A DNA stretch of 36,617 bases from Verrucomicrobiota bacterium. Lineage in GTDB: Bacteria; Verrucomicrobiota; Verrucomicrobiia; Verrucomicrobiales; Akkermansiaceae. Below are positions 1 to 36,617 of this stretch, piece after piece (position 1 is the stretch's first letter; each line of letters starts with the position of its first letter). Location: positions 1 to 36,617 of the forward strand of contig JAURPJ010000028.1 of assembly GCA_030835305.1 (NCBI GenBank), given 5' to 3'. The notes below the pieces were generated by a model. It was not told the DNA's origin and did no database searches. It worked only from the letters and a program-made list of their open reading frames with translations. Position numbers and translations under genes: made by a program.

Positions 1-888
1 ACTCCAGCCCCAACCAAGCCTGTCACACCACCGAAGCCCAAAACGGCCAAAGAACAACTTAACGGCGCCGAGAAAAAAGAAGCTGTCGACCCTCTGGGCC
101 AGGAGGTGAACGATTTCTACCAAAAGCTCCTCGACAACTTCGGCGAAGATTTCGAAGAGCTTGCAAAGGATGAAGACTACGAAGTCAGGCAGTCCGAATT
201 CTTCACGCAGGCAGATCCACCGGAAGAGCTCTCCGCCTTCATCGAAAACCTGCAGGTGGGTAAAATTTCCGACGCAGTTTTCCAGCTTCTCCCCGAGAAC
301 GGAGATCCAGATGAAAAGGTGGGCCTCTACCGGACCTCGGACGGCTGGTTCATCATTCGCCTCGACGAAGTGGAGGACTCCATTCCGCTCACTTTCGAGG
401 AAGCAAAAGTTAAGGTCACCGTCGATCTCAAAAAGAAGATGGCTCGCGAGGAGATGATCAAGGAAGCCAACGAACTTCATACCAAGCTCACCGAAGCGAT
501 CAAAGGGGGCAAGTCCTTCACTGATTCAGCCAAGGAGCTTGAGAAAGAGGCTGTCGAATTCAAAGGAATCACGGAGGGCCAAACCTTCAACTTTGGACAA
601 AGAAGCCAGAAGCTTCCGGACCCTCCCGAGTTCACCGCTACGCAATATACCAATCCGGGCGAGATCGCTCCCGTTCAGTTTACACCGTCCGAGGACGAAG
701 CCGACCAGGCGTTGATCATTTTCGTAGAGAAGCGTGAAGTTGTCAAAAATGCCGAGTACCAGACCGATCTCAACAAACGTTACGAGTCTATCAGCGGCAA
801 CATGCGTTTCGTCGCACTGTCAAACTGGCTCTATGATCGCTATGCCGAAAGCGAAATCGTCCCTCCGCAGAGAGAAGAACAACAGTAA
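1..888 (+). CDS. Parvulin-type peptidyl-prolyl isomerase (SurA/PpiD-like), 5'-truncated
   Basis: The reading frame is open from the first base, so the true start lies outside the window; the GTG at 106 is probably internal. The visible 295 residues begin with a Pro/Lys-rich linker. A segment at about residues 40-115 resembles the second half of a parvulin (PpiC/rotamase) domain: FEELAKDEDY, SEFFTQ, VGKISDAVFQL and GWFIIRLDEVED line up with the usual pattern of ELA-x-GGDLGWF-...-GEVS-...-YHIIKL. A long charged helical stretch with a final hydrophobic/aromatic section follows, as in SurA/PpiD-like periplasmic chaperones that help outer-membrane proteins fold. The N-terminal signal or anchor cannot be seen. 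The TPR gene follows 16 bases after the stop. Family assignment is likely; which subfamily is unknown. Confidence 0.7.
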   Translation, partial: TPAPTKPVTPPKPKTAKEQLNGAEKKEAVDPLGQEVNDFYQKLLDNFGEDFEELAKDEDYEVRQSEFFTQADPPEELSAFIENLQVGKISDAVFQLLPENGDPDEKVGLYRTSDGWFIIRLDEVEDSIPLTFEEAKVKVTVDLKKKMAREEMIKEANELHTKLTEAIKGGKSFTDSAKELEKEAVEFKGITEGQTFNFGQRSQKLPDPPEFTATQYTNPGEIAPVQFTPSEDEADQALIIFVEKREVVKNAEYQTDLNKRYESISGNMRFVALSNWLYDRYAESEIVPPQREEQQ

Positions 889-904
889 CCCTAAATCGCC
901 TGGA

Positions 905-1246
905 ATGTCAGACCACTCCGCACGAGACGAAGCCTTCGAGCGGGGAAATCGTCACCTTGCTCTGGGGGAACTCGAAGACGCCGAACTCGCATATCGGGAA
1001 ACGATTAACTTCGATGATGGCTTTTTTGACGGATGGCAGGCTCTCGGCATGACTCTCCTGAAACTTGAGAAAATCAAAGAAGCGATCGGTTGCGGAATTA
1101 AAGCAACCCTTCTTGAGCCGGATGATCTCCTCGCCTGGACCGGGCTATCGCAAATGTATGTTCGCGACGGTCAAATTGCTGAAGCCGAACACGCCAAGGG
1201 AAACGCACGAATCCTCTCCATGGGAGGAAAAGTCACCAAGCTCTAA
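905..1246 (+). CDS. Small tetratricopeptide-repeat protein
   Basis: This 113-residue protein starts at the ATG at 905, chosen because it lies just after the preceding stop and the TPR homology begins immediately (DEAFERGNRHLALGELEDAE). About three TPR units are visible: residues 8-36, 41-70 (FDGWQALGMTLLKLEKIKEA) and 74-103 (LLAWTGLSQMYVRDGQIAEA). There is no signal peptide or membrane segment, so it is probably a cytoplasmic scaffold. It sits between the isomerase gene and metG. The product is clear as a fold; its partner is unknown. Confidence 0.75.
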   Translation: MSDHSARDEAFERGNRHLALGELEDAELAYRETINFDDGFFDGWQALGMTLLKLEKIKEAIGCGIKATLLEPDDLLAWTGLSQMYVRDGQIAEAEHAKGNARILSMGGKVTKL

Positions 1247-1287
1247 GGCTTTGCAAGGCCAACCATTTCCTAACCTTTAGATTCCAA

Positions 1288-1317
1288 CCGGGCGCCTCGC
1301 AAAAGCGGGGTTGCCGG
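1288..1317 (+). other. Stem-loop in the metG leader
   Basis: The bases form an inner stem CCTCGC/GCGGGG (one G-T pair) around an AAAA loop, with an outer CCGG/CCGG stem separated by a 3x3 internal loop. No T-run follows, so it is not a standard terminator. It lies 34 bases before the metG ATG. It might be a leader structure or chance; no known riboswitch or T-box signature was recognised. Confidence 0.25.
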
Positions 1318-1351
1318 ATCGCTGTTTGCAAAACACGAACAATTCCAAACC

Positions 1352-2911
1352 ATGTTTTTCGTAACCACCGCCATAGATTATCCAAACGGCAAGCCCCACA
1401 TCGGGCATGCCTACGAAAAAGTCCTCGCTGATGTCCTGACCCGTTACCAGCGGCTCAAAGGCATGCCATCTTTCTTCCTCACCGGCGTCGACCAACATGG
1501 CCAGAAGATGGTAAAGACCGCCGAAGCCGAAGGCGTCAACGTGGCGACGCTTACCAAGCGCAATACCAAAGGCTTTATTCGTTTGTGGGAAAAGCTTGGG
1601 GTTGATTACGATGGTTGGGCTGAGACCACCGATGAACGCCACAAAGCCTGCGTGCAGGCAATCTTGAGCAAACTTGAAAAAAAAGGTTCGCTCTACAAAA
1701 AATCATACGCCGGTCACTACTCGATCAGGCAAGAACAATACCTCACCGATCGCGATCGCAACGACGACGGTGAATTTGGTTCGGAGTGGGGCGAGGTTGA
1801 AGAACGGGAAGAGGAAAACTGGTATTTCAAACTCTCGGACCACGTTGAGTGGTTGCGCTCTACCGTGGAAAGTGATGACCTTAAGATTTTTCCCAAATTC
1901 CGAAAAAACGAAGTCCTCAATGCGCTCGAGCGTTCCGGCGACACTGACCTCTGTATTTCACGTCCCAAAGAACGCATGTCGTGGGGAATCCCCCTACCCT
2001 TTGATCCAGACTTTGTGACCTACGTGTGGTTCGACGCCCTGATCAACTACATCTCCTTCGCCGGTTATCTCAAAGCCGAAGGTTCCGACTTCCCTGACTT
2101 CGATTCCCTCTGGCCCGCTGATCTCCAAATCATCGGCAAGGACATTCTAGTTCCGGCACACGCCGTCTACTGGCCCTGCATGCTTCATGCCATGGGCTTT
2201 GAAGCGTCCGAAATGCCCACCCTCCTTGTTCACGGATTCTGGAATGTGAGGGGCGACAAAATGTCGAAGTCTCTTGGTAACATCGTCGATCCTGACGAGC
2301 TTGCCGACAAATTTGGCCCAGAAACCCTCCGCTACTATCTCTGCCGCGACATTCGATCTGGGAAAGATAGCGACTTTGATATCGAGCGGCTTGTCATGCT
2401 CTTCAATACCGAACTCGCCAACGATCTCGGGAATCTACTCAACCGCTCGATCAATATGACCAAGGGCTTCTGCAACTCCACCATCAGCGATACCAACACG
2501 AGTGACGATGAAGACTTGGCCTTGCGCGAATCGCTTACCAGGTCCATCGACGCCTATCGCAAGGCGATGGATGCCTGCGAAGTCAGTGTGGCCCTGCAAG
2601 CCATTAACGACCACGTCACTCATTGCAACGGCTACCTCGAAAGGCACAAACCATGGGAGATGAAGAAGGATGAGTCCAAACTTGCCCGGGTGGGTGAGAT
2701 CCTCTCCCACACCGCAGAATCATGTGCCCAACTGGCAGTCCTCCTGCGACCGATTCTTCCGAACGCAGCCACCAAAATTTTTAGCCAATTGAAAAAAGAA
2801 GACCTAACGGAGTTCACTCTTGATGATCTCAAATGGGGTCTCCTTGAAGCTGGTCATCAAACCGGCAAACCCAAGCCTGTTTTCCCCAGGATTCAAGTCG
2901 AAGAGAAGTAA
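1352..2911 (+). CDS. metG: Methionyl-tRNA synthetase (short, zinc-less type)
   Basis: Charges tRNA-Met with methionine in the cytoplasm, for both initiator and elongator tRNA. This class I synthetase of 519 residues has the HIGH motif at residues 16-19 (PHIGHAYEKV) and KMSKS at 303-307 (GDKMSKSLGN), with the catalytic Rossmann domain between them. The C-terminal part is the helical anticodon-binding domain (NDLGNLLNR, HKPWEMKKDE, AQLAVLLRPILPNA). It lacks the extra C-terminal tRNA-binding (Arc1p/EMAP-like) domain of long MetRS. The connective-peptide knuckle that usually carries CxxC reads HYSIRQEQYLTD at about residues 120-131, so the zinc ligands are missing; zinc-free variants are known in the family. 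Spacing to the preceding TPR gene is 105 bases. Confidence 0.97.
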   Translation: MFFVTTAIDYPNGKPHIGHAYEKVLADVLTRYQRLKGMPSFFLTGVDQHGQKMVKTAEAEGVNVATLTKRNTKGFIRLWEKLGVDYDGWAETTDERHKACVQAILSKLEKKGSLYKKSYAGHYSIRQEQYLTDRDRNDDGEFGSEWGEVEEREEENWYFKLSDHVEWLRSTVESDDLKIFPKFRKNEVLNALERSGDTDLCISRPKERMSWGIPLPFDPDFVTYVWFDALINYISFAGYLKAEGSDFPDFDSLWPADLQIIGKDILVPAHAVYWPCMLHAMGFEASEMPTLLVHGFWNVRGDKMSKSLGNIVDPDELADKFGPETLRYYLCRDIRSGKDSDFDIERLVMLFNTELANDLGNLLNRSINMTKGFCNSTISDTNTSDDEDLALRESLTRSIDAYRKAMDACEVSVALQAINDHVTHCNGYLERHKPWEMKKDESKLARVGEILSHTAESCAQLAVLLRPILPNAATKIFSQLKKEDLTEFTLDDLKWGLLEAGHQTGKPKPVFPRIQVEEK

Positions 2912-2914
2912 TTA

Positions 2915-2943
2915 TAAAAAACAGCACACGTGAATGCGTGTGC
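2915..2943 (-). terminator. Intrinsic terminator for the minus-strand pilus operon; probably shared with metG
   Basis: A perfect 7-bp stem, GCACACG/CGTGTGC, around a 6-base loop occupies 2924-2943. On the minus strand it is followed by TGTTTTTTAT, the classic U-tract. It ends transcription 36 bases after the stop of the Lys-rich protein gene. On the plus strand the same hairpin lies 13 bases after the metG stop and is followed by a poorer T-rich stretch (AAAGTTTTTCT), so it may act in both directions. Confidence 0.85.
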
Positions 2944-2978
2944 CGGTTTAAAGTTTTTCTGGAGGATTTGAGACGATT

Positions 2979-3728
2979 TTAATTCTCGTCCTTTTCAGAC
3001 TTTTCGTTTTTTGACTCCCTTTCTTGTTCGCGCCTCTTGCGTTCAGCCTTCACCTGTTTTTCGCGACCAGTGACTCTCTCCTTTTCCTCAAGGAAGAGAC
3101 GCGCCGCATTAAAGCTGCTGCGGGCGTAGTCACGAAGAACGTTGTCATCCAGCAGAGCCAGACCTTCCTCAGTGACCTCCGATTCAAAGATCTTCCAGGC
3201 TTTCTTGGTAAGATCTTTGGAGTCAACAGTTACCCGCGGTTTGAGCTCGCGCTTCTCAGTTCGTTCGCCACGCTCTCTACCTCCACGACCACGACCACGT
3301 CCCCGGCGTTCACCGGAATCCTGTCGCACTTGGCCTTGTTCCTTGGAGGCACTGGAAGCATCGTCTTTTCGGGCCTGCTTTTTCTGCCCTCCTTTTTCCT
3401 TGGTCTCTTGAGAGTCTTCGAGCTCAGGGACAAGCTTCTCGGTGATTTCGTCAGGAATTGGGTCATCGGCAGTCTCGCGGCGGGCATCACGAACACCCGA
3501 TTTGGGTTCACGACCTTTGCTGACTAACCTCTTTTCATCCTCCTGCTCACCAGACACACCGGCATCAGAGGAATCTTCGCTGACGGGTTTTTCGTCGAGA
3601 AGAAGCTCCTTCTCTTGATCGTCGGCCGACTTGGATTTAGCACCTTTCTTTGGGGCGCGCTTGCTCGCGCTCTTTTTCCGTGTGGCTTTACGCACGGCCT
3701 TCTTGGGTGGGGGTGTCTCTTCGGACAT
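2979..3728 (-). CDS. Highly charged protein with an H1-like Lys/Ala-rich N-terminus
   Basis: 249 residues if it starts at the ATG at 3728 (MSEETPPPKKAVRKATRKK); an upstream in-frame ATG at 3806 would overlap the pseudopilin gene and encode non-conserved-looking sequence. Residues 8-35 are rich in Lys, Arg, Ala and Pro like histone H1 tails. The middle (about 40-165) is acidic and low-complexity, with an RGRGRGGRERG stretch near 150. The only globular-looking part is about 170-220 (LTKKAWKIFESEVTEEG, NVLRDYARSSFNAARLF), followed by a charged helical tail. No signal peptide. It is the last gene of the pilus/secretion run. Function is unknown; nucleic-acid binding is only a guess from composition. 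Antisense frames are long because of the composition and are not genes. Confidence 0.7.
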   Translation of the reverse strand: MSEETPPPKKAVRKATRKKSASKRAPKKGAKSKSADDQEKELLLDEKPVSEDSSDAGVSGEQEDEKRLVSKGREPKSGVRDARRETADDPIPDEITEKLVPELEDSQETKEKGGQKKQARKDDASSASKEQGQVRQDSGERRGRGRGRGGRERGERTEKRELKPRVTVDSKDLTKKAWKIFESEVTEEGLALLDDNVLRDYARSSFNAARLFLEEKERVTGREKQVKAERKRREQERESKNEKSEKDEN

Positions 3729-3809
3729 GTATTTTTTAGGTAGAACAGGCGGAAGGTCGCTCCCTTCCGCCTGCAAATAATTAGTAATCAAAATGAGACC
3801 AGGCAAAGC

Positions 3810-4373
3810 TTATTGCCAGATGTCATCTTGTGTTTGTTCGTTGTTCAGGAGTCCGCTCACATTAATATCGCTAGGCTCACCATCAGGGCCAACCGACCAG
3901 AAGTCGAAATCTCCGTCATTTTTCACATTTTGAACCTTGTTTCCATTAGCATCCAATGCAGCCCGATAACGAAATGATTCACCAAAACCGTCCAGAATTA
4001 CGCGGTTTCCCTGGAAGACTCCTACGAGTGCCGGATTGCGGCTATCATTAAGTTCAGGCCAGTAAATTGTGCCGGTCGGGATAGCACCCTGCCCGGTCGG
4101 ATCTCCGGAGAGAGCCTTATAAACGGCCGTACTCGTGGCATTTTGCCCGACCGGATAATATCCTTGCTCGTTAAAGAAGTCTTCGAGCTTGGTCCTTACC
4201 ATTCCAATGGTTTTTGAAGTTGTGGCGATGTCTCGCTTCACATTCACACGAGCCATCACACCGATGGTGATACCGGCGAGGATCACAATAATCGAAACGA
4301 CCACCAGAAGCTCAATGAGCGAGAACCCAGCTTTGTTGAATCGGCCTGTCTTGGTCACTTGTAGAGTTTTCAT
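3810..4373 (-). CDS. Type II secretion/type IV pilus pseudopilin (GspG-like)
   Basis: The prepilin signature is clear: a 16-residue basic leader ending KAG, then FSLIELLVVVSIIVILAGI with Phe at +1 and the invariant Glu at +5. A prepilin peptidase would cut after Gly16. The 187-residue protein continues with a long helix and a C-terminal globular part (FFNEQGYYPVG, FWSVGPDGEPSDI) that resembles the Ca-binding end of GspG (major pseudopilin), where the pattern is usually SxGPDG. It lies directly downstream of the PilC/GspF gene (50-base gap). It is the only pilin-like gene in the window. No prepilin peptidase gene is visible here. Confidence 0.88.
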   Translation of the reverse strand: MKTLQVTKTGRFNKAGFSLIELLVVVSIIVILAGITIGVMARVNVKRDIATTSKTIGMVRTKLEDFFNEQGYYPVGQNATSTAVYKALSGDPTGQGAIPTGTIYWPELNDSRNPALVGVFQGNRVILDGFGESFRYRAALDANGNKVQNVKNDGDFDFWSVGPDGEPSDINVSGLLNNEQTQDDIWQ

Positions 4374-4423
4374 CAGCTTAAATTAGCAGGTTGTTTTATG
4401 GGAATCAAATGGCGGCGGGATCC

Positions 4424-5716
4424 TTAGCCACCCTGCATTTTTTGAATCACGCTGATCAGCGGGAGGAAAAGAGCAAAAACAATAGCACCCACAACAAGCG
4501 CGAGGATCACAATCATGATCGGTTCCAAAATAGAAGTCAGCGCGGTCACCGCTCCATCAACCTCATCGTCGTAAACATCAGCGATTTTAAGGAGCATTTC
4601 CGGCAGTTGACCTGTTTCTTCTCCCACGTCAACCATGGAAACCACAAGATTGGGGAAAATCCCCGACCCGGTCATGGGTGTCACGATCGATTCACCTTCC
4701 TTCACCGCATCATGGACCTTGTCGATCGCTTCCGCGACAATCACGTTACCCGCGGTATCTCTAGTAATATTAAGAGCCTGAAGAATCGGCACACCGGAAG
4801 TCACCAGAGTTCCCAGCGTCCGGCTGAAACGGGCGATCGCACTCTTGCGCTGAATGTCACCAAAGACGGGTAATTTCAGCTTGAAGCCATCAACCATATT
4901 ACGACCTTTGACCGTTCGGGCCCAGGCACCAAAAGCGGTCCAGCCGCCCACGGCAATAAAGAGAATCCAAACCGCATTCGGAAGTAAGAGAGGCCGCGCC
5001 AACATCCAGTCCGAGAAACCAAAGACCACACGTGAAATCAAGGGAAGTTGCGCGCCGTCACCCATGTCACGAAACATATCGCGGAACTTGGGAACAATGA
5101 ACAACATAAGGAAACTCATGATAGCGACTGCTATAAACATCACGATTAAGGGATAAACCATCGCGGAAACAATTTTCCCCTTCAGTTTGTGAGCCTTTTC
5201 CTGGTATTCGGCCAGACGGGTAAGCACAACCTCAAGAACACCACCAAGCTCACCGGCCTTCACCATGTTCACGTAGAGTTTGTTGAACATCTTGGGATGC
5301 TGGCCCAGGCTTTCAGAGAAAGTCGAACCTCCCTGAACCGAATCGGCGATGTTGTTGATCGTTGCCTTGAGAACGGGATTGGGTTCCTGCTTACCCAAAA
5401 CGTTGAGCCCGCGAAGAAGAGGGAGTCCGGAATCGATCAGGGTGGCCAGCTGGCGGGTAAAGATCATCAAAACCTTTGGCTTAACCTTGCCACCGACCTT
5501 GCCGCCTTTACCACCCTTGGTCTTGCTTTTGCTCTTCTTTTTGCCCTTTTTGCCGGGAGTCGCCGCAATGCCTCCCTGTCCCTCGGGAACAACCTGGGTA
5601 GGGTAGAGGCCTTGTCCGCGAAGTGCCGAGATCGCTTCTGAATCCGAATTGGCCTGCACTACCCCCGTGGTCTGTTCACCTTTGGAGTCGAGTGCAATGT
5701 ATTGAAAATTAGCCAT
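4424..5716 (-). CDS. Inner-membrane platform protein of T4P/T2SS (PilC/GspF)
   Basis: 430 residues with the normal GspF/PilC layout: a small N-terminal domain (MANFQYIALDSKGEQTTGVV), then two copies of the T2SSF domain at about 82-205 and 285-410. Membrane helices are near 183-208 (VYPLIVMFIAVAIMSFLMLF), 236-257 and 398-422 (IMIVILALVVGAIVFALFL). Typical motifs are FTRQLATLIDSGLPLLRGL and FSRTLGTLVTSGVPILQAL. The linker at about 56-81 is strikingly Lys/Gly-rich (GKKGKKKSKSKTKGGKGGK), unusual and probably variable. It anchors the ATPase to the pilus base. It is preceded by the two ATPase genes and followed by the pseudopilin, as in a shared operon. Confidence 0.95.
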   Translation of the reverse strand: MANFQYIALDSKGEQTTGVVQANSDSEAISALRGQGLYPTQVVPEGQGGIAATPGKKGKKKSKSKTKGGKGGKVGGKVKPKVLMIFTRQLATLIDSGLPLLRGLNVLGKQEPNPVLKATINNIADSVQGGSTFSESLGQHPKMFNKLYVNMVKAGELGGVLEVVLTRLAEYQEKAHKLKGKIVSAMVYPLIVMFIAVAIMSFLMLFIVPKFRDMFRDMGDGAQLPLISRVVFGFSDWMLARPLLLPNAVWILFIAVGGWTAFGAWARTVKGRNMVDGFKLKLPVFGDIQRKSAIARFSRTLGTLVTSGVPILQALNITRDTAGNVIVAEAIDKVHDAVKEGESIVTPMTGSGIFPNLVVSMVDVGEETGQLPEMLLKIADVYDDEVDGAVTALTSILEPIMIVILALVVGAIVFALFLPLISVIQKMQGG

Positions 5717-5822
5717 GAGAGTTTGTGTTTCTGCTTAGTTCTAAAGATTTGAGGAAAGGTTGGGGAAGCTCCAAATGACGAAATCTTGATTGAATTCGAT
5801 GAACTGCCCCATGTTGAGTTGC

Positions 5823-7496
5823 CTAGGTATATTTCAAAACCTCTTCGATCGTGGTCCGTCCTTCGTAAATGCAACGAAGACCGTCTTCCCGGAGAGTGGT
5901 CATGCCAAGCTCAATCGCTTTTTGCTTGATGACAACCGCAGGAGCCCTGTCGATGATCAGTTCACGAATCGGATCAGTGACGTTCAAGAGTTCGTAAAGA
6001 CCGGCACGCCCCTTGTAGCCGGAATCGCCACAAGTCTTGCAGCCCTTACCGGTATAGAAGCTCTTGTCTCCGAGTTCGTGGGGAGCCACTCCAAGTTGAG
6101 TCAGAATAGCCTCACTGGGCTCATAAGGCGCCTTGCAATCCTTACAAATGGTCCGCAGGAGTCGTTGAGCCAAAATACCTTCCAGCGAAGCGGCCACCAG
6201 GAAGGGTTGCGTTCCCATATCAACCAAGCGAGTCACCGCACCAGCAGCGTCGTTGGTGTGAAGAGTGGAAAGAACAAGGTGACCGGTCAGCGAGGCCTGA
6301 ATGGCAATTTTAGCGGTATCGAGGTCACGCATCTCCCCCACCAGGATCTTATCGGGGTCCTGACGAAGGAAGGCGCGCAACACCCTCTCGAAAGTCATCC
6401 CGATGGCGTCGTTGACCGGAACCTGAATGATTCCGTCCACATCGTATTCCACCGGATCCTCCGCCGTCAAAAGTTTGGTATCAATCTGGTTGATTTCGCG
6501 GAGAGCCGCATAAAGCGTCGTCGTTTTTCCGGCACCGGTAGGCCCGGTCACGATAAAAATCCCGTTCGGCATCCGGATGGTATCATGAATGTATTCATGA
6601 ATGTGCTGGGGAAGCCCAAGGTTATCGAGATTGAGATTCACCGAGTTTCGGTCCAAAACCCGCAGCACGACACTCTCACCGTATTGAGTCGGGAGTGACG
6701 AAACTCGCATATCAACAGACTGATCACCAACCTGCTTCACGATACGCCCATCCTGTGGAATCCGGCGCTCGGCAATATTCATGTTCGCCATCACCTTAAC
6801 CCGCGAAATGATGGGCAGAGCCAGATGAACCGGCGGCGGGGCCATCTCGTAGAGAGCACCATCAACGCGATAGCGGATCTTAAATTCGGTCTCAAAGGGC
6901 TCGAAGTGAATGTCAGAAGCTTTTTCCTTAATCGCCTGATAAAGAACGAGATCTACGTAGCGCATTATGGGGGCCGAGTTCGCCTCATCTTCCATCTCAG
7001 CTTCGCCCCCTTTGAAGCTCAGGCCACCATCAAGCTGCCCGAGAATATCATCCATGGCCTTCTCCTCTCCCCCGTAGAGCTCGTTGATCTTTTGCTCAAC
7101 AAGGAAGTCGGCACCCACGACCAAAGTGAGTTCATGGCCAACAGCGAAGCGAAGATCTTCAAGGATTTGTGGATTAAGAGGATCCGTCAAGGCGACCGAA
7201 ATATTGCCGTCATTATAGGCGACCGGGAGGGCACCGTGGAGTCGGGCCATCCCCGCAGGCACCAGCGAAAGCAGAGCTTCGGGTGGCTCAAATTCGCTGA
7301 GATCCACGAATTCCACCCCGAGTTCCTGAGCAATGATTGGCCAGACGTCGTCACGCGAGCTGATGACCTGGTAATCGGCAAGAATTTCAGCAGCTTCTTT
7401 TCCACTGTTTTCGATTTCCGAGAGAACATCGGCTTTGAGAGCACCATCGATCATGCTTCTGCTGACAAAAAGGTCGAGGATCTGATTGTTATCCAT
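5823..7496 (-). CDS. PilB/GspE-type assembly ATPase, second copy
   Basis: 557-residue cytoplasmic hexameric ATPase driving pilus or pseudopilus extension. Domains: an MshE/T2SSE N-terminal domain (about 1-145), N2 and catalytic cores. Walker A is GPTGAGKTTT at 318-327; the Asp box and Walker B include LLTAEDPVEY and KILVGEMRD; the His box contains LTGHLVLSTLHTNDA. Two CxxC pairs (CKDC near 459, CKTC near 488) form the zinc module expected of PilB/GspE. It starts 39 bases after the stop of the first ATPase gene, and both share about the same architecture, so they look like an old tandem duplication. PilT is excluded by the N-terminal domain and the zinc module. Confidence 0.95.
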   Translation of the reverse strand: MDNNQILDLFVSRSMIDGALKADVLSEIENSGKEAAEILADYQVISSRDDVWPIIAQELGVEFVDLSEFEPPEALLSLVPAGMARLHGALPVAYNDGNISVALTDPLNPQILEDLRFAVGHELTLVVGADFLVEQKINELYGGEEKAMDDILGQLDGGLSFKGGEAEMEDEANSAPIMRYVDLVLYQAIKEKASDIHFEPFETEFKIRYRVDGALYEMAPPPVHLALPIISRVKVMANMNIAERRIPQDGRIVKQVGDQSVDMRVSSLPTQYGESVVLRVLDRNSVNLNLDNLGLPQHIHEYIHDTIRMPNGIFIVTGPTGAGKTTTLYAALREINQIDTKLLTAEDPVEYDVDGIIQVPVNDAIGMTFERVLRAFLRQDPDKILVGEMRDLDTAKIAIQASLTGHLVLSTLHTNDAAGAVTRLVDMGTQPFLVAASLEGILAQRLLRTICKDCKAPYEPSEAILTQLGVAPHELGDKSFYTGKGCKTCGDSGYKGRAGLYELLNVTDPIRELIIDRAPAVVIKQKAIELGMTTLREDGLRCIYEGRTTIEEVLKYT

Positions 7497-7535
7497 CGTG
7501 ATTAAAAAGGTAAGTGTTTGTGAGTGTGAAATTTT

Positions 7536-9197
7536 TTAGTCGGCATCGGCCATCGTGACTCCAATAACTTCGGCCGCCGAAGTCATTCCAACGAGAACCT
7601 TTCGAATTCCGTCCTCCCGAAGAGTCCGCATTCCCAATTCCCGTGCACGACGACGGAGTTGCGGGGTGCTGAGATCCTGGTTGATCAAGTGACGGACCTC
7701 GTCATCCACAAGGAAGATCTCGAAAATCCCAATTCGACCACGATAGCCGGTATCACGGCAATTTTCGCAGCCCACCGGCCCCATGATCTTGGCATCCGCC
7801 AATTGAGCAGGATCAATGTTCAACATCCGTAACTCTTTTTCATCAAGGACGGCAGGGGCCTTGCACTTGTCGCAGAGCTTTCGGACCAATCGCTGGGCAA
7901 GGATCGCACGAACCGCCGAGGCAATCAGGAATTTCTTAATCCCCATATCGGCAAGTCGGGCCACTGAACTCGGAGCATCGTTGGTGTGAAGAGTGGAGAA
8001 CACCAAGTGACCGGTCAGCGACGCGTTGATCGCGATATTCGCAGTTTCGCCATCTCGAATCTCCCCGACCATGATGATGTTCGGCGCCTGCCGCAGCATC
8101 GAACGAAGCGCGGCTGCGAAAGTCATGCCAATGTCAGATCGGACCATCACCTGATTGATTCCAGCCAACTCATACTCGACCGGGTCCTCAACAGTAATAA
8201 TCTTTTTGTCCGGCTTGTTAATCTCGTTCAAACAAGCATACAGGGTTGTGGTTTTACCCGATCCAGTCGGCCCGGTCACCAAAATGATCCCATCAGGAAG
8301 TCTGAGAAGCTCGGCAAAAATTGCCTGATCATCAGAGAGAAATCCCAGCTGTGGAAGCCCGAGACTCAACGCGGACTTATCAAGAATACGCATAACAATA
8401 CTCTCGCCGTGGTTGGACGGCACGGAAGAAACACGAAGGTCGACCTCTTTCCCACCCATTTTGACCTGAATTCGTCCATCCTGGGGAATCCGTTTCTCGG
8501 CAATACTCATAGAGCCACTCATCACCTTGAGACGAGCAATAACCGCCGGCAACAGCTTCTTGGGGTGGTTGGCGACTTCGATCAATTTACCGTCCAGGCG
8601 ATTTCTAATTCGCAAAGAGGTTTCAAGCGGTTCGATGTGGATGTCACTAGCGCGCATTTTGAAGGCATCAACCAAAATTCCGGACACCAGTTTAATTACC
8701 GGAGCGTCAGAATCATCAGACCCAATATCCCCCATCACCTGAAGTTCGCTGGCATCAGCCTGACCCACTTCATCTCCGAAAATTTGCTCCCAGGCGGTTT
8801 GAATCCCCTTCGGTGGAGCCGCATAAAACTGACACTCCCGATTTACAATATGCGGAATTGCATCCTGAGCCTCAAAATCGAGCACATCTGCAAGAGCGAT
8901 GCTAAGGTAAGACCCATCGTCCGAAAACGGAACCGCATTAAAGCGACGGCAATCAGTCAGCGAAAGATAGTTTTTGAAGGCAGGATCGATAAACCCGCTG
9001 GCCAGATCGATGACATGTGTCCCGACGTTCGCCGCCGAAACCTCGGCAATAGCAGTCTCGGTGATATCTCCATGTTCAAGGAAATGCTGGATCAAGCCCT
9101 CATCTCCGAGCTTTCCCCGGATTTCTTCGACGTGCTCGAAGGTCAAGTGGCCTCCCTCGACCAACAACTGGATCAAATAGTCTTCGTTTGAATACAC
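7536..9197 (-). CDS. PilB/GspE-type assembly ATPase, first copy
   Basis: 553 residues, starting at GTG (9197) with no strong Shine-Dalgarno. An MshE-like N-terminal domain covers about 1-145. Walker A is GPTGSGKTTT at 309-318, Walker B IIMVGEIRD, with SLTGHLVFSTLHTNDA and the Cys pairs CDKC and CENC. Compared with its neighbour, the arginine finger/Asp box read differently (IITVEDPVEYE against LLTAEDPVEYD) and the N-terminal domains have diverged strongly. It heads the pilus/secretion gene run after a 143-base gap. Having two PilB-type ATPases with one PilC suggests two specialised motors or alternate use with other pilus loci elsewhere in the genome. Confidence 0.95.
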   Translation of the reverse strand: MYSNEDYLIQLLVEGGHLTFEHVEEIRGKLGDEGLIQHFLEHGDITETAIAEVSAANVGTHVIDLASGFIDPAFKNYLSLTDCRRFNAVPFSDDGSYLSIALADVLDFEAQDAIPHIVNRECQFYAAPPKGIQTAWEQIFGDEVGQADASELQVMGDIGSDDSDAPVIKLVSGILVDAFKMRASDIHIEPLETSLRIRNRLDGKLIEVANHPKKLLPAVIARLKVMSGSMSIAEKRIPQDGRIQVKMGGKEVDLRVSSVPSNHGESIVMRILDKSALSLGLPQLGFLSDDQAIFAELLRLPDGIILVTGPTGSGKTTTLYACLNEINKPDKKIITVEDPVEYELAGINQVMVRSDIGMTFAAALRSMLRQAPNIIMVGEIRDGETANIAINASLTGHLVFSTLHTNDAPSSVARLADMGIKKFLIASAVRAILAQRLVRKLCDKCKAPAVLDEKELRMLNIDPAQLADAKIMGPVGCENCRDTGYRGRIGIFEIFLVDDEVRHLINQDLSTPQLRRRARELGMRTLREDGIRKVLVGMTSAAEVIGVTMADAD

Positions 9198-9297
9198 GGT
9201 GTAAAATTCGTTGTGCGTTTTTAGGTGTGTGGGTCACCAGACAAGTGGACGACCACTCACCCAGCGTTTTTAGGACACTGCGGAAATGAGGGTAAGG

Positions 9298-9303
9298 TGT
9301 CAA
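9298..9303 (-). promoter_or_regulatory. Candidate -35 box for the pilus operon
   Basis: The 143-base gap between ybeY and the first pilB contains an exact TTGACA on the minus strand. No good -10 box is found 16-18 bases downstream, so this is weak. The same gap has a small hairpin (AGTGG-ACGA-CCACT at 9244-9257) in what would be the leader. A promoter somewhere in this gap is plausible because the genes upstream serve a different purpose. Confidence 0.25.
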
Positions 9304-9340
9304 CCAGTCGGAACCGATTGATGTAAAAAAAATCGAACAA

Positions 9341-9772
9341 TCAGGCCAGATCGGCAAATACCTCTGTAAAAAGCTCTTCCTGACGATCCGCCATCACCCT
9401 CTCCTCCACCGGATCATGATCGTCGAACCCCGCAAGGTGAAGCATCCCGTGAATCCCATAAAGCGCGATCTCCCGGTCAACGCTAGTTTTGTACTCAAGG
9501 GATTGTCGAGCAGCCGTCTCAACTCCAATCAACAATTCGCCATGTTCAAAGGTGATAACGTCGGTTGTCCTGGCATCTGCTAAAAACTCGCCGTGCAAGC
9601 GCGCCATTTCATCGTCATCCAACAAAGTTACCTCAATCCCTCCAAGATCAGAAATCACACCCACCCCGGCTCCACGCAGGATGCCAAATACCTCGGCCCA
9701 ACCAGATTCCAGCAGCTCTAGAAATGCTCCGGAAAAATTCTGGGTTGAACATCTGGGATAAATCTCGACCAT
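9341..9772 (-). CDS. ybeY: Endoribonuclease YbeY (rRNA maturation factor)
   Basis: Zinc-dependent single-strand RNase acting in 16S rRNA 3' processing and ribosome quality control. The signature GIHGMLHLAGFDDHD holds the metal-binding His residues (HGxLHL-x-G-[YF]-D), and VITFEHGELLIGVE matches the conserved DVLSFP-..-GDI region. The ATG at 9772 was chosen because GAGGAAGGGA precedes it; a GTG at 9784, overlapping the preceding stop in GTGA, would add four residues. The length (143 residues) is normal. An upstream 7TM-HD gene beside ybeY is the arrangement known from many bacteria (PgpH-YbeY), which supports both calls. Confidence 0.93.
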   Translation of the reverse strand: MVEIYPRCSTQNFSGAFLELLESGWAEVFGILRGAGVGVISDLGGIEVTLLDDDEMARLHGEFLADARTTDVITFEHGELLIGVETAARQSLEYKTSVDREIALYGIHGMLHLAGFDDHDPVEERVMADRQEELFTEVFADLA

Positions 9773-9780
9773 TCCCTTCC

Positions 9781-11406
9781 TCACTGACGTCGCCGGCGCA
9801 CCTTCTCGATCTCCTCTACCGAAAAAACTTTTTCGCCCTTTCCTGAGAGATCGGACGGAGCATCTTCAATCTGCTCCTTGGGATACTCGATCCGCGCGTG
9901 CAGCATGCTTCGGAGAGTTGTGGCAAAAATCTTCCGGATCGTTGTCAACTCAGTCATGGTCAGTCCAGAAGCATCCAACTGACCGTCACGCACCCTCTTA
10001 AAGACAATCTCATCCACCAAAGACCGAATCCTACTAGGAGAGGGCTTTGCAATCGTCCTTGAGGCGCTCTCAATGGCATCTGCGAGCGAAATAATCCCAC
10101 TTTCACGAGTCTGGGGAATCGGCCCCGGATAGCGAAAACTTTTTTCATCCACCTTGGGCAGGTCATCGGCATCAGTCGTCCCGTTGCCCTCCTCGATTTC
10201 GTGCTTCTGCAGCCGCTCCTGAGCTTTCCGGTAGAAGTAGTAAACCAATGAATCACCGTGGTGCTCCTGAATCACCTCAAGAATCCTTGGGTTCAACTTA
10301 TTTTTGATCGCCAGATCCACCCCGTCCTTCACATGGGCCACAATGATAAGGGCACTCATCGTCGGCGTCAGGCCATCATGAGGATTCAAGCCACCTTGGT
10401 TCTCGATGAAATACTCCGGCTTATTCAACTTCCCGATATCATGAAAATAGGCACAAACCCGACTCATGACCGCATTCGCTCCAATTGCCTCCGCCGCGCT
10501 CTCAGCCAAAGATGCCACAATCAAACTGTGGTGGAAGGTTCCCGGTGCCTCAATCTGCATTTTGCGCAGCAAAGGGTGATTTAAATCACTGAGCTCCAAC
10601 CAAGAAATCTCGGTCGTCAAACCAAACAGGCCCTCGAGCAGCGGAAGAATCCCACCCACAAACAAGCCGGTCAAAAGCCCTGCCGAAAGCGCGATCAGGC
10701 AGGCCTTGCCGAAAATCCTCCAACTTTCGGCGCTGCCCATCTGGAGGGCGCTCAGAGCAATCTTGCCAAAAACCAAGTCGACAACAAGAGCCATGATCCC
10801 AACCCACAGACCGGCCCGCAGGAGACGCCCGCGTTTGCTCACCCGCTTAGTGGCAAAGACCGCAGTCAGACCACAAACAAGACTGATCGCAAAGAAGGCC
10901 CAACGATCATCACTCGGAACCGTCAATGCACCAAAAAGACTGACAAAAACCGAAGAATAAACCCCGGCACGCTGACCGAGCAGCACCGAATGCACCATCG
11001 GAGCCAGCGCCATCGGCATCACCAAAAACTCATAGTGCTCACCAAGATCTGAATTCAAAGTGACCCCGCAAGCCAACCTCACCACCCCGAGGTGAATTAA
11101 TATCCCCCCGAAGACCAGAAGCACGCTGCCGTTTCGGCGGGCCGACTGCTGATGATTGAGGTGAAAAATCGCGAGACCACAGACGATAATGACGACCGCT
11201 TCGGGAGCCCGGGAATCACTATCCTGCAGCCCAAAGAACAATCCAACCATCCCAAGAGCGAATCCCAGATAAAGGCCCCCTCGAACAACCAGACTCCGGT
11301 CCATCGCACCAAGAGCGCCGCCGTCGGTGCTGGTGCGACGCTTCTTTCCAGAAGAAAGGCCCTGCTGAACCAATCTCCATCGCCTGATTTGATCAACGAG
11401 TCCCAA
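9781..11406 (-). CDS. 7TM-HD phosphohydrolase, PgpH-like (likely cyclic-di-AMP phosphodiesterase)
   Basis: 541 residues, probably starting at TTG (11406) preceded by AGGA. Residues 1-40 are basic and cytoplasmic; about seven membrane helices follow (roughly 44-60, 70-83, 94-115, 127-160, 170-187, 200-220, 235-262). The C-terminal cytoplasmic HD domain includes GTFHHSLIVASLAE (about 299-312), the catalytic YFHDIGKLNKPEYF (HD at 322-323), HVKDGVDLA, and EHHGDSLVYYFY. In PgpH of Listeria this fold cleaves cyclic-di-AMP. The large extracellular sensor domain found before the first helix in canonical PgpH is missing here, so the protein is shorter than usual. Its neighbour ybeY fits the family. 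The substrate is inferred, not shown. Confidence 0.85.
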   Translation of the reverse strand: MGLVDQIRRWRLVQQGLSSGKKRRTSTDGGALGAMDRSLVVRGGLYLGFALGMVGLFFGLQDSDSRAPEAVVIIVCGLAIFHLNHQQSARRNGSVLLVFGGILIHLGVVRLACGVTLNSDLGEHYEFLVMPMALAPMVHSVLLGQRAGVYSSVFVSLFGALTVPSDDRWAFFAISLVCGLTAVFATKRVSKRGRLLRAGLWVGIMALVVDLVFGKIALSALQMGSAESWRIFGKACLIALSAGLLTGLFVGGILPLLEGLFGLTTEISWLELSDLNHPLLRKMQIEAPGTFHHSLIVASLAESAAEAIGANAVMSRVCAYFHDIGKLNKPEYFIENQGGLNPHDGLTPTMSALIIVAHVKDGVDLAIKNKLNPRILEVIQEHHGDSLVYYFYRKAQERLQKHEIEEGNGTTDADDLPKVDEKSFRYPGPIPQTRESGIISLADAIESASRTIAKPSPSRIRSLVDEIVFKRVRDGQLDASGLTMTELTTIRKIFATTLRSMLHARIEYPKEQIEDAPSDLSGKGEKVFSVEEIEKVRRRRQ

Positions 11407-11525
11407 AATAACGATCCTGGTTAAACGCTCCGTCGTAAGAACAGAGTGGGGTTGGTATAGACCTCACGGTGAACCTCCGCAAGGACGAAGACCCAAACCC
11501 GTCGAAACGGACGGAAACCTTAAAT

Positions 11526-11837
11526 TTAACCAAGGCGGAAGACAATCCGCGCCTTCGTGGTGTCATACGGAGACATCTCCATTTTAACACGATCGCCGAC
11601 CACTAGGCGAATGAAGCGCTTTCTCATCTTTCCGGAAATGTGCGCCAGGACCTCGTGGCCACTCGGAAGAGCGACCTTGAACATTGTTCCTGCCAGTACG
11701 GCTGAAATTGTCCCCTCGATTTCGACAGACTTCTGCTCACTGCCTTCCTCCGAATTACGATCACTCTTGTCGATACTACGACGTCCGCGCCGACGGCCTC
11801 CGCCGCCGCCTCTTCGGAAATTTCTTGGTCTAGCGAT
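11526..11837 (-). CDS. infA: Translation initiation factor IF-1 with an Arg/Gly-rich N-terminus and no standard start codon
   Basis: The S1/OB-fold core is unmistakable: VEIEGTISAVLAGTMFKVAL, GHEVLAHISGKMRKRFIRLV and GDRVKMEMSPYDTTKARI, closing at TAA (11526-11528). The frame opens after a TAA at 11841-11843 and reads GTT ATC GCT AGA CCA. It contains no ATG, GTG or TTG before the core; the ATC at 11837 is used here only as the nominal start. It would give 103 residues with a basic RNFRRGGGGGRRRGRRS extension (core begins near residue 38), against about 72 for ordinary IF-1. Inside, GGAGG (11747-11751) lies 6 bases before a GTG (11740), but that GTG is one frame off. A lost base, a non-AUG start or a frame change are all possible. 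Confidence 0.85.
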   Translation of the reverse strand: MARPRNFRRGGGGGRRRGRRSIDKSDRNSEEGSEQKSVEIEGTISAVLAGTMFKVALPSGHEVLAHISGKMRKRFIRLVVGDRVKMEMSPYDTTKARIVFRLG

Positions 11838-11979
11838 AACTTAAAATAGTTGGGATTACAGGGGTGGCATACGCCGCCGCAGGAACTATGCGACCCCAAA
11901 ACCTCCTTAGCAATGGAAAAAAAGCTGATTCAACCACGAACACTCCACAACAGAACAACCACAAATAGTCTTATCAACA

Positions 11980-12011
11980 TATCGCGATACGTAGATTTGA
12001 ACTTGCAAATC
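11980..12011 (+). promoter_or_regulatory. Palindrome plus hairpin in the metH leader
   Basis: The 210 bases between infA and the split metH genes contain no gene. They hold a perfect 10-bp palindrome, TATCGCGATA (11980-11989), followed four bases later by a 6-bp hairpin, GATTTG-AACTTG-CAAATC (11994-12011). The palindrome has the form of a dimeric repressor operator, the hairpin that of a leader element. A cobalamin or SAM riboswitch was looked for by eye and not recognised. The regulator is unknown. Confidence 0.35.
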
Positions 12012-12047
12012 GCTTCATAGTTCCGAAAGTCCGCCTAAGGCAAGCCA

Positions 12048-13145
12048 ATGACAACCAACCTCAAGGAAGAACTTAAGTCCGCCCTCTCCGAGCGAATCCT
12101 GATCCTCGACGGGGCCATGGGAACCACCATCCGAGGGTATGAACTCTCAGAAGCAGACGCACGCGGTGAACGCTTTCGCGACAACCACGAGGACCTGTTG
12201 AATAACGGCGACATTCTCTCCATCACCCGACCCGGCGTCATCGCCGACATCCACAAACGCTTTTATGAAGCCGGATCGGACATCTGCGAAACCAACACCT
12301 TTTCCGGAACCGTTCTGGCTCAATCCGAATTTTTCGTCGAAGACCCGCGCAAAACCGGGGGAAGAAAAGATCCTGAGTTCTTTGAGTACCAAGTCCTGAA
12401 CAACCGCAAACTCCAGGATCTCGTCCACGAACTGAACATCAAATCAGTCCAGCTCGCAAAAACACAAGCCGACCGGGTTGCCCAGAACGACGGGCGTAAA
12501 CGCTACGTCGCCGGGGCCATCGGCCCCCTGACCGTCTCCCTCACCAACGTCGTCGATCCTAACGACACCTCCTTCCGCCCGGTTACCTTCGACCAGGTCA
12601 AGCAAACCTACCGCCACCAAATCGACGCCCTTCTCGAGGCAGATTGCGACATCCTCATGGTCGAAACCATCTTCGATTCACTTAACGCCAAAGCCGCTCT
12701 CGTTGCGATCAAGGAATCACAAACCAATGCTCCGGTTATTATTTCCGCCGCCGTTGGCCGAGGTGGAGAAACCATGATCTCCGCTCAAAAAGTCGAAGCG
12801 CTTTGGAATACCTTCGCCCATGTCGATCCCCTCGCCATCGGCCTCAATTGCTCTCTGGGCCCCGACCTCATGGAACCCTTTCTACGCGACCTTGGCAAAG
12901 CTGCTACCACGCACATCTCGTGCTACCCAAACGCCGGGCTTCCCAACCCCCTTGCCCCCACCGGCTTCGACTTGGAACCGCATCACATGCACGATTATAT
13001 CGCCGCCTTTGCAGAGGCCGGACTCCTCAATCTCGCCGGCGGCTGCTGCGGCAATACCCCGGAGCACATCGCTGCTATCGCCAAATCCGTGCAAGGCAGA
13101 GCCCCCCGCCAAATTCCCGTCCTCGGCCTAGAATTCTCACATTAA
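12048..13145 (+). CDS. metH: Methionine synthase, separate homocysteine-binding subunit (MetH N-terminal part)
   Basis: 365 residues equal to the zinc-dependent homocysteine S-methyltransferase module of MetH. Landmarks are RILILDGAMGTTIRGYELSE at the start, ETNTFSGT, VETIFDSLNAKAAL, and the three zinc ligands: Cys268 in GLNCSLGP and Cys333/Cys334 in GGCCGNTPEH. In E. coli MetH this module is joined to the folate and B12 modules; here it ends with TAA and the next gene starts three bases later. Together the two proteins (365 + 912) match the length of one whole MetH (about 1230). They should act together to move a methyl group from methyl-tetrahydrofolate via cobalamin to homocysteine. No frameshift is needed to explain the break, since both ends are tidy. 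Confidence 0.95.
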   Translation: MTTNLKEELKSALSERILILDGAMGTTIRGYELSEADARGERFRDNHEDLLNNGDILSITRPGVIADIHKRFYEAGSDICETNTFSGTVLAQSEFFVEDPRKTGGRKDPEFFEYQVLNNRKLQDLVHELNIKSVQLAKTQADRVAQNDGRKRYVAGAIGPLTVSLTNVVDPNDTSFRPVTFDQVKQTYRHQIDALLEADCDILMVETIFDSLNAKAALVAIKESQTNAPVIISAAVGRGGETMISAQKVEALWNTFAHVDPLAIGLNCSLGPDLMEPFLRDLGKAATTHISCYPNAGLPNPLAPTGFDLEPHHMHDYIAAFAEAGLLNLAGGCCGNTPEHIAAIAKSVQGRAPRQIPVLGLEFSH

Positions 13146-13148
13146 GAC

Positions 13149-15887
13149 ATGTCCACCATCCCACGCCTCCTCCGCCTCTCCGGCACCGAAGCTTACAATC
13201 ATACTCCCGACAAAAACTTCCTGATGATCGGGGAACGCACCAACGTTGCCGGTTCCCCGCGCTTCCGCAAACTGATCAAGGAAGACAAACTCGAAGACGC
13301 CCTCGAAGTTGCGCGCCAGCAAGTCGAAAATGGAGCCAACGTCATCGACGTATGCTTCGATGACGGTCTCATAGACGGCAAGGCCATGATGGCCAAATTC
13401 CTCGACCTCATCCAAGCCGAGCCCGATATTCAAGCCGTTCCCATCATGGTCGATTCCTCAAAATGGGAAATCATCGAGGAAGGCCTTAAGCATCTTCAAG
13501 GCAAGGGAATCGTCAACTCCATCTCCCTCAAAGAAGGTGAGGAATCCTTCAAAGCCAATGCCCGACATATTCTGAATTACGGAGCCGCCGTCGTGGTCAT
13601 GGCCTTTGATGAACAGGGCCAGGCCGCCACCTACGGGGACAAATGCCGCATTTGTCAGCGGGCCTATGATATCCTCGTCGATGAGGTCGGCTTCCCTCCC
13701 CAGGACATAATCTTTGACCCCAATATTCTTACCGTCGCCACCGGTATCGAGGAGCACAACAACTACGCCCTCGACTTCATCAACGCGACCCGATGGATCA
13801 AGGAGAACCTCCCCTTCGCAAAGGTATCCGGTGGCGTCTCCAACATCTCTTTCTCCTTCCGTGGCAACAACCCCGTTCGCGAAGCCATGCACTCCGCCTT
13901 CCTCTACCACGCCGCCCGGGCCGGCATGGACATGGGCATCGTCAACGCCGGTATGCTCGAGGTTTACGACGAAATCCCAAAACACCTCCTCAAAGCAGTT
14001 GAAAACGTCCTCCTAAACAAGGACGACGGAGCCACCGAACGGCTGCTGGACCTTGCCGAGGAATTCAAGGGACAAGGAGCCAAAAAACTCGTTGAAGACT
14101 TGGCTTGGCGCGAACACCCCGTTGAGAAACGACTTGAGCATTCCCTCCTCAAAGGAATCGACAAATTTATCGACCAGGACACCGAGGAAGCTCTCGCCAA
14201 GTACGATAAACCTTTGAGCGTTATCGAGGGACCACTCATGGACGGCATGGGCATCGTGGGAGACCTCTTCGGAGCCGGAAAAATGTTCCTACCCCAGGTC
14301 GTAAAATCAGCCCGCGTCATGAAAAAATCAGTAGCTTGGCTCGAGCCGCTTATGGAAAAAGAGAGGGAAGAAAAAATCGTGGCGCTGGCCTCCAGCATGT
14401 GCAGCGAGGATCCAGCCCTTTCGCACGAAGAAGCCCGCATCATCGCCACCAGATCTTTCTCAAACGGCAAGGTCATTATGGCCACCGTCAAAGGCGACGT
14501 TCACGACATCGGCAAAAATATCGTCGGAGTCGTCCTCACCTGCAACGGTTTCGATGTCGTCGACATGGGTGTCATGGTTCCTTGCGACAAGATCCTTGAT
14601 GCTGTCGATGAGCACAATGCCGATATTATCGGGCTCTCCGGCCTCATCACTCCCTCGCTGGACGAAATGATCACCGTTGCCAAAGAAGCAGAAAAACGCG
14701 GCTTTGGTAAAAAAGGAATCCCCATCCTCATCGGCGGGGCCACCACCAGCGCTGCTCATACTGCAATCAAAATCTCGGAACACTACTCGGGACCTCTCGT
14801 CCACGTTCTGGATGCCTCACGTTCCGTGCCGGTCACCACCGCTTTGCTCTCCGAAGACCGCGAGAAGTTCATCGCCACCAACGAGGAAAATCACCAAAAA
14901 GCCCGCGAAAAATTTGCCGGAGGAAAGAAGAGAGAGGCACTTTCCATTGAGCAAGCCCGTGCCAATAAGGTCGTCATCGACTGGGCAAACTACAGCCCGC
15001 CCATTCCTGAGTTCACCGGAACCCGCACCATCAAATCCCAATCTCTCCGCGAACTCTCCAACTACATCGACTGGACCCCGTTCTTCCATACCTGGGAACT
15101 CCGCGGCGTCTGGGACTCCGAAACCGAAACCCTCAAAACTCGGAACAAGGAAGGAGAGAAAGTCGCCAAAGAACTATACACAGAGGCAAAAGAACTCCTC
15201 GAAAAAATCATTTCCGAAAAACGCTTCATCGCCTCGGGCATCTACGGCTTCTTCCCCGCCCATTCCAACGGTGACGACTTGATCCTTCCCGCCCAAGACA
15301 CAACCTTTCACACCCTCCGCCAACAAAACAAAAAATCAGGCAAGCCCAACTACGCGCTCAGCGACTACTTGGCTCCTGAACGTGATCACCTTGGAGGCTT
15401 TGTCGTCGGCATTCACGGAGCAGATGAATGGGCGGCCGAACTCCGCGAGCAAAACAACATTGACGAAGCGCTCATAATTCAGGCCCTCGCTGATCGTTTC
15501 GCCGAAGCCTTCGCCGAGCTCCTGCACCATCGCGCCCGCATCGCCTGGGGAATTGAACGCCCCGGCCAATTCACCAAGGCTGAACTCATCCACGAAAAAT
15601 ACCAGGGCATCCGCCCCGCTCCCGGATATCCCAGCCAACCCGACCACACCGAAAAGCCAGTTCTTTTCAGTCTCCTCAACGCGGAAGCAGAAACCGGAGT
15701 CGAACTCACCGAATCCTGCGCTATGCACCCGGGATCGGCCGTTTGCGGACTCTACTTTTCCCACCCCGACTCCCACTACTTCATGATCGACAACCTTCAG
15801 AAGGATCAGATGAAAGACTACGCCAAGCGGAAAAACATGCCGTTGGAAGAAGTTGAAAAGTGGTTGGGGCCCTGGCTTGGATACTAG
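13149..15887 (+). CDS. metH: Methionine synthase, folate/cobalamin/SAM-reactivation subunit
   Basis: 912 residues carrying the rest of cobalamin-dependent methionine synthase. The pterin-binding domain is at about 20-290 ([36 protein letters not shown]). The B12 cap helical domain is near 330-425 ([20 protein letters not shown]). The B12-binding domain has the base-off signature DVHDIGKN with the cobalt-ligating His at 452, then [13 protein letters not shown] and GGATTSAAH. The C-terminal activation domain (about 600-912) has the SAM-binding stretch [13 protein letters not shown]. It lacks only the homocysteine module, supplied by the gene just upstream. Flavodoxin-type electron supply for reactivation must lie elsewhere. 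Confidence 0.96.
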
Positions 15888-15888
15888 C

Positions 15889-16644
15889 ATGAAAATCCTT
15901 TTTCCAACCTTCTTGATCGTCTTCCCCTCCTGTGCCCAGGTCGAACTACCGGCGAACTCGCGCACCGTGAACTCAAAAGTTCTTTCCACAGTCCACAGCA
16001 TGCCCGCGGGCAAGGGATACGACGCCTCCCAAGCGGCCGTTGATCGACTTGCAGCCAGCGTTTCCCACCAAAACCGCACTTTCAAACAAGACCTCACAAA
16101 AACCGGCCCTACCTTCTGTTCTGGGGCCACCTACCTTGTTTTCCTCCGGACCATCGAAAAACTTGGCTGGACGAACTCTCTCCCCAAACCTTCACTCAAC
16201 CGTTTGGCTAATCTCGATGTGAAAGACGGAGAGGAGGTCTTCGGCCGCTGGAATGCCAACGGCCCCGGAACAGCCAAGCTCTTCGCCGACCTCAACTGCG
16301 GGATCAGCTTCACTTCCTTCGAGCACGCCCGGCCAGGCGACTTTCTCAAGCTCTGGTGGACCGAAGCCATTGGCGGCAAGGAACGCGGACATCTCGTCGT
16401 CTATCTCTCGCAAACTCCAACCACCGTAACCTGTTGGTCCGCGAACGAGCCCTCCGGCTACGGTAAAAAAACCGTCAGCAAATCGAAGATCAGGCATCAC
16501 CTCTTTTCACGTCTCACCCAACCAAAAAACCTCTTAAACGTCTCACGGTTGTCGCCCAAGGATCAGTTCCTCGCTGACATGCTCCGCAAGGACTTTTCCT
16601 GGGAGCAGGTGATTCAAACCTGCAAAGTCCGAAAAACTCCATAA
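15889..16644 (+). CDS. Secreted protein of unknown function with a Cys/His hydrolase-like pattern
   Basis: 251 residues starting at the ATG at 15889, one base after the metH stop. The first 16 or so residues (MKILFPTFLIVFPSCAQ) look like a signal peptide; the Cys is not in a convincing lipobox. The motif GPTFCSGATYLVFLRTIE near residue 67 followed by KERGHLVVYLSQTP near 165 is reminiscent of the Cys...His order in NlpC/P60 or CHAP-type cell-wall amidases. That is inference only; no family was recognised with certainty. It is probably cotranscribed with metH and the methyltransferase gene, with no obvious functional link. Confidence 0.7.
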   Translation: MKILFPTFLIVFPSCAQVELPANSRTVNSKVLSTVHSMPAGKGYDASQAAVDRLAASVSHQNRTFKQDLTKTGPTFCSGATYLVFLRTIEKLGWTNSLPKPSLNRLANLDVKDGEEVFGRWNANGPGTAKLFADLNCGISFTSFEHARPGDFLKLWWTEAIGGKERGHLVVYLSQTPTTVTCWSANEPSGYGKKTVSKSKIRHHLFSRLTQPKNLLNVSRLSPKDQFLADMLRKDFSWEQVIQTCKVRKTP

Positions 16645-16656
16645 GGCAGCGTGTAT

Positions 16657-17340
16657 ATGGACTGGAAGTCATTGCTGTCGGCTCGAGAAACCGGAACTCA
16701 CTTCATCGTCGAAGGTCAGCTGCCCGTCGAGCGCCTTCAGGAGTCTTCCTACCTTGTGGAAAAGATCATTTGTATTGGCGACGATATTTCGCGGGACGAA
16801 GCCTCATCCCTCCTCGGATTTCAATTTCACCGTGGGTATCTCGCGATCGCACGTAAACCAGAAAACCCACCGCTATCGGCAATGAGCGAAGGAACTCTCG
16901 TCGTCCTCCCCGAGATAGCCGACCCCGGGAACCTTGGAACAATAATCCGCAATTCCGCCGCACTCGATGGAGCCGGTGTCATCCTCGGAAAGGGTGCCTC
17001 GCCATTCAACGCCAAGGCCATTCGTGCCTCAGCGGGAAATCTCTTCCGTCTGCCCGTCCGACGATCTCCCGACCTTCTTTCAGATCTTGCTGAATTGCGC
17101 AAAACCCACACCATTTTGGGCACCAGTCTGTCGAAGGATTCCATCCCAATCTGCAATCTCCCTTCGATCTCTGGAAAAATCGCCCTTCTCCTCGGATCGG
17201 AAGACTTCGGCCTGAGCGGGATCATCGAATCCCTGTGCGACCACCTCGTCCACCTTCCCATGTCACGTGGAACCGATTCGCTGAACGTCGCTTCCGCCTC
17301 GGCAATTTTCCTGCATGAACTGAGGAAAAATTTTCTCTGA
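16657..17340 (+). CDS. SpoU/TrmH-family RNA 2'-O-methyltransferase
   Basis: SAM-dependent methylation of a ribose in tRNA or rRNA. The 227-residue protein has all three SPOUT motifs: NLGTIIRNSAALDGAGVILG (motif 1), IALLLGSEDFGLS (motif 2) and LPMSRGTDSLNVASASAIFL (motif 3, the knot). The ATG at 16657 sits 10 bases after AAGG; a GTG at 16651 is possible and adds two residues. The N-terminal substrate-binding part (about 1-75) resembles RlmB-like enzymes only loosely, so the exact target cannot be named. It ends the run that begins with the two metH genes. A perfect hairpin without a T-run (AACCCT-AGCG-AGGGTT, 17374-17389) follows its stop by 33 bases. Confidence 0.92.
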   Translation: MDWKSLLSARETGTHFIVEGQLPVERLQESSYLVEKIICIGDDISRDEASSLLGFQFHRGYLAIARKPENPPLSAMSEGTLVVLPEIADPGNLGTIIRNSAALDGAGVILGKGASPFNAKAIRASAGNLFRLPVRRSPDLLSDLAELRKTHTILGTSLSKDSIPICNLPSISGKIALLLGSEDFGLSGIIESLCDHLVHLPMSRGTDSLNVASASAIFLHELRKNFL

Positions 17341-17373
17341 CAAACGCGCCGGTTGCCCCTCTCTTATTTTTAG

Positions 17374-17583
17374 AACCCTAGCGAGGGTTTACGAAGGGAA
17401 AAAACCGGGAAAAAACGCTTTCGCCCCAAAGCCCAGAACGGCGAATTCTACTTTGTCCTCAAAGTAGGAAACGACCAGATCATCGGACAGTCCCGGCAAT
17501 ACAAGACTGAATCCGGGCGGGACAATGGCATTTCGTCGGTTGGGATGAATTATGGTAGCGACACCAAAGACCTCACTGCTTAG
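17374..17583 (+). pseudogene. Remnant of a DUF1508/YegP-like protein
   Basis: The 340-base gap between the methyltransferase and sodN genes holds a 69-codon open stretch from the TAG at 17371 to the TAG at 17581. Its last 50 codons read as one YegP-type repeat: NGEFYFVLKVGNDQIIGQSR, then YKTESGRDNGISSV, ending DLTA, the usual end of these small proteins. There is no ATG, GTG or TTG in frame. Most relatives have two tandem repeats starting with a Met-x-x-F/Y strand, so the first repeat and the start are gone. The segment before NGEFYF (RREKTGKKRFRPKAQ) does not look like the normal beginning. The rest of the gap (17584-17680) shows only a small GGTTG-CAC-CAACC hairpin. Confidence 0.7.
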
Positions 17584-17680
17584 AAATCAATCGGCCCGGT
17601 TGCACCAACCCGCTTCCCTGCAGTCCGGGGTCCTTTTCGTTCCTTGCGCCCTTATTCTGATCAGTTAATCTGTCCCCGAC

Positions 17681-18133
17681 ATGAAAAAATCAACTCTAGT
17701 ATTCTGCGCACTTTTCTTCCTCGCTCCCGCTACGATCTCAGCCCACTGCCAGATCCCCTGTGGCATCTATAATGATGACAATGTCATTGAGTCCATGCAC
17801 ACCGACTTCGAGACCATTGAAAAAGCATCAAAACAGATCATCGAACTCTCCAAAGACCCATCCAAAAACGCTCACCAGTTGACCCGTTGGATCACCAACA
17901 AGGAGTCTCACGCTCAGGCGATTCAGGAGAAAGTCCTGAACTACTTCCTCGCTCAGCGCCTCAAGCTCGCCGAAGCAGAATCCGACAAGGAAACCTACCT
18001 CGCCAAACTCACTCTTTGCCACAAAGTCATCGTCACCGCGATGAAATGCAAACAGTCGACCGATGACAAGAATGTCGCTGCGCTCCACGAACTCATGCAC
18101 GACTTCGAGAAGCATTTTGGCACCAAGAAGTAG
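17681..18133 (+). CDS. sodN: Nickel superoxide dismutase with Sec signal peptide
   Basis: Disproportionates superoxide to oxygen and hydrogen peroxide. The 150-residue precursor begins MKKSTLVFCALFFLAPATISA, a clear Sec signal, and the next residues are HCQIPCGIY, matching the Ni-hook signature HCxxPCGxY in which the free N-terminal His, two Cys and the backbone bind nickel. Cleavage by signal peptidase after Ala21 would directly expose His1. The mature 129 residues are close to the 117 of Streptomyces NiSOD and have the expected helical bundle pattern. In Streptomyces-like systems a dedicated protease (SodX) makes the cut; no such gene is next door. The next gene, 16 bases on, is a di-heme peroxidase. 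Confidence 0.93.
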   Translation: MKKSTLVFCALFFLAPATISAHCQIPCGIYNDDNVIESMHTDFETIEKASKQIIELSKDPSKNAHQLTRWITNKESHAQAIQEKVLNYFLAQRLKLAEAESDKETYLAKLTLCHKVIVTAMKCKQSTDDKNVAALHELMHDFEKHFGTKK

Positions 18134-18149
18134 TCACCTTTCACCCAAG

Positions 18150-19289
18150 ATGCTTGCTCGGATTTTTCTCTACCTTTCACTTGCATCCTTCAGTTTCTCC
18201 CAAGCCACGCCCGATCTCGCTGAGATCGGGCGTCTTGTTTTCACGGATCCCACACTCTCGAACCCACCCGGCCAGTCGTGTCTGTCATGTCACCAATCTG
18301 ACCACGCATTTGCGGACCCCAGACGCGTTTCTCCCGGCGCCAACCCTGCTCTCTCCGGCAAGCGAAACGCCCCGTCGCTGATGTATGCGGCGCTCATCCC
18401 ACCCTTCGCATACGAAGATATTTTGCTCCCCGACGGAACCGAAATCTTCGCCTGGGAAGGAGGCCTTTTTCAGGACGGCCGGGCCAAGGACCTCTTCGCG
18501 CAAGTAAGCCAACCCTTCTTTGAAGCCCATGAAATGAATCTCCAAAACAAAGCCGAACTCGCCCAACGAATCCGCCAATCTAGATATAAGGACAGATTCC
18601 CACCAGAAACTCTCAATAACGACGGTCCACTCAACTTCCTCGTCTATCGCGCTCTGGTTGAGTTTCTAAAATCCCCTACCTTCCGACCCTTCGATTCTCC
18701 CTTCGACCGATACCAGGCTGGAGAAAAGGACGCCCTTTCCCTATCACAAAAACGAGGACTCGATATCTATAAAAACTCCGGCCACTGCGCTGACTGTCAC
18801 TTCCTCGAACCTCAAAACTGGAATCAACCACTCCTCTCTGACTTCGGCTATGACAATCTTGGAGCCCCGGCCATCGGCAAGAAAGACCCCGGCCTCTTCG
18901 CTGTCACCGGAGATCCTGACGACCTCGGAAAATTTCGAGCACCAAGCCTTCGCAACGTCGAAATCACTGCACCTTATCTTCACAACGGCTCGATCAAAAC
19001 CCTGCGCGAGGTCCTGGAATTCTACAACAAACGCGACCTCGAACCAGAGCGCTGGGGCGTCACCGACTATCCCGAAACCGTCAACCACGACGACCTCGGA
19101 AACCTCGGCCTCAGCGACGATGAAATCACCGACCTCCTCAACTTCCTTTACGCTTTTACCGACCATTGCCTGAAGAATAAAACTTCAACTTTCCCAATCC
19201 CTCCCAAAAACACCACACCAACGGAAAGCATCAAACTCAACTTTCCCGACTACACCCACCGCCTCGATTCTAACTTTCACAAAGAGTGA
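18150..19289 (+). CDS. Di-heme cytochrome c peroxidase (MauG/CcpA family), exported
   Basis: 379 residues from the ATG at 18150, with a signal peptide (MLARIFLYLSLASFSFS, cut before QATPD). Two heme c sites are seen: CLSCH near residue 50 (SCLSCHQSDHAFAD) and CADCH near 212 (GHCADCHFLEP). Family landmarks include FWDGRA-like LFQDGRAKDLFAQ, NAPSL, KFRAPSLRNVEITAPYLHNG and a late DLLNFLYAFTD. It reduces hydrogen peroxide to water using electrons from c-type cytochromes in the periplasm. It is next to sodN, so peroxide made by the dismutase can be removed on the spot. MauG-type enzymes of the same family have other roles, so the peroxidase activity is inferred from family and context. Confidence 0.92.
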   Translation: MLARIFLYLSLASFSFSQATPDLAEIGRLVFTDPTLSNPPGQSCLSCHQSDHAFADPRRVSPGANPALSGKRNAPSLMYAALIPPFAYEDILLPDGTEIFAWEGGLFQDGRAKDLFAQVSQPFFEAHEMNLQNKAELAQRIRQSRYKDRFPPETLNNDGPLNFLVYRALVEFLKSPTFRPFDSPFDRYQAGEKDALSLSQKRGLDIYKNSGHCADCHFLEPQNWNQPLLSDFGYDNLGAPAIGKKDPGLFAVTGDPDDLGKFRAPSLRNVEITAPYLHNGSIKTLREVLEFYNKRDLEPERWGVTDYPETVNHDDLGNLGLSDDEITDLLNFLYAFTDHCLKNKTSTFPIPPKNTTPTESIKLNFPDYTHRLDSNFHKE

Positions 19290-19331
19290 AGAGGCTCCCG
19301 ACCTTCAATTCCAACGCCAAAGCTAAAAATA

Positions 19332-19360
19332 CTTCGGACGCGAAGGGAAGCGCGTCGGAG
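19332..19360 (+). other. Imperfect hairpin downstream of the peroxidase gene
   Basis: In the 286-base gap between the convergent peroxidase and transporter genes there is a 6-bp stem, GACGCG/CGCGTC, with a further partial outer stem (CTTC/GGAG with one mismatch). No T-run follows. It could protect mRNA ends or be chance. A small AATCA-TATC-TGATT hairpin followed by TT lies at 19383-19398. Nothing else was recognised in the gap. Confidence 0.25.
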
Positions 19361-19575
19361 TCGGAGCCGCAGGCCTCCTTCGAATCATATCTGATTTTCG
19401 AGGGGGTGCTGACTTCTTCCCGCGATCTTCCCGGTCCATTAAAAAGACCTGATCGATCATTCCCCGGATCTTCGCAAAAATTTGAATGAAGTCCGCATAT
19501 GGAACCGAGCCGCTCGCTGAAAGAAAACTTTGCTCGCCAACTCTGAAGTATCGCCCGGAAAGACACCAAGACCTC

Positions 19576-20544
19576 CTATGCCCCCTCTAAATCCTCTTTT
19601 GATACCCCCCGTCGCCTCCACAGGCTCGCCAAAAAGCTTCCGATCATACAATGGTAAAATGCCGAGATAGCACACGGGGCTGCCGCCAGCAGAGTAAAGT
19701 GAGTTTTTGCCAGTTCGGAACCAAGTCCGGAATTCTGCATCCCGACCTCGATCGAAAAGGTCCGGCATTCCCTTTCCTTCAGCCCGAAAATTCTTCCCCA
19801 GAAATACCCGAGACCAAACCCGAAGGCATGCACCAAAAAAACGGCCGGAAGAAGGGTCTGCCAATGAGCCAAAATTCCCGACTTCGTTGCCCCCACTACC
19901 GCGGCAACAATCAGCACAATAACCACGACCGAAACTAGCGGCGATATCTTCTTGATCGCCTCCAACTTTTTTCCTGCCATCGAATTTAATACCACTCCGA
20001 CCACAATCGGTAGCAGAACGATCATCACCATCGAAACTACCATTTTCCACGCATTAACCTCAAGAATTGCCGAAGCATAGGCCTTCGTCAAATATGGCGT
20101 CATTCCAATCGCCAGCAGAGTCGAACCCATCGTCATCATGACGCTCAGCGCAAGATTTCCGCGCGCCAAATAAGTCACCACATTCGACGCCGTTCCTCCC
20201 GGACAGCAACTTACCAGGATGATTCCAAGTTTGAATTGGTCCGGCAGCGCGAAGGCCGTCGCCACACTCCACCCGATCAAAGGCATGATAATGAACTGTG
20301 CCGAAACCCCCAACCCCACCCAGCTTGGCATCTCTAGAACCTCGCGAAAATCTGCGAAAGTTAACGTCATTCCCATTCCCAGCATAATGACCCCCAGCCC
20401 GACCGGAATCCACTTCAGCTCCGTCCCTGGAATCATTCCCAGAAACCAAGTAAAGTGCTCCGGAAAAAACCATGCCCACCCCGTCCCAAGCAGGGTCCAA
20501 AGCCAAAAAAGATTCACCAAACGAGCGCTCACATGCGCTAGCAT
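19576..20544 (-). CDS. Bile acid:sodium symporter (BASS) family transporter
   Basis: 322 residues from the ATG at 20544, which has GGAAGGTGG upstream; a TTG at 20586 would add 14 residues. About nine or ten membrane helices are visible. Family landmarks are LGVIMLGMGMTLTFADF, GIILVSCCPGGTASNVVTYLA (the conserved sodium-site region with Ser/Asn), and TFSIEVGMQNSGLGSELA with the E-x-G-M-Q-N-S motif, typical of the YocS/PanS-like branch. Sodium-coupled uptake of an organic anion is expected; in other bacteria members carry pantoate, keto acids or bile-acid-like compounds. The substrate is unknown. It faces the peroxidase gene convergently. Confidence 0.92.
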   Translation of the reverse strand: MLAHVSARLVNLFWLWTLLGTGWAWFFPEHFTWFLGMIPGTELKWIPVGLGVIMLGMGMTLTFADFREVLEMPSWVGLGVSAQFIIMPLIGWSVATAFALPDQFKLGIILVSCCPGGTASNVVTYLARGNLALSVMMTMGSTLLAIGMTPYLTKAYASAILEVNAWKMVVSMVMIVLLPIVVGVVLNSMAGKKLEAIKKISPLVSVVVIVLIVAAVVGATKSGILAHWQTLLPAVFLVHAFGFGLGYFWGRIFGLKERECRTFSIEVGMQNSGLGSELAKTHFTLLAAAPCAISAFYHCMIGSFLASLWRRRGVSKEDLEGA

Positions 20545-20688
20545 CCGGAATACCACCTTCCTTGCCAAGGCCGTATTCCCGTTCAAACCGCGAATGCTGA
20601 ATCGACGACTGGCTTACCTAAAACAATCTTTCGATGGAAATCTGCTCCCTGGAACGTAAGATTCCGATGGCATCAACCCGCGCCAATC

Positions 20689-21918
20689 ATGAAAATCGCC
20701 TCCGTTCTCTTCTTTCTCAGCGCCGCTCTCTTATACGCCAAGGACTGGCCCCAGTGGCGGGGCCCTTATAAAAACAATCACGCTTCAAACGAAGCCGCGC
20801 CGCCCCTCGAATGGTCGGAGGAAAGAAACGTCGCTTGGAAAACGCCCATTCCGGGCCGTGGCCACTCCACTCCAATTTTTGTCGACGGGAAGATTTATCT
20901 GACCACTGCCGAGAAGAACACGTCGACCCAATCTCTGCTTTGCCTCGATCGCAAGACGGGCAAAGTGCTCTGGAATAAGATCATCCACAGAGGAGGATTC
21001 CCCGCACAACTTCACTCCGAAAACTCCGCCGCTTCAGCCTCCGCCCAGTGGGATGGAAACAATGTTCTTGTTACCTTCCAGAACGAAGAAAAAATCAAAG
21101 TCACCGCCGTTTCACGCGATGGAACGATTATCTGGTCGAAAACCTTGGGCGACTACCTCCCCTCCTACCAATTTGGATTTGGATCAACTCCTGTTCTGTA
21201 TAAAAAGAGTCTAATCGTGGTGATTGGCACCAAAGAGGGCGGATTCCTAACAGCCATCAAGACTTCCGATGGCAGGGAGGTATGGAAAACCCCGCGCGCC
21301 GGTCATGACTATTGGGCCAGTCCCGTCGTCGCCACTGTCGGAGGAAAAGAACAACTCTTTATCTCCGGGATCAATAAATTCTCCAGCTACCAACCCGCTT
21401 CCGGAAAACTGAACTGGGAAACCGAAGCGGGAGCCAAATCCATGTGCGGCACCATTGTTTGGACCGATGATATGATCTTCGCCAGTGGCGGCTTTCCCGA
21501 GAAAGAAACTGCCGCGGTGAAAGCAGACGGAACCGGAACGAAGGTTTGGCAGAACAAAGTCGTCTGCTACGAGCAATCTCTTCTTTCTCATAGCAAACTT
21601 ATTTATGCCATCGCCGATGATGGCCGGGCCTATTGCTGGGATGCCAAAACAGGGGAAAAGAAGTGGTCCGAGAAAATAGGCCGTCGAGGAGTGATGGCCT
21701 CACCGCTTGCAGTCGGTCGTCACGTTTATGCCACTCTTAAGAATGGCACCACCGTGATCTTCAAAGCGTCCGGAGAAGGATTCCAAAAGATCGCCGAAAA
21801 CACTCTGGGGGATGACACTTATGCCAGCCCCGTAGCCTTGGACAAGCAGCTCTTCCTCCGCGTTGGCAAAGTCGATCGGGGTAGTCGTCAGGAATTCCTC
21901 TTCTGCCTGCAAGAGTAA
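20689..21918 (+). CDS. Secreted PQQ-like beta-propeller protein
   Basis: 409 residues with a signal peptide (MKIASVLFFLSAALLYAKD). The mature protein starts DWPQWRGPYKNN, a beginning very common among PQQ-binding-like repeat proteins of Planctomycetes and Verrucomicrobia. Blade motifs recur: LDRKTGKVLWNKI, AVSRDGTIIWSKT, KTSDGREVWKTPR, SGKLNWETEA and DAKTGEKKWSEK, giving about seven blades. No catalytic residues of true PQQ dehydrogenases were seen, so a scaffold or ligand-binding role is more likely than redox catalysis. The gene stands alone; its function is unknown. Confidence 0.88.
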   Translation: MKIASVLFFLSAALLYAKDWPQWRGPYKNNHASNEAAPPLEWSEERNVAWKTPIPGRGHSTPIFVDGKIYLTTAEKNTSTQSLLCLDRKTGKVLWNKIIHRGGFPAQLHSENSAASASAQWDGNNVLVTFQNEEKIKVTAVSRDGTIIWSKTLGDYLPSYQFGFGSTPVLYKKSLIVVIGTKEGGFLTAIKTSDGREVWKTPRAGHDYWASPVVATVGGKEQLFISGINKFSSYQPASGKLNWETEAGAKSMCGTIVWTDDMIFASGGFPEKETAAVKADGTGTKVWQNKVVCYEQSLLSHSKLIYAIADDGRAYCWDAKTGEKKWSEKIGRRGVMASPLAVGRHVYATLKNGTTVIFKASGEGFQKIAENTLGDDTYASPVALDKQLFLRVGKVDRGSRQEFLFCLQE

Positions 21919-22121
21919 AGGGCGTTGGGAAACTCTGGAAAAATAAGACCGGATTCCAATACAGCTCGACTTGGCAAAAATATCAGAACCCGAGATTGCT
22001 TCGGTTGCCAACTATCGCAAAACCTGCTGGGGGTAGCACAACCAAAACCAGGGCTCAAAGGGAGGTGTTTGCTATGACTCGCCAACCCATCAATTTGTTT
22101 TTCACCACCGGTAACGGTAGC

Positions 22122-23681
22122 TCAATCGCGTTTCAGCCAGGCTAGAATCCCCTCGGCGGATTTCATCGAGAAACCTGACATCCCGGCAATTTGGTCGACG
22201 GTCGCTTCCTTAATTCGCGCCACTGATCCGAATCGCCTTAACAAAGCTTTTTTCTTTGCCGGTGAGATCCCCGGACAATCATCCAGAAGGCTTTCTTTCA
22301 CCCGCTTTCGCAAAAGCAACTCGTTATAGCGATTTGCAAAGCGGTGGGCCTCATCCCGAATCCGCTGCATCAGCTTGAGAGCACCCCGGTCATGTGGAAT
22401 GAGCACGGGCTCGCTTTCGCCTGGAAAAAAAATCTCCTCCCGCTGCTTCGCCAGTCCACAGATCGGCAAGCCACCCAATCCTAGGCGCTGCAATTCGGCC
22501 ACGGATACACTAAGCTGCCCCTTGCCGCCATCCACAATGACCAAATCTGGCAAGATCACCGGACTCTTCCCCTCCGCCGCCAATCGTCGCAAGGTCTCGA
22601 CGTGGCTATCCTGGGTCGACTCCGCCACTTCAGGGTTGGCCTCCATATTCTCCTTCAAGATCCTCCCATACCGACGCCGTACAACTTCCGCCATACTTGC
22701 AAAATCATCCTGCCCGTTCACCGTCTTGATCCGGTATTGCCGGTAGTTTTGGTTGTCCGGCAAACCATTCTTAAAACGCACCATTGAGGCCACAATGTGA
22801 GTCGATGAAATATTGGAAATGTCGAAGCACTCCATGATCGCCGGCGGACCATCCAGCGAAAGCCAGTCACCCAACTCTGCCAGATCCTCAGTCGGCTGCA
22901 CCGTTGTCGGTACTCCCCGCCCGCGGGTGAACTGCCTCGTTGGGCTCAGCGCGCGTTCCAGATTCACAATCACGTCACGCAGTCTCGCGGCCTTCTCAAA
23001 ATCCAACTTCACCGCCGCCTGCTCCATTTCCACCTTCAGACTCTTGAGCTGCTCCCGCTTACCTTTCCCGCTCAATAAATCACAAGCCTGCTCGAGTTGC
23101 TCAAGATAGTCTCCACGTTTCACCTTTGCCACGCATGGCGCCATGCAATTCCGGATGACATCGGCATTACAGTGCTTGTAGTCCTGCTCTCCCGGATTTC
23201 GAGGGCGACAACTGCGAAGTCCGAATTCCTTGTTTAACCAGGCAACGGTGGCTCTTAAGGCACCCGAATGCGCGAAAGGACCAAAGTAGCGTGCTCCGTC
23301 GCTCTTTTTGAGCCGCGTCGTCTGAAACTTTGGCCATGGATCATCAAAATTCACTTTAACAAGGAGAAACCTCTTGTCGTCCCGAAAGCTTACATTGTAG
23401 CGGGGCCGGTACTGCTTGATAAGCTTTCCCTCCAGCAAAAGTGCTTCCTGCTCATTACGGACCTCATGAACCTCAAAGTCACAAATCGAGTCAATGAGTG
23501 CTCGGGTCTTTCGATCTGCCCGGGTCTTGCCTGATGGCATAAAATAGCTGCTCAGCCGCTTCCGCAAATCCCTCGCCTTGCCCACATAAATAATTGAGCC
23601 CAACCGGTCCTTGTGCAGGTATACCCCCGGTTTGTGGGAAACCTCTGCAAGGCGGGCTTGAAGTGAGGGGAGATCGGGCAT
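22122..23681 (-). CDS. uvrC: Excinuclease ABC subunit C
   Basis: Makes both incisions in nucleotide excision repair with UvrA and UvrB. From the ATG at 23681 it is 519 residues, shorter than E. coli UvrC (610) but with every domain. The GIY-YIG nuclease is at about 13-95 (PGVYLHKDRLGSIIYVGKA). A Cys cluster at about 150-185 (SCRPRN, HCNADVIRNCMAPC) fits the known iron-sulfur site. The UVR motif (DFEKAARLRDVIVNL) follows, then the RNase H-like endonuclease (MECFDISN, VIVDGGKGQL, HRFANRYNELL) and C-terminal tandem helix-hairpin-helix (CPGISPAKKKALLRRFGSV). An in-frame extension upstream to 23804 lacks homology and reaches the divergent exbB start. Confidence 0.96.
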   Translation of the reverse strand: MPDLPSLQARLAEVSHKPGVYLHKDRLGSIIYVGKARDLRKRLSSYFMPSGKTRADRKTRALIDSICDFEVHEVRNEQEALLLEGKLIKQYRPRYNVSFRDDKRFLLVKVNFDDPWPKFQTTRLKKSDGARYFGPFAHSGALRATVAWLNKEFGLRSCRPRNPGEQDYKHCNADVIRNCMAPCVAKVKRGDYLEQLEQACDLLSGKGKREQLKSLKVEMEQAAVKLDFEKAARLRDVIVNLERALSPTRQFTRGRGVPTTVQPTEDLAELGDWLSLDGPPAIMECFDISNISSTHIVASMVRFKNGLPDNQNYRQYRIKTVNGQDDFASMAEVVRRRYGRILKENMEANPEVAESTQDSHVETLRRLAAEGKSPVILPDLVIVDGGKGQLSVSVAELQRLGLGGLPICGLAKQREEIFFPGESEPVLIPHDRGALKLMQRIRDEAHRFANRYNELLLRKRVKESLLDDCPGISPAKKKALLRRFGSVARIKEATVDQIAGMSGFSMKSAEGILAWLKRD

Positions 23682-23733
23682 TGACTGGAAGATTTTCGGC
23701 ACAATTCCCGTAATCCATCTCGCTAATAAATGC

Positions 23734-23755
23734 AACCCGTGTGTTACGGCGGGTT
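23734..23755 (+). other. Hairpin in the uvrC-exbB divergent intergenic region
   Basis: AACCCG and CGGGTT pair around a 10-base loop, followed by TTCC on the plus strand. It looks like a weak terminator, but no gene is read into it from either side, since uvrC and exbB diverge. It may be a leader structure of exbB or uvrC. A poor promoter (TTGCAC, 16 bases, TAGACT at 23787-23792) lies just downstream toward exbB. Confidence 0.3.
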
Positions 23756-23807
23756 TTCCTGCACTTGCACCTGAATAATCTCTCGTTAGACTTCGCCTAA
23801 CCAATTC

Positions 23808-24587
23808 ATGAAGACAACTTTTCTTATCGCGCTAATTCTGGCGCTGATTCCATCCATTGCCTCCGCCCAAGAAGTGTCTGAAGTCACCAAAGACATCACC
23901 TTGGTGGAAATCCTCAGAAAAGGAGGGTGGGTCATGGGCGCCCTTGTCATCCTCTCTATCTTCACTGCCATTCTTATCCTGCTCTACTTCCTAACCCTCC
24001 GCCGCAGCACCGTGGTCTCCAACCGCTTCATGAACGCTTCCGAAGCCATGATCCGGAAGCGCGATTACCTGGGCCTCATCGCATACTGCCACCGTCGTGG
24101 CGAAGCAGTTGCCCGCGTCACCCAAAAGACCCTCGATTTCCTGACAAAAAACCCAAATGCCAGCCAACCTGAAATCAGGGAAGTTGCCGAGGCTGAAGGA
24201 AATCGCCAAGCGGGAATCTTGACCCAGAGAATCAGCTATTTGGCCGATATTGGAGGTATTGCCCCGATGGTCGGTCTCCTGGGTACAGTAATTGGCATGA
24301 TCAAGTCCTTCATGGAAATTGCCAATGGTAATATTGAAGGAGCCAAACAGCTGGAATTGGCCCAGGGAGTCTGGGAGGCTTTGATTACTACTGCCGGTGG
24401 CTTGGTCATCAGCATCATCGCCATGACATTTTATTCTTATTTCCGTGGCCGTGTTCAGAACCATACCGCTGAGTTGGAAGCCGCCGGAACCCATATTCTT
24501 GCCTTGGTGGGCTCTCAACTCCATTCCGGCCACGCCGGTGCGATAAGCCAGCCCCTCCGCGATGATTTCCCCATGCGCGACCTCTAG
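23808..24587 (+). CDS. exbB: MotA/TolQ/ExbB proton channel protein with signal peptide
   Basis: Forms a proton-driven motor pentamer with ExbD in the inner membrane. 259 residues: a cleavable-looking signal (MKTTFLIALILALIPSIASA), first membrane helix at about 43-66 (GGWVMGALVILSIFTAILIL), then a cytoplasmic loop. Helices 2 and 3 are near 145-170 and 190-210, with the family motifs IAPMVGLLGTVIGMIKSF and ALITTAAGL-like EALITTAGGLVISIIAMTFY. The signal peptide ahead of the first helix is common in ExbB of PVC and proteobacterial TonB systems. The exbD gene follows after 24 bases and a large TPR protein after that; no tonB is present. Confidence 0.93.
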   Translation: MKTTFLIALILALIPSIASAQEVSEVTKDITLVEILRKGGWVMGALVILSIFTAILILLYFLTLRRSTVVSNRFMNASEAMIRKRDYLGLIAYCHRRGEAVARVTQKTLDFLTKNPNASQPEIREVAEAEGNRQAGILTQRISYLADIGGIAPMVGLLGTVIGMIKSFMEIANGNIEGAKQLELAQGVWEALITTAGGLVISIIAMTFYSYFRGRVQNHTAELEAAGTHILALVGSQLHSGHAGAISQPLRDDFPMRDL

Positions 24588-24611
24588 AATTTCCAGACAT
24601 TCAAACCCGAA

Positions 24612-25052
24612 ATGCGTATTCGCGATAACAGTCCCCCGCCCGCTAGCTTCCAGCTTGCGCCCATGATTGATATCGTGTTCCTCCTCTTGATTTTCTTCCT
24701 AGTCACCTACCAAATTACCGAGCAGGAAAAAGACCTCAAGGTTACCGTTCCCACCACCAGCGAAGGCTCCCAAAAAGCCCGGGTCGCCAACAAAATTGTG
24801 ATCAACCTATCCGTCGATGGTGAAATCACCATCAGCGGCGAAGTTTATACCAAAGACCAACTTCGGCAGAAGCTCGAACGAATCGTCAAAGCCGCTGAAC
24901 TCGCCAACGAAGGTGGAGCCGACCAACAACCGGTACGAATCCGCGCAGACCGCGACGGCCGGAACCAACAACTTCTCGAGCTTGTCGACGAAATTCAAAA
25001 AGCCGGCATCTGGAATATCGATTTTGCGACCCGCTCGCCCAAAACCCCCTAA
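24612..25052 (+). CDS. exbD: ExbD/TolR-family protein
   Basis: 146 residues with the standard layout: short cytoplasmic N-terminus, one membrane helix (PMIDIVFLLLIFFLVTYQI) with the essential Asp near residue 21, and a periplasmic domain (about 45-146) ending in RADRDGRNQQLLELVDEI, the TolR/ExbD globular fold. Together with ExbB it converts proton motive force into movement that reaches the outer membrane. It lies between exbB (24-base gap) and the TPR gene (8-base gap), so all three are probably translated from one mRNA. Confidence 0.93.
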   Translation: MRIRDNSPPPASFQLAPMIDIVFLLLIFFLVTYQITEQEKDLKVTVPTTSEGSQKARVANKIVINLSVDGEITISGEVYTKDQLRQKLERIVKAAELANEGGADQQPVRIRADRDGRNQQLLELVDEIQKAGIWNIDFATRSPKTP

Positions 25053-25060
25053 CTTTTCCG

Positions 25061-27388
25061 ATGAAGATTCGAGCCCTCCTCACTATTCTCATCGGGCTGT
25101 CTCTTCCCTCTCCGGGACAAGAGCCTGATCAAGAAAAAGCCCCCCTCCGGGTCGATCCGGCCCGTGACCTTTACGATCTCGCCACCCTGAATTACAACGA
25201 CGCGAGGAACGCAAAGGACCCCAGGAAGAGCGAAAGAGACTACCGGATTGCCGCAAAGAAATTTGACCAATTCCTGAGGACCTTTCCCCGCGATGAGAAA
25301 GCAATCGAAGCGTGGTATTTCCTCGGCATGACCTATCGCCAAATCGGCGAGGACGAAGCCAGCCGCACCTGTTTCAAAACTGCGGCCTCCACGTGGAAGA
25401 CCGGGAAGTTCACGGAGGCATCCGCACTCTTTCTCGCCTCCGACGATTACAAGGACGGGAAATGGCGCGACGCCGCGAAGTGGTTTCAAATCGTCGCTGA
25501 GACCACAAAGAACGAGGAAATTAAGCACCAATCGCTTTACCGAAGATTTCTCTGCTTCCACAAGCTCGAGGATAAAGGCGGCATGCTTCTCTCCTTGAAG
25601 GCAGTCCTCGCCAACGAAGGAAGTCCCTATGCCGAAATGGCGCGCCTTGCACTCGCCCGCCTATACCGCGATTCAAAGAGCACCCGACAAGCTCACGAGC
25701 AATTCGTCATTCTCTCGAAATCAAGAGACGCCAATATCCGCGCCGAGGCCGTCTTTCAGGCCGCAGTCATGGCCCAATCTCTTGGAGACAAAACCCTCAC
25801 AAAAACATGGTTCCGAAAGACCCTGTCGGAAGCACAGCCGGAGGATGTTAAGGGCAAGACCCAGCTTGCCCTCATGAATCTTCACTACAAAGACAAGCAA
25901 TGGCAGGACGTGATTGAGATTTTTCGCATTGGAAACTTCGTACTCGAAAAGAATGCCGAGCTTCAACGCCTGATCATGGCCGCGAAATCCTACGACGCTT
26001 TGGACCAACAGAACGAGGTCACCAAGCTCTACCAGCAAATCGCCAAGCTATCGCCCGGATCGGCTTCGAGCTTTGACGCCTCTTACAACCTTCTTGTTCG
26101 AGATCATGACAAGGACGCCCGCGGCTTTGCACAAAGCGCCGAGGCTTTTCTTACTAGCTACGCAACCGAAAAGGCGAAGGATCCCAAAGTTCACTCCATT
26201 CGCCTTCTTCTCGCAGAACACTACTACTCGGCAAAGAGTTACGAAAATGCGATCTCGCATTACCGCCTGCTCGATCTCACACTCGTTGACGCCTCAAATA
26301 CTCTTGGTGTCCGTTATCACGTCGCAAAATCCCAGCTGGCCCTAAAAAATGAAAAGGGGGCACTCGCAGCTATCGCCGCATTTATCACGCAGTTTCCAGA
26401 AGCAAAACAATGTGCCCAGCTCCGGCTCGACCGCGCCGAACTCCTGAATGCCGCCGGCCGGGAAGCTGAAGCTGTCGGCGATTACGAAGCCATCCTGCTC
26501 AACACCACCGACCAAAAACTGAAGAGAATCCTTATCCTCCGCCTTACCGCCATCTATCAAGAGCAGGAAAACTGGGAAAAACTCGCTGCCATGCAGAACA
26601 AGCTTCTTCTCCTACCGGGAATCGATCAAAAAACGGAAGCTTCCGCGAACTTCTGGCTCGGATGGAATGAACTCCGGCTTAAAAACAGCGCGAAAGCAGA
26701 ATCCTATCTTCGCAAAGCACGAACGTTCGACCCCAAAACCTTTGCTTCCAAGGTCAGCCCCATCCTCATCAAGAGTGCCTTCAAAGCCGGGAACCTCGAC
26801 CTTCTTGAAAAGGAAATCAACCGGGCTCGCAAGGACTCACCCAAGATGGAACTCTCTTCCACCATTCTCCAGTGGCTGGGGGCCACACTCATCAAAAAAG
26901 GCGAGAATCAACGCGGATGGCCATTTCTTGACGAAGGACTTGCGGATAAAACCGCTCCGGCCAAGCCACTTGTTTGGAAACTTTACACCCAGGCCTCGCT
27001 CAATCTCAACAAAAATGCTGACGCCCTCCGTGGAGCCGGGAACATCCTGAAACTTGAGGAGAACGCCTACCGTAAAGCCGAAGCTCTTTACCTGAAATCC
27101 CAGGCCCATAACGGCCTCAAACAATTCGATGAAGCCCGTCAGGCGGCATCCGATGCCCTTGACCTCCGCCCGGCCGGAGACCTCGACATACGACTCCGTA
27201 TGTTCGCCGGAGATATCGACATCGCCGCCGGAAAGCCCGACGCCGCCATCCGCCACTACATTGTCGTGGAGAGCACTTATGCCAAGACTGCTGTCGACAA
27301 AAAGGAAGCACTCGCCAAGGTGATATCAACACTCAAGGCCATTGGCACGCCCAAGGCCCTGGAGCTTTTGAAAGACTATCAGAAGTAG
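25061..27388 (+). CDS. Large periplasmic TPR-repeat protein in an exbB-exbD operon
   Basis: 775 residues with an N-terminal signal (MKIRALLTILIGLSLPSPGQ). The rest is almost all alpha-helical TPR-like repeats, e.g. AIEAWYFLGMTYRQIGEDEA, DAAKWFQIVAETTKNEEI, EMARLALARLYRDSKSTRQA, KSYENAISHYRLLDLT, ANFWLGWNELRLKNSAKAES and ALYLKSQAHNGLKQFDEARQ. Roughly twelve or more units can be counted by eye. It shows no enzyme motif. Its position after exbD, where tonB or tol-pal genes are often found, suggests it is a periplasmic scaffold acting with the ExbBD motor, like the YbgF/CpoB TPR protein of Tol-Pal. The link is contextual only. It ends 6 bases from the convergent guaA stop. Confidence 0.85.
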   Translation: MKIRALLTILIGLSLPSPGQEPDQEKAPLRVDPARDLYDLATLNYNDARNAKDPRKSERDYRIAAKKFDQFLRTFPRDEKAIEAWYFLGMTYRQIGEDEASRTCFKTAASTWKTGKFTEASALFLASDDYKDGKWRDAAKWFQIVAETTKNEEIKHQSLYRRFLCFHKLEDKGGMLLSLKAVLANEGSPYAEMARLALARLYRDSKSTRQAHEQFVILSKSRDANIRAEAVFQAAVMAQSLGDKTLTKTWFRKTLSEAQPEDVKGKTQLALMNLHYKDKQWQDVIEIFRIGNFVLEKNAELQRLIMAAKSYDALDQQNEVTKLYQQIAKLSPGSASSFDASYNLLVRDHDKDARGFAQSAEAFLTSYATEKAKDPKVHSIRLLLAEHYYSAKSYENAISHYRLLDLTLVDASNTLGVRYHVAKSQLALKNEKGALAAIAAFITQFPEAKQCAQLRLDRAELLNAAGREAEAVGDYEAILLNTTDQKLKRILILRLTAIYQEQENWEKLAAMQNKLLLLPGIDQKTEASANFWLGWNELRLKNSAKAESYLRKARTFDPKTFASKVSPILIKSAFKAGNLDLLEKEINRARKDSPKMELSSTILQWLGATLIKKGENQRGWPFLDEGLADKTAPAKPLVWKLYTQASLNLNKNADALRGAGNILKLEENAYRKAEALYLKSQAHNGLKQFDEARQAASDALDLRPAGDLDIRLRMFAGDIDIAAGKPDAAIRHYIVVESTYAKTAVDKKEALAKVISTLKAIGTPKALELLKDYQK

Positions 27389-27394
27389 TGCCAC

Positions 27395-28918
27395 CTACTC
27401 CCACTCGATACTCGCGGGAGGCTTGGTCGAAATGTCGTAAAGGACCCGGTTAATTCCGCTCACTTCATTCAAAATATTCTGACTCGTCTCTCGCAAAAGC
27501 TGGGCTGGCAGGTCCACCCACTCGGCGGTCATGGCATCTTCGGAAATGACCGCACGCAGGTTCGTGGCCCACTCGTAGCTTCGCTCATCCCCTTTCACGC
27601 CGACCGTTTTGACCGGAATCAATCCGGCATAAGCCTGCCAAACCCGGTCATACCAACCGTGTTCCTTCAGCTTCCCGATGAAAATCGCATCGCACTCCCG
27701 GATAATATCGAGACGTTCACGATCCACCGCTCCCGGACAACGCACCGCCAATCCTGGCCCCGGAAAGGGATGACGCCCCAGAATATCCGGCGCGATTCCA
27801 AGCGCCGCACCCAGTTCACGAACCTCATCCTTGAAGAGCTCGGCCAGTGGCTCCAGAACCTTGCCCTGCTCTTGGAGTTCCAAAATTTTGGGAACCCGAT
27901 TGTGGTGGGTTTTGATCACCGAAGCCTTTGACTTCGAGTTCGAAGCACTCTCGATGACATCGGGATAGAGGGTTCCCTGCGCTAACATCTCGGCATCTCC
28001 GACAGAATCCCAAAACACCTTGATGAAAAGATTCCCGATGATTCTGCGTTTCTCCTCCGGGTCCTCTTTTCCGGCCAGAGCCGTCAAAAATTCATCAGAC
28101 GCATCCACGGTTTCAATTGCCACACCCATTCGGTGGAAATTGTTCTGCACCACTGCTGATTCATCTTTCCGAAGAAGTCCGTTATCGACGAAAATTGCGC
28201 GAACCTTGACTCCGGCCTCTTTAAGAAGCACCGCTAAAACCGTGCTATCAACTCCCCCACTCACTCCACAAACAACCTGTTTATCTCCAACCCGCTCGCG
28301 GATTCCATCAATCATCTCGCGCTTGAAGTCCTCGATATGGAAAGGTTGAAGCTTGTCAGCCTGAAGAAGGAAGTTGTTCAAAATGCGCAACCCTTCGTGT
28401 GAATGCGTCACTTCCGGGTGGAATTGAATTCCAAAAAATCGACCCGGCCAGCGCAGGCTCACCGGAGTCCCGTGTTGATTGGTGGCGATGACCTCGGCAT
28501 CCTCATGAAGGTCCTGCACGGTATCAGAGTGACTCATCCAAACCTGCGATTGGGTTGAGATTCCCTCATAGAGATCATTGTAACAGGTCGGAGTGAGGGC
28601 CGCGGCCCCATACTCCCGCTTATTGCTCTTCTTCACCGACCCGCAGAACTTGATATTTAAAAGCTGCATCCCGTAGCAAACTCCAAGGACTGGGACTCCA
28701 AAGGACTTCAATTTCTCAAAGTCGATGTCAGGAGCATCCGGTTCGCTGGTACTCTTGGGACCGCCCGAAAGGATGATTGCCCCCGGTTGGCCGATCTCAG
28801 CGATCTCTTCGGGCGAATAGAGCTTGGCAAAAAAACCGAGTTCGCGCACGCGGCGAACGATGAGCTGTGTGTATTGCGAGCCGAAGTCAAGAACGGCGAC
28901 GTGTTGAATCTCTTGCAT
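27395..28918 (-). CDS. guaA: GMP synthase (glutamine-hydrolysing)
   Basis: Converts XMP to GMP with ATP and glutamine. 507 residues. The class I glutamine amidotransferase domain (about 1-190) has the nucleophile in GVCYGMQLL (Cys about 80) and the His/Glu pair in IQFHPEVTHSHEG. The ATP-pyrophosphatase domain follows with the PP-loop GVSGGVDSTV (about 220) and the lid loop. The C-terminal dimerisation domain has RHPFPGPGLAVR and the ending KPPASIEWE. The start (28918) is 9 bases downstream of the guaB stop, so the two steps of IMP to GMP are encoded together. Confidence 0.97.
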   Translation of the reverse strand: MQEIQHVAVLDFGSQYTQLIVRRVRELGFFAKLYSPEEIAEIGQPGAIILSGGPKSTSEPDAPDIDFEKLKSFGVPVLGVCYGMQLLNIKFCGSVKKSNKREYGAAALTPTCYNDLYEGISTQSQVWMSHSDTVQDLHEDAEVIATNQHGTPVSLRWPGRFFGIQFHPEVTHSHEGLRILNNFLLQADKLQPFHIEDFKREMIDGIRERVGDKQVVCGVSGGVDSTVLAVLLKEAGVKVRAIFVDNGLLRKDESAVVQNNFHRMGVAIETVDASDEFLTALAGKEDPEEKRRIIGNLFIKVFWDSVGDAEMLAQGTLYPDVIESASNSKSKASVIKTHHNRVPKILELQEQGKVLEPLAELFKDEVRELGAALGIAPDILGRHPFPGPGLAVRCPGAVDRERLDIIRECDAIFIGKLKEHGWYDRVWQAYAGLIPVKTVGVKGDERSYEWATNLRAVISEDAMTAEWVDLPAQLLRETSQNILNEVSGINRVLYDISTKPPASIEWE

Positions 28919-28927
28919 CTTAAAAAA

Positions 28928-30382
28928 CTAGGAAGCTGGTTGATAGTTGGTTGGTTCCTCCGTGATGGTGACATCATGGGCGTGGCTTTCGCGGAGTCCA
29001 CCCGGAGTGATGCGGACGAATTCCGCCTTCTCCCGGAGTTCGGTCAGGGTTCTTGCGCCCACGTAGCCCATTCCGGAGCGAAGTCCACCCATCAATTGGA
29101 AAACAACATCCGCCAACGGGCCTTTGTATGGGACGCGACCCTCTACCCCTTCCGCGACGAGCTTACCACTGGAATTTTGGCCGTATCGATCTCCCGCTCC
29201 TTTTCGCATAGCTCCAATCGAGCCCATGCCACGATAGGTTTTAAAACGGCGTCCCTGCGAGTGCACGGTCTGCCCAGGACTTTCTCTTGTTCCGGCGAGC
29301 AAGGAGCCAAGCATAACAAGATCCGCCCCGGCGGCGAGCGCCTTGGTGATATCTCCGGAGTATCGAATTCCACCATCGGCAATGACCTGCACCCCAAGCT
29401 CATGAGCCGCATCAGCAACATTTTGAACTGCGCTAAACTGAGGCATGCCGACTCCGGAAATGACCCGGGTCGTGCAAATTGAACCCGGTCCAACACCCAC
29501 CTTAAGACAACTGGCACCCGCACTGATCAAATCCTTCGCACCCTGGGCTGTGACCACATTCCCGGCGACGATCGGTGTGTCACCAAGTTCCCGTAACTTC
29601 CCGATCACTTCCATGACCCGGGTCGTATGACCAGTCGCAGCATCGATAAAGAGAGCATCGGCACCAGCCTCGATGAGAGCCTTGCCACGCTCCAGAAACT
29701 CAGGACCCGGTCCCACCGCCGCACCGCACCGAAGTTGGCCGTTTGGATCCTTGGACGCGCTAGTAAAAGTGATTCGCTTCTCGATATCGGCCCCGGTAAT
29801 CAAGCCGGCCAACGCTCCGTCAGCCTTTACCAAAGGAAGCTTTTCGATCCTGTTCTTATAAAGAATCTCACGGGCCAGCCGCTGATCCATATCGGCTGGT
29901 GCGGTCACCAAACGATCAATTGGAGTCATGACATCTTCAACCAAAGCTTCTTCGCTCGGGATATGACGCAGATCGCGCCCGGTGACCATTCCCTCAAGAC
30001 GGCCATTCGAATCAACGACCGGGAACCCGGAAAACCCTTCCCGCTCCATGATGCCCCGCACTTCGGCCACCGTCAGCTTTCTGGAGACCGTCAGTGGTTT
30101 GTAAATAACTGCATTCTCGGAGCGTTTCACCTTGGCCACCATTGAGGCCTGTGCTTCGATGGGACAAGCGCGGTGGATGACCGCAATACCGCCTTCGCGG
30201 GCCAGAGCGATTGCAAGTTCGGTTTCAGAAACCGTGTCCATCGCAGCCGAAACAACCGGAATATTCAAAGGGATCCCTTTGCACAACTCGGTGCTCACAT
30301 CGGATTCGGAAGGGAGCAAATCGCTCAAAGCTGGCGTCAAAAGGACGTCGTCAAAAGAAAGGGCCAAAGATGGTTCCGCCAT
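28928..30382 (-). CDS. guaB: Inosine-5'-monophosphate dehydrogenase
   Basis: Oxidises IMP to XMP with NAD+, the committed step of guanine nucleotide synthesis. 484 residues from the ATG at 30382 ([20 protein letters not shown]); the frame is open further upstream to 30577 but that stretch crosses the preceding terminator and lacks homology. The TIM barrel is interrupted by two CBS domains (about 90-205: [20 protein letters not shown] and [20 protein letters not shown]). The catalytic loop is [15 protein letters not shown] with the nucleophilic Cys, and the flap region [12 protein letters not shown] follows. It is the first gene of guaB-guaA, 53 bases after the terminator of the preceding operon. 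Confidence 0.97.
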
Positions 30383-30435
30383 GGACGAATCAAAGGAATT
30401 TGGCACCTGAAAGCAAGCGCGATTCCACCACGGAC

Positions 30436-30476
30436 AAAAAAACCTCCGGAAACTGATTCGGAACAGTCGCCGGAGG
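30436..30476 (-). terminator. Strong intrinsic terminator after the glutaredoxin-like gene
   Basis: On the minus strand CCTCCGG pairs with CCGGAGG; an inner ACTG/CAGT stem extends the arm with a small internal loop. It is followed at once by TTTTTTT (30442 to 30436). It lies 33 bases after the stop of the glutaredoxin-like gene and separates that operon from guaB-guaA. Form and position are textbook. Confidence 0.92.
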
Positions 30477-30509
30477 CTGAAATTAAAAGGCTCGGCTGTC
30501 CGCACCGGA

Positions 30510-30890
30510 TCAGTCCAGGAAAACAATCTTTCCAGGCTCCCCTTTTGCAGCAGCTTCCGCCTGGACCTGCTTCTCATGTTGCTCGGGTGAGCAGGAAGAA
30601 TCGATTGGAGCGTCAGGCTCCGCTTCGCTTGACTCCACGAGGCCTTTTTCCAGCAGGAATGCCTCCACTTCTTCTCCGCTCACATCCGGAAGCATTTCTC
30701 CGTTCACCTCCACACAAGGGCTGAGAGGCTGACCGGTTTTTTGCTCCATTTCCCAACGAAAAGCAGGGTTTTTGATGATATCCTTCTCATCAAACTCCAA
30801 TTCATACTTTCGCATGATTGCGCGGACGCCTTCGCTCCAGCCGCAAAAAGTCTTCAGATAAGCCGTAATTCGAGGTTTTTGGTCGCTCAT
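30510..30890 (-). CDS. Glutaredoxin-like protein
   Basis: 126 residues from the ATG at 30890. The thioredoxin-fold part (about 5-85) reads ITAYLKTFCGWSEGVRAIM, then ELEFDEKDIIKN, then the cis-Pro loop LSPCVEVNGEML and DVSGEEVEAFL. The active site is CGWS, so only the first Cys is retained: a monothiol-like site unlike the CPYC of classical glutaredoxins. An extra Cys lies next to the cis-Pro. Residues 90-126 are an acidic, Glu/Ala-rich tail with a CSPEQHEKQ segment. The OplAH gene ends 8 bases upstream, so the two are probably cotranscribed; the terminator follows. Confidence 0.85.
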   Translation of the reverse strand: MSDQKPRITAYLKTFCGWSEGVRAIMRKYELEFDEKDIIKNPAFRWEMEQKTGQPLSPCVEVNGEMLPDVSGEEVEAFLLEKGLVESSEAEPDAPIDSSCSPEQHEKQVQAEAAAKGEPGKIVFLD

Positions 30891-30898
30891 TGGCAGGA

Positions 30899-33800
30899 TT
30901 ATAGCGGGCTCTTGGGCTCTTGCAACCACGCACCGCCACCGGGAGTCTCAATGCGAACCCGATCTCCGGGCTTCACGATAAGCTTCTGAATACCCTTCAA
31001 CTCCTGCCACCGACCATCGCGCCACAGCAAGTTGCGCCCGAGAAGCCCATTGGGTCGTGGCCCCATCACACGGCGCTGGGTCAGCAGAGAAACAGTGGTA
31101 TCTTCCAGAAACTCTACTTCCCTCACAAGGCCGTCGCCGCCATGCCACTTGCCCTTTCCACCGGAACCGCGCCGGATTCCAAACTCGCGGACCCGCACAG
31201 GAAATCTCTCCTCAAGAATCTCCACATCGGTAATGGCGGTATTGCTCATGTGAACGTGGCACCCGCTCCGGCCATGCCATCCCGGGCCGGCACCGGCACC
31301 ACCACCAATCGTCTCGTAAAAGCCAAAGCCCTCGTTTCCAAAGAGAAAATTATTCATCGTCCCCTGCCCGTTCGCTTGTAGGCCAAGGGCCTCTAAAAGA
31401 ACATCGACGATCCTTTGGCTGGTTTCAACGTTCCCACCCACCACCGCCGGACACTTCTCCGGATCACTGGTGAGAGGAGGACTCAGAATACCCGTTTCGG
31501 TGATAATTTGGACATGATCGAGGAGTCCCTCATTCAAAGGAATATCCGTTTTCACCCACAGTCTCAGGGCATACAAGACAGCGCTCCTGACAATCGCCGG
31601 CGTGGCGTTTAAATTGCCCAGATGAACACCAGCCGAACCCGAAAAATCAACCAGCAGCTTTTCACTTTTCGATATCCTCACGCGGATCACCGAACCATCA
31701 TCAAGCGAGTCTTCTGCCGTCACTTCTTCAAATCCCGTCAATGCACCGGCAAGGAGATTCGATGTCCGGTCATATAGGCCCTTCATGTGTCCTTTAACCA
31801 CCTCCATTGATGATTGATCAACGAGCTTTGCGAATGCAGTGGCTCCATGTCGATTCGCCACGACCTGCGCTTTCAAATCGGCCAGATTGTCTGCAGGAGA
31901 ACGGGATTGCTTGAAGAAATCATCCCCGATGGCCTCGATGGAAGTGGGTGGAATTACAATCCCCTCGTCGGCCAGACATCGCCCATCCGGAGGCATGGAA
32001 CCCGGAGTAATCCCTCCAATTTCGGCATGATGGGCACGATTAGCCACAAATCCGAGCAATTGCTCATTGAAAAAAACAGGGCTAATTACGGTGACATCAG
32101 GCAAATGTGAGCCACCAAATACCGGGTGATTCACCACTACGGTATCACCGTCTTTCCAACTTCGATTGGCAGACACCTTTCTAACGCAAAGCCCCAGCGC
32201 CCCCAGGTGAACCGGAATATGCGGAGCGTTCACCACGAGGCGCCCTCCGGCATCCAGAAGCGCACACGAATAATCAAGCCGCTCCTTGATATTCGTTGAT
32301 ATCGCGGTCCGTCTCAACAACTCCCCCATCTCCTCAACCAAACCCTCGAAGCGACGCCGATAAAGTTCAGCTTCGACGACCGCGGGCATCCCTCCGCCAG
32401 TCACATCCCTACCTTCCCAATCCAACCGAACCGAGCCTCGCGTCCCCCGATAAACCCGCCACCCTTTCTCAAGAAGAAGAGTGGAAAAACCATCCTGCTC
32501 AAGAGTCAACTCATCCACCACATTACCCCGCTCAAATCGCTCGGGATCCAAATCCGCAGACTTTCCCACCAACTCCAATCGCAGAGCAACCCATTCGATT
32601 TCTCGACCAACCGGGCGGGCTTCGCCATAAAGTTCACGATACCTGGTCTCGAAGGCTTCTCGCAATTCCGGCTCGGAAACCTCCTGCCCCGCCTCAACTT
32701 CGATACTCGAATCCTGCCCTTTCAATCTTAGCTCAAACAAGCTCCGGTGAACTCCCCGACCTTCCCGCAACTGATTCACCTCCCCGGCAACCGAATCATC
32801 CAATAATTTTAGGATCTGTCGTACCTTGATTTCCCTGTCGGCAGCCTTATGCAATCCCCATGCACTCAGCAACCCAGCATCAGCCGGAATTAAAATTGTC
32901 TTTATACCAAGTTCCTTGGCCAAAGCACACGCGTGTTGGGGGCCTGCGCCACCGAAAGCGACAAGGGCGTGATCCCGGCAATCATACCCATCACGAGTCG
33001 AAACCTGACGTAAGGCTTCGGCCATATGCCCAATGGCAATCTTTCGAAGCCCTGCCAAAAGTTCACCACGGTCCACTTCCCCTCCAATCTCCCGAACCAG
33101 TTCATCCAGCTTCCCTTTTGCAGCCTCCAGGTCCAGTGGAATATCCGCTCGCGATTCATCCATGAACCCCAGGAGCAAATTCACATCGGTCACAGTGAGC
33201 GGACCACCGCATCCGTAACAAGCCGGTCCCGGCGAGCTCCCGGCACTTTGCGGCCCCACTTCCAGCCCTCCATTTCTCCATTGGCAAATGGAACCTCCTC
33301 CTGCAGCCACCGTCTCGATTTTCACAGCCGGTGCCAAGACCTTAACCGGGCCAACCTCCTGCTCATAGCGATATCCCGGCTCACCCGCAATTCGGGCCAC
33401 ATCGGTGCTGGTCCCGCCCATATCAAAGGTCAGAACCTGCTCCAAATTACAAGCACGGGCCAGCGCAGCAGCACCGGCGATCCCGCCTGCCGGACCACTC
33501 AACAAACTATCCACCGGACGAAATGCCTCCGCGGTTTTCAACTGCCCCGCGCTCGTCATCAACGAAAGAGGAACCCCCGGGAGGGCATCCTCAAGAGAAC
33601 TCAAGAAATTTCCCATCACCGGAGTCAGATAGGCATTGGCAACCGTCGTCTCCATTCTCGGCCACAGTCGAATCATGGGCGCAATCTCATGAGACACACT
33701 CACCTCGGCATCCGTCACCGAGCGCAAAATCCCGGCCACCCGTTCTTCATGTTCCGAGGCCACATCTGCATGAATCATGGCAACGGCCACCGCTTGCGCC

Positions 33801-34420
33801 TCCCCGTGATCAGCAAGCGCCGATTCATCAAGAGGCTCCAACTCATTCCCCTGCCGGTCCAACCGGCCGCCCACCCCGATCACCCGATTCGTCACCGAAA
33901 CCGAATGGCCAGGCGAGAGTTCAAACAAATCGGGCCGACGTTGATCCCGAACCTCCAACAAGGACTCGAAACCCTTCGAGGTGTATAGATCGACCGGGGT
34001 TCCTTTTCTTTCCAGCAGGGCATTGGTTCCCCGGGTTGTCGCAACCCGTAAATCACACTTGGGAAATCGCCTGCCCGGCGCAGTGCCAGTCAAAACACGC
34101 GCCGCGACAACAGGCGCATCCTCGCCCGAAGCCAGCTCAATGACCTGGCTCAACCGGAATTGCCCTTCGACTTTAACCCTTCCCCGCCTCGGGATGGAAT
34201 CTGTAATAACAGAACCATCAACCGAGAATCCTTCAAGCCCACGGTCGTGAGGCGACAGCGGCCGATCGCACACCAACCACCCATCCTCAATTGCAATAAC
34301 CGACGTACGAAGAACCCCGGACGAAAGAATCTTGCACCTAATTTGAGACCCAGCCGGAGTTAAAGCCCACCCGTCTGTGAATGTCCCACCCACATCAATC
34401 CGAATCTGCCATTCTGACAT
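30899..34420 (-). CDS. ATP-dependent 5-oxoprolinase (OplAH)/hydantoinase A-B fusion
   Basis: 1173 residues uniting HyuA- and HyuB-type domains, as in eukaryotic-like 5-oxoprolinase (about 1290 residues). The N-terminal HyuA domain begins RIDVGGTFTDGWALTPAGS, with ATTRGTNALLERKGTPVDLY, VLTFDMGGTSTDVARI and FGGAGPQHACALAKELG (sugar-kinase-like ATP fold). The HyuB part from about 635 has AELYRRRFEGLVEEMGELLR, VNAPHIPVHLGALG, HPVFGGSHLPDVTVI, and RRGSGGKGKWHGGDGLVREV near the end. It should open 5-oxoproline (pyroglutamate) to glutamate using ATP; a carbamoyl or hydantoin substrate cannot be excluded. In most bacteria the domains are separate genes. Its neighbours (def, glutaredoxin) are unusual for this enzyme. 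Confidence 0.92.
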   Translation of the reverse strand: MSEWQIRIDVGGTFTDGWALTPAGSQIRCKILSSGVLRTSVIAIEDGWLVCDRPLSPHDRGLEGFSVDGSVITDSIPRRGRVKVEGQFRLSQVIELASGEDAPVVAARVLTGTAPGRRFPKCDLRVATTRGTNALLERKGTPVDLYTSKGFESLLEVRDQRRPDLFELSPGHSVSVTNRVIGVGGRLDRQGNELEPLDESALADHGEAQAVAVAMIHADVASEHEERVAGILRSVTDAEVSVSHEIAPMIRLWPRMETTVANAYLTPVMGNFLSSLEDALPGVPLSLMTSAGQLKTAEAFRPVDSLLSGPAGGIAGAAALARACNLEQVLTFDMGGTSTDVARIAGEPGYRYEQEVGPVKVLAPAVKIETVAAGGGSICQWRNGGLEVGPQSAGSSPGPACYGCGGPLTVTDVNLLLGFMDESRADIPLDLEAAKGKLDELVREIGGEVDRGELLAGLRKIAIGHMAEALRQVSTRDGYDCRDHALVAFGGAGPQHACALAKELGIKTILIPADAGLLSAWGLHKAADREIKVRQILKLLDDSVAGEVNQLREGRGVHRSLFELRLKGQDSSIEVEAGQEVSEPELREAFETRYRELYGEARPVGREIEWVALRLELVGKSADLDPERFERGNVVDELTLEQDGFSTLLLEKGWRVYRGTRGSVRLDWEGRDVTGGGMPAVVEAELYRRRFEGLVEEMGELLRRTAISTNIKERLDYSCALLDAGGRLVVNAPHIPVHLGALGLCVRKVSANRSWKDGDTVVVNHPVFGGSHLPDVTVISPVFFNEQLLGFVANRAHHAEIGGITPGSMPPDGRCLADEGIVIPPTSIEAIGDDFFKQSRSPADNLADLKAQVVANRHGATAFAKLVDQSSMEVVKGHMKGLYDRTSNLLAGALTGFEEVTAEDSLDDGSVIRVRISKSEKLLVDFSGSAGVHLGNLNATPAIVRSAVLYALRLWVKTDIPLNEGLLDHVQIITETGILSPPLTSDPEKCPAVVGGNVETSQRIVDVLLEALGLQANGQGTMNNFLFGNEGFGFYETIGGGAGAGPGWHGRSGCHVHMSNTAITDVEILEERFPVRVREFGIRRGSGGKGKWHGGDGLVREVEFLEDTTVSLLTQRRVMGPRPNGLLGRNLLWRDGRWQELKGIQKLIVKPGDRVRIETPGGGAWLQEPKSPL

Positions 34421-34459
34421 ACCTTGGTGCTTTTAGCCGTCAATGGCGCACGGAGAAAC

Positions 34460-35209
34460 TCAATCCACTTGGGACAATTCCCGCGCAACGATCGTTAGAA
34501 TCTCACGAACCCCCGGACGATAGACGCCTTCATGAAGAACAAACAGGGTCGTGGCTCCGTCCTTGATTAACTCGACAGAACCTTGACTCGAGACAAGTTT
34601 CAAATCGGCACCTTGATCCAAGCGTTTAATGCCGTCGAGCAAAACACCCAGCGCAGCACACTCGGCCCGCCCCAGCACTTGCACACTGATTATTCCGGGA
34701 AGAGACGATGCTTTTTTTAGAATCTCATTTCGATCCAAGTTGTGTGCCACCCCGAAAATTGCCCGTAATACCAGCTGCCGTTCATCAACCGGCCGGGAGT
34801 CGGGAGCCGGGTTCGACGGGACCGAAACTTCAGCTTCAGCCAGCGGAATGGGTTGCTCGAATAGAGCAGGCAACACAAAATTCTCTTCCACCACTTCAAG
34901 AACCTCACGAGGAGGCTTGGGAATGTCCGCCTCTCTGACCGGAGTCGCAGATCCCTCCACCGGTTCCGAAAAGCGAATTGAGGAAGGCTCTCCTGCCTCG
35001 GGCGAGGGGTCGACATCGATTGAAAACGGCGAGGGCGCATCCTCGTCTTGATTCCGCCGTTCAGGCAGTTTGGTCGGGGGTGTATTGATCGGCTCTTCCG
35101 ACTGAAATGGCGAGGGCGCCTGTCTGGCGGCGTGTTCAAAGGGATTCTCCGGCTGCCCGGAAGAGTCACTTTGTGCTCTTAAAAAGGGATTGGAAGGATC
35201 AGGCTTCAT
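34460..35209 (-). CDS. Protein with repeated NPF/SPF motifs and a possible Roadblock-like C-terminal domain
   Basis: 249 residues. The first 130 are Pro/Ser/Glu-rich and look disordered; within them short motifs recur: SNPFLRA (about 7), ENPFEHA (about 21), APSPFQS (about 32) and APSPFSI (about 59). The C-terminal 110 residues (from DERQLVLRAIFGVAHNLDRN) look globular and alternate helix and strand: LLDGIKRLDQGADLKLVSSQ, ATTLFVLHEGVY, REILTIVARELSQVD. The order is similar to Roadblock/LC7 folds, but that is only a guess. There is no signal peptide or membrane segment. It lies between def (26 bases) and the 5-oxoprolinase gene (39 bases). Function unknown. Confidence 0.75.
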   Translation of the reverse strand: MKPDPSNPFLRAQSDSSGQPENPFEHAARQAPSPFQSEEPINTPPTKLPERRNQDEDAPSPFSIDVDPSPEAGEPSSIRFSEPVEGSATPVREADIPKPPREVLEVVEENFVLPALFEQPIPLAEAEVSVPSNPAPDSRPVDERQLVLRAIFGVAHNLDRNEILKKASSLPGIISVQVLGRAECAALGVLLDGIKRLDQGADLKLVSSQGSVELIKDGATTLFVLHEGVYRPGVREILTIVARELSQVD

Positions 35210-35235
35210 AGATTTAGAGGAGGTTACAGATCTTA

Positions 35236-35778
35236 TTAAAAAAACAAACGCTTAAGCTTCCTTTTAATCGAAAGCTTGGTTGCAGTCGGCAACCGGTCCA
35301 CGAAAAGAACTCCGTTCAAGTGGTCAGTTTCGTGCTGAATGGCACGGGACAACAAGCCGTCGGTCTCCACCAGAATTTTGCGACCATCGAGCAATTCGAG
35401 AGTCGCCTTGACATGAGCGGGCCGCCGAACCTCGGCATTGATCCCCTCGATACTCAAGCAACCTTCCGTCGCCGACTCTTTCTCGCTCCCAAACTCAAGA
35501 GATGGATTGATGAAGACTAAGGGCATCAGATCATCGAGAGGAGTCTCCTCACCATCGACTTTCAAAAAAGTAATACACTCCGGATCGTGGGATACATCCA
35601 CCACCGCCATTTGAATATCGCTATCGACTTGGGGCGCGGCAAGCCCGACACCTTGCGCGTGAACCATAGTTTCGATCAAGTCCTCTCCGAACTGCTTGAG
35701 CTCATCGGTCACTTCGGTGACTTTCCGGCATTTTTTACGGAGAACCGGGTTTCCGTATTGGGTAATTTCAAGAATCAT
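35236..35778 (-). CDS. def: Peptide deformylase
   Basis: Removes the formyl group from the N-terminal Met of new proteins. 180 residues. All three signatures are present: GVGLAAPQV (motif 1), EGCLSIEG (motif 2, metal Cys) and QHETDHLNGVLFVDRL (motif 3, HExxH form HETDH). The length is typical (E. coli 169). It starts two bases after the exbD stop (TGA-TC-ATG) and is therefore likely translated from the exbB-exbD mRNA. The methionyl-tRNA formyltransferase gene often paired with def is not here. Confidence 0.97.
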   Translation of the reverse strand: MILEITQYGNPVLRKKCRKVTEVTDELKQFGEDLIETMVHAQGVGLAAPQVDSDIQMAVVDVSHDPECITFLKVDGEETPLDDLMPLVFINPSLEFGSEKESATEGCLSIEGINAEVRRPAHVKATLELLDGRKILVETDGLLSRAIQHETDHLNGVLFVDRLPTATKLSIKRKLKRLFF

Positions 35779-35780
35779 GA

Positions 35781-36248
35781 TCAGGGATTTTTGGAAGTGG
35801 ATGAAGGAATTTCTGACTGGGGCTTATCAACCAGATAGTAAATTTCTTTTTCGGAATAACCGGCATCAATGGCCGCGCTGTGGGCTCGCAATATTGCCTG
35901 AAACGGGCAGTTCTTGTCCACCCGGAGAGCGAGCTTCAAGCCAGCACTTTCCTCAATTTTGGCAATGAGATATTCCTTAAGCAAGCCCGGAACAACCGGG
36001 ATCCCATCGAGTTCGGCCCGGCCATCTTTCCCCAGCGACAGGGTTGACCGGGTTTGCTTGGTCGTGGTCACCTTCATTGAATGAGCCGATGGCAGTGAAA
36101 TCTGAATCTCCGGCTTGAGCTTTTTTCTCTCAAAGTCATCCGGGTCCTTCATTGTCACAATGAAGAAGAACAAGAGGGTTACCAAAATATCGATCAGGGG
36201 AACGATCGAGACCGTGGCCGATTTCTGGGCTGTGCGATGAAATTCCAC
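35781..36248 (-). CDS. exbD: ExbD/TolR-family protein, second locus
   Basis: 155 residues starting at GTG (36248). Short cytoplasmic N-terminus, one membrane helix (IVPLIDILVTLLFFFIVTM) with the Asp near residue 19, then a periplasmic domain with LALRVDKNCPFQAILRAHSAA near 105-125, the ExbD/TolR fold. The tail (KPQSEIPSSTSKNP) is polar. It pairs with the exbB fragment upstream (11-base gap) and lies two bases before def. This is the second ExbBD pair in the window. Confidence 0.92.
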   Translation of the reverse strand: MEFHRTAQKSATVSIVPLIDILVTLLFFFIVTMKDPDDFERKKLKPEIQISLPSAHSMKVTTTKQTRSTLSLGKDGRAELDGIPVVPGLLKEYLIAKIEESAGLKLALRVDKNCPFQAILRAHSAAIDAGYSEKEIYYLVDKPQSEIPSSTSKNP

Positions 36249-36259
36249 TCGAGGAGTTT

Positions 36260-36517
36260 TTACGATTTATCGCGAAAAAAAACGTGTTGGTGACAGGCCG
36301 AAACCACCCGTCCGAGCAAAACTTCGAGTCGGGCGGAAAACAGTTCAATCTTGCGGCTAAACACCCCCTGCGCGATCACTGCCGGAACGGTGATGGCAAT
36401 ACCTACGATGGTCGTGCTGAGGGCAGTCGCAATCCCGGCACGGATGCGTTCGTTATCTTCCAAATCGGAGAAGGCTGTCACCAACCCGAAGCGGATTGCC
36501 TCTGCGGTGGCTGGCAT
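36260..36517 (-). CDS. exbB: MotA/TolQ/ExbB proton channel protein, C-terminal part only
   Basis: The C-terminal third of an ExbB-like protein: GLVTAFSDLEDNERIRAGI, ATALSTTIVGIAITVPAVIA, then a cytoplasmic tail ending VSACHQHVFFRDKS. Normally GLLGTVxG precedes the GLVTAF stretch and two-thirds of the protein lie ahead of it. Here the frame reads MPATAEAIRF and hits a TAG at 36518-36520. So the gene is interrupted between about 36485 and 36520. The sequence to the right does not code for ExbB in any frame checked. It may be a true truncation or an artefact of the contig edge. Its partner exbD starts 11 bases downstream. Confidence 0.75.
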   Translation of the reverse strand: MPATAEAIRFGLVTAFSDLEDNERIRAGIATALSTTIVGIAITVPAVIAQGVFSRKIELFSARLEVLLGRVVSACHQHVFFRDKS

Positions 36518-36617
36518 CTATTCCGATGCGCGCAAGGAGCGCAAAGGTCAGGCCGGAACATCGGCATGGTCGCAACTTTGGGAGGACTTCACGGAGCAAG
36601 GTGGGCGAACTGGTTAT
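36444..36617 (+). other. Open, coding-like segment at the right edge, possibly phage-type
   Basis: A plus-strand frame is open from an ATG at 36444 to the window end (58 codons). The right part reads NPKRIASAVAGIYSDARKER, then KGQAGTSAWSQLWEDFTEQG and GRTGY, which has the composition of a real protein. The ending W-x-x-F-x-x-x-GG-[KR]-TG[FY] reminds me of segments in phage large polyvalent proteins; this recall is not certain. The first part (36444 to about 36485) overlaps the exbB fragment on the other strand and is probably not coding. No start signal or complete domain is visible. Confidence 0.35.

Follow-up and report, generated by a model that had tools for sequence, protein, structure and literature searches.

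The window, i.e. the whole 36,617-nt stretch of Akkermansiaceae DNA analysed here, contains a gene for a nickel superoxide dismutase (NiSOD), sodN, and, beginning 16 nt after its stop codon on the same (+) strand, a gene for a di-heme c-type protein. Both products have signal-like starts, and coordinates and translations agree with the preliminary description of this gene pair. The features referred to below are:

17681..18133, + strand: sodN, encoding a predicted exported NiSOD precursor of 150 aa (PF09055, 104.5 bits; AlphaFold2 and Foldseek fold matches)
17681..17743, + strand: predicted Sec-type signal peptide of 21 aa, ending in ...TISA (sequence; leader pattern of 121 phylum sodN)
17744..17770, + strand: nickel hook HCQIPCGIY, the N-terminus if cleaved there (H22, C23, P26 and C27 invariant)
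18150..19289, + strand: gene for a 379-aa di-heme c-type protein, CCP_MauG family (PF03150, 104.5 bits; best PDB matches MauG)
18150..18206, + strand: first 19 aa of the di-heme protein, signal-like and ending in SQA (sequence; hydrophobic start in six aligned linked orthologues)
18207..18243, + strand: terminator-like hairpin followed by a T-rich tail, covering codons 20-28 of the di-heme gene and the bases next to them (12-bp perfect stem and 3-nt loop at 18207-18233)
18279..18293, + strand: first heme-binding motif, CLSCH (translation)
18786..18800, + strand: second heme-binding motif, CADCH (translation)
19023..19025, + strand: Tyr292, aligned with the Tyr of the MauG FYNK segment (MauG alignment)

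The NiSOD precursor and its di-heme neighbour

The sodN frame runs from an ATG at 17681 to a stop at 18133. Its product matches the Pfam family Sod_Ni (PF09055) at E 7.5e-30 and well above the cut-off of 25, and scores 33.9 with the NCBIfam sodN model (TIGR02753) against an equivalog cut-off of 90, so that it is divergent from the latter. Residues 1-21 of the precursor (MKKSTLVFCALFFLAPATISA) are followed by His22, which opens HCQIPCGIY. H22, C23, P26 and C27 are invariant in two NiSOD alignments (31 and 53 sequences), and H22, C23 and C27 would correspond to the nickel ligands His1, Cys2 and Cys6 once the leader is removed, a cleavage that we infer. Since sequence and profile searches of the PDB performed weakly (no match with the single window NiSOD as query; NiSOD chains at E 0.03-0.26, mixed with unrelated matches, with a NiSOD profile), fold comparison was used. 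The 15 best PDB matches of the AlphaFold2 model (mean pLDDT 88.2) in Foldseek were all NiSOD chains, with TM-scores of 0.74-0.80 by target, a probability of 1.00 and E-values of 0.008-0.11, none of which reaches 0.001; as modelled, the window protein has the NiSOD fold. The closest named relatives among the matches listed are metagenome-assembled genomes of Akkermansiaceae and other Verrucomicrobiales. A short DUF1508 frame (17383-17583) lies between a SpoU methylase gene and sodN.

The likely start of the di-heme gene is the ATG at 18150, with the open frame extending further upstream into sodN, and its stop is at 19289. A signal-like start (MLARIFLYLSLASFSFSQA) and two CxxCH motifs are what a classical cytochrome c peroxidase would bring along. 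The top PDB match, however, is MauG (E 8.1e-38), and the MbnH-type model of NCBIfam scores higher (148.8 bits; cut-off 362.85) than its MauG model (83.9 bits; cut-off 443.85), both far under their curated cut-offs. The MauG alignment places a Tyr of the window protein at the position of the Tyr that ligates the six-coordinate heme of MauG (residue 294 in MauG, as counted from the printed alignment); in classical peroxidases this heme has a Met ligand. Both the Tyr-His ligation of this heme in MauG and the Met-versus-Tyr rule are described in the available text of PMC6405878. Judged from its best matches, the neighbour is closer to MauG and MbnH than to classical peroxidases, and "peroxidase", as in the preliminary description, would be a provisional label. 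The position of the inter-heme Trp of MauG (Trp93) is occupied by Gln, His or Tyr in six aligned orthologues.

These features bear on another possibility, in which the di-heme protein would be a maturation enzyme that, like MauG and MbnH, carries out the oxidation of a residue in a protein and has no connection with superoxide defence. We regard this reading as tentative: the best family match, the best PDB match and the ligand Tyr speak for it, whereas the subthreshold NCBIfam scores and the substituted inter-heme Trp do not. According to the same text (PMC6405878), BthA, which has Ser in place of the inter-heme Trp, turns H2O2 into water; as this peroxide-reducing enzyme also does without that Trp, the activity of the window protein is not readable from its sequence. 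Given its likeness to MauG and MbnH, the Tyr at the ligand position and the missing Trp, it is a guess that the neighbour removes peroxide with electrons from the respiratory chain.

Homologues of the di-heme protein, linked to sodN or not, occur in 26 of the 27 genus genomes, and the linked copy is therefore one of several. The window genome itself encodes an about 56% identical paralogue on another contig (G000:C127; L273:3797-5979). This paralogue begins before the preceding xylose-isomerase-like TIM-barrel frame has ended; the overlap, an arrangement also present at two further loci (L274 and L275), suggests coupling.

A leader directly before the nickel hook, and the search for SodX

The preliminary description had proposed that NiSOD is exported and that ordinary signal peptidase creates its catalytic N-terminus, and the layout of the gene in other genomes bears this out. 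sodN was present in 69/145 genomes of the family and in 62/387 genomes of a phylum sample. Reading 69 family and 55 phylum loci, two of which (G285 and G275) are cut before the motif, yielded 122 motif-bearing sodN genes, where signal calls were based on a hydrophobic leader and on the residues at -3 and -1. In 121 of them a hydrophobic leader stands directly before the His of HCxxPC, with Ala (112), Gly (7), Ser (1) or Pro (1) at -1 and, in 118 leaders, a Lys or Arg within the first eight residues. The sole exception (L098; G138:C188, about 5937-6323) is a ubiquitin-NiSOD fusion with RLRGG directly before HCQVPC, found in a binned genome of the same genus. Because such fusions are known from algae, as stated in the accessible portion of PMC6332867, the contig that carries it is probably an algal one that entered the bin.

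The same layout was seen in all 79 readable loci of named relatives, taken as the best 80 of at least 556 (L213 was unreadable), with Ala, Ser or Gly at -1 in 77; the others have Pro (L261) and Phe (L264), so that, together with the Pro of the phylum set (L178), three leaders break the small-residue rule. These best 80 of at least 556 confirmed relatives are not a neutral set, as the query was built from signal-peptide NiSODs, and the search stopped short of the Streptomyces-type branch. Their record titles name Bacteroidetes, Desulfobacterales, Planctomycetota, Calditrichaeota and Latescibacterota, besides others. The cultured Rubritalea marina DSM 17716 (L207) is one of those with a signal-peptide sodN, and the sodN of Ilyobacter polytropus likewise has the leader before the hook. 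Thus, the signal-peptide layout is not special to the window, but the rule in the sampled phylum and among the nearest relatives. Besides, some exported NiSODs carry His-rich C-terminal tails (L037, L128, L131, L137 and others), perhaps for nickel binding; at least four His within the last 20 residues are found in 24 of the 122 proteins, at least two of which have no real tail.

The maturation protease SodX, whose gene had been described as not adjacent to sodN, was indeed not found there: the TIGR02754 (sodX) profile gave no match at E<=0.001 in the window genome, and no S26 motif was found within 2.5 kb of the window sodN. The adjacent sodX protease gene that marks the SodN/SodX subtype is hence missing at this locus, and an ordinary S26 signal peptidase is present in the genome. 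The result extends to relatives, with none of 58 sodN-bearing genomes searched (out of 124) holding a sodX above the TIGR02754 cut-off. Weak matches occurred in 19 of the 58, with a top score of 31.9 bits (G394), but also in 4 of 14 control genomes. As a positive control, Novosphingobium sp. RL4 has sodN followed directly by a gene for a SodX-like S26 protein, which itself scores 43.7 bits, under the cut-off of 63.25. Since this cut-off misses a likely true sodX, its absence elsewhere rests on the weak-match searches and on adjacency. The 2.5-kb surroundings of 203 sodN genes were scanned for the motif G.SM.P[TS], a scan blind to any SodX lacking that motif or lying beyond a contig end; it picked up the Novosphingobium control and otherwise gave four matches, by eye none S26-like.

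The leader of the Novosphingobium sodN is less hydrophobic (best nine-residue mean 0.69, as compared to at least 1.74 and at least 1.77 in two sets of exported NiSODs) and ends in AQA before HCDIPC. On the megaplasmid of this strain (L278:3238-4809), sodN and the SodX-like gene are preceded by a frame, HupE-like by eye, whose signal-like start ends before HPGHEH.

Linkage to the di-heme gene and a hairpin in its codons

Within the genus, 24 of 27 genomes contain sodN. The adjoining di-heme gene is intact in eight of these 24 (G000, G008, G049, G079, G086, G102, G497 and G500), the sodN genes of the seven linked genomes other than that of the window being 69-97% identical to the window sodN. 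Four more show a decayed adjacency, the linked gene being truncated in G094 and G143, where roughly 80 codons from its start are left, broken in G499 and, in G057, visible only as a trace of roughly a dozen codons. Two genomes were scored as unlinked with no di-heme match placed on the sodN contig (G498 and G502); in G134 a different, 1062-aa frame with two CxxCH motifs adjoins sodN, and in G121, where sodN was not found, a 3' fragment of the di-heme gene sits at a contig end. None of 50 other family and 55 other phylum loci has a gene with two CxxCH motifs beside sodN, nine of these 105 having less than 1.3 kb of sequence after sodN. No conserved sodN neighbour stood out across the family, where clusters differ by genus. 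The sodN tree (25 rows) has few supported forks, its labels cluster no better than in shuffles, and it neither favours nor rejects a single gain of the linkage followed by losses. The conserved NiSOD-peroxidase cassette of the preliminary description thus contracts to an adjacency confined to part of one genus: the di-heme gene is a local neighbour linked within the genus, and no obligatory partner of NiSOD.

A terminator scan revealed a hairpin within the di-heme reading frame, ACGCCCGATCTC-GCT-GAGATCGGGCGT followed by CTTGTTTTCA, which begins with codon 20, immediately behind the predicted cleavage site. Its 12-bp stem with 8 G/C and the 6 T in 10 bases give it the GC-rich stem and T-run of an intrinsic terminator. 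Terminator-like sites as such are not clearly enriched in the region (5, as compared to 3.1 with an sd of 1.9 in shuffles) and the T-tract is only moderately T-rich in the intact linked genes; it is stem length alone that stands out, this stem being the longest in the region and in the whole window.

A stem of 12-13 bp, with up to two G-U pairs, occurs at the same place in 10/10 loci examined (eight intact, two truncated), with a shifted register in the more diverged copy of G079. Not one of 400 synonymous codon shuffles matched the stem length in any of the eight genes, and pairwise synonymous differences amount to 10/163 (0.061) in codons 20-28 vs 3057/7666 (0.399) in codons 20-379, the lowest value among 345 nine-codon windows. 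Protein-level conservation alone is ruled out as the cause of the hairpin by these shuffles and synonymous-site rates. Pair cells are kept at 98.3%, a level reached by 9/500 shuffles; covariation is weak because the hairpin sequence hardly varies, with one pair changed on both sides (88/500 shuffles reach this).

Allowing two mismatches, the hairpin was found in 11 of the 27 genus genomes, each time at one place just after sodN (reversed controls, 0), and, besides the diverged G079 copy, not in the other 15. Its stem continues into a longer T-tract where the gene is broken (GGGCGTTTTATTTTT in G499) or gone (GGGCGTTTTTTTT in G057, with mismatches in the stem); the truncated genes of G094 and G143 keep the hairpin with a T-tract that is no better. 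In three genomes without the linked gene (G021, G031 and G130), sodN is followed after 16 nt by another, different terminator-like hairpin, and no stem of at least 8 bp was found at the start of five unlinked di-heme homologues. Among 518 ATG-started ORFs of family loci, a filter for a stem of at least 11 bp and at least 6 T in the next 10 bases was passed only by linked di-heme genes (those of the window, L076, L080 and L089) and by L054, probably a spurious frame beside sodN; the linked genes of L078 and L095 fall outside this filter. Rfam gave no match at gathering score near the sodN and di-heme genes, and viral contigs no exact match to the hairpin.

By its sequence features and conservation, the hairpin is probably the transcription terminator of sodN, and its position within the di-heme frame would argue against simple co-transcription of the two genes. 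This weighs on the reading put forward initially, namely a single operon whose two exported enzymes take superoxide to water with respiratory electrons. The 16-nt gap on one strand, the paired signal-like starts, the intact linkage in eight genomes and the peroxide reduction by some Tyr-ligated relatives such as BthA (PMC6405878, in the text available) fit such an operon, but the linkage is restricted and partly decayed, a terminator-like hairpin sits within the second gene, whose product matches MauG and an MbnH-type model best and is one of several homologues, and we therefore deem the operon unlikely. That the hairpin instead serves the di-heme gene, by slowing ribosomes for export or as a DNA operator rather than as a terminator, is improbable: its exact start at codon 20 of the window gene and a near-perfect palindrome suited to a DNA-binding dimer are outweighed by its persistence where the gene has been truncated, disrupted or lost, by the longer T-tract that follows it in G499 and G057, and by its absence from the five unlinked homologues.

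Proposed account and relation to known systems

No Cu/Zn SOD was found in the 27 genus genomes. An Fe/Mn SOD is present in 21 of them, including that of the window, where its frame (L277) starts without an evident signal peptide. Five genomes have sodN with neither Fe/Mn nor Cu/Zn SOD found (G049, G094, G126, G497 and G500; drafts 85-93% complete), and the exported NiSOD may be their sole SOD. In the phylum sample, sodN (62) and sodC (16) do not overlap among 387 genomes; with P 0.058 by chance, mutual exclusion is only suggestive. The exported NiSOD probably acts as a periplasmic SOD, a role held elsewhere by Cu/Zn SOD.

Taken together, the sequences themselves, the pattern of their signals, the distribution of the genes, the searches that gave no sodX and the conservation of the hairpin, all of them observed, make it fairly likely that four elements combine here: Sec export, signal peptidase I maturation without SodX, a non-obligatory di-heme partner and termination at a hairpin with read-through; within this account, location, activity, site of nickel loading, termination and read-through control are inferred. 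The bacterium, a marine member of the Akkermansia family, seems to export a NiSOD whose active end would come from ordinary removal of a signal peptide. Sec would export the precursor in unfolded form, signal peptidase I would remove the leader directly before His1, and the releasing cut would thereby also make the nickel ligand. No SodX would be needed, and nickel would be bound outside the cytoplasm; for such an enzyme, having two thiols in oxidising surroundings makes metal loading problematic. NiSOD would then serve in the periplasm, where we would place both proteins, beside an Fe/Mn SOD without evident signal peptide. The sodN transcript would most likely end at the hairpin in codons 20-28 of the di-heme gene, and the di-heme protein would be made only from read-through transcripts. 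To be exported, the di-heme protein has to be translated from 18150 onwards and thus across the hairpin; ribosomes translating the di-heme start may therefore keep the hairpin from forming and increase read-through.

A possible, though rather speculative, extension is that the sodN terminator doubles as di-heme coding sequence and acts as a translation-controlled attenuator. Ribosomes starting 57 nt upstream would hold the hairpin open, yielding di-heme enzyme in proportion to its own translation and NiSOD in excess; after gene loss, the same sequence would remain as a plain sodN terminator. That ribosomes are able to block terminator hairpins (PMC5021804) and that internal terminators set gene ratios in clostridial ABC importers (PMC9045158) is reported in the accessible parts of these papers.

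If the preferred account holds, its implications reach beyond the locus. A signal-peptide NiSOD matured by general signal peptidase would be the form across the sampled phylum and the nearest relatives from many phyla, and SodX-dependent maturation, the textbook route, may represent just one branch. Export of NiSOD bears on the site of nickel insertion and on envelope protection where lineages lack Cu/Zn SOD. The conserved hairpin, kept after decay of its neighbour, would offer a compact natural case for read-through control and, lying in coding sequence, for the way in which a regulatory RNA constrains protein-coding sequence.

Among the closest known systems is the NiSOD type with SodN and SodX, which we take to be the Streptomyces-type. 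It shares the Pfam family, the fold and the HCxxPCxxY hook with the window protein, which is 15-20% identical to solved NiSOD chains and differs in having a signal peptide and no detectable sodX. The open-access literature searched yielded no survey of NiSOD export, and neither a di-heme gene linked to sodN nor the hairpin was found described there. The NiSOD of Roseiconus lacunae (WP_230780104.1), likened here by its description, has a signal peptide and an N-terminal His as in the window; the 2025 paper on it (PMC12537917) used this combination as the premise of a search, and its available text surveys neither sodX nor sodC nor neighbouring genes. In algal fusions, as far as the accessible portion of PMC6332867 describes them, the NiSOD domain also stands behind a removable leader protein, which is ubiquitin instead of a signal peptide. 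The di-heme protein shares the CCP_MauG family, two CxxCH motifs and the ligand Tyr with MauG, MbnH and BthA; it departs from MauG at the inter-heme Trp, as does BthA in its own way (PMC6405878, available text), and a Pfam scan of the window neighbours gave no mau genes. Clostridial ABC importer terminators, in the text available of PMC9045158, likewise combine a long GC-rich stem with a weaker U-tract, yet they sit between genes, whereas the window hairpin lies inside the reading frame of the second gene. A NiSOD signal peptide with an N-terminal His behind it is thus already in print, and the hairpin within a neighbour's codons is new as far as the open-access literature searched shows.
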